Positions 1-64,000 of a DNA stretch of 64,000 nucleotides are shown here, piece after piece (position 1 is the first letter of the stretch; each line of letters opens with the position of its first letter). The DNA is taken from positions 62,001 through 126,000 of the forward strand of contig NZ_RCIH01000003.1 in assembly GCF_003675855.1 (NCBI RefSeq), read 5' to 3'. The notes beneath the pieces are model-generated. The model saw only the letters and a list, made by a program, of their open reading frames with translations. It was not told the origin of the DNA and made no database searches. Position numbers and translations under genes: made by a program. Source of the stretch: Halostella salina (GTDB taxonomy: Archaea > Halobacteriota > Halobacteria > Halobacteriales > Natronoarchaeaceae).

Positions 1-52
1 ACATCCGACAAGTGACTCCTATCGGTACAGTGCGCCGTTCAGGTGGTGGCTG

Positions 53-1858
53 ATGGCGGGGGACCCGGACGACCGACGGGCTGGCGCGTCGGAGGGCTCG
101 GCCGACGACCAGCCGTCCGCCGCCCCGGCGGACGACCCGACAGCCGGCGACGGCCCACGCGACGACGGCGACACCAGGCCCGCGGAGCCGGGCGGGCTCG
201 ACAGCGGCGTGTCGAACCCGACCACGACCGGGGACCGGCCCGAACTGTCGACGTTCGACGCGCTACGGCGACGGATCCGCCGCACCGTCGAGATGCTCCG
301 CGGGTCGACGGTCGACCCGGAGAACTACGACCCCTCGCGGCACGGCCATCTGGTCACCTTCGACGGGCTGGACGGCCACGAGGAGGTCGAGCGCTACTGG
401 GTGAACGCCCCCTTCGCGTTCGTGTCGATACTGTTCGACGAGGCGGCGAACAAGCACCTGTACCACGTCGTCGAGCCGGAACTGGACGCCGACGAGTACG
501 CGCTGCTGTCGGCGCTGTTCGAGGACATCCGCGATCCGCTGATCTACCGGCAGGACGTCGACGAGGAGAACGTGGAGTCGGTGCTCGCCGAGGAGCTTCG
601 GGAACACCTCGAACGCTACGGCGCGGAGGTCGACATGCGGACGTTCCACACGCTGTTTTACTACCTCCACCGGGCGTTCCGCGGGTTCAACAAGATCGAC
701 CCGATCATGCAGGACCCCCACATCGAGGACATCTCCTGTGACGGCTACGACCTGCCGATCTTCGTCTATCACGACGAGTACACCGACATCGAGACGAACG
801 TCTCCTTCCAGCGCAACGAACTGGACAACTTCGTCGTCCGTCTCGCCCAGCACTCCGGCCGCCACATCTCCATCGGCGACCCGATGGTCGAGACGACGCT
901 CCCGGACGGGAGCCGCGCCGAGCTCGCGCTCGGCGAGGAGGTGACCCCTCGCGGCTCGGCCTTCACCATCCGGAAGTACTCCGACGAGCCGTTCACGCCG
1001 GTCGACCTGCTGGAGTACGGCACGTTCAGCGTCGACCAGATGGCGTACCTCTGGCTGGCGATCGAGAACAACAAGAGCCTCGTGTTCGCCGGCGGGACGG
1101 CGTCCGGCAAGACCACGTCGATGAACGCCATCTCGATGTTCATCCCGCCGCGCTCGAAGGTGCTGACCATCGAGGACACGCGCGAACTGACGCTGTACCA
1201 CGACAACTGGCTCTCCAGCGTCACCCGTGACCGCCTCGCCGAGGGCAACGACATCACGATGTACGACCTCCTGCGCTCCGCGCTGCGCCACCGCCCCGAG
1301 TACATCGTCGTCGGCGAGGTCCGCGGGGAGGAGGCGATCACGCTGTTCCAGGCGATGAACACGGGCCACACGACGTACTCGACGATGCACGCCGACAGCG
1401 TCCGCACCGTCATCAACCGACTGGAGAACGAGCCGATAAACGTCCCGCGGGCGATGGTCCAGAGCCTGGACGTGCTCTGTGTCCAGACGCTCACCCGGTT
1501 CGAGGGCGAGCGCGTGCGCCGCAACAAGACCGTCGCGGAGATCGAGGGGATCGACCAGCGGACCGGCGAACTCGACTACTCGACGGCGTTCTCGTGGAAC
1601 GCGAGCGACGACTCCTTCGACCGCGGCGACAGCCAGCTGCTGGACGAGATCCGCGACGACAACGGCTGGGACCAGTCCGAACTGCTGCGGGAACTCCAGC
1701 GCCGCCGAGACTTCCTCCGCTTCCTCTGGGAGAACGACGTGAGCGACTACCGCCGGTTCACCGCGATGATAAACGAGTACTACTCCGACAAGGAGGCGGC
1801 GATGGATTCGATCGGGGCGGACGACGAGCCGCTCGAACCCGAGCCGGCGACCGACTGA
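53..1858 (+). CDS. Type II/IV secretion (pilus-type) assembly ATPase
   Basis: A 601-residue ATPase of the VirB11/PilB/TadA family, which powers assembly of type IV pilus-like filaments at the cytoplasmic face of the membrane. Walker A (GGTASGKT) is at about residues 347-354 and the Walker B/His-box part (GEVRGEEA) at about 421-428. The first ~80 residues are an acidic, low-complexity halophilic leader and the C-terminal ~100 residues are an acidic tail. The ATG at 53 follows a Shine-Dalgarno-like aggtgg stretch. However, the frame stays open to the window edge, so an upstream start cannot be excluded. The stop codon shares one base with the start of the membrane platform gene, so the two are translationally coupled. 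No pilin genes are visible nearby, so I cannot say which filament it builds. Confidence 0.92.
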   Translation: MAGDPDDRRAGASEGSADDQPSAAPADDPTAGDGPRDDGDTRPAEPGGLDSGVSNPTTTGDRPELSTFDALRRRIRRTVEMLRGSTVDPENYDPSRHGHLVTFDGLDGHEEVERYWVNAPFAFVSILFDEAANKHLYHVVEPELDADEYALLSALFEDIRDPLIYRQDVDEENVESVLAEELREHLERYGAEVDMRTFHTLFYYLHRAFRGFNKIDPIMQDPHIEDISCDGYDLPIFVYHDEYTDIETNVSFQRNELDNFVVRLAQHSGRHISIGDPMVETTLPDGSRAELALGEEVTPRGSAFTIRKYSDEPFTPVDLLEYGTFSVDQMAYLWLAIENNKSLVFAGGTASGKTTSMNAISMFIPPRSKVLTIEDTRELTLYHDNWLSSVTRDRLAEGNDITMYDLLRSALRHRPEYIVVGEVRGEEAITLFQAMNTGHTTYSTMHADSVRTVINRLENEPINVPRAMVQSLDVLCVQTLTRFEGERVRRNKTVAEIEGIDQRTGELDYSTAFSWNASDDSFDRGDSQLLDEIRDDNGWDQSELLRELQRRRDFLRFLWENDVSDYRRFTAMINEYYSDKEAAMDSIGADDEPLEPEPATD

Positions 1859-3951
1859 TGGCGCTCGTCAACTACCTCCCGCTGGTCGTCGCCGTCGCCG
1901 TCCTGCTGCCGGTGGCGCTTGCGCCGGTCAGCACCCGGGCGGACCGCGTCGTCACCCGGTTCGCGATGGTCGTGTTCGGCGAGTACGTCAGCGACGTGGG
2001 CCGGAAGCGCGCAAGGCGACGCCGCCAGCTCCGCGCGGCCCACCTCCCGACGACGTTCCGACTCTACGCGGCCAAGACGCTGTTTTTCGCCTCGCTGATC
2101 GCGCTCGCGGGGAGCGTCCTGGCGACGTACGTCATCTGGGGCGTGCTCACGCTGCTCGCCGTGGACCCGGCGACGATCCGCGAGGCGGTGCCAGAACAGA
2201 TCGCCTTCGTGGCGAGCGTGGGCGGGGTGACGAGCGTGCCACCGACGGACCTCCTGTTGCTCCTGTTGGCCGCCGGGCTGACCCTGGGCACCGTCGGCGG
2301 GCTGGCGACGTACTGGCTCCGCTGGTGGTATCCGCGACACCGCGCCGACGGGCGCGCCGAGCGGATCGAGGTCACGATGCCGGGCACGGTCGCGTTCGTC
2401 TACGCGCTCTCCCGCAGCGGGATGCCGTTCCCGAAGGTGATGCGCATCCTCTCGCGGAACCGCGACGTGTACGGCGCGGCCGCCGACGAGATGCGCGTCG
2501 CCGTCCGGAACGTGGACCTGTTCGGGATGGACATGATCACGTCGCTGAAGACGATGGCCCGCCGGACGCCCAGCGACGACTTCAAGGAGTTCGGCGAGAA
2601 CCTCGTCAGCGTCCTCCAGAGCGGGCGGAGCCTCTCGGAGTTCCTCCGACAGCAGTACGAGCAGTACCAGGAGGAGGCCGAGGCCCAGCAGGAACAGCTG
2701 CTCAACCTCCTTGCGACGATGGCGGAGGCGTACGTCACCGTGCTGGTCGCCGGGCCGCTCTTTCTCATCACCATCCTCGTGGTCATCGGGATCACCGTCA
2801 GCGACACGCTCCCGGCGTTGCGGCTCGTGGTGTATCTCCTGTTGCCGGTCGCCAACGTCGGCTTCGTGATCTACCTCGACTCGGTGATGGGGTCGTACAC
2901 CGGCTCCGTCGACCGGACCGAACGGGAGGACATCTCGTTACGCGCACCCGACGTTCGCCGCGTGGCCTCGGCGCGCTCCGACGGCGGTCAGCCGGCGGGC
3001 GACCACCCGAACATTGAGCGGCTCCGCGCACACCGGCGGTTCCGCTGGCTTCGCGACCGGCTCGGACAGCCGGTGCAGACGGTGATCGACGACCCGACAA
3101 CACTCCTGTGGGTCACGATCCCGATCGCGATACTCGTCACCGCGGTTCGGTTTCCGTCGGCGATGGTCGACGGGCAGGTCACGGCGGCCGGGGTCGACGA
3201 CCTGCTGATCCAGGCGGCGCTGTTCGTCGTCGGTTCCTTCGCCCTCGCCTACGAGGTGCACAAGCGCCGGATCGAGGCGATCGAGGCGTCGATCCCCGAC
3301 TTCCTCGACCGCCTCGCCAGCGTCAACGAGGCGGGGATGACCGTCGTCGAGAGCCTGAACCGCGTCCGGGGCGGCGAACTCGGCGCGCTCAACCGCGAAC
3401 TCGACCGCGTGTGGGCCGACATCCAGTGGGGCGCGGACATCGACGCCGCGCTGCGCCGGTTCGAGGCGCGGATGCGAACCCCGACGGTCTCGCGGGTCGT
3501 CACGCTCATCACGCAGGCGATGAACGCGAGCGGCGACCTCTCGACGGTGCTCCGGATCACCGCCGCGCAGGCGAAGGCGGACCGCCGGCTCAAGCGCGAG
3601 CGCAGACAGGAGATGCTGACGTACGTCGTCGTCGTGTACGTCTCCTTCGGCGTCTTCCTCATCATCATCGCGGCGCTGAACAACGTCCTGATCCCGAATC
3701 TCCCGGAGGGCGGCGCGGTGGCGAACGACACGTCCGACGCGATCGGGGGCGTCCAGTCGCTCCAGACCGTGAACAGCCTCGGCAGTCTGAACGAGGCGGC
3801 GTACACCCTCGTGTTCTTCCACACCACGATCATCCAGGGGGCCTGCTCGGGCTTCGTCGCCGGGCAGATGACCGGCGGGAGCGTCCGCGACGGGGCGAAA
3901 CACGCCGCCATCCTGCTCGCGCTGGCGTACGCCGCCTTCCTCGTCATCTGA
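1858..3951 (+). CDS. Type II secretion system F / TadC-like pilus platform membrane protein
   Basis: Inner-membrane platform partner of the preceding ATPase, 697 residues. It holds two GspF/TadC-type cytoplasmic helical domains in tandem (about residues 165-300 and 475-590), each followed by hydrophobic segments, plus membrane segments at about residues 5-25, 75-100 and 130-160. The reading frame is open further upstream, but that extension is arginine-rich shadow. The ATG at 1858 overlaps the ATPase stop (TGATG) and begins a hydrophobic stretch, so I place the start there. Tandem F domains are usual in archaeal versions of this family. Sequence and pairing make the family call secure; the cargo filament is unknown. 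Confidence 0.9.
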   Translation: MALVNYLPLVVAVAVLLPVALAPVSTRADRVVTRFAMVVFGEYVSDVGRKRARRRRQLRAAHLPTTFRLYAAKTLFFASLIALAGSVLATYVIWGVLTLLAVDPATIREAVPEQIAFVASVGGVTSVPPTDLLLLLLAAGLTLGTVGGLATYWLRWWYPRHRADGRAERIEVTMPGTVAFVYALSRSGMPFPKVMRILSRNRDVYGAAADEMRVAVRNVDLFGMDMITSLKTMARRTPSDDFKEFGENLVSVLQSGRSLSEFLRQQYEQYQEEAEAQQEQLLNLLATMAEAYVTVLVAGPLFLITILVVIGITVSDTLPALRLVVYLLLPVANVGFVIYLDSVMGSYTGSVDRTEREDISLRAPDVRRVASARSDGGQPAGDHPNIERLRAHRRFRWLRDRLGQPVQTVIDDPTTLLWVTIPIAILVTAVRFPSAMVDGQVTAAGVDDLLIQAALFVVGSFALAYEVHKRRIEAIEASIPDFLDRLASVNEAGMTVVESLNRVRGGELGALNRELDRVWADIQWGADIDAALRRFEARMRTPTVSRVVTLITQAMNASGDLSTVLRITAAQAKADRRLKRERRQEMLTYVVVVYVSFGVFLIIIAALNNVLIPNLPEGGAVANDTSDAIGGVQSLQTVNSLGSLNEAAYTLVFFHTTIIQGACSGFVAGQMTGGSVRDGAKHAAILLALAYAAFLVI

Positions 3952-3988
3952 TCGCCGGTGTTTACGAGACGCGGCCCGAACGACCGCT

Positions 3989-4633
3989 ATGGACCGCCGC
4001 CCCGCCGCGGTTCGGGACACCTACGACCGCATCGCCGGCCACTTCGCGCAGACCCGCGAGTACCCCTGGCCGGAGGTCGAATCGTTCCTCGCCGACGCCC
4101 CGGCGGGCGGCGTCGCGCTCGACCTGGGCTGTGGCAACGGCCGTCATGCCGAACTTCTCGCCGAGCGCGCGGACCGCGTCGTCGGCGCGGACGTGAGCAG
4201 CGGGCTGCTGGAAACCGCCCGCGACCGCGCCGCCGAACGCGGGTTCGCGGTCGACCTCCTGCAGTGCGACGCCGCCGCGCTCCCGCTGGCGACCGACGCC
4301 GTCGCCGTCGCGGTCTACGTCGCCACGCTCCACCACCTCCCGACCCGCGAGGCCCGCGTCGCCAGCCTCGACGAGCTCGCCCGCGTCCTCGCGCCGGACG
4401 GCGTCGCGCTCGTCTCCGTCTGGAGCACCGCCCACGACCGCTTCGACGCCGACGAGGGGTTCGACACGACCGTCGACTGGACGCTGCCGGGCGGCGAGAC
4501 GGTCCCGCGGTTCTACCACGTGTACTCGCCCGCCGAGTTCGAGGCGGATCTGGGCGACAGCGACCTGACCGTCAGGAAGGCGTTCGTTTCCAGCGGCAAC
4601 TGCTACGCCGCCGTCGAGCCCGCGGCCGACTGA
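3989..4633 (+). CDS. Class I SAM-dependent methyltransferase (Trm9/ALKBH8-like)
   Basis: A 214-residue Rossmann-fold methyltransferase. Motif I (LDLGCGNGRH) lies at about residues 44-53, the acidic motif II (GADVS) follows about 25 residues later, and a post-motif region (VATLHHLP) comes near residue 113. The C-terminal segment (PRFYHVYSPAEF) resembles the tRNA wobble-uridine methyltransferase Trm9/ALKBH8 group, so tRNA modification is plausible, and the neighbouring tRNA gene is consistent with it but proves nothing. The substrate is inferred only. The start at 3989 is the first methionine of the conserved region. A weak tttacg element lies about 25-30 bases upstream. Confidence 0.8.
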   Translation: MDRRPAAVRDTYDRIAGHFAQTREYPWPEVESFLADAPAGGVALDLGCGNGRHAELLAERADRVVGADVSSGLLETARDRAAERGFAVDLLQCDAAALPLATDAVAVAVYVATLHHLPTREARVASLDELARVLAPDGVALVSVWSTAHDRFDADEGFDTTVDWTLPGGETVPRFYHVYSPAEFEADLGDSDLTVRKAFVSSGNCYAAVEPAAD

Positions 4634-4718
4634 AAAGGACAACGCCCTTATTGCAGGACGAGTTAGCGATTCGTGAGCGCCGGACTGGTGGACGGTATCC
4701 GCCGAACCGCTGCGCGAG

Positions 4719-4732
4719 TGAGCGCCGATGGT
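4719..4732 (+). repeat. Upstream copy of the tRNA-Gly 5' end
   Basis: Fourteen bases here are identical to 4849-4862, that is two flanking bases, the 5' acceptor strand and the first bases of the tRNA-Gly gene. A shorter nine-base copy (gcgccgatg) lies at 4790-4798. The three copies are spaced 68 and 61 bases apart. They sit in a gene-free stretch (4634-4850) that also holds an 8-bp perfect inverted repeat (GCAAACCC at 4735-4742, GGGTTTGC at 4746-4753) and several imperfect palindromes with the core gagcg-n-agcga. They look like scars of repeated recombination at the tRNA. Confidence 0.7.
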
Positions 4733-4850
4733 GAGCAAACCCGGAGGGTTTGCGAGCCACGGGGCACGAGCGAACGAAGTGAGCGACCTGCGCCGATGTC
4801 CGACCGAGCGTAGCGAGGTCGGGGTCGGGGCGAATGAACGCAGTGAATGA

Positions 4851-4921
4851 GCGCCGATGGTCTAGTGGCAGGACCTGAGCCTTCCAAGCTCATGGCCCGG
4901 GTTCAAATCCCGGTCGGCGCA
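4851..4921 (+). tRNA. tRNA-Gly (anticodon TCC)
   Basis: A complete 71-base cloverleaf without CCA. The 7-bp acceptor stem is GCGCCGA paired with TCGGCGC (4914-4920), with discriminator A at 4921. The anticodon stem TGAGC/GCTCA encloses the loop CTTCCAA, giving anticodon TCC, which reads GGA and GGG glycine codons. The T arm has the expected GGTTCAAATCC form. There is no intron. It is isolated rather than in an rRNA operon. Parts of its 5' end recur upstream and parts of its 3' end recur downstream. Confidence 0.97.
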
Positions 4922-4943
4922 TTTCTGCGAGGAACGGACGTGA
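4909..4943 (+). repeat. 35-bp direct repeat, copy 1 (tRNA-Gly 3' end plus flank)
   Basis: The last 13 bases of tRNA-Gly and the next 22 bases form a 35-bp unit repeated exactly at 5081-5115. Because the identity runs past the tRNA end, a tandem duplication or an integrative-element attachment core are both possible. No integrase gene or remnant lies between the copies (172-base repeat period). Confidence 0.85.
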
Positions 4944-5007
4944 CGAGCGAAATCGCCGGCGGGATTTGAACTACGCGAGACCGAACGAAGTGAGGTCTCG
5001 CCATCGA

Positions 5008-5028
5008 GTTCAAATCCCGGTCGGCGCA
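5008..5028 (+). repeat. 21-bp copy of the tRNA-Gly T arm and 3' acceptor strand
   Basis: Identical to the last 21 bases of the tRNA gene (4901-4921). It is preceded by an 11-base reverse-complement copy of the T-arm sequence (4961-4971) and by an inverted repeat GAGACC...GGTCTC (4977-4999) flanking a gaacgaagtga core. It cannot form a tRNA. Together with the 35-bp repeats it makes three copies of the tRNA 3' end within 215 bases. Confidence 0.8.
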
Positions 5029-5080
5029 CTCCCTACGGTCGTTTGCCGACCGACCTCCCGCTCGCGTTGCTCGCGGGAGT

Positions 5081-5115
5081 CCCGGTCGGCGCATTTCTGC
5101 GAGGAACGGACGTGA
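5081..5115 (+). repeat. 35-bp direct repeat, copy 2 (tRNA-Gly 3' end plus flank)
   Basis: Exact second copy of the unit at 4909-4943. It lies just before the 3' end of the minus-strand DUF21 gene. Apart from these repeats, the stretch 4922-5149 contains only short palindromes and no convincing gene. Confidence 0.85.
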
Positions 5116-5149
5116 GACACGTTTGAGCGGCCGGCTTCCCGCCCCGAAC

Positions 5150-5695
5150 TCACCGCTCGGTGTACGGTTTCTCTATCTCGGGGTCGACCGTGAGGACCGC
5201 GTTCATCCGGCGGGTGACGGCGTCGAACAGCGTGATGGCCGGCGAGAGCGCTCGCTCCACGAACCGCACCGGCGACGCGACCGCGAGCGCCCAGCGTTGC
5301 GCGTTGCCGAGGCCGAACGCCTTCGGCACGATCTCGCCGAAGATCAGGACGAGAGTGCTGGTGACGACGGTGGTCGCCACGATCGCCTGCCCTGGCGGGA
5401 GATAGTTGGCGATGAGAACCGTCACGATGCTGGAGATGGCGACGTTCACGATGTTGTTGCCGACGAGCAGCGTCACCAGAAGGCGGTGCGGGTCGTCGTA
5501 CAGCTCCCGCAGCACGTGCGCGCGCTGGTCGTCGCTCGCTGACTCCCGCTCGACCCACTCGGGCGGGAGCGAGAAGATCGCCGTCTCGGAACTGGAGAAG
5601 AACGCGCTCAACGCGAGGAGGCCGAGGACCGCGACGACTCCGCCACCCACGACGACTGGACTGATCATGGAGCGTCGTTCGGACAGGCCGTCCAT
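5150..5695 (-). CDS. DUF21 (CNNM transmembrane) domain protein without CBS domains
   Basis: A 181-residue membrane protein matching the DUF21/CNNM transmembrane domain found in CorC/HlyC-type magnesium and cobalt transporters. It has a hydrophobic N-terminal helix followed by the family hallmark FSSSETAIFSL, two further membrane spans with GNNIVN, and the FGEIVPKAFG motif. The usual C-terminal CBS pair and CorC domain are absent and the protein stops after about 180 residues; this short form occurs in archaea. I set the start at the ATG at 5695, because the longer open frame upstream is arginine-rich and overlaps the neighbouring gene. It lies 56 bases downstream of the oxidoreductase on the same strand and may be co-transcribed. 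The function is inferred from the family only. Confidence 0.82.
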   Translation of the reverse strand: MDGLSERRSMISPVVVGGGVVAVLGLLALSAFFSSSETAIFSLPPEWVERESASDDQRAHVLRELYDDPHRLLVTLLVGNNIVNVAISSIVTVLIANYLPPGQAIVATTVVTSTLVLIFGEIVPKAFGLGNAQRWALAVASPVRFVERALSPAITLFDAVTRRMNAVLTVDPEIEKPYTER

Positions 5696-5751
5696 GAAAC
5701 CCCCCGGAAGACGGCGCGTGCTCGATCGGCACGACCGCGACGCAGGGCAGG

Positions 5752-6828
5752 CTACCGGGACGCATGGACCGCCACGCGTTCTCCGATTTCGGCGGCCTCG
5801 TAGGCCCGGTCGATGATCCGGAGGTCGGCGTACCCCTCCTCGCCGTCGGACTCGCAGGTCCCGCCGTCCAGCACGCAGTCGGCGAAGTAGTCGAACTCCT
5901 CGCACACCTCGTCGACCGGGCGGCCGGCGTAGCTGGTCCGGGCCTCGCCGCGGGCGAGGACGACGCCCTCGGTGGCGTGGCCGCCGAAGGGCGAGTGGAC
6001 GATCACCTGGCCCTCGGTCCCGAGCACTTGGAGGCGGCTGTCGTGGTGGCCGCCGAAGCTGGCGGTACAGGACGCCGTGACGCCGTCGGGGAAGGTCAGC
6101 AGGAGCGCGGCGTGTTCCTCGACGCGGTCGAACGGCGCGCCCGAACTCTGCGTCTCGGCGCTGACGGCGACCGGGTCGGCGTCGAGCAGGAACCGGCTGG
6201 TGTTCAGCGGGTAGACGCCCAGGTCCATCAGCGCGCCGCCGCCCGCGACGTCGGGGTCGAGCCGCCAGGACTCGGGGCCGGCGTTGTCGAGCAGGCGCGA
6301 GGAAAAACCCGCGTGGATCTGGACGGGGTCGCCGATAGCGCCGTCCCGGATCGCCTCGCGCATCCGGCGGATCGCCGGCTCGGTCCGGAGCCGGTAGGCG
6401 GTCATGAGCACCACGCCCGCGTCGGCACAGGCGTCGACCATCCGCTCGGCGTCCGCGACGGTCGCGGCGAGGGGCTTCTCGCAGAGGACGTGCTTACCGA
6501 GGTCGGCCGCGGCGACGGCGTACTCGTCGTGAAACGCGGGCGGCGTCGACACGTACGCCGCGTCGTAGCGGTCGGCCGCCTCCCCCTCGCGGAACGCGTC
6601 GTAGGAGACGGTGCGCTCGGTCCCGAACTCGTCCGCGAGCGACGCGGCCTTGTCGGGCGACCCGCTGACCAGCACCGTCGCCTCGCAGAAGTCGCTGTCG
6701 CGGATCGCCGGGAGCGCGCGGTTGCGGGCGAAGCCGCCGAGACCGACGACCGCGATCCGGACGGTGCCCTCGCTCGCGGTCCGCCAGTCGCGGCGGTTGA
6801 ACTCACCGAAGTACGTTCCGGAGTCCAT
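5752..6828 (-). CDS. Gfo/Idh/MocA oxidoreductase, probable D-xylose 1-dehydrogenase (Gfo6-like)
   Basis: A 358-residue NAD(P)-dependent sugar dehydrogenase. The N-terminal Rossmann fold has a VVGLGGFARN nucleotide-binding loop near residue 27, and the family EKP motif (CEKPL) is at about 117-119. The C-terminal half has the substrate domain with GGGALMDLG and YPLNTSRF. From memory, the N-terminal FNRRDWRT start and the SDFCEATVLVS and WRLDP segments closely resemble haloarchaeal NADP-dependent D-xylose 1-dehydrogenase, first enzyme of oxidative pentose degradation. No other pentose-pathway gene is nearby, so the substrate stays tentative. The gene diverges from uridine phosphorylase, with a 114-base gap. 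Confidence 0.8.
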   Translation of the reverse strand: MDSGTYFGEFNRRDWRTASEGTVRIAVVGLGGFARNRALPAIRDSDFCEATVLVSGSPDKAASLADEFGTERTVSYDAFREGEAADRYDAAYVSTPPAFHDEYAVAAADLGKHVLCEKPLAATVADAERMVDACADAGVVLMTAYRLRTEPAIRRMREAIRDGAIGDPVQIHAGFSSRLLDNAGPESWRLDPDVAGGGALMDLGVYPLNTSRFLLDADPVAVSAETQSSGAPFDRVEEHAALLLTFPDGVTASCTASFGGHHDSRLQVLGTEGQVIVHSPFGGHATEGVVLARGEARTSYAGRPVDEVCEEFDYFADCVLDGGTCESDGEEGYADLRIIDRAYEAAEIGERVAVHASR

Positions 6829-6942
6829 CCCTCGACGTACCGCCGCCAGCGGCTAATGCGTTGTTCGTTCCCACGCGAGATGTCGGATCCCGATCGTGCC
6901 GTGTCACCGGGGTATTTATCCGCCGCCTGCCAACCCGCGGGT

Positions 6943-7764
6943 ATGCCCGGAGACAGCGAGGACCCGAACGACGAGGTACAGTACCACCTGGAGGTCGGTC
7001 CCGAGGACGTGGCGGACGCCGTCCTGTTGCCCGGCAACCCCGAGCGCGTCGACAAGATCACGGCGCTGTGGGACGACCACGAGGAGCGCGCCCATCACCG
7101 CGAGTACCGCACCGCGACTGGGACGTACGAGGGCGCGCCGATCAGCGTCACATCGACGGGGATCGGCTCGCCCTCGGCGGCCATCGCCGTCGAGGAACTG
7201 GCCCGCGTCGGCGTCGACACGTACATCCGCGTCGGCTCCTGCGGGTCGATCAAGCCGGAGGCAGAGGTCGGCGACCTGATCATCACCACCGGCGCGGTGC
7301 GACAGGAGGGGACCACAGACGAGTACGTCCGGGAGGACTACCCCGCCAGCGCGAACCACGAGGTCGTCTCGGCGCTGGTCGCCGCCGCCGAACGGCTGGG
7401 CCACGACTACCACACCGGGATCACGACCAGCACCGACAGCTTCTACGCCGGCCAGGGCCGCCCCGGCTTCGACGGGTTCGAGGCCGCCGGCAGCGACGAA
7501 CTGGTCGAGAACCTCAAGGAGGCAAACGTAACGAACATCGAGATGGAGGCCAGTTCCATCATCACGCTCGCGAACCTGTACGGCCTGCGCGCCGGCGCGG
7601 TCTGTTCCGTCTACGCGAACCGCGAGACCGGCGAGTTCCGCACGGAGGGCGAGAGCCGCGCCGCGGAGACCGCGTCGCTCGCGGTCAAACTGCTGGCGAA
7701 GATGGACGCGAAGAAGGCCGAGGCCGGCGTCGACGAGTGGCACGCCGGGCTGAGCCTGGACTGA
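6943..7764 (+). CDS. udp: Uridine/nucleoside phosphorylase
   Basis: A 273-residue enzyme of the PNP/UDP family that splits nucleosides with phosphate to give ribose-1-phosphate and base. Family motifs are present: the phosphate-binding VLLPGNPERV near residue 28, the GIGSPSAAI loop, VGSCGSI, and the NIEMEASSI segment that contacts the ribose. The ATG at 6943 is the first methionine of the conserved region, and the long open frame upstream is antisense to the dehydrogenase. A ggtattta element lies about 25-30 bases before the start. Uridine specificity rests on overall resemblance to archaeal Udp proteins. A strong terminator-like hairpin follows about 160 bases downstream. Confidence 0.88.
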   Translation: MPGDSEDPNDEVQYHLEVGPEDVADAVLLPGNPERVDKITALWDDHEERAHHREYRTATGTYEGAPISVTSTGIGSPSAAIAVEELARVGVDTYIRVGSCGSIKPEAEVGDLIITTGAVRQEGTTDEYVREDYPASANHEVVSALVAAAERLGHDYHTGITTSTDSFYAGQGRPGFDGFEAAGSDELVENLKEANVTNIEMEASSIITLANLYGLRAGAVCSVYANRETGEFRTEGESRAAETASLAVKLLAKMDAKKAEAGVDEWHAGLSLD

Positions 7765-7920
7765 CGACGGGCCGGGAGGACCCGCTCCGGGTAGCGGAGC
7801 GTGGTCCGATACGGGGGAGGGCAGGCGGTCAGCGGCAGGCGAGACCCGACAAGCATCCGCGCGAGCGGAGCGAGCGGGGTTCCCTACACACCAGCATACG
7901 GCGGCTTTGCTGCCGTTTCA

Positions 7921-7952
7921 CCGCGAGCGCCGGCGGCGCTCGCGGCCTTTTT
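7921..7952 (+). terminator. Hairpin with T-tract after uridine phosphorylase
   Basis: A perfect 11-bp stem (CCGCGAGCGCC at 7921-7931, GGCGCTCGCGG at 7935-7945) with a 3-base loop is followed by CCTTTTT. This is the form of an intrinsic terminator for plus-strand transcription, although archaeal termination depends mainly on the T-tract. It sits about 160 bases after the udp stop. Confidence 0.6.
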
Positions 7953-7960
7953 CATCGAAG

Positions 7961-8004
7961 TTTTTCCCGGGAGCGGTCGCCGAAGGCGACCCGACCGGGA
8001 AAAA
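7961..8004. terminator. Nested palindrome between convergent genes
   Basis: An outer 10-bp perfect inverted repeat (TTTTTCCCGG at 7961-7970, CCGGGAAAAA at 7995-8004) encloses an inner 7-bp repeat (GGTCGCC at 7975-7981, GGCGACC at 7985-7991) with loop GAA. It lies 6 bases from the stop codon of the minus-strand flavoprotein and downstream of udp. With T runs on both strands it could terminate transcription from both sides. Confidence 0.6.
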
Positions 8005-8010
8005 GTTCGT

Positions 8011-9165
8011 CTAGAGATCGGGCCACGCCTTCAGCGCGCGGCCGTACGACGACACGTCGGCGATCCAGCGGGCGGCGATGGCCTTCTTCAGCGTCTCGGC
8101 GGGGAGGGAGCCGAAGGTGTTGAACGGGAGCATCATCACGTCGTGGGCGACGGCCTCGTCGCCGACGGAGATGACCGTCCCCTTGTCCTTGTGGGTCCAG
8201 GTTTTCAGCGGCCGGTCGTCAACCGCACGGGCGACGTTCTCGCCGGCGACCTCGGCGGCCTGCCAGGCGGCCTGGGCCGTCGGCGGCGCGGGCTGGTCGT
8301 TCTGCTCGACGATGGCGGAGTCGCCGAGGGCGAACACCCGGTCGTCGCTTGTCTCGAAGGTGGCCTCGGCGTTGACGCGGTTGTGCTCCTTCTCTACGTC
8401 CGCGCCGTCGAGCGCGTCGCGGCCGGTGATGCCGCCGGTCCAGAGGAAGGTGTCGTACTCCAGGGGCTCGCCCTCGTCGAAGTAGATGGCGTCCTCGCCG
8501 GCCTCGACGATGGGGTCGTCGGTGAGGATCTCGATGTCGGCGTCCTGAAGCCGCTTCCGGAGCGCGCCCTGGACCTCGGGGTCGTTGCCCGGGAAGATCT
8601 CTTCGAGGGCTTCGACGAGGTAGATGTCGATGGGGGCCTGGTGCTCGTCGCGGAACTCCGCTATCTCGCCGGCGCTCTGGATGCCCGAGAGGCCGGCACC
8701 GCCGACGACGACCTGCGCGGGGTCGTTCCGGGTGGCGTCCCGGGCGGCGGCCTTGACTTCCTCGTGGATCTCGAGGGCGTCGTCGAGGCTCTTCAGCGTG
8801 AGCGCGTTCTCCGCCATCCCCTCGATGCCGTAGTAGGCGGTCTGGCTGCCGAGCGCGACGAGGACGTAATCGTAGTCGATCTCGTCGCCGTCGGCCAGTT
8901 CGACCGTTCGTTCGTCGACGTCCAAGTCCACGACCTCACCCTCGACGAAGCGGGTCGTCGGGGACTTGATCTCGTCGACCGGAATGGTGATCTTCTCCTG
9001 AACCGTCGGGTCCCGGATGCAGCGGTGTGACTCGTGGAGGACGAGGTGGTAGTCGTTGTCGGCCACCCACGTCAGCTCCGCCGAGTTGCCGAGTTCGTCT
9101 TCGAGCTGCTTGACCGCGCCTGCACCGGCGTACCCCGCGCCGAGAACGACAACCTTGGCTGTCAT
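8011..9165 (-). CDS. NAD(P)/FAD-dependent oxidoreductase, type II NADH dehydrogenase-like
   Basis: A 384-residue two-dinucleotide-binding flavoprotein of the NDH-2/sulfide:quinone reductase group. The FAD Rossmann motif VVLGAGYAGAG is at residues 5-15, the second (NADH) motif VVGGAGLSGIQ is near 170, and the C-terminal FAD contact FALGDSA is near 292. Members pass electrons from NADH to membrane quinone without pumping protons. I find no Cys pair of the sulfide:quinone reductase type, which favours NDH-2. The C-terminal segment is amphipathic and could bind the membrane. I chose the ATG at 9165 rather than the upstream ATG at 9210 because the Rossmann strand starts directly after it. Confidence 0.85.
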   Translation of the reverse strand: MTAKVVVLGAGYAGAGAVKQLEDELGNSAELTWVADNDYHLVLHESHRCIRDPTVQEKITIPVDEIKSPTTRFVEGEVVDLDVDERTVELADGDEIDYDYVLVALGSQTAYYGIEGMAENALTLKSLDDALEIHEEVKAAARDATRNDPAQVVVGGAGLSGIQSAGEIAEFRDEHQAPIDIYLVEALEEIFPGNDPEVQGALRKRLQDADIEILTDDPIVEAGEDAIYFDEGEPLEYDTFLWTGGITGRDALDGADVEKEHNRVNAEATFETSDDRVFALGDSAIVEQNDQPAPPTAQAAWQAAEVAGENVARAVDDRPLKTWTHKDKGTVISVGDEAVAHDVMMLPFNTFGSLPAETLKKAIAARWIADVSSYGRALKAWPDL

Positions 9166-9293
9166 GGCTCGAACTGGGGAACCCTGCGATACAAAGGCTT
9201 TGAAAGCCACACCGCGTGGTTCGTGGTAGCACGATACGCCGTCTCACGATCGGACGGCGGCCTGCCCGACTTGAGTCGAAAACGAAACCGCAG

Positions 9294-9827
9294 TCAGTGC
9301 TCCGGTTCGCCCGCGGGTGCCCGCATCTCCTCGATCCGGAGGATGAGGATGTTGCTGGTGTCGTCCTTGCCGTCCACCTCGCCCTTGATCTGGAGCTTCG
9401 AGAGCGGCGTCGGGCCGACGGTGACCGAGTCGCCCTCGTGGAAGTCGCGGACGGACCCCTGCAGGTGGATCTCGGCGCGACAGAGTTCGGGGTGGTGGAC
9501 GCTGCTCAGGTCGATCTCCTCGACGTTGGCGTCGGTCACGTTCTCGCCCTCGTGCTGGAGCGGGACGGCGGCCGGCTCGTCCATCTGCTGGATCTCCAGC
9601 GCCTCGTAGGCGGTCGCGGTCGGCTTGTACCCACCCTTCGGTCCCGGAACGCCCTCGACGAGCTGGAGTGCTTTCAGGCTCTGCATCTGGTTGCGGATCG
9701 TCCCCGGATTCCGGTCGACCTCGTCGGCGATGTCCTCGCCCTTGACCGCGTCTTCGGTCTCCCGGTGGAGATTGATAAGCGCGTTGAGAATTGTTTTCTG
9801 ACTGGGCGTCAGTTCGATCGATGACAT
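9294..9827 (-). CDS. Winged-helix transcriptional regulator, haloarchaeal type
   Basis: A 177-residue protein. Residues 1-70 form a helix-turn-helix with LTPSQKTILNALINL and a recognition part around VDRNPGTIRNQMQSL, then a wing-like GVPGPKGGY segment. The C-terminal ~80 residues form a beta-rich domain (ELCRAEIHLQGSVRDFHEGD) that I recognise as conserved in haloarchaea but cannot name; it might sense a ligand. The start at 9827 is supported by a TATA-like TTTAAG 25-30 bases upstream (9852-9857, minus strand), consistent with a leaderless mRNA. It diverges from the GalE-like gene across 229 bases. Targets are unknown. Confidence 0.75.
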   Translation of the reverse strand: MSSIELTPSQKTILNALINLHRETEDAVKGEDIADEVDRNPGTIRNQMQSLKALQLVEGVPGPKGGYKPTATAYEALEIQQMDEPAAVPLQHEGENVTDANVEEIDLSSVHHPELCRAEIHLQGSVRDFHEGDSVTVGPTPLSKLQIKGEVDGKDDTSNILILRIEEMRAPAGEPEH

Positions 9828-9851
9828 GGGAAAACCTTCGTAATAGATTTC

Positions 9852-9857
9852 CTTAAA
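9852..9857 (-). promoter_or_regulatory. TATA-like box of the winged-helix regulator
   Basis: TTTAAG on the minus strand, inside GGATTTAAGG, lies 25-30 bases before the ATG at 9827. This is the haloarchaeal spacing for transcription starting at or next to the start codon. Confidence 0.55.
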
Positions 9858-10056
9858 TCCGACGGTGAAGCTAGGATTTAGCGACGTCGAACCGTCGGTC
9901 GCTCGGAGCCGTAAGCCTGTTGATGTCAGGAGGGCGGCGGGATCGGTCTCCCGATCGATCGGCGACTGCGGGAAAAATAGAACAACTGACATACGAACTT
10001 TTTCAGCCCCTCCGGGAAGCGATAGCCATTTGTCGGTCGGTCGTGGCGTTGCAGCC

Positions 10057-10968
10057 ATGCACGGGCAACGCGTCCTCGTAACCGGCGGCGCGGGGTTCAT
10101 CGGCTCGAACCTCGCCAACCACCTTGCGGCGGACAACGACGTGGTCGTCGTCGACGACCTCTATCTCGGCACGCCCGAGAACCTCGACGACGACGTCGAG
10201 TTCCACGAGGCCAGCGTGCTGGACGACGACCTGCCGACCGACGTCGACGCCGTGTTTCACTTCGCCGCGCTCTCCTCGCGGGCGATGCTGGAGGACGACC
10301 CCCAGCGCGGCGCACGCGTCAACGTCGAGGGGTTCGTCAACGTCGTCGAGCAGGCCCGCGCCGACGGCTGTGACACCGTCGTGTACGCCTCTACGTCCTC
10401 CATCTACGACGACGACCTGCCCTCCAGTGAGGACGAGGACGTCGTCGCCGACACCGGCTACGAGGCGTCGATGCTGGGCCGCGAGCGGTACATGGAGTAC
10501 TACAACGAGTTCTACGACGACCTGACCGTCGCCGGGATGCGCTTCTTCTCGGTGTATCAGGGGTACGGCGGCGCGGAGGAGCACAAAGGCGAGTTCGCCA
10601 ACACCGTCTCGCAGTTCGCCGACAAGGTGGCCCGGGGCGAACCGCCGGTCCTGTGGGGCGACGGCACGCAGACGCGGGATTTCGTCCACGTCTCCGACGT
10701 GGTCAGCGCGCTGGTTCGGGCCGCCGAGGAACGCCTGACCGGCGCGTACAACGTCGGGACGGGGGACCACTACTCGTTCAACGAGGTGGTCGACCTGATC
10801 AACGATGCGCTCGGCACGGATGTCGAACCGGAGTACGAGCCGATCCAGCTGAAAAACTACAATCACCAGCAGCGAGCCGACGCCTCGAAGCTCCGCGAGG
10901 CGACGGGCTGGGAGCCGACGGTCGACTTCGAGGACGGCGTTCGGCGGGTCTGCGAACCGTACCAGTAA
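10057..10968 (+). CDS. NAD-dependent nucleotide-sugar epimerase/dehydratase (GalE-like) with altered catalytic Lys
   Basis: A 303-residue extended short-chain dehydrogenase. The NAD-binding TGGAGFIGSN is at residues 9-18, the FHFAALSS segment near 68, the serine region STSS near 112, and a GDGTQTRDFVHV C-terminal substrate region near 204. UDP-glucose 4-epimerases normally have Y-x3-K. Here the tyrosine is residue 135 (GYEASM) and the position of the lysine, residue 139, is methionine (ATG codon). The rest of the fold is intact and the gene has no frameshift. It may be a catalytically altered or reassigned epimerase, or the residue may be a recent mutation. It is probably involved in surface glycan or sugar nucleotide metabolism, by family only. 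Confidence 0.8.
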   Translation: MHGQRVLVTGGAGFIGSNLANHLAADNDVVVVDDLYLGTPENLDDDVEFHEASVLDDDLPTDVDAVFHFAALSSRAMLEDDPQRGARVNVEGFVNVVEQARADGCDTVVYASTSSIYDDDLPSSEDEDVVADTGYEASMLGRERYMEYYNEFYDDLTVAGMRFFSVYQGYGGAEEHKGEFANTVSQFADKVARGEPPVLWGDGTQTRDFVHVSDVVSALVRAAEERLTGAYNVGTGDHYSFNEVVDLINDALGTDVEPEYEPIQLKNYNHQQRADASKLREATGWEPTVDFEDGVRRVCEPYQ

Positions 10969-10977
10969 ATCACCGGA

Positions 10978-10983
10978 TTTAAT
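10978..10983 (+). promoter_or_regulatory. TATA-like box of arginase gene
   Basis: TTTAAT lies 25-30 bases before the ATG at 11008, within the 39-base gap after the GalE-like gene. It suggests a separate leaderless transcript. Confidence 0.55.
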
Positions 10984-11007
10984 CGCCGCGACGGCGGAGC
11001 CCCGGGC

Positions 11008-11928
11008 ATGACCGACACCGTCAGAGTCGTCGGCGTCCCCGCCGACTACGGGGCGAACCGACGCGGCGTCGACATGGGACCGTCGGCGATCCGGTACGCC
11101 GGACTGGCCGAGGCCATCGAGAGCGCCGGCGTGGACTGCGTGGACGGGGGCGACGTTCCGGCCCCGCGGCCGGAGGAGCGCGATCCCGACCGGGAGACCC
11201 CGGCGACCGGCGACGCGAAGTTCCTCCGCGAGATCGAGGGTGTGTGTCGTCGCCTGCGCGACGAGACCGCCGGCGCGATCGCGGACGGTGAGACGCCGCT
11301 CGTGCTCGGCGGCGACCACTCCATCGCGATGGGCTCTCTCGGCGGTGCCACCCGTGACGCCTCGCTCGGGGCCGTCTGGTTCGACGCCCACGCTGACCTG
11401 AACACGCCTGCGACGACGCCCAGCGGCAACGTCCACGGGATGCCGCTGGCCGCCGCGCTCGGCCGAGGGGAGATCGGCGCGACCGAGTGGGCGAACGCGC
11501 CCGGACTCGCAGAGGAGAACGTCGCCCTCGTCGGCCTCCGGAGCCTCGACGACCCCGAGAAGGAGGTTATCCGGGAGAGCGACGTGGCTGCATTCACGAT
11601 GTCGGACATCGACGAGCGCGGCATCACGCCCGTCGTCGAGGACGCGCTGGACGTGGCCACCGACGGCACCGACGGCATCCACGTCAGCCTCGATCTGGAC
11701 TGGCTCGACCCCAACGAGGCACCCGGCGTCGGGACGCCCGTCCGGGGCGGCGTCACCTACCGCGAGGCCCACGCCGCGATGGAGGCGGTCGCCCTACGCG
11801 ACGAGCGCAACGGCGTCCTCCGGTCGATGGAGGCCGTCGAAGTGAACCCCATCCTCGACGAGCAGAACGAGACGGCCCGACTCGCCGTGGAACTCGCCGC
11901 CAGCGCCTTCGGACGGCGGGTGCTGTGA
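11008..11928 (+). CDS. rocF: Arginase (ureohydrolase family)
   Basis: A 306-residue binuclear manganese hydrolase that converts arginine to ornithine and urea. The metal-binding motifs are complete: GGDHS (about residue 109), WFDAHADLN (about 127) and SLDLDWLDP (about 228), with a GGVTYREAH substrate segment and EVNP near the end. The PSGNVHGMP loop after DAHADLN and the GGVTYRE motif favour arginase over agmatinase. A leaderless-type promoter sits at 10978. In haloarchaea the enzyme supports growth on arginine; no transporter or deiminase is adjacent. Confidence 0.87.
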   Translation: MTDTVRVVGVPADYGANRRGVDMGPSAIRYAGLAEAIESAGVDCVDGGDVPAPRPEERDPDRETPATGDAKFLREIEGVCRRLRDETAGAIADGETPLVLGGDHSIAMGSLGGATRDASLGAVWFDAHADLNTPATTPSGNVHGMPLAAALGRGEIGATEWANAPGLAEENVALVGLRSLDDPEKEVIRESDVAAFTMSDIDERGITPVVEDALDVATDGTDGIHVSLDLDWLDPNEAPGVGTPVRGGVTYREAHAAMEAVALRDERNGVLRSMEAVEVNPILDEQNETARLAVELAASAFGRRVL

Positions 11929-12079
11929 GCGCGCGGCCCGACAGGCCTTTAAGTGCTTCTCGCAACAAGGGTTCGTAGTGAGGAGGACCGCGGCGGGGTT
12001 CTACGGACGTTCGACTCCCGAGCGACGGTGTTATCGGGTTCAGTGAAAACAGCGAGTGACAACCGACGGAGCGACGGCG

Positions 12080-14533
12080 CTACTCGCCGTCGGGTTCCGG
12101 CAGCACGTCGACGCTGGCGACGGTGTCGCCGTCCGCCAGGTCCATCACGGTGACCCCCATCGTGTTCCGGCTGACGGAGGTGACGTCGTTCGCCCGAGTT
12201 CGCATGATCTGGCCCTGTTCGCTCATCGCGACCAGCCCGTCGGCCGGCCCGACAGATTTGACCGAGACGACGCGGCCGTTCCGGTCGCCGGTCTTGATGT
12301 CGATCAGACCCTTGCCGTAGCGTGACTGGGTGCTGTACTCCGCAAGCTGGGTTCGCTTGCCGAACCCGTTTTCGGTGACGGTGAGCAGCGCGCGGTCGTC
12401 GCCCTCGTCGGTCGCCACGAGGCCGGCCACTTCGTCGTCGCCCTCCAGTTTGATCGCGCCGACGCCGCGGGCGTTGCGGCCCATCTCGCGGACCTCGCTC
12501 TCGTCGAACCGGATCGTCATCCCGTCGCGCGTGGCGACGACGAGGTCGCGCTCGCCGTCGGTGACCGCCACGTCGACCAGTTCGTCCCCGTCCTCCAGGT
12601 CTGCGGCGATGATCCCCGTCGAGAGGACGTTCTCGAACTCGGTCGCGGCGGTGCGCTTGATGTAGCCGTCGCGGGTGACCGTCGTCACGCACTCGTCGTC
12701 GGTGAACTCGTCGGTGGCGACGACGGCGGTGATCTCCTCGCCGTCGTCGAAGTCGATGAGGTTGACCGCGGACTTGCCGCGCGCGGTGCGGCTCATCTCC
12801 GGGATCTCGTAGGTCTTCAGGCGGTACACCTGCCCGTGGTTGGTGAAACACAGCAGGTAGTCGTGGGTGTTGGCCCGGAACACCTTCGAGACGCGGTCGC
12901 CCTCCTTCACGTCGACGCCGATGATCCCCTTGCCGCCGCGGTTCTGCGCCTCGAACCGGTCGAGGGGCATCCGCTTGACGTAGTCGTCCTCGGTGACGAC
13001 GACGACCACGTCCTCCTCGGGGATGAGGTCCTCGTGGGTGACGGTGCCCTCGTCCTCGACGATGCTCGTCTTGCGCTCGTCGCCGTACTCCTCTTTGATC
13101 TCGCGCAGTTCGTCCTTGATGACCGCGAGGAGTTCGTCCTCGTCGCCGAGGATGGTCTCCAGGCGCTCGATGCGCTCCTGGACCGCCTCGTACTCCTCCT
13201 CTATCTCCGCGGCCTCCATCGAGGTGAGGCTGCCCAGCTGCATCCGGACGATATGGTCGGCCTGGTCCTGCGAGAAGTCGTACGCCTCGATCAGCGCGTC
13301 CTTGGCGGCGTCGCGGTCGGCGGCGTCGCGGATCAGTTCGACCACGTCCTCGGCGTTTTCGAGCGCGGTGAGGCGGCCTTCGAGGATGTGCGCGCGGTCC
13401 TCCGCCTCCGCGAGGTCGTACTCGCTGCGGCGGCGGACGACCTCCTTGCGGTGGGCGACGTACTCCTCAAGGGTCTCCTTCAGCGTCAGCACCTTCGGCT
13501 GGCCGTCGACCAGCGCGAGGTTGATGACGCCGAACGTCGTTTCGAGGTGGTTCTCCAGCAGCTGGTTCTTGACGACCTCGGCGTTCGCGCCGCGCTTGAG
13601 TTCGACGACGACGCGGACGCCGTCCCGGTCGGACTCGTCGCGCAGGTCGCGGACGCCCTCGATCTTCCCCTCGTTGACGTCCTCGGCGATGCGCTCGACC
13701 ATCCGCGCCTTGTTCGCCTGGTAGGGGACCTCCGTGATGACGATCCGCTCGTCGTCCTCGACCTCGAACTCGGCGCGGACGCGGATCCGTCCCCGGCCGG
13801 TCGAGTACGCGGAGTAGATGGCGTCGCGGCCGACGATGTTCGCGCCGGTCGGGAAGTCCGGCCCCTTGACGTGCTCCATCAGGTCGTCCACGTCGCAGTC
13901 GGGGTCGTCGATGAGGTGGATCGTCGCGTCGATCACCTCGCGCAGATTGTGCGGCGGGATGTTCGTCGACATCCCCACTGCGATGCCCGAAGAGCCGTTG
14001 ACCAGCAGGTTCGGGAACGCCGAGGGGAGGACCTCCGGCTCCTGCAGGCGGTCGTCGTAGTTGGACTGGAAGTCGACGGTGTCCTTCTCGATGTCTTCGA
14101 GCAGTTCCTCGGAGATGGGGCTCATCCGGGCCTCCGTGTACCGCATGGCGGCCGCGGGGTCGCCGTCCATCGAGCCGAAGTTCCCCTGGCCGTCGACCAG
14201 CGGGTAGCGCATCGAGAAGTCCTGGGCCATCCGTGTCAGCGTGTCGTAGATGGGCCCGTCGCCGTGCGGGTGGTAGTCACCCATCGTCTCGCCCACTACG
14301 GACGAGGACTTGCGGTGCGAGGAGCCGCTGGAGACGCCCATCTCGTGCATCGCGTAGAGGATGCGGCGGTGGACGGGCTTGAGACCGTCGCGCACGTCCG
14401 GCAGCGCGCGGCCGGCGATGACGCTCATCGCGTAGTCGATGTAGCTCTGCTCCATCTCGTCCTCGATGCGGACGCGGTCGACGCGCGCGGCGTCGGCGTC
14501 CACGTCGGTCGGATCGGGTGCGTCGGAACTCAT
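12080..14533 (-). CDS. gyrA: DNA gyrase subunit A
   Basis: An 817-residue breakage-reunion subunit of DNA gyrase, which works with GyrB to introduce negative supercoils. The active-site tyrosine is residue 132 in AMRYTEARM, preceded by the GNFGSMDGD loop. The C-terminal domain has six beta-pinwheel blades, and the GyrA box that allows DNA wrapping reads QNRGGKGI. A clear Shine-Dalgarno (GAGGTGA) lies just before the ATG at 14533. It is downstream of gyrB on the same strand with a 190-base gap. That gap holds a 7-bp hairpin (GCCCGCC at 14680-14686, GGCGGGC at 14690-14696) and several T-tracts, so gyrA expression may be modulated separately. Archaeal gyrase is of bacterial origin, known for the family. 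Confidence 0.97.
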
Positions 14534-14723
14534 GTGTTCACCTCGTTAGCCGTCGTATTAGATCCGCGAGCGCCGGTCGGCGCGAGCGGCTTTTTTGGCC
14601 TCTCGGCGAGCGACGCGAGCCGAGGCTCGGGAGAGCGAAGCTCTTCCGGTGGAGCTTTTTGGCGTGAGCGGTGCCCGCAGCCCGCCTGTGGCGGGCGAGG
14701 ACACCCGAGCGCGAAAAAGGTCG

Positions 14724-16652
<1,929 letters not shown>

Positions 16653-16667
16653 CTAAGCCTCCGGGGG

Positions 16668-16701
16668 TAATAAAGGTCACGTACGCGCTCGCGCGTGCGT
16701 G
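16668..16701 (-). promoter_or_regulatory. gyrB TATA box with adjacent alternating purine-pyrimidine palindrome
   Basis: TTTATTA on the minus strand (16668-16674) lies about 31-37 bases before the gyrB ATG. Immediately upstream are two 11-base arms (CACGTACGCGC at 16678-16688 and GCGCGTGCGTG at 16691-16701) that pair at 10 of 11 positions. Each arm alternates purine and pyrimidine strictly, a sequence prone to Z-DNA under negative supercoiling. An alternating tract (RY box) near the TATA box is known to make the Halobacterium bop promoter sensitive to supercoiling; the role here is inference. Confidence 0.5.
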
Positions 16702-16790
16702 ATTTCGCCGGCATGACACGACACCGTTGGCCGGCCGGACTCGTCCGAACACCGCCGCCCGCCTTCACTTTCACCGCGGTAGCACACAGG

Positions 16791-16796
16791 TTTTAA
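16791..16796 (+). promoter_or_regulatory. TATA-like box of top6B-top6A
   Basis: TTTTAA, within GGTTTTAACC, lies 29-34 bases before the top6B ATG at 16825. A short CCCC/GGGG inverted repeat falls between it and the start. Confidence 0.5.
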
Positions 16797-16824
16797 CCCC
16801 GCCCCGACTAAGTGGGGGCACAGA

Positions 16825-19263
16825 ATGACCTCGTTCCAGTCGACGCTCGGCGAGGACGAGGGGATCGCCGAGGAGTTGGCCGAGAGCCAACGGCAGATCT
16901 CCATCGCCGAGTTCTTCGAGAAGAACAAGCACATGCTCGGGTTCGACAGCGGTGCCCGAGGGCTGGTAACCGCCGTGAAGGAAGCGGTCGACAACGCCTT
17001 GGACGCCGCTGAGGAGGCGGGCGTCCTTCCCGACATCTACGTGGAGATAGAGGAGGTCGGCGACTACTACAAGCTGGTCGTCGAGGACAACGGGCCGGGG
17101 ATCACGAAGGAACAGCTCCCCAAAGTGTTCGGGAAACTGCTGTACGGCTCCCGGTTCCACAAGCGAGAGCAGTCCCGCGGGCAGCAGGGTATCGGGATCT
17201 CCGCGGCCGTCCTCTACTCCCAGCTCACCAGCGGCAAACCCGCGAAGATCACGAGCCGGACGCAGGGCGCGACGGAGGCCGAGTACTTCGAACTGATCAT
17301 CGACACCGACGAGAACGAACCGGAGATAAGCGTCGCGGAGACCACCTCCTGGGACCGCCCGCACGGCACCCGCATCGAACTGGAGATGGAGGCGAACATG
17401 CGCGCCCGCCAGCAGCTCCACGACTACATCAAGCACACGGCGGTCGTCAACCCCCACGCCCGCCTCGAACTCCGCGAACCGCAGGAGCAGTTCAAGTTCG
17501 AGCGCGCGACCGACCAGCTCCCCGACGAGACCGAGGAGATCCGCCCGCACCCCCACGGCGTCGAACTCGGCACCGTCCTGAAGATGCTGGAGGCGACCAG
17601 TTCACACTCCGTCTCGGGGTTCCTGCAGGAGGAGTTCACCCGCGTCGGGAAGAAGACGGCCGACGGCGTCCTCGACAACCTCCGCGACCGCCACTTCGGG
17701 CGCGAGATGGCGTGGGAGCCGCCCCGCGACCACGAGGACGAGGACATCGCCGCCGCGGTCGCCGACGCTACCGCGAACAAGGGCGCGGACGCGACCGATG
17801 CGTTCGCCGAGGCCGTCGAGGATCGCATCGACGACCACGACAGCGTCGCCCACCACCAGGTCGTCGACGCCGTGCGCGAGGCCGCCGAGGAAGTCGGCGA
17901 CGGCTTCGGTGCGACGTTCGGCGCGACGGTGCAGGACAACGCCGCCGCGGCCGCGTGGGACGCGATCCTCGGCGTCGACGAGGACGCGGACGTACCGGAG
18001 GGCCGCCGCAAGGCCGACCTCTACGGGCTGATCGACGACGCGACGAGCACCCGGAAGGACGACGCCACGGTCGAGGCGCTCGCCTCGCGACTGGCCAACC
18101 GGTTCCGGAACCACGAGGACGACCGGGACCGGCTGACACACGACGAACTGGTCGAGTACGTCGACTGGGCGGCCGACCGCACCGCCGACCGCGAGGACGC
18201 GTCGATCGGCGACACCGCCCGCGAGAACGTCGTCGAGGCGGTCTGGTCGCGGATGGCCACCGTCCCCGACGACGTGCCGAAGGTCCGGGAACTCGCCGAC
18301 GACCGCGACGCCGCCAGCGACCTGCTGGAGGCGATGCGCGAGACGGACATCATCGCGCCGCCGACGAACTGCCTCGCGCCGATCACCGACGAACTCGTCG
18401 AGGCGGGGCTGAAAAAGGAGTTCGACGCCGACTTCTACGCCGCCTCGACCCGGGACGCCGACGTGACCGGCGGCGACCCGTTCATCGTCGAGGCCGGCAT
18501 CGCCTACGGCGGCGAACTGCCCGAGGACGGCAAGGCCCAGGTGATGCGCTTCGCCAACCGCGTGCCGCTTGTGTACCAGCGCGGCGCGTGCGCCACGACG
18601 GACGTGGTGAAAGACATCGGCTGGCGGAACTACAACCTCGACCAGCCGGGCGGCTCCGGCATCCCGAACGGGCCCGCGGTGATCATGGTCCACGTCGCCT
18701 CGACGAACGTCCCCTTCACCAGCGAGTCGAAGGACGCCATCGCCAACATCCCGGAGATCGAGGACGAGATCGAACTCGCGATCCGCGAGGCGGCCCGCGA
18801 CCTGAAGAGCTACCTGAAGAAGCGCCGCTCGATGGAGAAGCGCCGAAAGAAACAGGACGTGCTCGCGACCATCCTGCCGGAGATGGCCGAGAAGGTCGCC
18901 GCCGTCACCGACAACGAGGAGCCGGACATCGACGACGCGATGGCCCGGATCATGAACAACGTGCGCGTCGGCCGGGAGGTGAAGGCGAACGGCGACGGCC
19001 GCGAGGTACGGGTGACCGTCGAGAACCACTCCGGCACGAACGAGTCGCTGGAGCTGACCGACATCGTCACCGCCGAACCCGCCTCGCTGCCCGACGACGC
19101 CACCGTCGTCGAGATGGACGGCGAGTGGTTCGTCAAGTGGTCCGTCGACGTGGCAAGCGGCGAGGACGCCACGCTCGCCTACGAGACGGCCGACGAGGCA
19201 ACGTTCGACCTCGACGTCGAGGGGGTCGAGACCGAGAAGCTGACCATCAACGATGAGCACTGA
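16825..19263 (+). CDS. top6B: DNA topoisomerase VI subunit B
   Basis: An 812-residue GHKL ATPase subunit of the type IIB topoisomerase that relaxes and decatenates DNA with Top6A. N-terminal ATPase motifs are [10 protein letters not shown] (about residue 53), VEDNGPGI (about 89) and [15 protein letters not shown] (about 117). The transducer segment with GGSGIPNGP lies near residue 612. The family is usually about 530-660 residues. Here roughly residues 300-500 hold an extra acidic, helix-rich segment, and an Ig-like C-terminal domain (about 720-805) follows. From memory, haloarchaeal Top6B proteins share this enlargement. The stop overlaps the top6A start by 11 bases, so the pair is translationally coupled. 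Confidence 0.96.
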
Positions 19264-20344
19264 CACCGACGCCGACGCACGGGAGGAGTTGATCGAACTC
19301 GCCGCCGAGTTCTACGACCAGTTCGAGGAGGGCGACGTGCCGGAGATGACGCTGCCCACCCGGACCAAGAGCAACATCGAGTACGACGAGGAGAAGAACG
19401 TCTGGGTGTACGGCGACCGGCAGAGCACCCGGTCGGCCAACAGCGTCCGCGGGGCGCGCAAGCTGCTGAAGGCGATCTACACCATCGACTTCCTCGCCGA
19501 CCAGCTGGACGAGGACCGCTCGTCGACCCTGCGTGAGCTGTACTACCTCTCCGAGTCGTGGGAGACCGAGGAGGCGCAGTTCAACAGTCAGGACGAGTCG
19601 AACCAGCTCATCGAGGACCTGGAGATCGTCTCGGAGGTCAAACGCGAGGACTTCCACATGCGCCCGGAGGAGTCCGGCGCGAAGGTGATGGGGCCGCTGC
19701 TCCTGCGGGAGCAGACGAACCGCGGCGACCGGGAGATCCACTGTCAGAAGGACGTGGGCCAGGGCGGCTACCAGATCCCGAACAACCCGGACACCATCGA
19801 GTTCCTCGACAACGACGCGGCGTTCGTCCTCGCCGTGGAGACCGGCGGCATGCGCGACCGGCTGGTCGAGAACGGCTTCGACGACGAGCACGACGCCCTC
19901 GTCGTCCACCTCGGCGGCCAGCCCGCCCGGGCGACCCGGCGGCTCATCAAGCGACTGCACGACGAACTGGAGCTGCCGGTCACGGTGTTCACTGACGGCG
20001 ACCCGTGGTCGTACCGCATCTTCGGGTCGGTCTCCTACGGGTCGATCAAGAGCGCGCACCTCTCGGAGTACCTCGCCACGCCGGAGGCCCAGTTCATCGG
20101 CATCCAGCCCGCCGACATCGTGGAGTACGACCTTCCGACGGACCCGCTCAGCGACTCCGACATGAACGCCCTGGAGTCGGAACTGGAGGACCCGCGCTTC
20201 CAGACCGACTACTGGAAGGAGCAGATCGAGCTCCAGCTCGAGATCGACAAGAAGGCGGAGCAGCAGGCGCTCGCGTCGCGCGGGCTGGACTTCGTCACCG
20301 AAACCTACCTCCCCGAACGGCTCGGTGAGATGGGCGTGCTCTAG
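19253..20344 (+). CDS. top6A: DNA topoisomerase VI subunit A
   Basis: A 363-residue Spo11-like DNA-cleaving subunit. The catalytic tyrosine is in [11 protein letters not shown] at about residue 95-100, within the winged-helix domain. The TOPRIM domain has the conserved glutamate in VETGG and the metal-binding DGDPWSYRI near residue 248. The ATG at 19253 lies inside the last codons of top6B. Archaeal Top6A normally spans 360-390 residues, so the gene is complete. Confidence 0.97.
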
Positions 20345-20417
20345 CGACGGCTAGCTGCTCCGACCTATCAGCCGGCGGTCCACGGCGCATAAACTGCTTC
20401 CTGCCGTACGATACGGT

Positions 20418-20594
20418 ATGGCACACTCTCCGGAGAAACCCGAGCGGTACGTCTGCACGAACTGTCTGGTCGTCAGCGTCGGCGTCGTCGAGCACACGGA
20501 CGGCGGCCACCAGTACGACCCGCCCACAAGGTGTAGCGCGTGCGGCGAGACCGACTTCGTCGAGGAGTCGCAGTACCCCCACCAGCACGGCTGA
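20418..20594 (+). CDS. Small zinc-ribbon protein, 58 residues
   Basis: A short frame, ATG at 20418 to TGA at 20592-20594, encoding 58 residues. Two CxxC knuckles are separated by about 28 residues: VCTNC near residue 13 and RCSACG near residue 41, followed by ETDFVEE. The spacing and acidic composition fit haloarchaeal one-domain zinc-ribbon proteins, which often act as small regulators or RNA-binding adaptors. It starts 73 bases after top6A. No specific function is recognised. The cysteine pattern and the halophilic composition make chance unlikely. Confidence 0.7.
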   Translation: MAHSPEKPERYVCTNCLVVSVGVVEHTDGGHQYDPPTRCSACGETDFVEESQYPHQHG

Positions 20595-20619
20595 AGGTGA
20601 TCGCGCGGTCCCCCCGTCC

Positions 20620-22305
20620 TCACTGCTCGTCGGCCAGCCGTTCGACGCGCTCCAGCGTGTCGGCGTCGTCGGGGTCCACGTCGTCACGCACCGCGAGGAA
20701 CCGGGGGAACCGGAGCGCGTACCCCGAGGAGTACGTCGGCGATTTCTGGATCTCCTCGTAGCCGACCTCGAAGACGACCGCGGGGTCGATCTCCACTTCC
20801 TGCCCGTCCTCCGCAAGGATGTGGGGTTCGAGCAGGTCGGTCAGATCCGCGAGTTCCTCGTCGGTGATCCCGGTCGCGACCTTGCCGAGCGTCTCGTAGC
20901 CGTCGCCCGACTCCTGCCCGGACGCGTCCCCGGCCCGCGCCGAGAGCAGGAAGGTCCCAAGGTGATTCGCGCGGCGGCCCTCGCCCCACTCCGCGCCGGT
21001 GACGACAAGATCCAGCGTCTCAACGTCGGGTTTGCGCTTCCGCCAGTGCTTCCCCCGGCGGCCCGGGGAGTACGGCGAGTCGGGGTTCTTGAGCATGATC
21101 CCCTCGTGGCCGGCGTCAAGCGAGTCGGCCTCGATGGCGGCTATCTCGTCCGGGTCGTCGCTGATCCACAGCGTCGACAGCCCCTCGCCGTCCGGCAGGA
21201 CCGCCTCCAGCCGCTCGTGGCGCTCGGAGAGCGGCGCGTCGAGCAGGTCGTCGCCGGCGTGGTGGAGGCAGTCGAAGAACACGGGCCGGACCGCCACTTC
21301 CTCGCGGGCGGCGGCAACGTCGTGTTTCCGGCGGAAGCGCCGCAGGACCTCCTGAAACGGAAGTGGATCGCCGTCGTCGTCGACCGCGACCACCTCGCCG
21401 TCGAGGATGACGGGGTCGTCGATGCGCTCCGCGGCGAACTCGACCACCTCCGGGAGCGCGTCGGTCACGTCCTCCATGTTCCGGGAGAAGACGCGGGTGT
21501 CGCCGGCCGGGTCGTGGTGGAGGGCGACCCGCGCGCCGTCGTACTTCCACTCGACGGCGGCGGCGTCCCAGTCGTCCAGCGCGCCGCTCACGGTGCCGGT
21601 CTGGGCGAGCATCGACTGGACCGGGCGGCCGACCTCCAGGCGCATCGCGTCCAGCCCCTCGACCCCCTCGTCGCGGGCGACGGCGGCCACTTCGCCGTAG
21701 TCGTTCGACACCTGAAGCGCGCGTTCGACGGCGTCGACGGGCACGTCGAAGGCCTCGGCGGTCGCGTCCCGGACGGCCCCCTCGCCGACGCCGATCCGCA
21801 TCTCCGAGAGAACGATCCGCGCGAGGTAGCGCGCTTCGTCCGGGGAACAGCGGTTGAACAGGCCGAAGAGGAGGTCGATCTTCGCGTCCTGGCTCCCCTC
21901 CCCCTCGGTCGCGGCCAGCGTCGCCAGTTCGTCGGCCACCTCGCCGACCGTCAGGCCGTCGTCGCCCGCCCCGCCGGCGAACGCGCCGAGACCGCGCTGG
22001 CCCCCGAACTCGTAGCTGGCGGCCACCTCGCCGATCTCGCCGCGGTCGGCGAGGCGGTCCTCCACGTCGTCGGCGGAGACGTTCTGCCCCGCCGCCCGGG
22101 CGATCGCCTCGTAGCAGTAGTTCGGCCCGATGTCGAGCGTCGTCGAGTCCCACGCGGGGAAGACGCGACCCTGCACGAACCGGGCGACGGTCGGCAGGTC
22201 GTCGTCCGCGGCGCGGAGCAGGTCGGTGAGGCGGTCGACTATCTCCAGGTCGGCCGTCTCGGCCTCGATCGCCGCCGCGCGGTCGGCGAACTCCTCGAAC
22301 TCCAT
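20620..22305 (-). CDS. lig: ATP-dependent DNA ligase
   Basis: A 561-residue replicative-type archaeal DNA ligase that seals nicks, for example between Okazaki fragments. The nucleotidyl-lysine motif I (EWKYDGARV) puts the adenylated lysine at residue 254. Motif III (FDCLHH), motif IV (HEGIMLKN) and motif V (WRKRKP) follow, with an OB-fold domain ending in EIQKSP and LRFPRFLAVRDD. An N-terminal DNA-binding helical domain covers about residues 1-220. The start at 22305 begins the conserved MEFEEFADRA; the upstream extension is serine/arginine-rich shadow. It diverges from the GCS-like gene with 103 bases between them. Confidence 0.95.
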   Translation of the reverse strand: MEFEEFADRAAAIEAETADLEIVDRLTDLLRAADDDLPTVARFVQGRVFPAWDSTTLDIGPNYCYEAIARAAGQNVSADDVEDRLADRGEIGEVAASYEFGGQRGLGAFAGGAGDDGLTVGEVADELATLAATEGEGSQDAKIDLLFGLFNRCSPDEARYLARIVLSEMRIGVGEGAVRDATAEAFDVPVDAVERALQVSNDYGEVAAVARDEGVEGLDAMRLEVGRPVQSMLAQTGTVSGALDDWDAAAVEWKYDGARVALHHDPAGDTRVFSRNMEDVTDALPEVVEFAAERIDDPVILDGEVVAVDDDGDPLPFQEVLRRFRRKHDVAAAREEVAVRPVFFDCLHHAGDDLLDAPLSERHERLEAVLPDGEGLSTLWISDDPDEIAAIEADSLDAGHEGIMLKNPDSPYSPGRRGKHWRKRKPDVETLDLVVTGAEWGEGRRANHLGTFLLSARAGDASGQESGDGYETLGKVATGITDEELADLTDLLEPHILAEDGQEVEIDPAVVFEVGYEEIQKSPTYSSGYALRFPRFLAVRDDVDPDDADTLERVERLADEQ

Positions 22306-22408
22306 CACCGCCCGGTAGCGCGGGCGGGGAATTAAACGGTCCGGATGGCGACGAGGCCGATCGGGACGAGCCACGGGTTTGAAGACGGTCGCACGCTCAC
22401 GGGGGCGT

Positions 22409-23998
22409 ATGACCGACGACCTCGCCGGGGCAGTCGACGACGTGCTCGACATCGACGCGGCGGAGTTCCAGGACCGCGTGGAGTCCGAGGCCGAGGTGAT
22501 CGTCGACGAGCTGCGGGACGGGACCTTCGACAACCCGCAGGCGATCCTCGGGCTGGAGTACGAGTTCTACGCGGTCTCGGAGCCGCGGCCGGACGCCAGG
22601 AAGGCCGGCGGTGCCGAGGACGCCGGTGACATGCCCACGCTGAAGCGGGTACCGCGACGCCTGCTGGAGCTCATCGGCTTCGAGAAGGAACTGGGGCTGC
22701 ACAACGCCGAGATGACCGTCAGCCCCCAGCCGATGAACGCTCACGGGCTGGCGGCACAGGAGGCGGAGGTGAAAGCCCGGCTGTCGACGGCGCTCGACAC
22801 CACCAAGGCGGAGGGGATGCGGCTGGTCAGCGACGGCATGTGGACCATCCCGCCGGAGGGCGAGACGGCGTCGTCGTACCTCACCGACAGCGTCGAGGAC
22901 CGGGGCGTCCGGATCGCCTCGAACATGAGCGACTCGGTGCGGTACCACGCGATGGCGAACACGGAGCGCGCGACCGCGGCCGGGATGCACGTCAACGCGC
23001 CACACGTCACGCTGGACGCCGACACCGTGATGCCCGAGAGCCTCATCACGTCGATCCAGCCCCACTACCAGGTGCCGCAGGCGGTCGACCTGCCGGACTA
23101 CTTCCGGTACGCGCTCCGGGTCGCCGGGCCGCTGCTCGCGCTCGGCGTCAACTCCCCCTTCTTCCCGCCGGACCTGTACGACGACGACGCCGACCCCGAG
23201 ACGATCCTCTCGGACGCGTGGATGGAAAACCGGATCAGCGTGTTCGAGACGGTGCTGAACGCCGAGCACGACACCGCCGGCAAGGTGCGGTTCCCGCGGG
23301 ACATCGACAGCGTCGAGGACGCCGTCCGCCGGATCGCCGAGGACGACACGCTCGTCCCGATGCCCGTCGAGGAGGGCGACCGCTTCGACGACAGGTTCGC
23401 CCACTTCCGGCTGAAACACGGCACGTTCTGGCGGTGGGTCAGGCCGGTGTTCGGCGGCCCGGACCGCTCGTCGGCCAACGCCCGGATCGAGTTCCGCCCC
23501 GTCCCCGCCCAGCCGACCGTCCGTGACTCCGTCGCCGTGCTCGCCGCCTTCGCGGGGCTGATGGAGAGCCTGCCGCGGCTGGAACATCCCGTCGCGGAAC
23601 TGGACTGGGAGACGGCCCGTGATAACTTCTACGCCGCCATGCGCGACGGGCTGGACGCCGACCTGCGCTGGATCCCGAACGACGGCCAGGAGACGAGCGA
23701 CTTCGAGGCCGTCTACGCCGACCTGTTCGACCACGCCGAGGCGGGACTGCAGGCACGGGGGCTCTCCGACGAGGAGGCGGCGAAGTACCTCTGGCCCCTG
23801 CGCCAGCGGGCGCGCCACCGGCTGACGCCGGCCGGCTGGAAACACGAGCAAGTTCGGCAACGGCTGTACGACGGGGCCACGTTCGAGGAGGCGGTCCACG
23901 GCATGCAACGGGAGTACGTCGACCGCCAGCGCGACACCCTGATCGAGGGGAGCTTCGCGGACTGGGTCGACGACAGCCGGCTAGCCGGAAGCGATTAG
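22409..23998 (+). CDS. Glutamate-cysteine ligase-like (GCS2-type fold) protein
   Basis: A 529-residue protein. LGLEYEFYAV near residue 47 matches the start of carboxylate-amine/glutamate-cysteine ligases, and HNAEMTVSPQP (about 98), SANARIEFRPVPAQPT (about 358) and other ATP/metal-binding-like segments follow. Haloarchaea use gamma-glutamylcysteine as their main thiol, but their GshA is about 360 residues. This longer form may be a paralogue with a different substrate, so the reaction is not assigned. It begins with an acidic leader at the ATG at 22409; the longer open frame upstream overlaps the ligase promoter region. CofD follows 24 bases later on the same strand. Confidence 0.6.
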   Translation: MTDDLAGAVDDVLDIDAAEFQDRVESEAEVIVDELRDGTFDNPQAILGLEYEFYAVSEPRPDARKAGGAEDAGDMPTLKRVPRRLLELIGFEKELGLHNAEMTVSPQPMNAHGLAAQEAEVKARLSTALDTTKAEGMRLVSDGMWTIPPEGETASSYLTDSVEDRGVRIASNMSDSVRYHAMANTERATAAGMHVNAPHVTLDADTVMPESLITSIQPHYQVPQAVDLPDYFRYALRVAGPLLALGVNSPFFPPDLYDDDADPETILSDAWMENRISVFETVLNAEHDTAGKVRFPRDIDSVEDAVRRIAEDDTLVPMPVEEGDRFDDRFAHFRLKHGTFWRWVRPVFGGPDRSSANARIEFRPVPAQPTVRDSVAVLAAFAGLMESLPRLEHPVAELDWETARDNFYAAMRDGLDADLRWIPNDGQETSDFEAVYADLFDHAEAGLQARGLSDEEAAKYLWPLRQRARHRLTPAGWKHEQVRQRLYDGATFEEAVHGMQREYVDRQRDTLIEGSFADWVDDSRLAGSD

Positions 23999-24022
23999 GG
24001 AGGGGGCTGAGATACCCGAACC

Positions 24023-25015
24023 ATGGTGACGTTTCTCTCCGGCGGGACCGGGACGCCGAAGCTCCTGGACGGCGCGGCGGCCGCGTTCTCGCCCGCTGAC
24101 ACCACGGTCGTCGCCAACACCGGCGACGACGTGGAACTCGGGGGACTGCTGGTCTGTCCGGACCTGGACACCCTGATATTCCAGGGTGCGGGGCTGCTCG
24201 ACCGGGACACCTGGTGGGGGATCGACGGCGACACCGAGCGAACGCACGACGGCCTCGGCGACATCGCCGCGGCGCTGGACCTGAACACCGGGCCGCAGTA
24301 CCTCCCGGACAGCCGACAGACGGCGGGGCGGCCGCTCGCCGCGTGGCGGCGCTTCTCCGGCGTCGGCGAGTTCATGACGATCGGCGACCGCGACCGGGCG
24401 ATCCACATCACGCGAACGAGCCTCATCGACGAGGGACACACCCTCTCGGAGGTGACGGACCGCTTCGTCGACGGGTTCGACCTCGCCGTCGACCTGCTCC
24501 CGATGAGCGACGACCCCGTGGCGAGCCTGATCCACACGCCCAATGGGAAACAGCATTTCCAGGAGTTCTGGGTCGCCAACCGCGGCGAGCCGACGGTCGA
24601 GCAGGTGGAGTTCCGCGGGGCGTCCGAGGCCGAGCCGGCCCCGGGCGTGTTAGAGGCCCTTGAGGACGACGTGGTGATCGGCCCGTCGAACCCCGTCACG
24701 AGCATCGGCCCGATGCTTTCGATCGACGGCATCGGCGAGGCGCTTCAGGAGACCACCGTCGTCGCGGTCTCGCCGTTCGTCGAGGACGAGGTGTTCTCCG
24801 GCCCGGCCGGGAAACTCATGGAAGCGGTCGGCGGCGAGGCGTCGACGGCGGGGCTGAAGACGGCCTACCCCTTCGCCGACGCGTTCGTGCTGGACGAGGA
24901 CGACGACACCGAGTTCTCGGAGCCGGTCGTCCGGACCGACACGGAGATAACCGGCCCCGACGACGCCGCCCGCGTCGCGGAAGCCGCGGCGAAGGTGCTG
25001 GAGGTGGCGACGTAG
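24023..25015 (+). CDS. cofD: 2-phospho-L-lactate transferase CofD
   Basis: A 330-residue enzyme that transfers the 2-phospho-L-lactate (or phosphoenolpyruvate-derived) moiety to the deazaflavin Fo in coenzyme F420 synthesis. The N-terminal [14 protein letters not shown] loop, VVANTGDD, the DRDTWWGI segment and [13 protein letters not shown] are all family features. The length is typical. Its TAG stop overlaps the GTG start of the next gene by one base, indicating a coupled operon. Haloarchaea are known to make F420, used by oxidoreductases. Confidence 0.93.
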
Positions 25016-25761
25016 TGTTCCGCCCCCGGGTCGCGCTCGCCAGCCTCAGCGGCGAGGCCGACGCCGACTGGGCGCTGGCGGCCCGGGCGTACGCGGGCGC
25101 GGCCTTTCTCGGCGGGATCGCGATAGACGAGGCGTCCCGCGAGGCCGCCCGCGAGATGGTCGCCGACCGGGACCGGACCGAGTTCCTGCCGGCCGACCCA
25201 TTCGTGTTCGTCGACGACCAGCTTGCCGCACTCGACGGCGAACCGATACGTGCCGGGATCAACGTTCGGAGCGCGACGGTCGACCCGGTCCGGGACGCCG
25301 CGCGGATCTGTGCCGACCACGGCGCGGTCCTCGAAGTCAACGCCCACTGCCGGCAGGCGGAGCTCTGCGCCGCGGGCTGCGGGCAAACGCTCCTGCGCGA
25401 TACGGAGCGCCTCTGCGAGTACGTCCGCGCCGCCGCCGGGACGGGCGCGCCGGTGAGCGTGAAGGTCCGCACGGAGGTGCCCGGCGTCGACCTGCCGGCG
25501 ACCGCCCGGCGGGTCGCCGAGGCGGGGGCCGACGCCGTCCACGTCGACGCGATGGACTCCGAGGCGGTCGTCGCGGACGTGGTCGACCGGGCGGACGCGT
25601 TCGTGATCGCCAACAACGGCGTCCGGGGGCGCGAGAGCGTCGCGGAGTACTTCGAGTACGGCGCGGACGCGGTGAGCGTGGGCCGGCCGAGCGACGACCC
25701 CGACGTGCTCGCGCGGGTCCGTCGGGCGGTCGACGAGCTCGCCGTCGACGCCCACGCATAA
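25015..25761 (+). CDS. tRNA-dihydrouridine synthase-like TIM-barrel protein
   Basis: A 248-residue FMN-type TIM barrel starting with GTG at 25015, one base inside cofD. The centre has NAHCRQAELCAAGCGQTLL, which aligns with the Dus motif N-x-GCP...G-x-G-x-x-LL and keeps the cysteine. VSVKVRTEVPG and NNGVRGRESV...GADAVSVGR follow the Dus phosphate-binding pattern. It is shorter than true Dus enzymes (about 310-330 residues) and lacks the C-terminal helical tRNA-binding domain. It may therefore be a Dus-derived enzyme working in the cofactor cluster rather than on tRNA; that is inference. It is tightly linked to cofD. Confidence 0.72.
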   Translation: MFRPRVALASLSGEADADWALAARAYAGAAFLGGIAIDEASREAAREMVADRDRTEFLPADPFVFVDDQLAALDGEPIRAGINVRSATVDPVRDAARICADHGAVLEVNAHCRQAELCAAGCGQTLLRDTERLCEYVRAAAGTGAPVSVKVRTEVPGVDLPATARRVAEAGADAVHVDAMDSEAVVADVVDRADAFVIANNGVRGRESVAEYFEYGADAVSVGRPSDDPDVLARVRRAVDELAVDAHA

Positions 25762-25787
25762 GTGGCACCGCGCGAAAGGATCCCCCC

Positions 25788-26621
25788 ATGAAAACGCCGG
25801 CGCAGAACGCGGAACTCGCGCTCCTGCTCGAAGTCGCCGGGACCCCCAAGCCGGGGAACGTCGACCGAGAGCGGGAGTACCCTGACCTCCGGTTCGAACA
25901 CTTCCTCGCGGGCGCGGTCGGCGCGCGCGACGGTCTCGACATGGCGGCCGACGGCGCGCCGGTCGGCGAGGCGTTCGAGCGCGCCGTCGAGGGGATGAGC
26001 GACCAGCGCGGCGGCAACACGCAGTTCGGCGCGTTGCTCCTGCTCGTTCCGCTCGTTCAGGCGGCCGACGACCTCACGCCCGAGGGAGCGACCGCGGTCA
26101 CGGAGAACACGACGGTCGACGACGCCGCCGGCTTCTACCGCGCGTTCGACCACGTCGACGTGGACGCGGGTAAGCTACCCGCGGACGCCGAGGCGCTGGA
26201 CGTGCGTCGGGGGAGCGACGCGGTCCCCGATGTCCGCGAGCGGGGCCTGACGCTGTACGACGTGATGGCCGAGAGCGCCGACCGCGACGGCGTCGCCCGG
26301 GAGTGGGTCGGCGGCTTCGAGCGCACGTTCCGTGCCGCGGACCGCATCGCCGCGGGTGACGGCCCGGTCCCCGCCCGGGCGGCCGACACGTTCCTCTGGC
26401 TGCTGTCGCGGCAGCCCGACACGTTCGTCGCCAAGCAACACGGGACCGAGGCGGCCCGGAGCGTCATGGTCCGGGCACAGGAGGCCCGGGAGGGCGGTCC
26501 GGACCTCGTCGCCGCCTTCGCCGACTCGCTGGTCGAGTCGAACGTGAATCCCGGAACGACGGCCGACATCGTGGCGGCGGCGCTGTTCGTCGCGCTCGAA
26601 CGGGACGGTGTCGACGTGTGA
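25788..26621 (+). CDS. CitG/MdcB-like triphosphoribosyl-dephospho-CoA synthase family protein
   Basis: A 277-residue all-helical protein. TPKPGNVDR near residue 18 and the QRGGNTQFGALLLL segment near residue 71 match the CitG family, whose bacterial members attach triphosphoribose to dephospho-CoA for citrate or malonate lyase. No citrate or malonate lyase gene is visible. Archaeal and methylotroph homologues occur with methanopterin-type cofactor genes, so a role in pterin- or ribose-containing cofactor synthesis is possible. It starts 26 bases after the Dus-like gene, and its TGA overlaps the next gene's GTG by four bases. Confidence 0.78.
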   Translation: MKTPAQNAELALLLEVAGTPKPGNVDREREYPDLRFEHFLAGAVGARDGLDMAADGAPVGEAFERAVEGMSDQRGGNTQFGALLLLVPLVQAADDLTPEGATAVTENTTVDDAAGFYRAFDHVDVDAGKLPADAEALDVRRGSDAVPDVRERGLTLYDVMAESADRDGVAREWVGGFERTFRAADRIAAGDGPVPARAADTFLWLLSRQPDTFVAKQHGTEAARSVMVRAQEAREGGPDLVAAFADSLVESNVNPGTTADIVAAALFVALERDGVDV

Positions 26622-27208
26622 GCGGTGCGGACTGGCCGGTCGACCTCGACGGCGTCACCGAATCCGTCGTCACGACCCTCGGGCCGAACGACCTGTGGAA
26701 CGCGGCGGCGCTCGGCCTGCACGCGGGCGACCCCGTCACGGCGACGACGTGGGGCAACACCCGGACCCGCCGGAACTTCGACCGACAGGGCGGCGGCTAC
26801 GTCCAGTTCACGCGGGATCCTCTGTTGTTCGTCGAGGCTGCGCTCTCGATCCACGAGACCGCGGAGCCGGTGCTCGATGCGGCCGATGCCTGGATCGAGG
26901 TCGACGCTGACCGGGTCGACGCCGGCGAGGACGGCGGGACGCGCTGGGAGCGCTGGGAACTGCGTCCCGTCGATTCCGGCGTCGAGCGCGAGGTGGTGCC
27001 GACGACGAACCGCGGCTACTACGCCGTCGTCGAGGCGACGGTCGCGGCCTCCCGGCTCGACGTGGCGGCCTACGACACCGGCACACTGCTCGACCGGCTC
27101 TCGTACTTCGAAGGAATCGTCGAAACCTGCGGCGGCGAGCGCGAACTGGCGGCGTTTGAGCGCCTGACGGAGCTCACCGGGTGGAAATCGCAGAACGAAT
27201 CATTTTAG
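26618..27208 (+). CDS. DUF447 family protein (flavin-reductase-like split barrel)
   Basis: A 196-residue protein starting with GTG at 26618, overlapping the CitG-like stop (GTGA). It has the DUF447 features: LGPNDLWNAAALGLH near residue 20, TTWGNTRTRRNF, and the VPTTNRGYYAVVEATVAASRL segment in the middle. The fold is predicted to bind FMN. DUF447 genes are known from methanogens and in the tetrahydromethanopterin clusters of methylotrophs, usually near CitG-like genes, but their reaction is undefined. The end of this gene also carries the likely promoter of rps17e. Confidence 0.75.
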   Translation: MSGADWPVDLDGVTESVVTTLGPNDLWNAAALGLHAGDPVTATTWGNTRTRRNFDRQGGGYVQFTRDPLLFVEAALSIHETAEPVLDAADAWIEVDADRVDAGEDGGTRWERWELRPVDSGVEREVVPTTNRGYYAVVEATVAASRLDVAAYDTGTLLDRLSYFEGIVETCGGERELAAFERLTELTGWKSQNESF

Positions 27209-27232
27209 GGCCGGACCGGGCAAGAACGGTGT

Positions 27233-27424
27233 ATGCCGATCAAACCCGACTACGTCAAGAAGACCGGGAACGTGCTCCTGGAGCGATACCCGGAGGCGTT
27301 CAGCGCGGACTTCGAGCAGAACAAGGAGAGCGTCACGGCACTCACGAACATCGAGGCCAAGGGCGTCCGGAACCGCATCGCCGGCTACGTCACGCGCAAG
27401 CAGGGCGCGTCCGCGGAAGCGTAA
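27233..27424 (+). CDS. rps17e: 30S ribosomal protein S17e
   Basis: A 63-residue small-subunit protein specific to archaea and eukaryotes. PDYVKKTGNVLLE, FEQNKESV and VRNRIAGYVTRK are the conserved S17e segments. A ttttagg element about 30 bases upstream lies inside the end of the DUF447 gene. A short GC hairpin (GGAGC at 27458-27462, GCTCC at 27467-27471) follows the stop within the 138-base gap to asd. Confidence 0.95.
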   Translation: MPIKPDYVKKTGNVLLERYPEAFSADFEQNKESVTALTNIEAKGVRNRIAGYVTRKQGASAEA

Positions 27425-27562
27425 CGAACCCGAGTTCTCGCCGCGTTCACGTTCCGGGGAGCTGCGGCTCCGTCCCGGCTTCTCTCTCCGATCTGACCGG
27501 ATCGCCTGCAAAAGGTGGTCCCATCCAAACCGTTTTGCGTCGCCGTTGCCGAAGGTAGGGCA

Positions 27563-28597
27563 ATGTCCGTACGAGTAGGCGTGCTTGGCGCGACCGGTGC
27601 GGTCGGCCAGCGACTCATCCAGCTGCTCGACCCGCATCCCGACTTCGAGATCGCAGCGCTCACCGCAAGCGAGGACTCCGCGGGACGACAGTACCGCGAG
27701 GCGGCGAAGTGGCGCGTCGACAGCCCCATCCCCGAAGGGGTTGCCGACAGCACCGTCCACGCGACCGACCCCGACGAAGTCCCCGACGATGTGGATCTGC
27801 TCTTCTCCTCGCTCCCCTCCAGCGTCGGCGAGGCCGTCGAACCCGACTTCGCCGAGGCCGGCTACGTCGTCTCGTCGAACTCCTCGAACGCGCGGCTGGC
27901 CGACGACGTGCCGCTCGTCATCCCGGAGGTCAACCACGACCACCTCGACCTCATCGAGGTCCAGCGCGACGAGCGCGGCTGGGACGGCGCGCTCATCAAG
28001 AACCCCAACTGCTCGACGATCACGATGGTGCCGACGCTCGCGGTCCTCGACCAGTTCGGGCTGGAGCGCGTGCAGGTGTCGACCCTGCAGGCCGTCTCCG
28101 GCGCGGGCTACGACGGCGTCAGCTCCATGGAGATCATCGACAACGTCCTCCCGCACATCGGCGGCGAGGAGGAGAAGATGGAGACCGAATCGCGCAAGCT
28201 GCTCGGCGAGTTCGACGGCGCGGCGCTGTCGTGGCACGACGCCGACGTGTCCGCGTCCTGCAACCGGGTTCCGACGCTCGACGGCCACCTCGAAAACGTC
28301 TGGGCCGAGACCAGCGAGGACGTGACGCCCGACGCCGCCGAGGATGCGTTCCGCGACGCGCCCGGTCTCGACCTGCACTCCTCGCCCGACAGCCTCATCC
28401 GCGTGTTCGAGGACCCGAACCGCCCCCAGCCGCGCCTCGACCGCAACATCGAGGGCGGCCAGGGGATCGCGGTCGGCCCCGTCCAGTCGACGACCGACGG
28501 CCTCCAGTACGACTGTCTCGCCCACAACACCATCCGCGGCGCGGCCGGCGCGAGCGTGCTGAACGGGGAACTGCTGCTCGATCAGGGCTACTTATAA
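27563..28597 (+). CDS. asd: Aspartate-semialdehyde dehydrogenase
   Basis: A 344-residue archaeal/fungal-type enzyme that reduces aspartyl phosphate to aspartate semialdehyde for lysine, threonine and methionine synthesis. The NADP-binding GATGAVGQ is at residues 8-15, the catalytic cysteine in NPNCST is residue 150, and the substrate-binding histidine region lies in SASCNRVP. I chose the ATG at 27563 over an in-frame GTG at 27515, which would add 16 non-conserved residues. The gene ends 3 bases before the stop of the convergent dehydrogenase. Confidence 0.94.
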   Translation: MSVRVGVLGATGAVGQRLIQLLDPHPDFEIAALTASEDSAGRQYREAAKWRVDSPIPEGVADSTVHATDPDEVPDDVDLLFSSLPSSVGEAVEPDFAEAGYVVSSNSSNARLADDVPLVIPEVNHDHLDLIEVQRDERGWDGALIKNPNCSTITMVPTLAVLDQFGLERVQVSTLQAVSGAGYDGVSSMEIIDNVLPHIGGEEEKMETESRKLLGEFDGAALSWHDADVSASCNRVPTLDGHLENVWAETSEDVTPDAAEDAFRDAPGLDLHSSPDSLIRVFEDPNRPQPRLDRNIEGGQGIAVGPVQSTTDGLQYDCLAHNTIRGAAGASVLNGELLLDQGYL

Positions 28598-28600
28598 GCG

Positions 28601-29551
28601 TCAGTTCACCCGGTTCGCCAGTTCCTCGCCGGCGGCGAACCGCTCGGCGTTGCCGGCGACGATGTCGGCCAGGCGCTCGTAATACTCGGGCGTGTGGCCG
28701 GCGTTGTGCGGCGTGATCTGCACGTTTCCGAGGTTCCAGAGCGGGTGGTCCTCCGGCAGCGGCTCGGGGTCGGTTACGTCCAGCGCCGCGCCGCGGATCC
28801 AGTTGCTCCGGAGCGCGTCGACCAGCGCGTCCGTGTCGACGACCGGGCCGCGCGCGACGTTGACGAGGACTGCCTCGGGCGGCATCGTGACGAACTCCTC
28901 AGCTCCGATCAGCCCCTCGGTTTCGTCGGTGAGCGGGCAGGCGAGCACGAGGTACTCGGTCTCGGCGACGACTTCGCCGACCTCGTCGAAGCTGACGACC
29001 TCGTCGGTCGGGCCGCCTTTTTCCGGGGAGTACCGGACGCCGACCGTGTCGACGCCGAACGGTTCGAGGCGGTCGACGACCGCGCGACCGATCGCGCCGA
29101 GGCCGACCACGCCGACGGTGCTGCCCTGCAGTTCGTGCGCCCGGTAATGTCGCCACTCGCGGCGCTCCTGCCGGCGGCGGCCCTCGTGGAACCGCCGGGC
29201 GAACGAGAGGATCGCACCGAGGACGTGCTCGCCGATGTTCGGGCCGTGAACGCCCGAGGCGTTCGTGACGGCCACGCCGCGCTCGTTCAGGGCGTCCATC
29301 GGGAGGTGGCCCGTGCCGGCGTAGGCGCAGGCGAACACCTCCATCTCGGTCGCGCGGTCGAGCAGGGCCTCGTCCAGTTCCATCCCCGTGACGTAGCGCG
29401 CGTCGGCGATCAGGTCGCGCTCCGCGTCGGGGGTGCGGGCCAGCGTCACGCTCCCCCCGGGGAGCCGTTCCCGGATCGCGTCGGCGTACTGCTCGACGGG
29501 CGCGCCGTGTGTTCCCTTCCGCAACACGAGCACCTCGGGTGTGTCGCTCAT
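28601..29551 (-). CDS. D-2-hydroxyacid dehydrogenase
   Basis: A 316-residue NAD(P)-dependent D-isomer-specific 2-hydroxyacid dehydrogenase, which interconverts 2-keto acids and D-hydroxy acids. The cofactor motif VGLGAIGRAVVDRL is near residue 148, the catalytic Arg in NVARGPVV near 233, and the catalytic His in TPHNAGHTP near 285. Several segments (EVLVLRKG, RRRQERREWRHY, VRYSPEKGGPTDEV) closely match, from memory, the characterised Haloferax mediterranei enzyme. The start is the ATG at 29551; the minus-strand TATA-like TTAAGC at 29575-29580 fits a leaderless mRNA. Confidence 0.9.
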   Translation of the reverse strand: MSDTPEVLVLRKGTHGAPVEQYADAIRERLPGGSVTLARTPDAERDLIADARYVTGMELDEALLDRATEMEVFACAYAGTGHLPMDALNERGVAVTNASGVHGPNIGEHVLGAILSFARRFHEGRRRQERREWRHYRAHELQGSTVGVVGLGAIGRAVVDRLEPFGVDTVGVRYSPEKGGPTDEVVSFDEVGEVVAETEYLVLACPLTDETEGLIGAEEFVTMPPEAVLVNVARGPVVDTDALVDALRSNWIRGAALDVTDPEPLPEDHPLWNLGNVQITPHNAGHTPEYYERLADIVAGNAERFAAGEELANRVN

Positions 29552-29639
29552 GATCGGGACCACCGGGGGGAGCCGCTTAATCGGTCGGGTTGCGGCGGAC
29601 CTGTCGAGCGCGGACGCGACGGCCGCCGCGGTCCGCGCG

Positions 29640-30428
29640 TCAGCGCCCCTCGAACGACGGCTCGCCGTCGCCGAGGAACGCGGCGTGGCCCCGGGCGTAG
29701 TCGTCGGTCTCCGCGAGCCGCGAGACGGAGTCGGTCTCGGCGGCCAGTTGCGCGGGCAGCGTCCGCGAGTAGCTCCGGTTGAGCAGGCGCTTGGTCGCCG
29801 CGTACGCACGCGTCGGCCCCTCCGAGAGCGTCGCGGCGAGTTCCGCCAGCCGGTCGTCGAACGCGTCCGGCTCGACGGCCTCCGTCGCCAGCCCCATCTC
29901 GACCGCTTCGTCGGCGGGGATCGGCTCGTCCAGCAGGGCGATCTCGCGGGCGCGCCGGTGGCCGACCAGTCGGGGCAGGAAGAACGTCGACCCGCCGTCG
30001 CCCGACAGCCCCAGTTGCGGGTAGGCGAACTCGAACCGGGCGTCCGCCGAGACGAGGACGATGTCGGCCGACAGCGCCAGTCCGAACCCGCCGCCGGCGG
30101 CGACGCCGTTGACGCCCGAGACGGTCGGCATCGGCGCGCTCGCGAGGTTCCGGACCGCGCCGTGCAGCCGCGACGCGACCGTTCGAAGCCTGCGGCCGTC
30201 GGTCGCGTCGCCCTCGAACGCCGAGAGGTCCGCGCCGGTGTTGAACACGGCCCCGGTGCCGGTGAGGACGGCGGCGCGCACGGCGTCGTCCTCGACCAGG
30301 TCGGCGGTCGCGTCCCGGAGTTCCGCGGCCATCGCCGCGTTCATCGCGTTGTGGTGGTCCGGGCGCTCCATGACGATCCGGCCGACGCCGTCGACGCGCT
30401 CGACGGTGAGGTAGTCGAACTCCTGCAT
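29640..30428 (-). CDS. Enoyl-CoA hydratase/isomerase family protein
   Basis: A 262-residue crotonase-fold protein. The oxyanion-hole segments are NTGADLSAFEG near residue 70 and VNGVAAGGGFGLALSAD near 105. The segment FAYPQLGLSGDGGSTFFLPRLVG carries the usual helix but not the two glutamates of standard hydratases in their normal context, so it may be an isomerase or another crotonase-type enzyme. I start it at the ATG at 30428, 9 residues into the open frame. A CTTTTGTC stretch 26-29 bases upstream is a weak TATA candidate. The CoA substrate is unknown. Confidence 0.85.
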   Translation of the reverse strand: MQEFDYLTVERVDGVGRIVMERPDHHNAMNAAMAAELRDATADLVEDDAVRAAVLTGTGAVFNTGADLSAFEGDATDGRRLRTVASRLHGAVRNLASAPMPTVSGVNGVAAGGGFGLALSADIVLVSADARFEFAYPQLGLSGDGGSTFFLPRLVGHRRAREIALLDEPIPADEAVEMGLATEAVEPDAFDDRLAELAATLSEGPTRAYAATKRLLNRSYSRTLPAQLAAETDSVSRLAETDDYARGHAAFLGDGEPSFEGR

Positions 30429-30546
30429 GGACGGCCCTGCGCGGGCGACCGACAAAAGTCCCCACGACGGACGCCGGCGGGATCGCGACTCGAAGTGCTC
30501 GCGTCGCTGACGCGTGCTGACTGCCTCCCGCCCCGAGTGGTGGGAA

Positions 30547-30553
30547 TTTAATA
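30547..30553 (+). promoter_or_regulatory. TATA-like box of the geranylgeranyl-reductase-like gene
   Basis: TTTAATA lies 25-31 bases before the ATG at 30578 in an otherwise GC-rich spacer, consistent with a leaderless transcript. Confidence 0.55.
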
Positions 30554-30577
30554 CTTCGTAACCTGTCGGGTCGGGGT

Positions 30578-31945
30578 ATGGAACGGATCGACGTTGCCGT
30601 CGTCGGCGGCGGTCCGGCCGGGACCGCGGCCGCCCTGACGGCGGCGCGAAACGGCGCGGACGCCGTCGTCTTCGAGAAGGGAGTTCCCCGCGAGGACCGG
30701 GACGGACCCGGCCCGGACTCGACGGATGCCGCCGGGATGCTCGACTACTGGGTCGACATCATGGATGTCGACCACGAGGCGATCCCCGACGACGTGATCC
30801 TGCAGGAGTTAGCCGACGTTGACTTCCTCGGCCCGAACGAGTCCTGCACCCTCCGACACACCGGGATCGAATCCTCGTACCCGAACTTCGGCTTCACCTT
30901 CCAGCGCGCCCGGATGGACGACTGGTGGCGCGACCGCGCCGAGGACGCCGGCGCTGAGTACCGCGTCGGCGCGAGCGTCCAGGGCGTGGAGACGGACCTC
31001 GACGGGCCGACCCACCGCCTCTCGCTGGCCGACGGCGGTGAGGTGGTCGCCGACGCGCTCGTCCTCGCGGACGGGCCACAGCGGACCGTAACGAACCGCG
31101 TGCTCGACGGCTTCCTCCCGGATCGGTCGATGGCGGAGGTCCTGCCCTCCGTCGAGGCCAACCACATCGCCTACCAGGAGCATCGTCGCGTTCCCGAGGA
31201 GGTCTTCGACGACGACACGCTGAAGTTCTGGTGGGGGGTGATGCCCGGCGAGACGGCGTACCCCTGGGTGTTCCCGAACGACGACAACGTCGCCCGGATC
31301 GGGCTGACGATGCCCATCGGCATGGACATCGACGACGTGGAGAACCCCGAGGCGTACGCCCTGCTCCGCGAGGACGACGACGAGATCCCCCGCGGTGGCG
31401 AGTACATCCGCCGCCTGCTCGAACGCGAGTACGGCGACGAGTACGACATCGAGTCGGACTTCCCCCTCGTCGAGGACCGCGGGAAGTCCGGCGGCACGGA
31501 GACGTACCCCATCTCCTCGACTCGCCCGATCGACTCGCCGACCGGCGCGAACGTCGCCGTCGCGGGCGGCGCGATGGGCACTACCTCCGCGTTCCACGAG
31601 GGCGGCTACCACGTCGCGATCCGGACGGGGAAGATCGCGGGCGAACTCGCCGCGACCGACTCCCTGGGGCGCTACAACGACGCCTGGAAGGACGCCATCG
31701 GCGACGAGATACTCCGCAACGTCGCGTTCGCAGACATCGTCGCCGACTACGGGCCAGCGGACTGGGACGACGCCTTCGGGACCGTCGACGGCCTGCTCGC
31801 CGACGAGGACAGCGACCGCCTGCTGAAGCCGAGCCTCCGGAGCGGCATCTCGGGGGCGAAGATCTACGCGACGTACAAGCGGGCCAAACGGAAGTACCGC
31901 GACGGGAAGTACGTCCAGCTCTCCGAGTCGGCCTACTCTGTTTGA
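30578..31945 (+). CDS. FAD-dependent oxidoreductase, geranylgeranyl-reductase-like
   Basis: A 455-residue flavoprotein of the geranylgeranyl reductase/FixC family. The FAD Rossmann motif VVGGGPAGTAAAL is at residues 8-20. A second FAD-binding region VAVAGGAMGTTSAFHEGGYH lies near residue 325, where reductases of this family have GDAAG. Members in archaea saturate isoprenoid lipid chains or menaquinone tails; others feed electrons to quinone. The missing classic GDA motif and the large insert argue for a subgroup whose substrate I cannot name. The next gene is an iron-box-controlled lipoprotein with its own promoter, so the two are probably separate units. Confidence 0.78.
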   Translation: MERIDVAVVGGGPAGTAAALTAARNGADAVVFEKGVPREDRDGPGPDSTDAAGMLDYWVDIMDVDHEAIPDDVILQELADVDFLGPNESCTLRHTGIESSYPNFGFTFQRARMDDWWRDRAEDAGAEYRVGASVQGVETDLDGPTHRLSLADGGEVVADALVLADGPQRTVTNRVLDGFLPDRSMAEVLPSVEANHIAYQEHRRVPEEVFDDDTLKFWWGVMPGETAYPWVFPNDDNVARIGLTMPIGMDIDDVENPEAYALLREDDDEIPRGGEYIRRLLEREYGDEYDIESDFPLVEDRGKSGGTETYPISSTRPIDSPTGANVAVAGGAMGTTSAFHEGGYHVAIRTGKIAGELAATDSLGRYNDAWKDAIGDEILRNVAFADIVADYGPADWDDAFGTVDGLLADEDSDRLLKPSLRSGISGAKIYATYKRAKRKYRDGKYVQLSESAYSV

Positions 31946-31983
31946 GGCGGCTGCTGGTCCCCGTCACCGCCGGATCGCAACGG

Positions 31984-32010
31984 TTAAGCGTATTTTAGGC
32001 AACCCTAAAA
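31984..32010 (+). promoter_or_regulatory. Promoter with DtxR/IdeR-type iron box
   Basis: A perfect 7-bp inverted repeat, TTTTAGG (31993-31999) and CCTAAAA (32004-32010), separated by CAAC, matches the DtxR/IdeR/SirR consensus core TTAGG-n4-CCTAA. It ends one base before the ATG at 32012 and follows a TATA-like TTAAGC (31984-31989). The box thus covers the expected transcription start of a leaderless mRNA, where an iron-loaded repressor would block initiation. Confidence 0.8.
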
Positions 32011-32011
32011 C

Positions 32012-33205
32012 ATGTCCAGTGGATCGGCTCGCGGCCCGACGCGCAGACAGTACATCACGACGACCGGCACCCTCATCGGTGCCGGCACGCTCGCCGGCTG
32101 TACGAGCACGGGGCCGGAGTCCGAGGAGGATGGGAACACCGGCGACGGTGACGACGGCGGTCCACACACCGCTACGATGTCGCCCGTCGGAACCGTCGAG
32201 TTCGACGAGGTCCCCGAGAGCGCCTTCGTCGCCTTCCCGCAGTACGCCGACGCCGCCGTCGCGCTCGGCCACGGGGACGCCGTGAACACGCTGTTCACCC
32301 CCGATCTGGCCGGGACGACGATGAACGCGTACTACGAGCGACTCCCGGGCGTCTCGTTCGACTACGAGGGGCTGACCGACCCGCTCGCAGAGGGCCTGTC
32401 CCGGGAGCGACTGCTCGAACTCGACAGCGACGTGCACTTCATCGACCCGGCCTACGTCGTCTCGACGGACGGCTGGGAGCGGTCGGACGTCGAGGATGTC
32501 GCCGAACAGGTCGGGCCGTGGTTCGGCAACTACTACAGCGGCACGCACGCCACCCCGCCGTCGGCCTACCGGGACGGCTACGAGTACTACGACCTCTGGG
32601 GGGTCGTCGAGCGCGTCGCCGCCGTCTTCGACGAGACGCACCGCTACGAGGCGCTGGCGTCCGTCCACGCCGACCTGCTGTCGACCATCGAGTCCGGACT
32701 CCCGCCCGCCGAGGAGCGCCCGACCGTCGCGCGGGTCTCCTTCATGAACGACACGTTCTACGCGCTCAAGGCCGACGCGCCGGGGTACTGGCAGGCCGAC
32801 ACCCGGCCGCTCGGAGCCGAGGACGTGTTCGCCGGCGGGGAGTGGAACCTCTGGGGCACCCTCGACTACGAGGCGATGCTGGAGGTCGACCCGGACGTGA
32901 TCCTCAACCTCTGGGGGACCGCCCCGAGCTACTACGTCGAGGACACGCGTCAGACCGTCGCCAACGACCCCGCCGGGAGCAAGCTCTCCGCGATCGATAA
33001 CGACCGCTTCTACGCGTCCGGGCTGCGGTATCAGGGGCCGATCATGAACCTGTTCCAGCTGGAGATGACGGCGAAACAGCTCTACCCCGACCAGTTCGGC
33101 GAGTGGCCCGGCTTCCCCGAGGGCGGCCCGTACCCCGAGTTCCCCGAGAGCGAGCGCCTGTTCGACCGCCAGCGCCTCGCCGACGTGGTCGCCGGCGAGG
33201 TCTGA
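32012..33205 (+). CDS. Iron (siderophore/heme)-type ABC transporter substrate-binding lipoprotein
   Basis: A 397-residue secreted binding protein of the BtuF/FepB-like periplasmic-binding class. The N-terminus has a twin-arginine signal (TRRQYI), a hydrophobic stretch, and the lipobox LAGC with Cys at about residue 30, followed by an acidic linker typical of haloarchaeal lipoproteins. Later segments (DPDVILNLWG, LSAIDNDRFYASG) fit the class III binding fold. The DtxR-type operator at its start makes iron-complex uptake the most likely role. No permease or ATPase is adjacent, so partner genes must be elsewhere. Confidence 0.85.
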   Translation: MSSGSARGPTRRQYITTTGTLIGAGTLAGCTSTGPESEEDGNTGDGDDGGPHTATMSPVGTVEFDEVPESAFVAFPQYADAAVALGHGDAVNTLFTPDLAGTTMNAYYERLPGVSFDYEGLTDPLAEGLSRERLLELDSDVHFIDPAYVVSTDGWERSDVEDVAEQVGPWFGNYYSGTHATPPSAYRDGYEYYDLWGVVERVAAVFDETHRYEALASVHADLLSTIESGLPPAEERPTVARVSFMNDTFYALKADAPGYWQADTRPLGAEDVFAGGEWNLWGTLDYEAMLEVDPDVILNLWGTAPSYYVEDTRQTVANDPAGSKLSAIDNDRFYASGLRYQGPIMNLFQLEMTAKQLYPDQFGEWPGFPEGGPYPEFPESERLFDRQRLADVVAGEV

Positions 33206-33559
33206 CCGCCGCGACACGTTTTTGTCCGCCCCCGGCCAACTCGCACCCGAGCGCCTCAAGTCCCCGCCCGAGCAGTCCCGTCAGGGAGCGATGACAGCGC
33301 GGAGAACCCGGGCGCGCGACATTCCCACGCCGCGGCGACGCGGCGCTGGCCCGGCACGAGGGTTTCCCGGTCGACGCGGCACGCCGCCAGGGATGAGACC
33401 GGTCGTTAGTGTTCCGGGCCACATCTCACCGAATGACCAGTGACGACTCGGTCGACCGGTTCGAGCGCCCCGTCACGGTCGCCAGCGATCCACCGCCGGA
33501 CGCCGCGGCCGGTGCGGTGACAAACGACTTCAATGCCATCCCCGTAGTTTGCGGTACGC
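33206..33559. other. 354-base intergenic stretch
   Basis: It begins with a T5 run (33219-33223) just after the lipoprotein stop, a plausible termination signal. A frame starting with ATG at 33433 encodes about 40 acidic, halophile-like residues but then runs out of frame into the stress-protein gene as arginine-rich shadow; I do not call it a gene. I see no RNA or repeat here. Confidence 0.5.
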
Positions 33560-34429
33560 ATGTACGACGAGATCCTGCTCCCGTTCGACGGCAGCGACGG
33601 GGCCGCCGAGGCCCTGCACCACGCCGCCGAGGTCGCACACTGGGCCGACGCGACCATCACGCTCCTGTTCGTCGCGGACACGACGCGCGACAGCGTCAGC
33701 GTCGTCGAATCCACGGTCGTCGACTCGCTCGTGCAGGAGGGCGAGGCCGTCGTCGAGGACGGGGAGAAGACGCTCGAAACGCTCGGCGTCGCGCACAACT
33801 CCGACGTGGTGCAGGGGAACCCCGCACCCACGGTCGTCGACTACGCCGAGCGATACGACTACGACCTGGTCGTCATGCCGACGCACGGCCGGGAGGGGGT
33901 GTCGCGATACCTCGTCGGAAGCGTCACGGAGAAGGTCGTCCGCCTGTCGTCGGTCCCCGTCCTCACAGTGCGGATGCAACCGGACGAGCGACTCGCGTTC
34001 CCCTACGAGGACGTGCTCATCCCGACCGACGGGAGCGACGGGGCGGCCCGCGCCGCCGAGCACGGACTCCCGCTCGCGGCCGCTCTCGACGCCACCGTGC
34101 ACGCGCTGTCGGTCGTGGACGACACGGCGCTGGGACCTGACGTTCGCTCCACCGTCTCGGAAACCGAACGGGAGCAGGTCGCGACAGACGCCGTCGACGA
34201 CCTCGCGTCCCGGGCGGAGACCCACGGCGTCGCGAACGTCGTCCGGCACGTCGAACGGGGGAGCCCGATCGAGGTCCTGCTCGACACCGTCGAATCGACC
34301 GATGCCGACGCTGTCGTGATGGGAACGACGGGGCGGCGCGGGACCGACCGGATCCTGCTCGGGAGCGTCGCCGAGAAGACCGTCCGCTCCGCGCCGGTGC
34401 CGGTGATCACGGTCGGCGGCGGGGAGTAG
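33560..34429 (+). CDS. Universal stress protein, two UspA domains
   Basis: A 289-residue tandem UspA protein. Domain 1 covers about residues 1-137 (YDEILLPFDGSDGA...VMPTHGREGVSRYLVGSVTEKV) and domain 2 about 148-289 (DVLIPTDGSDGA...VMGTTGRRGTDRILLGSVAEKT). Both carry the G-x2-G-x9-G-S/T nucleotide-binding pattern, so both may bind ATP. Such proteins are common stress-linked cytoplasmic proteins in haloarchaea, with no defined reaction. The ATG at 33560 starts the first beta strand directly. The next gene follows after 68 bases. Confidence 0.93.
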   Translation: MYDEILLPFDGSDGAAEALHHAAEVAHWADATITLLFVADTTRDSVSVVESTVVDSLVQEGEAVVEDGEKTLETLGVAHNSDVVQGNPAPTVVDYAERYDYDLVVMPTHGREGVSRYLVGSVTEKVVRLSSVPVLTVRMQPDERLAFPYEDVLIPTDGSDGAARAAEHGLPLAAALDATVHALSVVDDTALGPDVRSTVSETEREQVATDAVDDLASRAETHGVANVVRHVERGSPIEVLLDTVESTDADAVVMGTTGRRGTDRILLGSVAEKTVRSAPVPVITVGGGE

Positions 34430-34497
34430 GGGTTCGATCCCGCCGCGACCGGAGCCGTCAGGACACCTTCTTACCGGTCCCGTGCCGACGTTTCCGC

Positions 34498-35574
34498 ATG
34501 AACGGGATCGAGCTGACGCTTCGCCTCGTCGCGGGACTGGCGCTCATCCTCGCGAACGGCTTCTTCGTCGCGATCGAGTTCGCGCTCACCCGCGTCCGCC
34601 AGTACCCGGAGTCGGAGTTCGACGTGCCGGGACTCAGGCGTGCCTGGGAGATGACACACGACCTGGAGATCTACCTCACGAGCTGTCAGGTCGGCATCTC
34701 CGCGACGAGCATCGCCGTCGGTATCGTCGCCGAACCGGCACTGGCCGCGCTGATCGATCCGGTGTTCGAGAACACGCTGCTCGCGGCCGTCGGCGCTGGC
34801 GGGATCGTCGCCTTCATCATCATCAACCTGCTGCACCTGACCCACGGCGAGCAGACGCCGACGTATCTCGGGGTCGAACGGACGAAGTTCGTCGCCCGGT
34901 GGGGCGCGACGCCGCTCTACTGGTTCGCCAAGCTGCTGTACCCGGTCATCGTGATCGGCGACAAGGTCGCCAAGTGGACCCTCGGCCTGTTCGGGATCGA
35001 GATGACCGGTGCGTGGCTCGAAACCGAAACCGAACGCGTCGAGTCGCGGGCGGAGCTTCGCAACCGGCTCGGGTCGCTGCTCGCCCGCGGCGACGTTCCT
35101 GCAGAGCGAAGGGAGGAGGTTCTGAACGCCCTGACCGTCGGTGAGCGGCCGGTCAGCGAGGTGATGACCGACCGGGACGAAGTCGTCTTCCTTTCGACGG
35201 CGGCCCCAGTCGAGGAGAACGTCGAACGGATCGGCGGGAGCCCCCACACGCGGTTCCCGCTGGTCGGCGACGACCCGTCCGACTTCCGCGGTATCGTGTA
35301 CGTGCCCGCCGTCGTCGACCGCATCGACGAACTCCGCCGGGGCGAGGTCACGTTCGAGGACATCGCCGCCCCGCCAATGACGATCCCCGATGACACGCCG
35401 ATCAGCGAGGCCGTCGACCGGTTCCAGGCCGAGCAGCAGGAACTCGCGCTCGTGAGTGACGGGACCGACGACGCCCCCGTCGGGCTGATCACCGCCACCG
35501 ACGCTCTGGAAGCGGTGATGGGCGAGATAGAGGACCCGCTCGATGTCGAACTGGAACCCCGGGGAATGCAATGA
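34498..35574 (+). CDS. CNNM/CorC-type membrane protein with CBS domains
   Basis: A 358-residue protein. Residues 1-190 are the DUF21 transmembrane domain, with LILANGFFVAIEFALTRVR, the SCQVGISATSIAVGIV helix and the HGEQTPTYLGVERTK region. Residues about 215-350 form two CBS domains, starting with VSEVMTDRDEVVFLSTAAPV and DIAAPPMTIPDDTPISEAV. The C-terminal CorC/HlyC domain is absent, as in many archaea. Homologues export magnesium or act in divalent-metal tolerance. It is a fuller relative of the short DUF21 protein at 5150-5695. Confidence 0.9.
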   Translation: MNGIELTLRLVAGLALILANGFFVAIEFALTRVRQYPESEFDVPGLRRAWEMTHDLEIYLTSCQVGISATSIAVGIVAEPALAALIDPVFENTLLAAVGAGGIVAFIIINLLHLTHGEQTPTYLGVERTKFVARWGATPLYWFAKLLYPVIVIGDKVAKWTLGLFGIEMTGAWLETETERVESRAELRNRLGSLLARGDVPAERREEVLNALTVGERPVSEVMTDRDEVVFLSTAAPVEENVERIGGSPHTRFPLVGDDPSDFRGIVYVPAVVDRIDELRRGEVTFEDIAAPPMTIPDDTPISEAVDRFQAEQQELALVSDGTDDAPVGLITATDALEAVMGEIEDPLDVELEPRGMQ

Positions 35575-35658
35575 CGATCGCCGGGTCAGTCACCACTCGC
35601 ACACCGCTTCGGGCCCGGAAACGGTGATGAAGCACCGTCGGGCACGCCCGCGGCCCGG

Positions 35659-36000
35659 TCAGGCGTCGTCTTCACCCGCCCCGTCGTCCGTCGAGTCGTC
35701 GCCGTCCGTGCCGGACTCGCCGACCTGTACCGTTTCGACCTCGACGTCGTCGTCCGCGTCGTCCGCCTCCTCATCGGGTTCCAGCAGGAGCGTCACGGCA
35801 CCCGCGGCGACCATCCCGACGCCGACCGCCCGGAGCTGGCGGACGTAGGCGGGCCTGGCCTCGAGTTCCCCGGCGTTCTCGAAGTTCGTCCCGATCAGCT
35901 TCTTTATTAGCGCGATACTCACCTGCGGCACGAGGGCGGCCACCGCGCCCTGCGCGATGCTCCACAGGGCGGCGTACCGTCGGCCTTTCGAACAGTTCAT
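35659..36000 (-). CDS. Small membrane protein, haloarchaeal, unknown function
   Basis: A 113-residue protein with an N-terminal hydrophobic segment (about residues 10-35), a second one (VGVGMVAAGAVTLLL, about 58-73), and a strongly acidic 40-residue tail rich in Asp and Glu. The composition and a TATA-like ACTAATAC about 25-31 bases upstream of the ATG at 36000 support a real gene. I recognise no family. Confidence 0.7.
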   Translation of the reverse strand: MNCSKGRRYAALWSIAQGAVAALVPQVSIALIKKLIGTNFENAGELEARPAYVRQLRAVGVGMVAAGAVTLLLEPDEEADDADDDVEVETVQVGESGTDGDDSTDDGAGEDDA

Positions 36001-36128
36001 CGTGCGGAGGTTAGGACGAGAGACGTATTAGTTTGCCGACGGCATCGCACCCGGACACGATCCGGTCCCATGCCGGGCCACTGCCACGCGGGCGTCAGAC
36101 GACTCCGGGCGGCCAGCGCAACAGGTAA

Positions 36129-36151
36129 TATAAAACACCGGATCAATCCGG
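36129..36151 (+). promoter_or_regulatory. TATA box with downstream palindrome before the hydrolase gene
   Basis: TATAAAA (36129-36135) is one of the best TATA matches in the window. Two bases later a perfect palindrome CCGGAT-CA-ATCCGG (36138-36151) lies between the TATA box and the predicted start site. That position suits a repressor operator. The ATG at 36190 leaves an untranslated leader of about 30 bases. Confidence 0.5.
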
Positions 36152-36189
36152 CACCATCGACTCGTGGCGAGACCGGGTAGGAACAGGTA

Positions 36190-37074
36190 ATGGCGACGAC
36201 GGCGGACCCCTCACGGACCGACGGCACGCGGGAGACCGAGCGCTCGACCACGATCCATCGGGATGGCGAGCGACGAGTCGCGTACAGCGAGTACGGGCGT
36301 CCGGAGGGGTCTCCGGTCGTGTTCCTCCACGGAACACCCGGATCGCGTCGACTCGGGAAGCTACTCGACGAGGCGGCGACGGACCACGACGTTCGGCTGC
36401 TCGCCCCCGACAGGCCGGGGTATGGACGGTCCTCCCCGTGGCCGGATCGTGGCGTCTCGGACGCCGGAGGGTTCGTCGCGACCGTCCTCGACGACGCCGG
36501 CGTGGAGCGCGCCGGGGTCGTCGCGTTCTCCGGCGGCGCGCCGTACGCGCTCGCCGCCGCGGCGACGCATTCCGACCGGATCGCGCGGGTCGACCTCGTC
36601 GCCGGGGCCACGCCGCCGGCGGTGAGCGAACGGACCCCGGCCGTCCAGCGCCTCCTCGGCGGGCTGGCGAGCACGACACCCCGGGTCCTTCGGGGCCTGT
36701 TCCGCGGGCAGGCGTGGGTGGCAAAGCGTCGCGATCCCGCCTTCGTCGTCGGGCTGTACGCGGACGCACCCGAGTCGGTGCCGGACGACGTGGCGGCGGT
36801 CGTGCAGGCCGACTTCGTCGAGGCGTTCGCCGAGCACCGCAGCGGCGCTGTGACCGAGTTCCGCCACGCGGCGACCGACTGGGGGGTCGACTACGCCGCG
36901 GTCGACGCGCCCGTCCACCTCCGGCACGGGTCGGACGACGCGAACGTCCCGGTCGACGACGCGCGGCGGTTCGCGGACCGGCTTCCCGCGGCGGCGGTCA
37001 CGGTCCTCGACGGCGCGGACCACCTCGGGACGCTGCTGCGGAGCGCACCGGACGTGATGAGCGCGCACGCCTGA
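36190..37074 (+). CDS. Alpha/beta hydrolase
   Basis: A 294-residue alpha/beta-hydrolase-fold enzyme. The oxyanion-hole segment HGTPGSR is at about residues 48-54. The nucleophile-elbow serine lies in AFSGGAPYA (about residue 116), the catalytic acid is probably in HGSDDANVPVD (about 247), and the histidine in GADHLGTLL (about 280). The elbow reads A-x-S-x-G rather than G-x-S-x-G, as seen in some esterase subfamilies. The substrate is unknown. The promoter has a candidate operator. Confidence 0.85.
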   Translation: MATTADPSRTDGTRETERSTTIHRDGERRVAYSEYGRPEGSPVVFLHGTPGSRRLGKLLDEAATDHDVRLLAPDRPGYGRSSPWPDRGVSDAGGFVATVLDDAGVERAGVVAFSGGAPYALAAAATHSDRIARVDLVAGATPPAVSERTPAVQRLLGGLASTTPRVLRGLFRGQAWVAKRRDPAFVVGLYADAPESVPDDVAAVVQADFVEAFAEHRSGAVTEFRHAATDWGVDYAAVDAPVHLRHGSDDANVPVDDARRFADRLPAAAVTVLDGADHLGTLLRSAPDVMSAHA

Positions 37075-37110
37075 CCCGGGCGACCACCCGGATTGAAATA
37101 GTCCCGACCG

Positions 37111-37758
37111 ATGCACTCCGACGTGAAGCGGATCGAGTTCTCGATGACGTACGACGGGGTCGTCCACCCGCTGCACCGTCGGGTCATCGCCGACGGTGAC
37201 CTCGGCCGCGCCGAACTCCTGACGTGGAGTCCGACCCCCGACGCGACCGCGCTGCTGTGGCTGGACGGACCGCGGGACGCGGCCGAGCGTGCCGTCGCCG
37301 CCGACGGGACGGTCGACGCCGTCACGTTTAGCCCCGGGGACGACGGCACCTACGCGTTCGTCGCGCGGGAAGAGTACGCGTTTCCGGCGGCGGTTCTCGA
37401 CGCGATCGCTGCGGCGGAGGTGGCGTTTCTCCCGCCGGTCGCCTTCCTCGGCTCCGGCGCAGTCGAGTTCGAGGCCGTCGGCGAGGCCACGGCCCTTAGC
37501 GCGCTCCACGACGCGCTCTCGGAGCTGGGTGACCTTCGCATCGAACGGGTCCGTCGGTTCGAGCGGAACCGTTCGCCAGCGCGGCTGACCGACCGCCAGC
37601 GGGCGGCGCTGGAGGCCGCCGTCGAGGAGGGCTACTACGAGATCCCGCGGACGGGAACCGTCGAAGACGTGGCCGAGGCGCTCGGCAGTTCTACGAGCGC
37701 GGTGGGGGAGCTGATACGGAAGGCGGAGGCGGCGGTGGTCGGGAGTTACGTCAAGTGA
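37111..37758 (+). CDS. Bacterio-opsin activator-type HTH regulator (HTH_10)
   Basis: A 215-residue haloarchaeal regulator. The C-terminal ~55 residues (LTDRQRAALEAAVEEGYYEIPR...TSAVGELIRKAEAAV) are the HTH_10 DNA-binding domain of the Bat family. The N-terminal ~150 residues form a beta-rich domain without PAS or GAF signatures and may sense a ligand. It lies 36 bases after the hydrolase on the same strand, so the hydrolase may be a target or operon partner. The ligand and targets are unknown. Confidence 0.85.
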   Translation: MHSDVKRIEFSMTYDGVVHPLHRRVIADGDLGRAELLTWSPTPDATALLWLDGPRDAAERAVAADGTVDAVTFSPGDDGTYAFVAREEYAFPAAVLDAIAAAEVAFLPPVAFLGSGAVEFEAVGEATALSALHDALSELGDLRIERVRRFERNRSPARLTDRQRAALEAAVEEGYYEIPRTGTVEDVAEALGSSTSAVGELIRKAEAAVVGSYVK

Positions 37759-37833
37759 GCAGTTGAGCGCAAGCCGTGATCCGGGGTGTACACGCGCCTG
37801 TCACCCGGGCGTCGGATACCATCGCTGCGACGG

Positions 37834-38673
37834 TTACAGCGCCAGCGAAAGCGATCGCACGCCGATACCGAGCGCGGCTCCGCCGACGGCCACGCCCGTC
37901 ACGAACTGTATCAGGTGACGGCGGACGACGGCCGATTCGGTCCCCCTGCTGATGCGATAGCTGTCGGGTTCGGACGCGGCGACGGTCGCGTCGACGCCGC
38001 TGCCCCATTCCTCCGGGACGCTTTCGACGCTCGCTCCGGCGACGTGGACGGTCTCACCCGGCTCCAGCCGCGCCTCCCGGTACCTGACGGTCGCTTCCTC
38101 GTCGTCCCAGGTGTCGACGGTCGCGTCGAACCCGTCGTCGCCGCCGTCGAGCGCCGCCAGCCTCTCGCCGGCGTCCTCGGACAGCGTCTCGCCCTCGTCG
38201 ACGGTCAGTACGGACTCGCCCATGTGGCCCGTGATGTCGAGAGTTGCGCCTTCGGGGTCGACCATCACGCGCGCACCGCCCTCGCCGACCGTGAACGGCC
38301 GGCGTATCTCGTCGCTCTCGGCCAGCCCCCAGGTGACCTCGTGGTCGTCCATGCGCATGTGCTCCTCCGAGGAGTAGACCTTCATCCCCTCCTCGTCCCT
38401 GTCCGGTCGTATCGACTTCTTCTCCATCCACACCTCGCAACAGAGCGCCGGCTCGCCCGAGAACGGGGCCGCGAACGCGTCCTCGTCCGCTCGGGGTTCC
38501 GCCCGACCGTCGAACTCGACGGTCCCCTCGCTCCCAGCTACGTCCCGTACCGACACCGCGTCGTTGCGGTACAGCGAGAGGCCCGACCGGAGCTGGCGAA
38601 GCCCCCCGTAGAACAGGCCGACACCGAACAGGGAGAAGACGGTCCCGATAACGACGCCATCTATCGCCGTCAT
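37834..38673 (-). CDS. Membrane protein with GIDE/MULAN-like domain
   Basis: A 279-residue protein with one hydrophobic N-terminal segment (about residues 5-25) and another near the C-terminus (about 250-275). The middle has a domain resembling the GIDE/MUL1 intermembrane domain: LCCEVWMEKKSI, a charged loop, ESDEIRRPFTVGEG, and VTWGL segments. In eukaryotes that domain is joined to a RING ubiquitin ligase. Here no RING is present and the cysteine pair CC stands alone. The likeness is remembered pattern only, and the function is unknown. Confidence 0.6.
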   Translation of the reverse strand: MTAIDGVVIGTVFSLFGVGLFYGGLRQLRSGLSLYRNDAVSVRDVAGSEGTVEFDGRAEPRADEDAFAAPFSGEPALCCEVWMEKKSIRPDRDEEGMKVYSSEEHMRMDDHEVTWGLAESDEIRRPFTVGEGGARVMVDPEGATLDITGHMGESVLTVDEGETLSEDAGERLAALDGGDDGFDATVDTWDDEEATVRYREARLEPGETVHVAGASVESVPEEWGSGVDATVAASEPDSYRISRGTESAVVRRHLIQFVTGVAVGGAALGIGVRSLSLAL

Positions 38674-38840
38674 ACTCTCGGTTTATCCGTTCGGACGAAC
38701 ATGAAACTACGTCGTGGGATCGTTGCACGCCGTGCACAGCAGGCCTGCGGCGAGTCGCCTTCCTCCGCAGGACGCCAGTCGAGCGCCCGTGCGGTCCGCG
38801 GATCGGAAACCGTTTTTCGCGCTCCCGCCAACGGTGGGGT

Positions 38841-40115
38841 ATGAACGCCAGAGCAGTCGCCGACCTCGGCCCGAACGACCGCGCCGCGCTGTTCGACCGC
38901 GACGCCGGCGTCGAGGCGGTGCGGAGCGACGTCGTCGACATCGTCGAGCGCGTCCGAACGGAGGGCGACGTGGCGGTTCGGGATTTCTCCCGGGAGTTCG
39001 ACGACGTCGAGGTTGCGAACCTCGAAATCACGGACCGGGCCGAGCGCGCGTACGACGAACTGGACGACGAACTGCGCGACACCATCGAGACGGCGGCCGC
39101 GAACGTCCGCGAGTTCCACGAGGCACAGGTGCCCGCGGACTGGCGGGAGTCGTTCGACGGTCGGGAACTCGGCCGGCGATTCCGCCCGCTCGAACGCGTC
39201 GGCGTGTACGCGCCCGGCGGCACTGCGGCATACCCCTCCAGCGCGATCATGGGCGTCGTGCCCGCGAAGGTCGCCGGCGTCGAGGAGGTCGCGGTCGCCA
39301 CGCCGCCGGCCGAGGAGATGAACTCCGTCACCCTCGCGGCCATCCACGCGGCGGGGGCCGACACCGTCTACAGCGTCGGCGGCGCACAGGCCGTCGCGGC
39401 GCTGGCCTACGGGACGGAGACGGTCCACCGCGTCCAGAAGGTCGTCGGCCCGGGCAACCGCTGGGTCACGGCCGCCAAGGCCGAGGTCCGGGGCGACGTC
39501 GACATCGATTTCCTCGCCGGACCGAGCGAGGTGCTGGTGCTCGCCGACGACACCGCCGACCCCGAGTACGTCGCCGCCGACCTCGTCGCGCAGGCCGAAC
39601 ACGACGAGAACGCGTCGGTCGTCGCGGTCACGGACGACGAGCCGACCGCCGAGGCCATTGCCGACGCCGTCGAGGCGCAGGCCGACGGGCGGGACCGCGA
39701 GGGGACGGTCCGGGCGGCGCTCGAAAGCGACGCCAGCGGCGTGTTCCACGCCCGGTCGATGAGCGAGGCCGTGCTGTTCGCCGAGGAGTACGCGGCCGAG
39801 CACCTCTCGATACAGGCCGAGGACGACGAGGCGCTGCTCGACCGGGTCGACAGCGCCGGCAGCGTCTTCCTCGGCCCGTACACCCCCGTCGCCGCCGGAG
39901 ACTACGCCAGCGGCACGAACCACGTCCTCCCGACCAACGGCGGCGCGAAGCGCCACGGCGGCCTCTCCGTCGACACGTTCCTGCGCTCCACGACCGTCCA
40001 GCGCCTCTCCGAGGAATCGCTCGGCGACCTCCGGGACACCGTCGAAACGCTCGCCGAGGCCGAGGGGCTGGAGGCACACGCCGAGAGCGTTCGGACGCGG
40101 TTTGACGGGCGGTAG
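38841..40115 (+). CDS. hisD: Histidinol dehydrogenase
   Basis: A 424-residue zinc enzyme that carries out the last two oxidations of histidine synthesis. VYAPGGTAAYPSSA (about residue 130), GGAQAVAALAYGT (about 180), GPGNRWVTAAKAEV (about 205) and the TNHVLPTNGGAKRHGGLS segment (about 355) with its metal-ligand histidine are all conserved. The length is normal. A gttttt stretch at about 25-30 bases upstream may be the TATA element. No other his gene is adjacent, as is common for scattered archaeal his genes. Confidence 0.95.
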   Translation: MNARAVADLGPNDRAALFDRDAGVEAVRSDVVDIVERVRTEGDVAVRDFSREFDDVEVANLEITDRAERAYDELDDELRDTIETAAANVREFHEAQVPADWRESFDGRELGRRFRPLERVGVYAPGGTAAYPSSAIMGVVPAKVAGVEEVAVATPPAEEMNSVTLAAIHAAGADTVYSVGGAQAVAALAYGTETVHRVQKVVGPGNRWVTAAKAEVRGDVDIDFLAGPSEVLVLADDTADPEYVAADLVAQAEHDENASVVAVTDDEPTAEAIADAVEAQADGRDREGTVRAALESDASGVFHARSMSEAVLFAEEYAAEHLSIQAEDDEALLDRVDSAGSVFLGPYTPVAAGDYASGTNHVLPTNGGAKRHGGLSVDTFLRSTTVQRLSEESLGDLRDTVETLAEAEGLEAHAESVRTRFDGR

Positions 40116-40190
40116 CAGGAGGTCGCCGGACGGGTGGTGATCGGCACCTTCAGCGTCAGGGTTAACACGTTCGGCCGCGTCGTGTGAGAT

Positions 40191-40559
40191 ATGAGTACGG
40201 ACGCCGCGGGGAGCGGGGAGACGCGCCCCGAGATCACCGTGACCGAACAGGCCGCCGAGCGCGCCCTCGACCTGCTGGAGGGCGAGGACCTCGACGTGAC
40301 TGAGGCCGGGCTGCGGCTGTTCGTCCAGCAGGGCGGCTGTGCCGGTCTCTCCTACGGGATGCGCTTCGACGACGAGGCCGACGAGGACGACACCATCTAC
40401 GAACACCACGGCCTGCAGGTGTTCGTCGACCCCGCCAGCATGAACTACATCGAGGGCAGCGTGCTGGACTACGAGACGGGGTTACAGGGCGAGGGGTTCC
40501 ACGTCGAGAACCCCAACGTCGTCAGCGAGTGTGGCTGCGGCGAGTCGTTCCGGACGTAG
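40191..40559 (+). CDS. A-type Fe-S cluster assembly protein (HesB/IscA family)
   Basis: A 122-residue A-type carrier that takes part in iron-sulfur cluster delivery. The three conserved cysteines are present: GGCAGLSY in the middle and the C-terminal SECGCGESF pair. ITVTEQAAERALDLL starts the domain after a short acidic leader. A GTTAAC-type TATA element about 25-30 bases upstream suggests its own promoter rather than dependence on hisD. Confidence 0.93.
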   Translation: MSTDAAGSGETRPEITVTEQAAERALDLLEGEDLDVTEAGLRLFVQQGGCAGLSYGMRFDDEADEDDTIYEHHGLQVFVDPASMNYIEGSVLDYETGLQGEGFHVENPNVVSECGCGESFRT

Positions 40560-40589
40560 CCCGAACGACGGCGGCCCGGTGACGCTCCC

Positions 40590-40790
40590 TTAGTCTTCCA
40601 GTTCGAACGCCACCGTGACCTCGGCCTGATACTCGCGGTCCTCGGCGCTGGCTATCTCGACGCCGAGTTCGTCGACCTCGATCCAGTGGACGTTGTTCAG
40701 CGTCGCCTCCGCGCGGTCGATCGCGTCGTCGGCCGCGGCGTCGAAGCTCTCCGAACTGGTACCGATCAGCGTGATCTTCTTGAACACCAT
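40590..40790 (-). CDS. Dodecin (flavin-storage protein)
   Basis: A 66-residue protein. [24 protein letters not shown], the [15 protein letters not shown] segment with the flavin-stacking tryptophan at about residue 36, and [11 protein letters not shown] are hallmarks of dodecin, a twelve-subunit shell that in Halobacterium stores riboflavin/lumichrome. I start it at the ATG at 40790, since the upstream 17 residues are basic shadow. GATTAAG (minus strand) about 30 bases upstream is the probable TATA element. It converges with the A-type Fe-S gene. Confidence 0.95.
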
Positions 40791-40912
40791 GGCACACAGG
40801 CGTTTTCCCGCCGCTCGACTTAATCCTCGGGGTCGGGACACCCCTCCGTCCGCCCGCTCCGGCTGTCGGCAGTCGGCTTCGGCGTCGAGCCGAGAGTTAG
40901 ACCGGACGGATA

Positions 40913-41767
40913 TCAGAGCCGTTCCCGGACGCGCTCGACCCCCCAGCCGCCGCCGAACGGCCCCCAGTCGGCGAGCATGTCGTGTTCGACGACGTGGTCG
41001 GCGACGTAGATGCTGCCCACGGCGAGTATGATGCCGGCGACCACGTCGGTGCCCCAGTGGATACCGAGATACATCGTCGACAGCGAGACGCTAACCGAGA
41101 AGATCCCGGCGATGGGCACCCACGCGAGGTACTCGTCGCGGGTGCGCCAGGCAAGCAGGAACGTCGTAGTCGCCAGCGAGGCGTGGAGCGAGGGGAACAC
41201 GTTCGTGTTGTGGTTGATCTCGCCGGTGAGTAGCTGTGACTGCGGATACGTGATGTACAGAAGGGAGTTGACGATGTCGGGGATGAGGTTCCGCGGGCCG
41301 TACGCGATGAAGGCGACGTAACAGACCAGCCCGACGCCGTAGTTGAACCCGTACGCGACGAGCAGTTCCTTCATCGAGCGCATCTCGTCCCGGGCGAAGT
41401 AGGCGATGACGGGGAAAACGAGGAGGAACACGTAGCCGTACAGGTAGATGAACACGAAGTAGTCCGTCAACAGCGGCGTCCGTATCGACTGGATGTCGGC
41501 GACGAGCGTGCCCTCGAGGCTGTAGATGAGTTCGGTGATGTTCCAGTCGAGCGCCCACGACAGTTCGCCGGTGTAATCCATCGTGAGCTTTCGCACCCCG
41601 AGAATGATCAGCAGGAGGCTCAGATAGGGGGCCACTTCGTCGAGCCGCCAGCGGTAGTTCCTGATCGCGTGCCACAGCCGGCGAGGGCCGACGAGGACGG
41701 TAGTCGTGACGGTGAGGAGGATAGAGACCATCACCGCGAGCTGCAGTACCACGTCTACCAGACCCAT
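40913..41767 (-). CDS. PAP2-family membrane phosphatase/transferase
   Basis: A 284-residue membrane protein with about six spans. The PAP2 catalytic motifs are [11 protein letters not shown] (about residue 187) and [13 protein letters not shown] (about 238), holding the two histidines. The longer N-terminal part and FPSLHAS order resemble inositol-phosphoceramide synthase-type PAP2 proteins, so it may act on polar lipid head groups or polyprenyl phosphates. The promoter (TTTTAA, minus strand CTTAAAAC at 41789-41796) is flanked by an inverted repeat ACGTAC (41768-41773) / GTACGT (41785-41790). Confidence 0.85.
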
Positions 41768-41816
41768 ACGTACACCTACGGAGCGTACGTTTTAAGTTCG
41801 ACGGAAGCAGTCAGCG

Positions 41817-43592
41817 CTACCCCTGGATCAGCAGTTCGCCCTGGCTGCTGTACCGATAGCCGGCGTCGCGGAACAGCTGTTTCGCCGCCTCGACGTCGAC
41901 GGTCCCGTCCTCCCCGGGGAACTCTCCGAGGGCACTCGTCCCCGACCACTGCAGGTCGTCGGGGATGTACTGGTCGTCCACCAGCGGGGCGTTTCCGGGC
42001 GTCGCGTAGCTGTCGAATATCTCGTCGGTGATCGTCCGGCGGTCGAGCAGGCGTCCGAGCACCTGCCGGAACCGCGGGTTCGAGAGCGGTGCCGACCGCG
42101 TGTTGAACCCGAGGATGTAGAACTCGCGCGGGTCGCCGACCATGAGCTGTACCGAGTCGGAGCGGTTCGCCCGTGGCACGTCACCGGTGTCAAGCGACGA
42201 CCCGATGATGTCCAGTTCGCCGTTCTCCACGAGTTCGATCCCCGCCGGCCCGGAGGGGACGACGGAGAACTGCAGGCTCTCGTACGCCGGCCTGCCCGCG
42301 AACTCGTCGACTGGCGCGTCCAGGTCGCGGCCGTCGAGGAGGAAGTGGTCGTCGAACCGTGTCAGGGTGAGCCCCTGTCCCTGGGTCGCGCTTTCGAACG
42401 CCAGTGGCCCGCTTCCGACCGGCTGGCGGTTCTGCCAGACGAGCGCTCGCGTCAGGTACTCCTGGATCACGTTCGTCTGTTCGGACCAGACGTGTTGGGG
42501 GAAAAGCGGGACTGCGAACGCGCTCGTCGCCACGTCCCGGCTACAGGGGTCGAACTCGATCCGACACTGGCGGTTCGAGACCGCGGTGACCGACGAGACG
42601 AGGCTGGAGGCGGCGCGATACCGTGGGGCGGGGACCGTCCCGTTCGCGTTGCCCATCGACGTGTCGGACAGGAACCGGTAGGTGAACGCCACGTCGTCGG
42701 CGGTGATTGACTCGCCGTCGTGCCACTGCAGTCCGTCCCGGAGGTTGAGAACTGCCGTCGTCGATTCGGTGTCGTCCTCGTCGCCGACCCAGCGCCAGCT
42801 CCGGGCCAGCCAGGGGACGGTCTCGCCGTTGATCCGCCGGCAGAGCCGGTCGTAGATGAGTCCGAGTATCCGGTCGCGGTCGTGTTGCTCCACCGCCAGC
42901 GGGTTTCGGTTACCCGTGACCGCACCGTTCCGTGTCGCCACGCGGATGCTGTCGCGGGGGTCGCCCGTGTCTGTCGGGCTGAGCCGGAGGTAGTCGACCG
43001 CCCGCTGTAGCGTCGGGACGGTCCAGTTCCGCTGGAGTTCGGCGTCGGCGGCCCCGAGAAACTCCGGGTAGGCGATGACGGAGAACGGCTGAATGTTGAC
43101 CGCCGTTCGGAGCGCACTCGCGATCGCCATCTCCCGCGTCCGCCCGTCCGACGTTCGCTGGCGGGTCAGGTCGTCGTCGAGCGTGACGTTGGTGATGCCA
43201 AAGGGGTTCTGCCAGCCCTGCTCCTGCACGAACAGGGAGTGAAGCAGCGAGTACAGTTCGTCGGGGTGTTCGATGCCCGGGTGTCGGGCGACGAAGATGT
43301 CGAACTCCTGGTCCAGAAGGACGTCGGTCATCAGTTCGCTCTCCGCTTTCGGTTCGATCGAGGCGTCGATACCGAGCGACTGCAGTCGTTCGGCGTACTG
43401 CCGAGCGATCTCGATGCCAGCGGCGTCCTGGTCGGCAGGGAGGGATTTGACCGTCAGCGAGATCTGGTCGGGGGCGTCCCGGGTCGAACTCGCCCACAGC
43501 TCCGTCACACAGCCGGCAGTACCGGCGGCTGCTGCCGCTCCGAGTCCCCCGAGCAACTGGCGTCGGCCGAGACTCGCACCGCGCTCCTTCAT
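41817..43592 (-). CDS. Oligopeptide/nickel-type ABC substrate-binding lipoprotein (SBP_bac_5), orphan
   Basis: A 591-residue extracellular binding protein of the DppA/OppA class. The N-terminal GRRQLLGGL twin-arginine signal is followed by an alanine-rich core and lipobox GTAGC (Cys about residue 27). The class features LNLRDGLQWHDGESITADDVAFTYRFL (split by many family members as here) and ILGFNTRSAPLSNPRFRQVL are present. No permease or ATPase genes accompany it: the next gene upstream encodes an unrelated DUF2238 membrane protein. It therefore probably serves a transporter encoded elsewhere. The ligand is unknown. Confidence 0.87.
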   Translation of the reverse strand: MKERGASLGRRQLLGGLGAAAAAGTAGCVTELWASSTRDAPDQISLTVKSLPADQDAAGIEIARQYAERLQSLGIDASIEPKAESELMTDVLLDQEFDIFVARHPGIEHPDELYSLLHSLFVQEQGWQNPFGITNVTLDDDLTRQRTSDGRTREMAIASALRTAVNIQPFSVIAYPEFLGAADAELQRNWTVPTLQRAVDYLRLSPTDTGDPRDSIRVATRNGAVTGNRNPLAVEQHDRDRILGLIYDRLCRRINGETVPWLARSWRWVGDEDDTESTTAVLNLRDGLQWHDGESITADDVAFTYRFLSDTSMGNANGTVPAPRYRAASSLVSSVTAVSNRQCRIEFDPCSRDVATSAFAVPLFPQHVWSEQTNVIQEYLTRALVWQNRQPVGSGPLAFESATQGQGLTLTRFDDHFLLDGRDLDAPVDEFAGRPAYESLQFSVVPSGPAGIELVENGELDIIGSSLDTGDVPRANRSDSVQLMVGDPREFYILGFNTRSAPLSNPRFRQVLGRLLDRRTITDEIFDSYATPGNAPLVDDQYIPDDLQWSGTSALGEFPGEDGTVDVEAAKQLFRDAGYRYSSQGELLIQG

Positions 43593-43656
43593 ACACCATC
43601 CAAGCGGCGGGCCGTATTTGATTGTTTCCTTGAGAGAACGGCTGGAACGTGCGCCA

Positions 43657-44322
43657 TCACTCCGTCTCGGAACGGCTTTCGAGCCGGGTCCCTATCGCAC
43701 CGACCACGTCGGTCAAGTGTGCGGTTCCCCACGTCGCCACGATCACGGCCCCGCCGAGGTTGTAGAGGAGGTCTTTCATCGTGTCCTCCAGACTGTACTG
43801 GGTGAGCACGCGCGGCGCACCGGTCGCGGCGGCGAACTCGGCGATGGCGAACTCGACGACCTCCCAGAACACGCCGAAGGCCATCACGAACATGAGGATG
43901 AACACGAACATGAACCGACCCGGGAGGTGTATGCCCTCGCTGTGTTCCTCGATCGCCCGGACCGTCGCGTACCCCGCGCCGGCGACCAGCGACGACGACA
44001 GCGCGTGGGTCATGTGGTCCCACCACGGGACCGTCCGGTAGAACGTCGCTCCCGACCCGGGGATCCCCACCACACCGAGCGCGTGGAGGAACGCGGCGCT
44101 CGTGATCCACAGCGTCAGCGCGGGGTCCATCGGCACGCCGTAGTCGCGCTGGAGCAGCGTCGGGATCTGTGTCACCAGCAGTCCGACCGCGCAGTTGACC
44201 ATAACGCCGACGCTCCCTCGCTCCATCCCGAGGAAAAAGAGGACGATCAGTCCGATCTCCATCGCGTAGGAGATCTGGTTCTGTCGTTCCTGGGAGATCC
44301 CGAAGTAGTCGCGAACCCTCAT
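43657..44322 (-). CDS. DUF2238 (YjdF-like) membrane protein
   Basis: A 221-residue protein with about six membrane spans. The YjdF/DUF2238 signature is visible as WWDHMTHALSSSLVAGAGY (about residue 115), FWEVVEFAIAEF (about 165) and the C-terminal YSLEDTMKDLLYNLGGA. Charged residues in these segments (D, H, E) lie within membrane helices. Its ATG at 44322 overlaps the stop of the upstream gene by four bases (ATGA), so both form one operon. The family function is not known. Confidence 0.85.
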   Translation of the reverse strand: MRVRDYFGISQERQNQISYAMEIGLIVLFFLGMERGSVGVMVNCAVGLLVTQIPTLLQRDYGVPMDPALTLWITSAAFLHALGVVGIPGSGATFYRTVPWWDHMTHALSSSLVAGAGYATVRAIEEHSEGIHLPGRFMFVFILMFVMAFGVFWEVVEFAIAEFAAATGAPRVLTQYSLEDTMKDLLYNLGGAVIVATWGTAHLTDVVGAIGTRLESRSETE

Positions 44323-44936
44323 GCGAACTCCTCCGTCACGTCTCCGGGGAGGCGATCCTCCGGCTTGACGCGCCGACGGAAGTACAGTTCGAAGACGACG
44401 CCCGCGACGATCCCCGCGACGAAGGAGTAGACGAACTCCATCATCAGCGCGCGCTCCGGGTCGGCGAACCCGTCGAGAAACCCGGTCCCAAGCTGGATGT
44501 CGGCCGCCCACCGGACGACGGCCCACGTGCCGGCCGCCGCCATCGTGGTGACGACGACGAAGAGGATGGCGAAGCCGTACGTCATGTCCACGTCGGTGAA
44601 CACGTGGATCTGGACCGCGATGATGAGCGCGACCGCCGCCACCGAGATGTACGTCGCGAGGGTGCCGGTGACCGGGACGGTCGCGACGGCCCTGCCGAGA
44701 ACGGGCAGCGCCGCGACGGCGATCACCTCCCACGGGAGCATCACTTCCGCCGACCGGTACGCCACGAACGGGAGCAGCGAGAGGACGAAGACCGCCGCCG
44801 CGAAGCCGGCCCACAGGAGTTCGCCGACCAGCAGTTCCTCGACCGCGACGAGTCCGAGGAACCCGACGAGCAGCCAGGCCAGCCCGGCGTTGAGCCGTCG
44901 GTCGCGGAAGAGGCGGTCGATGTTCGCGTCTGCCAT
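44319..44936 (-). CDS. Multi-span membrane protein coupled to DUF2238 gene
   Basis: A 205-residue protein with about six hydrophobic segments and an acidic C-terminal tail. AWLLVGFLGLVAVEELLVGELL and MTYGFAILFVVVTT-type helices resemble membrane proteins often paired with DUF2238 in haloarchaea, but I recognise no named family. Translational coupling to the DUF2238 gene suggests a two-protein membrane complex. The minus-strand CTTTTACA at 44961-44968 is a plausible TATA element about 25-32 bases upstream. Confidence 0.75.
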   Translation of the reverse strand: MADANIDRLFRDRRLNAGLAWLLVGFLGLVAVEELLVGELLWAGFAAAVFVLSLLPFVAYRSAEVMLPWEVIAVAALPVLGRAVATVPVTGTLATYISVAAVALIIAVQIHVFTDVDMTYGFAILFVVVTTMAAAGTWAVVRWAADIQLGTGFLDGFADPERALMMEFVYSFVAGIVAGVVFELYFRRRVKPEDRLPGDVTEEFA

Positions 44937-45007
44937 ACGCTAACGTAGCCGTCTCGTGTGTAAAAGATTGCGTCCGCGGAACGGCACAGGGGACGAGCCG
45001 ACAGTCG

Positions 45008-45973
45008 TCACATCGCCACGACAGCGTAGGCGGCTGCGTACGCCGCCAGCGCAACCGTTAGCGCCGATAACCCGGTGAGGATTCGTCCGAGGACGCCGTC
45101 GACGGACCGCGTCCACGCCGGACGGCCAAGCCGGCGAGGCAGCGTCGGACGGCGTAGCGGCGGCCCGATGAGCAGGCCCACTGCGAGGATGCTGAAGACG
45201 AAGTGGTACGACGTGGACAGCGTCGGCGGGTCGATCGCCAGCGCGGCCGCGCCGTACAGGCCGCCGACCGCCGCACGACGGCCGACGTACTCCGGGATCG
45301 ACCGGTCGGTGAGTCGGCAGTAGACGGCGGCCGCGAGCCACAGCACGCCGAGTTCGACCGCGAACGCGCCGAGGAGGTGGACCGTCGGGTCGGCCGACAG
45401 CGCCACGCGCGAGACGAGCACACGGTCGGCGAAGGGGTACAGCAGGTGGGGCGGCTGGCCGGTAAACGCGTCGCCCCACGGGTGCGACCAGAGCCCGACG
45501 AGCGCGGCTCCGAACACCGTTCGCGGCCCCAGCCCGCCGTACGTGTCGGCCAGCCGCGCGACGAGCGCACCCGCCGTGAGGAACGCCGCCATCACTATCG
45601 CGGCGAGCGGGTCCGTGACGACGAACGCGGTGGCGACGAGCGCGCCCGCGACCGCAACGCCGGCCGCGTGAGAGCGCCGGGAGCGGTCGCTCCAGAGCGC
45701 GAACGCGACGGCCGCCGGAACCGCGACGACCAGCGAGTGCGTGACCGACCGGTGGACGGCGGTGCTCGCCGCCCAGAACGACTCCGCGGCGGCGACCGGC
45801 CCGCCGGTCGCGTCGAGCAGGCCGACCGGCGCGTACACCATGTCAGCGTCCGGCGCGGCCGCGAAGCCGGCGGCGACGAGGCCGACCGTCAGCGCCCGCT
45901 CGCGGTTCGCCCCGGCGGCAGCAAGCCCGCCGGCGACGATGGCGAAGGCGAACAGCGCGTGGCCGACCATCAT
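45008..45973 (-). CDS. YdjM/LexA-binding-type membrane metal-dependent hydrolase
   Basis: A 321-residue integral membrane protein of the DUF457/YdjM family. The motifs are GHALFAFAIVAGG at the N-terminus, FAAAPDADMVY (about residue 37), HRSVTHSLVVA (about 74) and LWSHPWGDAFT (about 162). These give His/Asp metal ligands arranged as in known putative hydrolases of the family. About eight spans are predicted. Two consecutive ATGs (45973 and 45970) could serve as start. The substrate is unknown. Confidence 0.83.
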   Translation of the reverse strand: MMVGHALFAFAIVAGGLAAAGANRERALTVGLVAAGFAAAPDADMVYAPVGLLDATGGPVAAAESFWAASTAVHRSVTHSLVVAVPAAVAFALWSDRSRRSHAAGVAVAGALVATAFVVTDPLAAIVMAAFLTAGALVARLADTYGGLGPRTVFGAALVGLWSHPWGDAFTGQPPHLLYPFADRVLVSRVALSADPTVHLLGAFAVELGVLWLAAAVYCRLTDRSIPEYVGRRAAVGGLYGAAALAIDPPTLSTSYHFVFSILAVGLLIGPPLRRPTLPRRLGRPAWTRSVDGVLGRILTGLSALTVALAAYAAAYAVVAM

Positions 45974-46052
45974 GACAGTTCGGCTACGCGCCGCCAGCGC
46001 TTAAGCCCCTCGGGGGGTACGGTAGCGTGGCGCGTCCCGCGGGGTGTCGGGA

Positions 46053-46634
46053 TCAGCCCTCCGCCCCGGTCGAGTCGCCAGCGTCGGTCGCCTCGCGTTT
46101 CGTCCACTCGGACTCGATCTTCCCGTTCGCGCGGACGAGCGTGTCGCCGTCCACTTCGAGGCGCGTCTTGCGGAGTTCGATCGCCTGCACCACGCCGGTC
46201 CTGTCGCCGGTGGTGACGGTGTCGCCGGGCATGAAGTCCGGGTCGCGCAGGAGGTAGATCCCGGCGACTGCGTCGGCGATCATCCCCGAGAGGGCGTAGG
46301 AGACGCCCAGCGCGACGAACCCGCTCGCCGTCCCGAGCGCGGCGGCGATCCGGCCCAGCCCGACCACCGAGAGAAAGGCGAGGGCGACGGCGAACCACAG
46401 CAGGATGGCGGTGATCCGGGCCAGGAACTGCCGGTAGACGGGGTCCTCCCCGGCGAACGCACGGTTGAGGAACCGAGAGACGACGAGCATGACCAGTTTC
46501 ACGCCGGCCGCGGCGATGAGGACGAACAGGAGTCCGGCGAGGATCCGCGGGAGTGCCCCGACGACCGTGGCACCGAACTCCCTGAACGTCCCCTCGACGA
46601 CCTCGACGATCCCATCAGTGATCTGAAGTAACAT
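46053..46634 (-). CDS. Short MscS-like mechanosensitive channel protein
   Basis: A 193-residue protein with three hydrophobic segments, then a glycine/alanine-rich pore helix (VVGLGRIAAALGTASGFVALGVSYALSGM region split over about residues 75-105) and a beta domain beginning FMPGDTVTTGDRTGVVQAIELRKT. It lacks the long C-terminal MscS cytoplasmic cage. It may form a small osmotic valve or pair with the larger MscS at 49139. TTAAAC (46660-46665) is 26-31 bases upstream (reads GTTTAA on the minus strand). Confidence 0.8.
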   Translation of the reverse strand: MLLQITDGIVEVVEGTFREFGATVVGALPRILAGLLFVLIAAAGVKLVMLVVSRFLNRAFAGEDPVYRQFLARITAILLWFAVALAFLSVVGLGRIAAALGTASGFVALGVSYALSGMIADAVAGIYLLRDPDFMPGDTVTTGDRTGVVQAIELRKTRLEVDGDTLVRANGKIESEWTKREATDAGDSTGAEG

Positions 46635-46715
46635 GGCACGGACCTCGGACGCCGGCGTGTTAAACGTGGTTCCGGGGGGCGAGGATTTTTGACGTCATCA
46701 CACGCAGTTGCCGCC

Positions 46716-47912
46716 ATGCCACGCGACAGCGACGACGCGCCCGAGGTCGGCGAACTGACGCCGCCGGACCGGACGCTGATGGGACCGGGACCGAGCGACG
46801 TGCACCCGCGGGTCCTCCGTGCGATGAGCACGCCGCTGGTCGGCCACCTCGACCCCTCCTTCATCGACGTGATGAACGAGGTCCAGGAGCTGCTCAGGTA
46901 CACGTTCCGCACTGACAACAAGTGGACGATCCCGGTGTCCGGAACCGGCTCGGCGTCGATGGAGGCGGCCATCGGCAACCTCGTCGAGCCCGGCGACACG
47001 ATGCTCGTCCCGACGAACGGCTACTTCGGCGGCCGGATGGAGAGCATGGCCGAGCGCGCGGGCGGCGAGGTCGTCCACGTCGACGCGCCGTGGGGTGAGC
47101 CGCTCGACCCCGTCGACGTCGAGGACGCGTTCGCGGAGCACCAGCCCGACGTGTTCGGCTTCGTCCACGCGGAGACGAGCACGGGCGTCCGCCAGCCCGA
47201 CGTGCCGGAGCTGACGCGGATCGCCCACGAGCACGACGCGTACGTGATAGCCGACTGCGTCACGTCGCTGGGCGGCGTCGAACTGCGCGTCGACGAGTGG
47301 AACGTCGACGTGGCCTACTCCGGCCCGCAGAAATGTCTCTCCTGCCCGCCGGGCGCGAGCCCGCTCACGCTGAACGACCGCGCGATGGACAAGGTGCTCT
47401 CCCGCGAGGAACCGGCCCGGTCGTGGTATCTCGACCTCTCCTTGCTGGAGGGGTACTGGGGCGACGAGCGCGCGTACCACCACACCGCGCCGATCACCAA
47501 CGTGTACGCGCTCCGCGAGGCGCTCCGGCTGGTCGCCGAGGAAGGGATCGAGGCGCGCTGGGAGCGCCACCGCGAGACGGCGGGCGCGCTGAAGGCCGGC
47601 GTCGAGGCGATGGGGCTGGAGATGAACGCGCCCGACGAGTACTGGCTCCCGAGCCTCAACGCGGTCCGGGTGCCCGACGGCGTCGACGACGGCGACGTGA
47701 TCGACGCGCTGCTGGACGGCTACGACCTGGAGATCGCCGGCGGGCTTGGCGACCTCTCCGGGGAGATATTCCGGATCGGCTGCATGGGCCACTCCGCGCG
47801 CCCCGGCAACGTCGCCCTGCTCATGAGCGCGCTGGGCGACGTGCTGGAGCGACAGGGCGCTGACGTCGACGTGGACGCCGGGCTGTCGGCGACGAGTGAA
47901 CGGCTGGGCTGA
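46716..47912 (+). CDS. Serine-pyruvate / alanine-glyoxylate-type aminotransferase
   Basis: A 398-residue class V PLP aminotransferase. LMGPGPSDVHPRVL (about residue 22) is the substrate-loop signature. SGTGSASMEAA (about 75), ADCVTSLGGVEL (about 180) and SGPQKCLSCPPG (about 205) give the PLP-binding Lys. SARPGNVALLMSALGDVL closes the protein. Homologues convert glyoxylate, serine or 2-aminoethylphosphonate; the exact donor cannot be told here. I chose the ATG at 46716 over the TTG at 46689 because of the TATA-like ATTTTTG 25-31 bases before it. Confidence 0.88.
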   Translation: MPRDSDDAPEVGELTPPDRTLMGPGPSDVHPRVLRAMSTPLVGHLDPSFIDVMNEVQELLRYTFRTDNKWTIPVSGTGSASMEAAIGNLVEPGDTMLVPTNGYFGGRMESMAERAGGEVVHVDAPWGEPLDPVDVEDAFAEHQPDVFGFVHAETSTGVRQPDVPELTRIAHEHDAYVIADCVTSLGGVELRVDEWNVDVAYSGPQKCLSCPPGASPLTLNDRAMDKVLSREEPARSWYLDLSLLEGYWGDERAYHHTAPITNVYALREALRLVAEEGIEARWERHRETAGALKAGVEAMGLEMNAPDEYWLPSLNAVRVPDGVDDGDVIDALLDGYDLEIAGGLGDLSGEIFRIGCMGHSARPGNVALLMSALGDVLERQGADVDVDAGLSATSERLG

Positions 47913-47946
47913 CGCTTGCGGGGTCAGACCGCGGCGACGGTCGCTT

Positions 47947-48264
47947 TCAGACCGCCGTGTCGCGGCACGGGGGTGCGCGGACGACCTCGTAATCGTCGTC
48001 GGCGACCGAGATGATCGCCCACTCGTACTCGGGGTCAGCGCGCTGGAGTCGGTTTCGAAGGGTCGGGGCCTGTTCCTCGGAGGTTACGAAACAGCGATAG
48101 CGCCCTGACTCGGGCGTTTCGGACGGCTCCTCGGTCACTGTCACGCGGACCGATTTCCAGTCGCGCTCGGCGCGGAACTCCTCGCCGTCGTCCGTGACGG
48201 TGTAGCCGAGGTCGGTGAAGATCGTCCTGGCCTGTTCGTCCAGCTGCGTGGTAACAGGTCCCAT
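47947..48264 (-). CDS. Small haloarchaeal protein of unknown function
   Basis: A 105-residue acidic cytoplasmic protein without membrane segments. A sequence such as WKSVRVTVTEEP...GRYRCFVTSEEQA suggests an alpha/beta fold; I recognise it only as conserved in haloarchaea. The promoter is good: TTATAA at about 26-31 bases before the ATG at 48264, with a small inverted repeat CCGTG-TAC-CACGG just downstream. Confidence 0.7.
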   Translation of the reverse strand: MGPVTTQLDEQARTIFTDLGYTVTDDGEEFRAERDWKSVRVTVTEEPSETPESGRYRCFVTSEEQAPTLRNRLQRADPEYEWAIISVADDDYEVVRAPPCRDTAV

Positions 48265-48378
48265 TCGATACCGTGTACCACGGGATGGGTTATAAGCTTT
48301 CTCACGGAACGGCTCGTTGATACGTCGTTCCGGTGGCTACGGGCGTCGGCGGCACCATCGCGCTCATACGGCTTGCGC

Positions 48379-48618
48379 TCACTCGTGGGCGGCGTCCCAC
48401 TCGGTCGGCTTCCGGAAGTTGCCACAGACGTTGCATTCGATCCGGCCCATCGAGTCCATCGCGTTGTCGAACGTCTCGCAGTTCGAGCAGAACCAGCCGT
48501 ACCTGCGCTCCCGGTCGGGCGTCCGATACGTGACGAAGAAGGGACCGTCGGTACCGCGGTCGCCGTCGCCGCGGTCGACGTACACCGTCTCGCCCTCGTC
48601 CGTCGTTCGCTCCTCCAT
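48379..48618 (-). CDS. Small zinc-ribbon protein (DUF5816-like)
   Basis: A 79-residue protein. FCSNCETFDNAM and IECNVCGNFRKPTEWDAAHE give two CxxC knuckles spaced about 20 residues apart, a zinc ribbon conserved in haloarchaea (I believe DUF5816). The N-terminal part is acidic with GPFFVTYRT. I start it at the ATG at 48618, as the longer open frame is basic shadow; GTTTAAG (minus strand) lies about 25-31 bases upstream. The function is unknown. Confidence 0.75.
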   Translation of the reverse strand: MEERTTDEGETVYVDRGDGDRGTDGPFFVTYRTPDRERRYGWFCSNCETFDNAMDSMGRIECNVCGNFRKPTEWDAAHE

Positions 48619-48733
48619 GGGCCCGATAATGCGTCCCGGGCGCTTAAACGCCGCCGATCGGGTCGCGGGGCGGGCAGGTCGGGTAGCCGACGATTGAGAA
48701 AGTTTACCGGCGGTGACGCGCTGGGACCCTGTA

Positions 48734-49138
48734 ATGACCCGCATCGTCGTCCCCGTCCGCTACCCCCTCTCGAAACACTCCAAACGGACCCTCTCGGAGG
48801 CGCTCGCCCTCGCCGCGGAGCGCGACGGCGAACTCACGGTGCTTCACGTGAACCTCTACCAGAACGGGAAGACGGTGAACCGATCGGCGCTGAAACAGGC
48901 CGTCGAGCGGGAGTTCGGCGACCTCTCGAACGTTCGCTACGCCGTCCGGACGGGATTCCTGATCGAGGAGTCCATCCTGGAGGAGGTCGCCGCCGAGGAC
49001 GCGGACGTGGTCGTGATCGGGCACAAGCAGGTCGGACGGTGGCGGCGGATGCTCCGGCGGATACTCGACGAACCGGACATCGAGCGGTATCTCCGCAAAC
49101 ACCTCTCCTGTCAGGTCGTCACGGTCGGCCTGGAGTAG
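48734..49138 (+). CDS. UspA-like protein, single domain
   Basis: A 134-residue protein with a UspA fold: TRIVVPVRYPLSKHSKRTLSEAL at the start, LTVLHVNLY, VVVIGHKQVG and a final CQVVTVGLE strand. The G-x2-G-x9-G-S ATP motif is missing; RRWRRMLRRILDEPDIERYLRKH-like basic helices replace it. It therefore probably does not bind ATP in the usual way. I start it at the ATG at 48734, seven residues into the open frame. Confidence 0.85.
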   Translation: MTRIVVPVRYPLSKHSKRTLSEALALAAERDGELTVLHVNLYQNGKTVNRSALKQAVEREFGDLSNVRYAVRTGFLIEESILEEVAAEDADVVVIGHKQVGRWRRMLRRILDEPDIERYLRKHLSCQVVTVGLE

Positions 49139-50113
49139 TTACGCCCCGCGCTCGTCCGGCCCGGTGGCTCCGCCGTCGACGTGGACGCTCGCGGTCCCGC
49201 TGGTGTCGTCGAACACGAGATGCTGGTGCGGGTAGGCGATCGTCACGTCGTCGGTCTCGGAAAACGCCGTCCGGATCCGCTCGTTCACCGCCGACCGCAC
49301 CGTCAGCAGTTTGTACGGCTGTTTCGCCCAGTAGCGGAGCGTGAGCAGGACGCCGTCGTCGGCGTACTCGTCGACGTAGCACGTCGGGGCCGCCGGGTAC
49401 CGCGCCGCGCCGATGCGGATCGTCGGGCCGCCGCCCACGACGGCGTCGACGTCCCTCGCGGCCCGCTCCATCAGGTGGCGGGCGGTCTCCACGTCGCTCT
49501 CGTAGGTCACCTGCACCGACAGCGACAGGCGCGTCCGCTCGTCCTCGGCGGAGTGGTTCACGATGTCGCGCTCGCGGATGCTGGAGTTGGGGATGACGAG
49601 GAACGTGTTGTCGAGCGTCATCATCTTCGTGTACCGCAGCGTGATGTCCTCGACGTAGCCGCGCTGGCCGCGGTCGGCCAGTTCGATCATGTCGCCGATC
49701 TCGTAGGGCTGGTCCGCGAGGACGAACAGCCCGCTGATGATGCTACTCGCGATCGGCGCGAGGGTGATACCGACCACCGCGGAGAGGACGGTAACGGAGA
49801 TGAGCACGTCGCCCGGCTGGAGACCGACCTGGATGCCCGCCAAGGCGGCCGCCCCGAGCAACACCACGGCCCGGACGCCCCGGAGGACGGTCCGCGTGAC
49901 GCTCGGGCGTCGGAACCGCCGGGCGACGCTCCGGCCGGCCAGTCGGACGGCCAGCTGCGAGACGTACCAGCCGACCACGAGGATGGCGAGCGCGATGACG
50001 GGGTCGGGCACGACGAGCTCCACGCTCGACGACAGCTCCTGCAGCGCCGACCACCACTCCCGGACCTGCGCCTGTCCGACGGTGGGTTCCCCCTCAACCC
50101 GACCCTGCGACAT
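49139..50113 (-). CDS. MscS-family mechanosensitive ion channel
   Basis: A 324-residue channel that releases solutes on hypo-osmotic shock. It has three membrane spans (about residues 40-60, 80-105 and 110-135). The pore helix and beta domain begin VVGITLAPIASSIISGLFVLA and YEIGDMIELADRGQRGYVEDITLRYT. The motif VIPNSSIRERDIVNHS is typical of MscS. The C-terminal mixed domain extends to about residue 305. The stop of the neighbouring plus-strand UspA gene is directly adjacent (49138/49139), so they converge without spacing. Confidence 0.92.
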   Translation of the reverse strand: MSQGRVEGEPTVGQAQVREWWSALQELSSSVELVVPDPVIALAILVVGWYVSQLAVRLAGRSVARRFRRPSVTRTVLRGVRAVVLLGAAALAGIQVGLQPGDVLISVTVLSAVVGITLAPIASSIISGLFVLADQPYEIGDMIELADRGQRGYVEDITLRYTKMMTLDNTFLVIPNSSIRERDIVNHSAEDERTRLSLSVQVTYESDVETARHLMERAARDVDAVVGGGPTIRIGAARYPAAPTCYVDEYADDGVLLTLRYWAKQPYKLLTVRSAVNERIRTAFSETDDVTIAYPHQHLVFDDTSGTASVHVDGGATGPDERGA

Positions 50114-50278
50114 ACCGGAGACGAACCCGGCCCGCGAGAAAAGGGTTGGGGCGGCGGCGATCCGCCGCCGCTGATGCGACCGTCGTGCCTGTCTCTCGGC
50201 CGTCGCCGGTCCCGGGCCGGGACAGTCGGGGCCGAGTACAACAGTCCGTATGAAGTGGTGCCATCACGTACGGGATGT

Positions 50279-51022
50279 ATGCACACGGGAGCGAGTCACG
50301 ATTCGGCGTTTCGGGTCAGCGAGGACGCCTCGCCGGAACGAACCGTGATCGCGGGGTTCTCGTCGTTCGGCCTCGCGGGGCTGACCGCCGTCGACTACCT
50401 CGCCGACCACCTCGGCCTCGAACCACAGGGCCACGTCAGCGCGGAGGGCGTTCCGACCATCACGCCGTTCGAGGCGGGCCGCCCGCGGCATCCGACGCGG
50501 TTCCTCTCGGGCGAGGGCGTCGACGCGACGCTGCTGCTCTCCGAGCAGTCGATCCCCCTCCCCCTCGCCGACCGGTTCGGTCGGTCGCTGCTCGACTGGA
50601 TGGACGAGGAAGGGGTGCTTGAGGTAGCGGTCCTCGCGGGGATCCCCGTCGCCCACGGTCCCGACGAGCACCGGACGTTCTACGTCGCCACCGACGACTA
50701 CCGGGAGCGCCGCCTCGCGGACGCGGACGTACCGCCGATGGCGAACGGCTTCCTCGACGGGGTCAACGCGGCGCTGCTGGAGCAGGGCATGGAGAGCAGC
50801 CTCCGGGTCGGCGTCCTCGTCACGCCCGTCCACGCGCAGGTGCCCGACGCCGAGGCGGCGCTCCGCCTGCTCGACACCCTCGCCGGCCTGTACGACCTCG
50901 ACATCGACACCGGACCGCTCCGCGAGTTCGCCGACGGCGTCCAGCAGTACTACGCCGAACTCTCCGAGCGCCTCGACCGGGTCGCCGACGAGGACCGGCC
51001 CGAGGACCGGATGTACATGTAG
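50279..51022 (+). CDS. PAC2-family protein (proteasome-assembly-chaperone-like)
   Basis: A 247-residue protein. TVIAGFSSFGLAGLTAVDYLADHL and VAVLAGIPVAHGPDEHRTFYVATD are the PAC2 signatures, followed by PPMANGFLDGVNAALLEQG and VLVTPVHAQVPDAEAALRLLD. Archaeal PAC2 proteins resemble proteasome assembly chaperones, but their role is unproven. I use the ATG at 50279; the ATG at 50275 is in another frame. A hairpin (GTGCGC at 51035-51040, GCGCAC at 51043-51048) follows the stop. Confidence 0.85.
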   Translation: MHTGASHDSAFRVSEDASPERTVIAGFSSFGLAGLTAVDYLADHLGLEPQGHVSAEGVPTITPFEAGRPRHPTRFLSGEGVDATLLLSEQSIPLPLADRFGRSLLDWMDEEGVLEVAVLAGIPVAHGPDEHRTFYVATDDYRERRLADADVPPMANGFLDGVNAALLEQGMESSLRVGVLVTPVHAQVPDAEAALRLLDTLAGLYDLDIDTGPLREFADGVQQYYAELSERLDRVADEDRPEDRMYM

Positions 51023-51070
51023 CCCACCGGGAGTGTGCGCCTGCGCACGCACGGGCGGCCGGATGAAACT

Positions 51071-51116
51071 CGTTTTCGAAACGCGGTGCAACTCGCGTTT
51101 CGGTAAATCCTTTATC
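51071..51116 (+). promoter_or_regulatory. Promoter of the first trmB-like gene with three overlapping inverted-repeat arms
   Basis: A perfect 9-bp inverted repeat, CGAAACGCG (51077-51085) and CGCGTTTCG (51094-51102), spaced 8 bases, lies just upstream of the TATA-like TTTATC (51111-51116). A further arm CGTTT (51071-51075) also pairs with AAACG (51079-51083). The position before the TATA box suits a DNA-bound activator or an autoregulator. The ATG at 51139 is 23-28 bases after the TATA box. Confidence 0.55.
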
Positions 51117-51138
51117 CAAGAACGATCGTGTGGGTTAC

Positions 51139-52200
51139 ATGGCCACGGACGACCTCCGCTCGACGATGGAGCAGGTCGGGGAGCGGTTCAACCTCGGCGA
51201 GTACGAGATCGACGCGTACCTCTCGGTGCTGGAACACGGGCAACTGACGGCCAGCGAGATCGCGGACAAGACGGAGATCCCTCAGCCGCGGGTGTACGAC
51301 ACCGTGCGGAGCCTGAGCGACAGGGGGCTGGTCGAACTGCGCGAGTCCCGCCCGATGAAGATCATCGCGGTCGACCCCGAGGACGCGTACGCGGACGTGC
51401 AGTCGTCGCTCTCGGGGATGGTGTCGGAACTGGAGTCGCGGTATCAGGCACCCGCCCGCGAGACGGAGGCGGTGTCGCTCGTCAAGTCGCGGTCGACGAT
51501 CCTCCGGTATCTCTCCGAGGTGATCGACGAGGCGGAGTACGAACTCGCGCTCTCCCTGACGCCGGAGCTCTTGGAGCGGTTCGAGGAGGACCTCGCGGCG
51601 GCGCGGGCCGACGGCGTGAGCGTCGAACTGCTCCTGACGCCCGCCATCGACGCGCCGGATCCCGAGGAGTTCGATTACCTGCGCGTCGCCACGACGGCCC
51701 GCGCCCGGCGCGGGATCACGACGCCGGTGATCGCCGTCGCGGATGGTGAGTACTCGATCTACGCCACGCAGGACGCGCTCCGCGACGACCAGGACCGCTA
51801 CGGCGTCATCTTCAATCGCTCGGCGCTCGGCTTCCTCGTCTCGGGCTTCTTCGGCACCGTGCTCTGGACGACGGCGGCGAAGACGCTGGCCGCCGACGGC
51901 TCCGACCGGCCGTTTCCGCGTCGTTACGCCTCGATCCGCCGGTGCGTGAAACACCTCATCGAGGCGGGCGGCGAGTTCTACGCGACGATACAGGGCCGGG
52001 ACGTGGAGACCGGCGAGTCCCGCATGGTTCAGGGGAAGGTCGCCGACATCGCCTTCGAGGCCAGCGAGGAGGTCGCCGCGCTCACCGTCGAGACCGAGGA
52101 CGGGCGGGTCGACATCGGCGGACAGGTCGCCGCGTTCGAGGACATCGAGGCCTACGAGATCCGGATCGGCCGGGACGAGCCGCCGTCGTTCGAACCCTAG
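51139..52200 (+). CDS. TrmB-family transcriptional regulator (first copy)
   Basis: A 353-residue regulator. Residues about 10-75 form a winged helix-turn-helix ([38 protein letters not shown]). A coiled linker and then a TrmB-type sugar-binding and dimerisation domain follow (about 100-350). Archaeal TrmB proteins repress or activate sugar transport and central carbon genes depending on bound sugar. I start at the ATG at 51139 rather than the in-frame GTG nine bases upstream. It shares 4 bases with the convergent 279-residue membrane gene. It lies 4 kb from the sugar transporter, and its own promoter has a complex inverted repeat. Confidence 0.9.
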
Positions 52201-53036
52201 AAGGTGTACAGCCGCTCCTCGCAGTCCGCGCAGGCCAGCACGTCCGCGGGGCCGCCCGTGGGGTCCCGCGGCCCGCCGCAACACCGCGTCTCCGTCGTCT
52301 CCTCGACCGGGCCGTCGCAGGCCGGACACCGCTCCAGGAAGGTCCGGAGCGGCTCCGCGGCCGCCGACCGGACGGCGGGGTCGTCGACCCGGTCCGCAAG
52401 CGCCCGCGCCGCGCCGACCGACGCGAGCGCGACAGGAACGGTCAACTGTCGCTCGTCGACCGCCGACCCGGTTCCGGGATCGATGATGACGTACCGCCGG
52501 GAGCCGACCCGCTCGACGCGCGCCTCCTCGGCCGCGGGCGCGGCGTCCGCCGCGGCGGCGGCCAGCGCGTCCTCGTTCATCCCCCGAAGCGTCTCGACCT
52601 CGGCGCGCCACGCCTCGCGGAACGACTCGTCCAGATACAGCGTCTCGCCGTCCGGGACGACGACGCCGGCGTCGACGAGCGCGGCGAGCACATCCTCGCC
52701 AGCCGCCCCGGAGCCGTCGTCGTCCTCTTCCCCGGCGAGCGCGTCGCTCGTTCCGTCGGCCCCCGGCGCTTCGCCGGCGTCGCCCCCGTGGAAGGGGTCG
52801 ACCGGGAGCGCAGCGACGAGTTTCGGGGCGAACTGCGGGGTGTATGGGACCAGATACCCGCGGACGGCTATCGCCGCGGCACCGACGACGGCGACGGCCG
52901 CGGCGGCCGGCGGACTGACGACAGCCACCCCGACGCTAGCAACCGCAAGCAACAGGCCGTTGACCGCCGTACAGGGCCAGCAGCGCCGGTCGCCCGTATG
53001 TTCCGGCCGTCTGACAGCGTCCAGCAGGGTCGACAT
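52197..53036 (-). CDS. Membrane protein with C-terminal zinc-finger cysteines, unknown function
   Basis: A 279-residue protein. Residues about 20-60 hold two hydrophobic helices; the middle is alanine- and acid-rich; the C-terminus has [18 protein letters not shown] and [10 protein letters not shown], that is several CxxC or CC pairs that may bind zinc. I know of no named family. The ATG at 53036 starts before the first helix; the longer open frame is basic shadow across the promoter of the aldo/keto reductase. Confidence 0.65.
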
Positions 53037-53082
53037 AGTCGGGCAGTCCGGCGGGGAGGGCTTCAGCGTTCCGGCGTCAGAA

Positions 53083-53102
53083 TTTTTAACCACGGGTGTG
53101 GT
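53083..53102 (+). promoter_or_regulatory. Promoter and candidate operator of the aldo/keto reductase gene
   Basis: TTTTTAA (53083-53089) lies 24-30 bases before the ATG at 53113. Overlapping its end is an inverted repeat ACCAC-GGGT-GTGGT (53089-53102), which would cover the promoter between TATA box and start site. Confidence 0.5.
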
Positions 53103-53112
53103 AGTAATTAGT

Positions 53113-54102
53113 ATGACCAGTTCTCCCATGGAGTACACGCGGCTCGGCGACACGGGACTGGAAGTCTCCCGGCTCTGTCTCGGCTGCATGAACTTCGGCA
53201 GCGACGAACCGTGGATGATCGGGGACGAGGCCGAGAGCCGCGAGGTCATCGACCGCGCGCTGGACCTCGGGATCAACTTCCTCGACACGGCGAACGTCTA
53301 CTCGCAGGGGGAGAGCGAGGAGATAGTCGGCGACGCCATCGAGGGCCGACGCGACGAACTCGTGGTCGCGACGAAGGTGTACGGCCGGATGCGCGAGGGA
53401 CCGAACGGGCAGGGACTGTCGCGCAAGCACGTTCTGGAGCAGGCCGAGAAGAGTTTGGAGCGGCTCGGTACCGACTACATCGACCTCTATCAGATCCACC
53501 GCTGGGACGACGACACGCCGATCGAGGAGACGCTGTCGGCCCTGGACCACCTGGTCGAGGAGGGGACGGTGCGGTACGTCGGCGCGAGCACGATGCCCAA
53601 CTGGCAGTTCCAGAAGGCGCTGTACACCGCCGACGTGGAGAACTACGAGCGGTTCGTCTGCATGCAGCCGGAGTACAACGCCGTCGACCGCCACGAGGAG
53701 GCGAACCTCCTGCCGGTCTGCGAGATGGAGGGCGTCGGCGTCATCCCGTGGTCGCCGCTGGCGGGCGGCTTCCTCACCGGCAAGTACGAGCGCGGCGAGG
53801 ACCCCGACGACGGCCTGCGGGCGGACGCCGACGAGTACACCCGGCAGCGGTTCACCGAGGAGAACTGGGCGGTGTTGGACGAGATCCGGGAGATCGCCGC
53901 GGACAAGGGGGCGACGCCCGCACAGGTGAGCCTCGCGTGGCTGCTGCACAAGGACGTGGTCGACGCCCCGATCATCGGACCGCGGTCGACCGGCCATCTG
54001 GCGGAGAACGTCGGGGCGGTCGACGTGTCCCTGACGGACGCGGAGATCGAACGGATCGAAGCGCCGAAACGGCCATCGTGGCCGGCAGCAGGGAAAGATT
54101 GA
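53113..54102 (+). CDS. Aldo/keto reductase
   Basis: A 329-residue NADPH-dependent reductase of the YhdN/Tas-like group. Catalytic residues are Asp in FLDTANVYSQG (about residue 59), Tyr in the same loop, Lys in VVATKVYG (about 90) and His in LYQIHRWD (about 133). NADP-binding segments are GVIPWSPLAGGFLTGKY and IIGPRSTGHLAENV. It probably reduces or oxidises a sugar or other carbonyl. It lies 43 bases before the second trmB gene and close to the sugar transporter, so I regard it as part of that locus. Confidence 0.92.
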   Translation: MTSSPMEYTRLGDTGLEVSRLCLGCMNFGSDEPWMIGDEAESREVIDRALDLGINFLDTANVYSQGESEEIVGDAIEGRRDELVVATKVYGRMREGPNGQGLSRKHVLEQAEKSLERLGTDYIDLYQIHRWDDDTPIEETLSALDHLVEEGTVRYVGASTMPNWQFQKALYTADVENYERFVCMQPEYNAVDRHEEANLLPVCEMEGVGVIPWSPLAGGFLTGKYERGEDPDDGLRADADEYTRQRFTEENWAVLDEIREIAADKGATPAQVSLAWLLHKDVVDAPIIGPRSTGHLAENVGAVDVSLTDAEIERIEAPKRPSWPAAGKD

Positions 54103-54145
54103 TGCGGCTGTCCGAACCGATGGCTGACAGCTATATCACAGATCT

Positions 54146-55237
54146 ATGAACACGGACGACCTGACCGACGTACTCGAAGACGCCGGACTCTCGCCGTACC
54201 AGGCAGACGCCTACGTCGCGGTGCTGGAACTCGGTGCATCACCCGCCACCGACATCGCCGAGGCCAGTTCAGTCCCCGACCCGCGCATCTACGACGTGCT
54301 CCGCGACCTGGAGACGGAGGGGTACATCGAGACGTATCAGCAGGGGAGCCTCCATGCTCGGGCACACAGCCCGTCCGAGGTGCTTGAGGACCTCCAGACC
54401 CGGGCGGACCGCTTCTCGACGGCGGCCGAGGAGATAGAGAACCGCTGGGAGAGCCCGCCGATGGAGGACCATCGCGTCAGCATCGTCAAGCGGTTCGAGA
54501 CGGTGCTCGACCGGGCCGAGGAACTCATCAGGGACGCCGACAACCAGGTCCAGCTGTCCGCGGATCCGGAACAGTACGAGCGGCTCGCGCCCGCGCTGGC
54601 CGAGGCTCGCGACGACGACGTCAACATCAAGCTCTCGCTGTATACGCACGACGATGAAGTCCGGGCTGACTCCCTCCCCGGCGAGTCGGCGCTCGCGGAC
54701 ACCTGCACGGAGGCGCGACACCGGACGCTCCCGTCGCCGTTCATCGCGCTGGTCGACCGGACCTGGACCTGTTTCACCCCACACACCGACTCGGTCAACG
54801 AGTACGGCATCCTCGTCGACGACCGGACCCACACGTACGTGTTCAACTGGTACTTCAAGACGTGCCTGTGGGGGGTGTGGGAACCCGTCTACTCCGAAGT
54901 GCGGACCGAGCCGCCGATAACGTACGTCGACATCCGGCAGTGCATCCAGGAGATCGAACCGCTGCTGGAGGCCGGCGAAACGATCCCGGTCCGGATCGAG
55001 GGGTTCGAGACCGCGACCGACGAACGCGTCGAGCTGACCGGCCGGATCGTGGACACGACCTACTCCGGCGGCTCCGACGACGGCGGCGCGGAGCCGCCGC
55101 TGTCGCATCTCGCCGGGCGCGTCCAACTCACGATCGACACTGACCAGGGCGAGTACGTCGTCGGCGGCTGGGGGGCCATGCTGGAGGAGATCGAAGCCGT
55201 CCGGATCACGCTCCTCGAACCGCCGTCTGACCGCTGA
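54146..55237 (+). CDS. TrmB-family transcriptional regulator (second copy, next to the sugar transporter)
   Basis: A 363-residue TrmB-type regulator. The N-terminal HTH has LSPYQADAYVAVLELGASPATDIAEASSVPDPRIYDVLRDLE (in parts at about residues 15-56). The C-terminal sugar-binding domain includes a HAR region and ends with VGGWGAMLEEIEAVRI. It is about as long as its sister gene at 51139 but diverged throughout. Only 126 bases of AT-rich promoter DNA separate it from the ABC transporter operon, so it is the most likely local regulator of that operon. I saw no copy of the Halobacterium TrmB site (TACT-n7/8-GAGTA) there. Confidence 0.9.
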   Translation: MNTDDLTDVLEDAGLSPYQADAYVAVLELGASPATDIAEASSVPDPRIYDVLRDLETEGYIETYQQGSLHARAHSPSEVLEDLQTRADRFSTAAEEIENRWESPPMEDHRVSIVKRFETVLDRAEELIRDADNQVQLSADPEQYERLAPALAEARDDDVNIKLSLYTHDDEVRADSLPGESALADTCTEARHRTLPSPFIALVDRTWTCFTPHTDSVNEYGILVDDRTHTYVFNWYFKTCLWGVWEPVYSEVRTEPPITYVDIRQCIQEIEPLLEAGETIPVRIEGFETATDERVELTGRIVDTTYSGGSDDGGAEPPLSHLAGRVQLTIDTDQGEYVVGGWGAMLEEIEAVRITLLEPPSDR

Positions 55238-55323
55238 CTCTGACTGCCTGATTCGAATATCGGTGGTACACAGCTGTTACCGGGTGGATAGTAGAGTTAA
55301 CAACACCTGTAGTATATAGTCCA

Positions 55324-55333
55324 TTAAATATAA
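55324..55333 (+). promoter_or_regulatory. Promoter of the sugar ABC transporter operon
   Basis: TTAAATATAA lies 31-40 bases before the ATG at 55364, in the most AT-rich stretch of the window. Upstream are short palindromes ATTCGAAT, ACAGCTGT and GTTAAC, possible regulator sites for the adjacent TrmB protein. Confidence 0.6.
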
Positions 55334-55363
55334 GTATCAATGTCTCCCATCGTTTGATTGGCA

Positions 55364-56821
55364 ATGGCTGACAATACCGATCCCAGCGCGCGCTCGGGCG
55401 TGTCCCGGCGCACGTTCGTGAAAGCGACAGGTGCATCCGGCGTGGCGGCAGGCCTGGCCGGCTGTGTCTACGGCGGCGGCGGAGGGGGTAACGGGAACAC
55501 GGTCCAGTTCGGCACGGACCCGGTGTTCATCGAAGAGGTCGGCGACGATGCGAAGGACCTGATGCACGAGGCCGGCCTCTCGGACGACATCGAGATCGAG
55601 TGGGTCGCCGGGAACGAGGAGACGGGCGCACGCCGCGACAACTACAACCGTCTGCTCAGCACCGGCGAGCCGGACCCGGACATCCTGATGATGGACAACG
55701 GCTGGGTGAACGTGTTCATCCAGCAGGGCCTGATCGAGAACCTGAGCGACTCGGACGCGATCAGTGACGAGGTCATCTCCACGGTCAACGACGAGTACTT
55801 CGAGGGCTTCACCGCGACCGCCCGCAACCTCGACGGCCAGCTGTTCGGCGTCCCGATGTACCCGGACTTCCCGACGATGCAGTACCGGAAGGACCTGGCC
55901 GAGGACGCCGGCTACAACCCCGAGAGCGACAACTGGGCGACCGAGCCGATGACGTGGGCCGAGTGGTCGCAGATCACGGCGGACATCCAGGAGCAGAGCG
56001 GCGTCGACTACGGTTTCACGACCCAGTGGGACATCTACGTCGGCACGGCCTGCTGTACGTTCAACGAGGTCATGACCTCGTGGGGCGGCGCGTACTTCGG
56101 CGGCCGGGAGAACCTGTTCGGCCCCGTCGGCGAACGGCCGGTCACGGTCGACGCCGAGGAAACGATCAACGGGCTCCGGATGATGACCCGGTTCGTCCAG
56201 GGCACGAACTTCAGCCAGCTCAGCGAGGACTACGCCGGCGGTATCGCCCCGACGGAGATCACCTCGTGGAACGAGGAGGACTCCCGCGCGCCGATGGTCA
56301 ACGGCAACGCGGTGATGCACCGCAACTGGCCGTACGCCATCGCCAGCAACGCCTCCGAGGAGAACTTCGGCGAGGACTACGGCGCGATGCCCATGCCGTA
56401 CGCGGTCACCGAGGAGAACGCAGCCCAGCAGGGTGCTGGTGGCTCCGCCTCGGCGCTCGGCGGGTGGCACGCGACCGTCAACCCCAACACCGAGAACACC
56501 GAGAACGTCAACGAGGTTCTGGAGGTGCTGACGACCGACGAGTGGCTGCTCGGCATCATGGAGCTGTACGGCTGGGTGCCGCCGAAGCCCGCGCTGTTCG
56601 AGTCCGAGGAGGCACGGAACCTGGACACGATGGGCCGCTACATGGACACGCTGCAGGTGGCCGGCGAGAACACGATCGCCCGTCCCGTCACGTCCGTGTG
56701 GCCCAACCAGGTCCCGGTCATCGCCGAGCAGGCCAACCGCGCCGTCGCGGGCGAGAAAGACCCCTCGCAGGCCATGGCGGACCTGCAGGGCCAGCTCGAA
56801 AACATCGAGGATCAGGCGTAA
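55364..56821 (+). CDS. Sugar ABC transporter substrate-binding lipoprotein (CUT1 type)
   Basis: A 485-residue extracellular sugar-binding protein. A twin-arginine signal (SRRTFV), hydrophobic core and lipobox LAGC (Cys about residue 33) precede a glycine-rich tether. The mature part has the family-1 binding-protein pattern: ILMMDNGWVNVFIQQGLIENLSD-type segments (about 100-125) and VPMYPDFPTMQYRKDLAEDAGY (about 165). Related proteins bind maltose, trehalose or other sugars and sugar alcohols. I use the ATG at 55364; the in-frame TTG six bases earlier is also possible. It heads an operon of at least four or five genes. Confidence 0.92.
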   Translation: MADNTDPSARSGVSRRTFVKATGASGVAAGLAGCVYGGGGGGNGNTVQFGTDPVFIEEVGDDAKDLMHEAGLSDDIEIEWVAGNEETGARRDNYNRLLSTGEPDPDILMMDNGWVNVFIQQGLIENLSDSDAISDEVISTVNDEYFEGFTATARNLDGQLFGVPMYPDFPTMQYRKDLAEDAGYNPESDNWATEPMTWAEWSQITADIQEQSGVDYGFTTQWDIYVGTACCTFNEVMTSWGGAYFGGRENLFGPVGERPVTVDAEETINGLRMMTRFVQGTNFSQLSEDYAGGIAPTEITSWNEEDSRAPMVNGNAVMHRNWPYAIASNASEENFGEDYGAMPMPYAVTEENAAQQGAGGSASALGGWHATVNPNTENTENVNEVLEVLTTDEWLLGIMELYGWVPPKPALFESEEARNLDTMGRYMDTLQVAGENTIARPVTSVWPNQVPVIAEQANRAVAGEKDPSQAMADLQGQLENIEDQA

Positions 56822-56830
56822 CCGAGTGGG

Positions 56831-57832
56831 ATGAGCACGGAACAGCCTACGGACGGGCCGGGGCGTGAATCCCGCCGGTCGGGGCCGCTCGTCTCGGCAG
56901 TCCGCTGGATGGAGAACCTCGGGGACACCGGGTTCGCGTACCTGCTGTTGACCCCCGTGTTCCTCATCCTCGGGGCGGTCGCGCTGTACCCGCTGCTGGC
57001 GACGTTCGAGATGTCGCTGCACGCGGACGCAACCGGCAGGGTCGGCGAGTTCGTCGGGTTCCAGAACTACGTCGAACTGTTCAACGGCGAGAAGGACGTG
57101 TGGCTCGGCGGCGCGAACTTCCTCCCCGAGGGGTCGTGGCTCAGCATCAGCAACCTGCTTGGCAGCGCCGTCGGCGTGACGCTGATCTTCACGATCGTGA
57201 GCGTGTTCTTCGAGACGATCATCGGCTTCGGGCAGGCGCTCATCCTCGACCAGGACTTCCGCGGCCGGCGGTGGGTCCGGGTCGCGATCATCATCCCGTG
57301 GGCCGTTCCGATCGTGATCCAGGGGATGATATTCTACCTGATGTTCCGCCCCGGCATCGGCTTCGCGACCGCACCCCTCGCCGACATGGGGCTGCTCGCG
57401 GCGCAGAACACGCTGAACGACCCGGCGAGCGCGATGTTCATCATCATCGTGGCCGACATCTGGAAGACGTCGGCGTTCATGGCGCTGCTCATCCTCGCCG
57501 GGCTCCAGAGCATCGACCGGAGCCTCTACGACGTGGCGAAGGTCGCCGGCGCGTCGAAGTGGCAGCAGTTCCGGATGATCACCCTGCCGCTCATCCTGCC
57601 GACGGTCGGCGTCGCGGTGCTGTTCCGGACCGTCGCAGCGATGCGCGTCTACGGCGTGATCGACACCGTGTCGAGCTGTCAGGTCGTGCCGTCGCTGTCG
57701 TGTATGGTCGTGCAGACGTTCAGTTCGCCCCCGCGGTACGCGACGTCGGCGACCATCGCCTTCGTCACCGCCGCGATCATCGGGGTCGCAGTGTCCGTGA
57801 TAATCGTGCAGCAGGCACGGGAGGGGATCTGA
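56831..57832 (+). CDS. Sugar ABC transporter permease (MalF-like)
   Basis: A 333-residue inner-membrane permease with six spans. The EAA motif that contacts the ATPase is DVAKVAGASKWQQFRMITLPLILP (in parts, about residues 235-258). It starts 9 bases after the binding protein and ends 1 base before the second permease, so it is co-transcribed. The paired cysteines in SSCQVVPSLSCMV lie near the last periplasmic loop, an unusual feature for a haloarchaeal permease and possibly a disulfide. Confidence 0.93.
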   Translation: MSTEQPTDGPGRESRRSGPLVSAVRWMENLGDTGFAYLLLTPVFLILGAVALYPLLATFEMSLHADATGRVGEFVGFQNYVELFNGEKDVWLGGANFLPEGSWLSISNLLGSAVGVTLIFTIVSVFFETIIGFGQALILDQDFRGRRWVRVAIIIPWAVPIVIQGMIFYLMFRPGIGFATAPLADMGLLAAQNTLNDPASAMFIIIVADIWKTSAFMALLILAGLQSIDRSLYDVAKVAGASKWQQFRMITLPLILPTVGVAVLFRTVAAMRVYGVIDTVSSCQVVPSLSCMVVQTFSSPPRYATSATIAFVTAAIIGVAVSVIIVQQAREGI

Positions 57833-57833
57833 G

Positions 57834-58793
57834 ATGTCGACCGCAACCGAACCCGACGACGACGAGGCGCGCGGACCGCTCCAGCGATGGGTGCGGGACG
57901 CGATACAGAACCCGCAGAAGGTGTACCGGGCGCTGTTCTACAGCGCGACGGGGTTCTTCCTGGTGACGACCCTGTTCCCGTTCTACTGGCTGCTGGTGCT
58001 GGCGCTGACGCCGCGGGAGCTGATGACGCAGTTCTCCTTCCCGCCGACGCCGAACGGGTTCAACCCCGAGTCCTTCATCACGGTGTTCCAGCAGGAGCCG
58101 TTCCACCTGTACGTGTTCAACAGCTTCGTGCTGGCCATCGTGACGACGGTCATCGTGATCTTCATCGCGAGCCTCGCGGGGTACGTGTTCGGCCGGCTGG
58201 AGTTCCCGGGCCGCGGGCCGCTGATGCTCGGGATCCTGGCCATCTCCTACTTCCCGCCGGCGGCGTTCGTCGTGCCGCTGTTCCGGGTGTTCACCGGCCG
58301 GACGCCGGTCGAGATCCCCTTCGTCGACCTCGTTCTCTTCCAGCCGCCGCGGCTGCTGAACACGCCGGGGTCGATGATACTTCCCTTCAGCGCGCTGTTC
58401 ATGCCGCTGTCCATCTTCATCCTGACGACGTTCTACGCCCAGATCCCGGACGGGCTGGAGGACGCCGCCAGGGTCGAGGGGACGACGCGGATCGGCGCGC
58501 TGTTCCGGGTCATCATGCCGCTGTCAGCACCGGGCGTCGCCACTGCCGCCGTGCTGACGTTCATTTCGGTGTACAACGAGTACTTCTTCTCGTCGATCAT
58601 GGCGCTGTCGAACGAACCGAGCCAGTGGTCGCCACTGGTCGGCGGGATCCTGAGCTACCAGACCCAGTACGCGACGGCCTACGACCTGATGGCAGCGGCG
58701 AGCATCATCGGGGTGTTACCCGTCGTGATACTCGTGGTCATCGCGCAGGAACGCATCGTCAGCGGCCTCACAGCGGGCGCACTCAAGGAGTAA
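57834..58793 (+). CDS. Sugar ABC transporter permease (MalG-like)
   Basis: A 319-residue permease with six predicted spans. The EAA loop is GLEDAARVEGTTRIGALFRVIMPLSAPG (in parts, about residues 205-232). A CUT1-type start, FPFYWLLVLALTPRELM, is present. Its ATG follows the previous stop by one base and the ATPase gene begins 4 bases after its stop, making a tight operon. Confidence 0.93.
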   Translation: MSTATEPDDDEARGPLQRWVRDAIQNPQKVYRALFYSATGFFLVTTLFPFYWLLVLALTPRELMTQFSFPPTPNGFNPESFITVFQQEPFHLYVFNSFVLAIVTTVIVIFIASLAGYVFGRLEFPGRGPLMLGILAISYFPPAAFVVPLFRVFTGRTPVEIPFVDLVLFQPPRLLNTPGSMILPFSALFMPLSIFILTTFYAQIPDGLEDAARVEGTTRIGALFRVIMPLSAPGVATAAVLTFISVYNEYFFSSIMALSNEPSQWSPLVGGILSYQTQYATAYDLMAAASIIGVLPVVILVVIAQERIVSGLTAGALKE

Positions 58794-58797
58794 CACA

Positions 58798-59976
58798 ATG
58801 GCACAAGTCAAACTCGAACACATCACGAAACGCTACGAGGACGTGACGGCCGTCGACGACATGAACCTCGACCTGAAGGACGGCGAGTTCATCTGTCTCG
58901 TCGGGCCGTCAGGCTGCGGGAAGTCGACGACGATGGAGACGGTCGCCGGACTCACCAAACCCACCGAGGGGAAGGTGTTCATCGGCGACCGCGACGTGAC
59001 GAACCTGCCGCCGAAGGACCGCGGGGTGGCGATGGTGTTCCAGAACATCGCGCTGTTCCCGCACATGGACGTGTACGACAACATCAGCTTCGGGCTTCGG
59101 CTCCGGGACTTCGACAAGGACGAGATCGACCGACGCGTGAACAACGCGGCGGAGATCGTCCAGCTCGAAGGTATGCTCGACCGGATGCCCGACGAGATGT
59201 CCGGCGGGCAGCGACAGCGCGTCGCCATCGCCCGCTCCATCGTCCGGGAACCCGACGTGTTCCTGATGGACGAGCCGCTGGCGAACCTGGACGCGAAGCT
59301 CCGCGTGAGTATGCGGACGGAGCTCCAGCGGCTCCACAAACAGCTCGACACGACGATCATCTACGTCACCCACAACCAGGCCGAGGCGATGACGATGGCC
59401 GACCGCATCGCGGTGATCGACAGCGGCGAACTCCAGCAGATCGACCCGCCGCTGACCTGCTACAACGAGCCGGCGAACCTCTTCGTCGCCGGCTTCATCG
59501 GCTCGCCGTCGATGAACTTCATGTCCGGCGAGATCACCGGTGCCGGGCTGGAGACCGAGCATTTCGTGCTCGACTTCGACCCGTCGACCGTCGACGGCGT
59601 GAGCGTCGGCCAGGAGGTCACGATGGGCATCCGGCCCGAGGACGTGTACCCGTCCGAGAACGCCGAGCGGCTCGCGACGCCGACGAAGCGGATCCGGGCC
59701 ACGACGGACGTGCTGGAGCCGATGGGCGACGAGATATTCGTCTACCTGTTGTTCGGCAACGGCGACGGGTCGATGGACATGGAGAGCCGGGGCGGCGGCC
59801 AGCTCCTGATGAGCGTCGACCCAGACTCGGCGATCGAGGAGGACGAGGACGTCGAGGTCGTCCTCGACCGCTCGAAGGTTCACCTGTTCGACAGCGCCTC
59901 GGGCGACGCCATCGTCCACGGGATGACGGCACCCCAGACCGCCGAGGAGCAACCGGAACCCGGAGGTGACGACTGA
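58798..59976 (+). CDS. Sugar ABC transporter ATPase (MalK/UgpC-like)
   Basis: A 392-residue ATPase. Walker A GPSGCGKST is near residue 38, the signature MSGGQRQRVAIARSI near 134, Walker B FLMDEPLANLD near 156, and the switch His in VTHNQAEAM near 190. A C-terminal OB-type regulatory domain starts at about residue 240, with the MGIRPEDVYPSE segment typical of MalK. One such ATPase can serve several CUT1 permeases. Its end carries the Shine-Dalgarno of the following small gene. Confidence 0.95.
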   Translation: MAQVKLEHITKRYEDVTAVDDMNLDLKDGEFICLVGPSGCGKSTTMETVAGLTKPTEGKVFIGDRDVTNLPPKDRGVAMVFQNIALFPHMDVYDNISFGLRLRDFDKDEIDRRVNNAAEIVQLEGMLDRMPDEMSGGQRQRVAIARSIVREPDVFLMDEPLANLDAKLRVSMRTELQRLHKQLDTTIIYVTHNQAEAMTMADRIAVIDSGELQQIDPPLTCYNEPANLFVAGFIGSPSMNFMSGEITGAGLETEHFVLDFDPSTVDGVSVGQEVTMGIRPEDVYPSENAERLATPTKRIRATTDVLEPMGDEIFVYLLFGNGDGSMDMESRGGGQLLMSVDPDSAIEEDEDVEVVLDRSKVHLFDSASGDAIVHGMTAPQTAEEQPEPGGDD

Positions 59977-59977
59977 G

Positions 59978-60181
59978 ATGGTGGGTGCCGCCGAACTCGT
60001 CTACTTCGGTGGCGGGACGGTCCTGTTTTTCTTCTGGGTGTACGGCATCGCGTCGTTCGTCTTGGACCTGAAAAACAAGATCATCCCGGGCATCCGCAAG
60101 TACCGGCGCGGTCGGCGGCGGCTCAAGGAGGAACAGCAGGAAGAGGAGGAGCGCGAGGAACGAGAACGACAGCTGTACTGA
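59978..60181 (+). CDS. Small single-span membrane protein in the sugar transporter operon
   Basis: A 67-residue protein. It has one hydrophobic segment (VYFGGGTVLFFFWVYGIASFVL, in parts, about residues 7-28), a basic stretch (KYRRGRRRLK), and a Glu/Arg-rich helix likely to be a coiled coil up to the C-terminus. A strong Shine-Dalgarno GGAGGTGA (59962-59969) fits the ATG at 59978; a GTG at 59966 is the alternative start. The gene begins directly after the ATPase stop, so it is translated from the transporter mRNA. I know of no family; it could anchor or regulate the transporter. Confidence 0.72.
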   Translation: MVGAAELVYFGGGTVLFFFWVYGIASFVLDLKNKIIPGIRKYRRGRRRLKEEQQEEEEREERERQLY

Positions 60182-60264
60182 ACGCGCCGGTGACGCCATG
60201 CCGGTCCCGGGACCGACCGGGGCCGCCCGGCAACCGGGCGCATTCGGGGATCCGAACCTGAAGA

Positions 60265-60270
60265 GTTAAC
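60265..60270 (+). promoter_or_regulatory. TATA-like box of the Gfo/Idh/MocA gene
   Basis: GTTAAC lies 26-31 bases before the ATG at 60296, within the 114-base gap after the small membrane gene. It suggests that the dehydrogenase gene has its own leaderless transcript in addition to any read-through. Confidence 0.5.
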
Positions 60271-60295
60271 CGCGGCTACGGGTGAAGTTCAATCA

Positions 60296-61390
60296 ATGAC
60301 TGAGAGCACCGCACCACGAGTCGGGATCGTCGGTCTCGGCAACATCGGCCAGTATCACGTGGACCGACTCCGGGAACTCGGCGCGAACGTCGTCGGGGGG
60401 ATGGACATCGACGCTGGGGCACGGTCCCACTTCACGGAGACGTACGGTATCGCCGCATACGACGACCACGAGGACCTGTTCGACGTCGCCGAGGCGGTCA
60501 TCATCACGACGCCGAACAAGTACCACGAGGAGTACGCGACCGACGCGCTCGACGCCGGACTGGACGTGTTACTGGAGAAGCCGCTCGCCCACTCCGTCGA
60601 GAGCGCGGAACGGATCGCCGCGGCCGCCGCCGAGGCAGACGGGTTCTGCATGGCCGGGTTCAACAACCGGTACGCGAACCCCGTCGAGGCGATCAAGGGC
60701 CATCAGGCGGAGGGACGGTTCGGCGACGTTCGGCACGTCGAGGCGAACTACATCCGGCGGCGGGGGATCCCCGGGCGAGGGTCGTGGTTCACCTCGAAGG
60801 AGGTCGCCGGCGGCGGCGCGCTCATCGACATCGGGGTCCACGCGATCGACCTGGCGCTGTACTTCCTCGATTTCCCCGAAGTCGTCGAGGTGTCCGGACA
60901 GACGCGGGCGCAGTTCGGCGACCGCGACGAGTACTCCTTCATCGAGATGTGGGGCGAGGACATCGGGCCGGAGGGGTTCGACGTCGACGACTCCGCGAGC
61001 GCGTTCATCCGCTGTGCGGACGGGTCGACGGTCTCGCTCGAAGTCGCGTGGGCGACGAACCGCGAGAGCAACCAGGAGTTCATCCTGCGCGGCAGCGGGG
61101 CCGGCGCGAAGTTCGACAAGTCGACCGGCGACCTCACACTGTACGAGTCCAGCGACGTCGGGACCGACCAGCTGACGGACACGACGGTCGAGACTCGTCC
61201 GAACGACGCCCACAAGTCCGAACAGGAGGCGTTCCTTTCGGCGGTCGAGGCCGGCGAGGCACCCGAACGGAACACGATGGAGCAGGCGCTGACCGTCCAG
61301 CGCGTCATCGACGCCATCTACCGGTCCAGCGAGCGCAACGAGGCCGTCTCGCTCCGGAGCGTCGAGGACCCGGAGCTTCGGCGGGAATAA
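60296..61390 (+). CDS. Gfo/Idh/MocA-family sugar dehydrogenase
   Basis: A 364-residue NAD(P)-dependent oxidoreductase. The Rossmann motif VGLGNIGQYHVDRL is near residue 12, the EKP signature LLEKPLAHS near 97, and the conserved GGGALIDIGVHAIDLALYFL near 177, with the catalytic His in the last. Members oxidise myo-inositol, glucose, other sugars or sugar derivatives. It differs clearly from the Gfo6-like enzyme at 5752. Its place after the transporter makes it the likely first catabolic step for the imported compound. Confidence 0.92.
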   Translation: MTESTAPRVGIVGLGNIGQYHVDRLRELGANVVGGMDIDAGARSHFTETYGIAAYDDHEDLFDVAEAVIITTPNKYHEEYATDALDAGLDVLLEKPLAHSVESAERIAAAAAEADGFCMAGFNNRYANPVEAIKGHQAEGRFGDVRHVEANYIRRRGIPGRGSWFTSKEVAGGGALIDIGVHAIDLALYFLDFPEVVEVSGQTRAQFGDRDEYSFIEMWGEDIGPEGFDVDDSASAFIRCADGSTVSLEVAWATNRESNQEFILRGSGAGAKFDKSTGDLTLYESSDVGTDQLTDTTVETRPNDAHKSEQEAFLSAVEAGEAPERNTMEQALTVQRVIDAIYRSSERNEAVSLRSVEDPELRRE

Positions 61391-61441
61391 GCCGCTATTA
61401 CCGGGTGGAACGGTCGAAACGGTGCGGAACGACTGGGCCCG

Positions 61442-61447
61442 TTTAAC
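61442..61447 (+). promoter_or_regulatory. TATA-like box of the HtrA-like protease gene
   Basis: TTTAAC lies 25-30 bases before the ATG at 61472, so the protease gene has its own leaderless-type promoter inside the sugar locus. Confidence 0.5.
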
Positions 61448-61471
61448 GCCCGACCTACCAATGGGCCGACC

Positions 61472-62608
61472 ATGGTCAGGAAGGCGGTCTGGGTCGGTGC
61501 CTCGGTCGTGTTGCTTACGCTCGTCGTCGCCGTTGCCGTCCCGACGCTCGCGCAGTTACCGACGGAAGAGGACGTGTACGCACAGGAGGACGGGAACGCC
61601 ACGACACAGCCCGCGTGTCAGTATCAGGAGCTGTATCAGGACGCGAGTCCGGCCGTCGCACAGGTGCTTTCCGACGGCGGGCAGGGGTCCGGGTTCGTGT
61701 ACGAGCGTGACGACGGAACGAGTTACGTCGTGACCAACGAACACGTCGTCGCGGGCGTCGGCCCGGGCGGTCCGGTCGACGGCGCGGAGCGTGACCCCGC
61801 CGCCGTCGACGTGCGCTTCGCGGACGGCGCGGTGCGGTCCGGGAACGTCACCGGCACCGACGTGTACACCGACCTCGCCGTCGTCCGGGTGAACGACACG
61901 CCCGACGGGGTCGAGACCCTCCCGGTCGCTAATGACAGCCCGCCAGTCGGCCAGCGGGTCGCCGCGCTCGGCAGCCCGTTCGGGCTGGAGGGGACGATGA
62001 CCCACGGCATCGTCAGCGGCGTCAACCGGTCGATGCCGACCGGCGCGGGCTTTTCGATCCCCGACACGGTCCAGACTGACGCGTCGATCAACCCCGGGAA
62101 CAGCGGCGGCCCGCTGATCGACTGTGACGGCGACGTGGTCGGCGTGAACCGTGCCGGCGGCGGTGACAACGTCGGCTTTGCCGTCTCGCCGGCGCTCGTC
62201 GAACGCGTCGTCCCCGAACTGATCGCGAACGGGAGCTACGAGCATCCGTACCTCGGCGTCGGGACGGTCCCGGTGACGCCGGCGGTGGCCGAAGCCAACG
62301 GACTGAACGAGAGCCAGGGCGTGCTCGTCGTCGGCACGGCGGCCGACGGTCCCGCCGACGGGGTTCTGGTCGGGAGCAACGACACCGTGACGGTCGACGG
62401 ACAGCAGGTCCCCGTCGGCGGCGACGTGGTCGTCGCGGTCGACGGCCGGGCCGTCACCTCTCAGGAAAGCCTCGGCAGCTACCTCGCCCGGGAGACCGCG
62501 CCGGGCGACGAGGTGGATCTGACCGTCCTCCGGGACGGCAACCGGACGACGGTGAACGTCACGCTCGGGGAGCGCCCGGCACCGGGCGAGGGACCGGCGG
62601 GCGCGTGA
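61472..62608 (+). CDS. Exported HtrA/DegP-like serine protease with PDZ domain
   Basis: A 378-residue trypsin-fold protease (family S1C). A Sec-type signal peptide or membrane anchor (VWVGASVVLLTLVVAVAV, about residues 5-22) is followed by the protease domain. The triad His is in TNEHVVAG (about 90), Asp in VYTDLAVV (about 133) and Ser in NPGNSGGPLI (about 212). A PDZ domain starts with YLGVGTVPVTP (about 256) and ends by about 370. Such enzymes degrade or hold misfolded extracytoplasmic proteins. It does not obviously belong to the sugar pathway. Confidence 0.92.
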   Translation: MVRKAVWVGASVVLLTLVVAVAVPTLAQLPTEEDVYAQEDGNATTQPACQYQELYQDASPAVAQVLSDGGQGSGFVYERDDGTSYVVTNEHVVAGVGPGGPVDGAERDPAAVDVRFADGAVRSGNVTGTDVYTDLAVVRVNDTPDGVETLPVANDSPPVGQRVAALGSPFGLEGTMTHGIVSGVNRSMPTGAGFSIPDTVQTDASINPGNSGGPLIDCDGDVVGVNRAGGGDNVGFAVSPALVERVVPELIANGSYEHPYLGVGTVPVTPAVAEANGLNESQGVLVVGTAADGPADGVLVGSNDTVTVDGQQVPVGGDVVVAVDGRAVTSQESLGSYLARETAPGDEVDLTVLRDGNRTTVNVTLGERPAPGEGPAGA

Positions 62609-62664
62609 GCGAAGTGGTCGCCTCGACCCCCTGATTTTTGCCGCGGGTCGCCGAAACGAGGGGT

Positions 62665-63633
62665 ATGCAGATCGGCGTCCACACACCACCGCTGTACGGC
62701 GAACCGCTGGCCGACGCACTGGCGTATCTGAACGGCATCGGCGTCGACGCCGTCGAACCCGGCGTCGGCGGCCACGCCGGGGACACGCACCTGCCCCGGG
62801 ACGAGTACCTGGACGACGACGAGGCCCAGGCCGAACTGCTGGGTCTCCTGTCGGAACACGACATGGAGATCAGCGCGCTGGCGACGCACAACAACCCGAT
62901 CCACCCTGACGAGGCGACCGCCGAGGAAGCCGACCGGGAGCTACGGGAGGCCATCGAGCTCGCGGCCCAGCTTGACGTGGACACGGTCACCACGTTCTCG
63001 GGCCTGCCGGCGGGCGGCCCGAACGACGAGGTGCCGAACTGGATCACCGCGCCGTGGCCCAACGAGCACGCCGAGGCCCACGAGTACCAGTGGAAGGAGG
63101 TCGCGATCCCCTACTGGTCCGAGATCGCCGAGTTCGCGGAGGACCACGGCGTGAACGTCGCTATCGAGATGCATCCGAACATGCTCGTGTACGAACCGCA
63201 CGGCCTCCTGCGGCTCCGCGAGGCGACCAACGAGCGGATCGGCGCGAACTTCGACCCCTCACACCTCTACTGGCAGGGGATCGACGTGACGGACGCGATC
63301 CGGCTGCTCGGCGAGGCGGACGCGATCCACCACTTCCACGCCAAGGACACGAAGGTGTACGACGCCAACGCCCGCGAGAAGGGCGTGCTCGACACGACGG
63401 CCTACACCGAGGAGGCCGACCGCTCGTGGCTGTTCCGCTCAATCGGCTACGGCCACGGCGAGGCACACTGGAAGGACGTGGTCTCGACGCTCAGGATGGT
63501 CGGCTACGACGGCACGCTCTCGATCGAACACGAGGACTCGCTGACGAGTTCGCGGGAGGGGCTGGAAAAGGCCGTCGACGTGCTCTCACGCGCCGTGTTC
63601 GAGACGACGCCCGGCGACGCCCACTGGGTGTAG
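62665..63633 (+). CDS. Sugar phosphate isomerase/epimerase (xylose-isomerase-like TIM barrel)
   Basis: A 322-residue AP-endonuclease-2-type TIM barrel. IGVHTPPLYGEPLADAL starts the barrel; IEMHPNMLVYEP (about residue 172), GANFDPSHLYWQ (about 193), HHFHAKDTK (about 223) and SIEHEDSL (about 287) hold the Glu, Asp and His metal ligands in the expected order. Homologues include hydroxypyruvate, inosose and ketose isomerases or epimerases. Together with the neighbouring dehydrogenase it could process an oxidised sugar or inositol derivative. I start at the ATG at 62665, nine residues into the open frame. Confidence 0.9.
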   Translation: MQIGVHTPPLYGEPLADALAYLNGIGVDAVEPGVGGHAGDTHLPRDEYLDDDEAQAELLGLLSEHDMEISALATHNNPIHPDEATAEEADRELREAIELAAQLDVDTVTTFSGLPAGGPNDEVPNWITAPWPNEHAEAHEYQWKEVAIPYWSEIAEFAEDHGVNVAIEMHPNMLVYEPHGLLRLREATNERIGANFDPSHLYWQGIDVTDAIRLLGEADAIHHFHAKDTKVYDANAREKGVLDTTAYTEEADRSWLFRSIGYGHGEAHWKDVVSTLRMVGYDGTLSIEHEDSLTSSREGLEKAVDVLSRAVFETTPGDAHWV

Positions 63634-63659
63634 CGCCGCCGAAGGACCACCGCGGACGG

Positions 63660-64000
63660 TCAGAGCTGTTCCCAGGCGTCCTCGTCGTCGGGGTCGGGTG
63701 CGTCCCCGAGCATCCCGTCGGCGTTCGCCGCCGCTTCGGCGGCCGACTGCTCCTCGGCCGCGGCGTCGATCGTTCCGACGTCCGGCCACGCCATCTGGTC
63801 CCAGGACCCCTCGCGGCAGTAGTAGTAGATCATGTCACCGTCGATCACGGCGTAGATGTCGGACCGCTGGTCGTGGATCACCCGCTGGTTCCCGTCTATC
63901 GCCACGTCGACCACGTCCTCCAGCGTGTCCAGCTGGACCTGCTCCTTGTCGACCCACATCGGGATCGACCCACAGGAGATCCACTCGTCGTGCCGGCGGC
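63660..64000 (-). CDS. Haloarchaeal protein of unknown function, 5' end outside the window
   Basis: The stop is at 63660. The first methionine in the window is at 63959, but the frame continues without a stop to the window edge, and the upstream part (RRHDEWISCGSIP) also reads like a halophilic protein. The gene therefore probably starts beyond 64000. The visible 99 residues after that methionine include VIHDQRSDIYAVIDGDMIYYYC and an acidic C-terminal tail. I recognise no family. Confidence 0.7.
   Translation of the reverse strand, partial: RRHDEWISCGSIPMWVDKEQVQLDTLEDVVDVAIDGNQRVIHDQRSDIYAVIDGDMIYYYCREGSWDQMAWPDVGTIDAAAEEQSAAEAAANADGMLGDAPDPDDEDAWEQL

Follow-up and report, generated by a model that had tools for sequence, protein, structure and literature searches.

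RFAP synthase is the first committed enzyme in methanopterin synthesis, and to our knowledge the second-ribose and ribose-reduction steps of this pathway have no assigned enzymes. Haloarchaea are generally held to have moved from methanopterin to folate, and the main published account assigns haloarchaeal homologues of such genes to folate (PMC8305020). Folates have been reported in some haloarchaea (PMC3261824). Our literature search found no link of CitG or DUF447 to haloarchaeal cofactors, though earlier work may already tie these families to H4MPT in bacteria.

We analysed a stretch of 64,000 nucleotides from Halostella salina (the window), in which the open reading frame list includes a run of four genes at 24023-27208, all on the + strand. 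Protein families, co-loss, synteny and active-site residues were computed. The features considered, including one located elsewhere in the genome, were as follows.

24023..25015, + strand: cofD, 2-phospho-L-lactate transferase (coenzyme F420 biosynthesis), TIGR01819 equivalog; neighbour, probably outside the candidate module
25015..25761, + strand: Dus-like flavin-type TIM barrel of the MJ0144 family, 248 aa, GTG start; best match TIGR00736
25788..26621, + strand: CitG-like protein, homologue of ATP-dependent triphosphoribosyl transferase, PF01874; candidate module gene
26618..27208, + strand: DUF447 FMN-binding split-barrel protein, GTG start, PF04289 and PF20766; candidate module gene
27233..27424, + strand: 30S ribosomal protein S17e, NF002242; conserved downstream neighbour
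Contig C6, locus L115:6626-7621: RFAP-synthase homologue of the same genome, unlinked to the CitG/DUF447 site

The original prediction described the organism as being without methanopterin metabolism. This premise is shakier than stated, since the genome possesses both the RFAP-synthase homologue and a methenyl-pterin cyclohydrolase (MCH) gene.

Gene order and protein families

The four genes and their junctions were confirmed in the reading frames and by direct reading of the DNA. The cofD and Dus-like genes overlap by 1 base (TAGTG), a gap of 26 bases separates the Dus-like from the CitG-like gene, and the CitG-like and DUF447 genes overlap by 4 bases (GTGA). Third-position G+C was 0.89-0.94 in each of the four, as expected for real genes in a G+C-rich genome. 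The CofD protein exceeded the TIGR01819 equivalog cut-off (370.7 bits against 257.45) and S17e that of NF002242 (89.7 bits against 72). The S17e gene marks the scar in genomes from which CitG and DUF447 are missing.

The order cofD-Dus-CitG-DUF447 is conserved in haloarchaea. The Dus-like and CitG genes lay no more than 1.5 kb apart on one strand in 26 of the 29 haloarchaeal genomes possessing both. Among the matches listed, CitG adjoined DUF447 in all 18 haloarchaeal genomes with positions for both. This grouping exceeds chance.

The CitG-like protein is a member of Pfam family PF01874 (221.4 bits, cut-off 27), and its nearest solved structure is 3h9p. A set of residues that includes PKPGN-DR was 90% or more invariant both in 22 haloarchaeal sequences and in 120 from other Halobacteriota. 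The DUF447 protein contains both Pfam domains, DUF447_N (77.6 bits, cut-off 24) and DUF447_C (63.5 bits, cut-off 24.8). Its sequence and fold matches were 2iml, 2nr4 and 2ptf, which are FMN-bound according to the structure titles; our literature searches yielded no reaction for any of the three.

The RFAP homologue of the same genome belongs to the TIGR00144 (MptG) subfamily (159.6 bits, cut-off 113.5), a cut-off that was passed in 224 of 243 haloarchaeal genomes. In Haloferax volcanii the homologue is HVO_2628 (PMC8305020). The strict equivalog NF040726 was not reached by the G180 protein (169.7 against 328 bits), the only haloarchaeal one scanned. Residues R19, H99, G101, G103, T106, R135 and S139 (ForT numbering), which bind PRPP, and E211, the catalytic Glu of ForT, were invariant in all 21 haloarchaeal homologues. 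These sequences formed a clade separate from the methanogen enzymes, and their closest solved relative is the C-nucleotide synthase ForT (6yqq). Fixed pocket differences from group 1 sequences raised the possibility of a new aromatic-acid substrate. This reading was dropped because most of those differences are shared by bacterial H4MPT-island enzymes, which match most of the haloarchaeal pocket, including F24, R138, A263 and Q266 (ForT numbering). The exception is an Asn in haloarchaea where group 1 and two bacterial sequences keep Asp.

Joint occurrence and loss

Of 33 haloarchaeal genomes compared, 30 carried the complete trio of DUF447, CitG and RFAP homologue, and three (G008, G060 and G119) carried none of its members. 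Larger counts covered RFAP and CitG. Among 243 haloarchaeal genomes, 227 possessed both, 5 neither, and 11 were discordant; for the 205 good genomes these numbers were 201, 3 and 1, and the three lacking both also lacked DUF447. The Fisher p for RFAP/CitG co-occurrence was 2.8e-6, with kinship ignored. There may be only two clear independent losses of the trio.

Several genomes departed from this pattern. Six genomes of families f31 and f37 (58-78% complete) lacked CitG, and most of them retained RFAP and DUF447. The site in G206 reads cofD-DUF447-asd. In G197, G252, G283 and G301, CitG and DUF447 were present and the RFAP homologue was not detected. On the methanogen side, G155 and G178 possessed RFAP synthase, TIGR00284 and MCH while CitG and DUF447 were absent. 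Of other phyla, the survey covered the control genomes and a single candidate locus (L237, Nitrosotalea), which seems to belong to the same genome as G194, given the matching phylum, E-value and size.

None of the other families searched in the panel (MCH, Dus-like, COX1 and DHFR) matched the trio pattern. MCH and the Dus-like gene were kept in trio-less genomes, and COX1 and DHFR were distributed otherwise. COX1 was missing in the trio-less G008, G060 and G347 and present in the trio-less G119 and G204, so any link of the trio to aerobic life is partial at most. The possibility that DUF447 stands in for dihydrofolate reductase in haloarchaea was suggested by its FMN split barrel and by the lack of DHFR in several DUF447-bearing genomes (G195, G028, G089, G134 and G151). 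However, G119 lacks both proteins and many genomes possess both. Replacement of DHFR was rejected as the main role on account of G119, and we regard it as highly improbable.

The original prediction joined all four genes in one pathway for the synthesis or modification of a cofactor linked to F420 or pterins, in which the Dus-like barrel would reduce a small molecule. The short or overlapping junctions at the window site would fit such a pathway, as would the occurrence of the same gene order outside haloarchaea (locus L127). However, the pattern of co-occurrence divided the genes differently. The RFAP homologue, of the MptG family and not part of the original prediction, was lost together with CitG and DUF447 in spite of being unlinked to them, whereas cofD and the Dus-like gene were retained in three genomes without CitG and DUF447. 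In addition, the Dus-like gene was away from CitG in G038, G180 and G190, and no Dus-like match was detectable in G018, which has the trio. A four-gene pathway is thus very unlikely, and cofD is probably a neighbour outside the three-gene module.

The Dus-like protein could instead be an ordinary tRNA dihydrouridine synthase in an accidental neighbourhood. It scored above the Pfam cut-off for PF01207 (30.9 bits, cut-off 20.4), the Lys of SVKVR was conserved, and the Cys of NAHCRQ, which we take to occupy the catalytic Cys position of Dus, was invariant across 9 aligned sequences. Its best model was TIGR00736 (119.9 bits, under the cut-off of 218.7). The predicted structure was a barrel throughout (248 aa, mean pLDDT 92.5), ending where the C-terminal helical tRNA-binding domain of Dus enzymes would start, and its top fold matches were a mixture of dihydroorotate dehydrogenase and Dus. 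In methanogens, the orthologues carry a fused methanogenesis-marker-9 domain (TIGR03277), which the Dus-like protein of the window lacks. An ordinary Dus role appears distinctly unlikely. The bare barrel makes the small-molecule role originally proposed plausible, although membership in one pathway with CitG and DUF447 was not supported; the protein is a separate flavin-type barrel, probably with its own job.

A possible ribosyl-aryl product

In our preferred reading, to which we give a probability of roughly 0.5, the CitG-like, DUF447 and unlinked RFAP genes would constitute one biosynthetic module handed down from methanopterin-making relatives, its product being an H4MPT-like coenzyme or ribosyl-aryl arm. 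We infer each chemical step, the step order and the product. The RFAP homologue would combine the ribose phosphate of PRPP with an aromatic acid to form an aryl C-riboside, with loss of CO2. DUF447, with FMN, would reduce an intermediate, in the simplest case opening the ribofuranose to ribitol. CitG would use ATP as the donor of a second ribosyl phosphate, releasing adenine, to give an alpha linkage as in methanopterin. The haloarchaeal product, most likely an H4MPT-like pterin or just the ribosyl-aryl arm of one, would be present alongside folate, and a possible user is the F420-dependent reductase Mer, en route to methionine. The cofD and Dus-like genes would be conserved neighbours with separate jobs.

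Alternatively, the trio may make a pterin-free C-riboside, either a coenzyme or a C-nucleotide never joined to pterin. The archaeal pterin-joining enzyme TIGR00284, which is dihydropteroate-synthase-like (DHPS-like), was above cut-off in none of 46 haloarchaeal genomes, and in all five methanogen-side genomes. The retention of MCH in trio-less genomes indicates that Mch does not require the trio, and the relationship to ForT also agrees with a pterin-free product. However, the RFAP pocket mostly matches the bacterial H4MPT-island enzymes, the Halobellus plasmid genes sit with mer and metE, and a folate-type FolP could perform the joining. We consider a pterin-free product rather unlikely.

The Halobellus limi plasmid carries the run mer-DUF447-RFAP-metE-metE, which suggests methyl transfer from Mer to methionine synthase. 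This arrangement is not general, as metE is separate from mer on Natrinema and Haloarcula plasmids. In the trio-less G060, a search of 80.8% of the genome (85 loci, 1,685,946 bases) at E 1e-5 found cofD, the Dus-like gene and asd, and no match to Halobellus mer, npdG or metE. In a control, the metE query detected three further copies on haloarchaeal plasmids (48-69% identity). The Halobellus Mer sequence is divergent, with 29-33% for the best matches on other plasmids, and the missing Mer matches in G060 therefore carry little weight.

A broader version of the preferred reading is possible, though doubtful. Nearly all haloarchaea might make a second C1 carrier, an H4MPT-like pterin whose aryl-riboside arm is the product of the RFAP homologue, DUF447 and CitG, with FolP rather than the archaeal DHPS attaching it to the pterin. 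This carrier would bring methyl groups formed by F420-dependent Mer to methionine synthase, and CitG and DUF447 might be the unassigned methanopterin enzymes generally. If so, the picture of a methanopterin-to-folate switch, as given in PMC8305020, would be incomplete, and a coenzyme conserved over most of a large archaeal order would have been overlooked so far. CitG and DUF447 would then be candidates for the second-ribose and ribose-reduction steps of methanopterin synthesis.

Comparison with known enzymes and gene islands

The window DUF447 protein shares its Pfam family and fold with 2iml, 2nr4 (MM1853) and 2ptf (MTH_863), and differs from 2iml in sequence (about 30% identity). The CitG/MdcB triphosphoribosyl-dephospho-CoA synthases have PF01874 in common with the window protein. 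However, the window type scores far under all of their equivalog models, reaching 29.4 bits at best against cut-offs of 272-477, and elsewhere has an H4MPT gene context. ForT (PyfQ) is a homologous PRPP-dependent C-glycoside synthase with the same PRPP residues and Glu211, but its substrate is a pyrazole dicarboxylate of the formycin pathway (PMC8183095).

The original prediction that CitG-like and DUF447 genes occur in methanopterin clusters elsewhere held in both methanogens and bacteria. In the tetrahydromethanopterin islands of methanogens, which include RFAP synthase, TIGR00284 and dihydromethanopterin reductase (DmrX), CitG-DUF447 lies directly upstream of DmrX in several Halobacteriota lineages, and a DHPS-like gene follows DmrX in some loci. 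In 19 of 80 named loci, a DmrX homologue lies no more than 300 bases from DUF447. Locus L127 reads cofD-Dus-CitG-DUF447-DmrX, followed by PHP and DHPS-like genes, with TIGR02700 and TIGR00284 both above their cut-offs. Unlike these islands, haloarchaea possess the RFAP homologue, CitG and DUF447 without TIGR00284, and their RFAP clade is separate.

The H4MPT islands of methylotrophic and related bacteria (three records, from Paraburkholderia and Azospirillum) cluster RFAP, mch and CitG. The two Paraburkholderia records also contain a DmrX homologue and a DHPS-like gene in the same stretch around DUF447, and in Azospirillum CitG adjoins fae. The bacterial islands differ from haloarchaea in the Asp kept by both of their RFAP sequences and, in Paraburkholderia, in the presence of the DHPS-like gene.

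Gene cluster and its distribution

The original prediction placed four coupled genes in the Halostella salina window, and ORF calls and the DNA itself bore out their positions and junctions (listed here with the next gene, S17e):

24023-25015, + strand, cofD
25015-25761, + strand, Dus-like gene
25788-26621, + strand, CitG-like gene
26618-27208, + strand, DUF447 gene
27233-27424, + strand, ribosomal protein S17e gene

Profile matches upheld the family assignments of cofD, CitG and DUF447. The Dus-like protein passed the Pfam Dus cut-off, but an MJ0144-family model described it best, at a score below that model's own cut-off. Family matches placed S17e and aspartate-semialdehyde dehydrogenase 3′ of the four genes. 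A 539-aa frame immediately 5′ of cofD (22379-23998) had no match in Pfam or NCBIfam and is conserved close to cofD in genomes G195, G129 and G190.

Of 196 Halobacteriota genomes, 185 had DUF447. Fifty-eight of the 196, comprising 33 haloarchaea and 25 others, served as a panel, in which CitG was found in 53 genomes, the Dus-like family in 44 and the RFAP-synthase family in 55. The Dus-like gene and CitG lay at most 1.5 kb apart on the same strand in 26 of the 29 haloarchaea having both, and CitG adjoined DUF447 in 18/18 haloarchaea with both positions among the matches listed. Record CP031304.1 (987 kb; loci L248, L340 and L342), labelled a Natrinema thermotolerans plasmid, carries cofD, S17e, L21e, RNA polymerase and rRNA-methylase genes and is therefore probably a chromosomal piece.

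Co-loss with the RFAP-synthase homologue

Three of the 33 panel haloarchaea (G008, G060 and G119, all 99% complete) lacked DUF447, CitG and the unlinked RFAP homologue; the other 30 had all three. The site reads cofD-Dus-S17e-asd in G008 and G060, where S17e follows Dus after 40 bases; the corresponding gap in G119 is 1,208 bases. Among 243 haloarchaea, RFAP homologue and CitG occurred together in 227, neither in 5, RFAP alone in 7 (completeness at most 78%, with a very weak RFAP match in two) and CitG alone in 4 (Fisher p = 1.3e-5). The corresponding counts in 205 good genomes were 201, 3, 0 and 1 (p = 2.8e-6); two of these three losers belong to one genus, so independent loss events are few. 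The losers retained the Dus-like family and MCH, the latter present in 45 of 51 genomes examined. Neither COX1 (34/37 genomes) nor DHFR (30/37) fits the loss pattern.

DUF447 was present in 10 of 17 genomes checked (16 discordant or losing haloarchaea and one other). Families f31 (G196, G206, G216, G223) and f37 (G202, G212), whose genomes are partly reduced, lack CitG and mostly retain RFAP and DUF447, and the G206 site reads cofD-DUF447-asd; CitG thus looks dispensable in some haloarchaeal lineages. MCH was not detected in any of the four f31 genomes.

A possible H4MPT-like pathway

We consider it about an even chance (0.5) that CitG, DUF447 and the RFAP homologue form a module for an H4MPT-like coenzyme, or its ribosyl-aryl arm, in haloarchaea. 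CitG-type chemistry takes ribosyl from ATP with inversion at C1, and methanopterin has an alpha-riboside. An RFAP-type step would give an aryl C-riboside phosphate, CitG could use ATP as ribosyl donor and invert C1 to yield the alpha-riboside of methanopterin, and DUF447, as an FMN reductase, would be a fair candidate for ribose-to-ribitol reduction. The top fold matches of the DUF447 model (pLDDT 84.3) were FMN-bound DUF447 structures. The model of the Dus-like protein (pLDDT 92.5) consists of a barrel only, near dihydroorotate dehydrogenase and Dus in the fold search. In methanogens the orthologues end in a methanogenesis-marker-9 domain (3/3 scanned), which was missing from both haloarchaeal ones scanned. 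Four Methanothrix-type loci (L195, L201, L218, L235) encode a degenerate barrel that shows no HCRQ motif over the aligned stretch and remains attached to a C-terminal stretch resembling that domain.

The nearest solved relative of the haloarchaeal RFAP homologue is ForT, whose PRPP-binding and catalytic residues are reported in PMC8183095 and PMC9832568. The ForT residues checked (R19, H99, G101, G103, T106, R135, S139, E211) were invariant in 21/21 haloarchaeal sequences. In RFAP trees, haloarchaeal sequences grouped to one side of a branch with full support. Several pocket positions differ from 11 methanogen-type (group 1) sequences, whereas Phe24, Arg138, Ala263 and Gln266 are shared with two bacterial H4MPT-island enzymes. 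The sole change confined to haloarchaea in this comparison is Asp to Asn at ForT position 26. By alignment this would be Asp19 of the M. thermautotrophicus enzyme, in which the same change leaves some activity (PMC6787355). One haloarchaeon (L082 and L334; G383:C1:131130-131960) has, besides a normal haloarchaeal copy, another RFAP synthase that is of group 1 type down to its pocket residues. In a non-halophilic member of the Halobacteriota, an RFAP-like paralogue about 2 kb 3′ of DUF447 (L131:9872-10795; G013:C42:91871-92794) is very divergent and lacks the conserved residues R135, T138 and S139.

The archaeal DHPS-like, pterin-joining enzyme (TIGR00284) exceeded the cut-off in 0/46 haloarchaea versus 5/5 methanogen-side genomes; pterin attachment, if any, would therefore be by another enzyme. 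The weak haloarchaeal matches were mostly long frames of ~800-1150 aa, which we take to be compatible with a FolP-FolC fusion. Four points hold our confidence at its present level: the Asp-to-Asn change, the lack of the DHPS-like gene, the retention of Mch in the losers and the f31/f37 pattern. Literature searches found no published link of CitG or DUF447 to any haloarchaeal coenzyme. PMC8305020 ascribes the methanopterin-enzyme homologues of haloarchaea to folate and judges that HVO_2628 does not produce RFAP, and PMC3261824 describes folates demonstrated in some haloarchaea.

Methanopterin islands elsewhere

Outside haloarchaea, locus L127 has the order cofD-Dus-CitG-DUF447 as well, and there it continues with DmrX (dihydromethanopterin reductase, passing TIGR02700), a PHP gene and a DHPS-like gene passing TIGR00284. 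In 80 named loci collected via CitG, many of them partial, DUF447 lay within 300 bases of CitG in 62 and the Dus-like gene within 900 in 43; DmrX lay within 300 bases of DUF447 in 19, and a DHPS-like gene was present in 4. The Halobellus limi plasmid NZ_CP031312.1 carries mer-DUF447-RFAP-metE-metE adjoining npdG (L246:7986-12818), an arrangement met once, with an RFAP pocket of haloarchaeal type. This run ties DUF447 and the RFAP homologue to methionine synthesis and to the F420-dependent formation of methyl-pterins. PMC8141765, PMC3615186, PMC6193120 and PMC5020050 deal with genes for H4MPT and methylofuran in bacteria and archaea. In two Paraburkholderia records, DUF447 is surrounded by RFAP, mch, CitG, a DmrX homologue and a DHPS-like gene; Azospirillum has RFAP synthase and mch, together with a CitG gene that adjoins fae.
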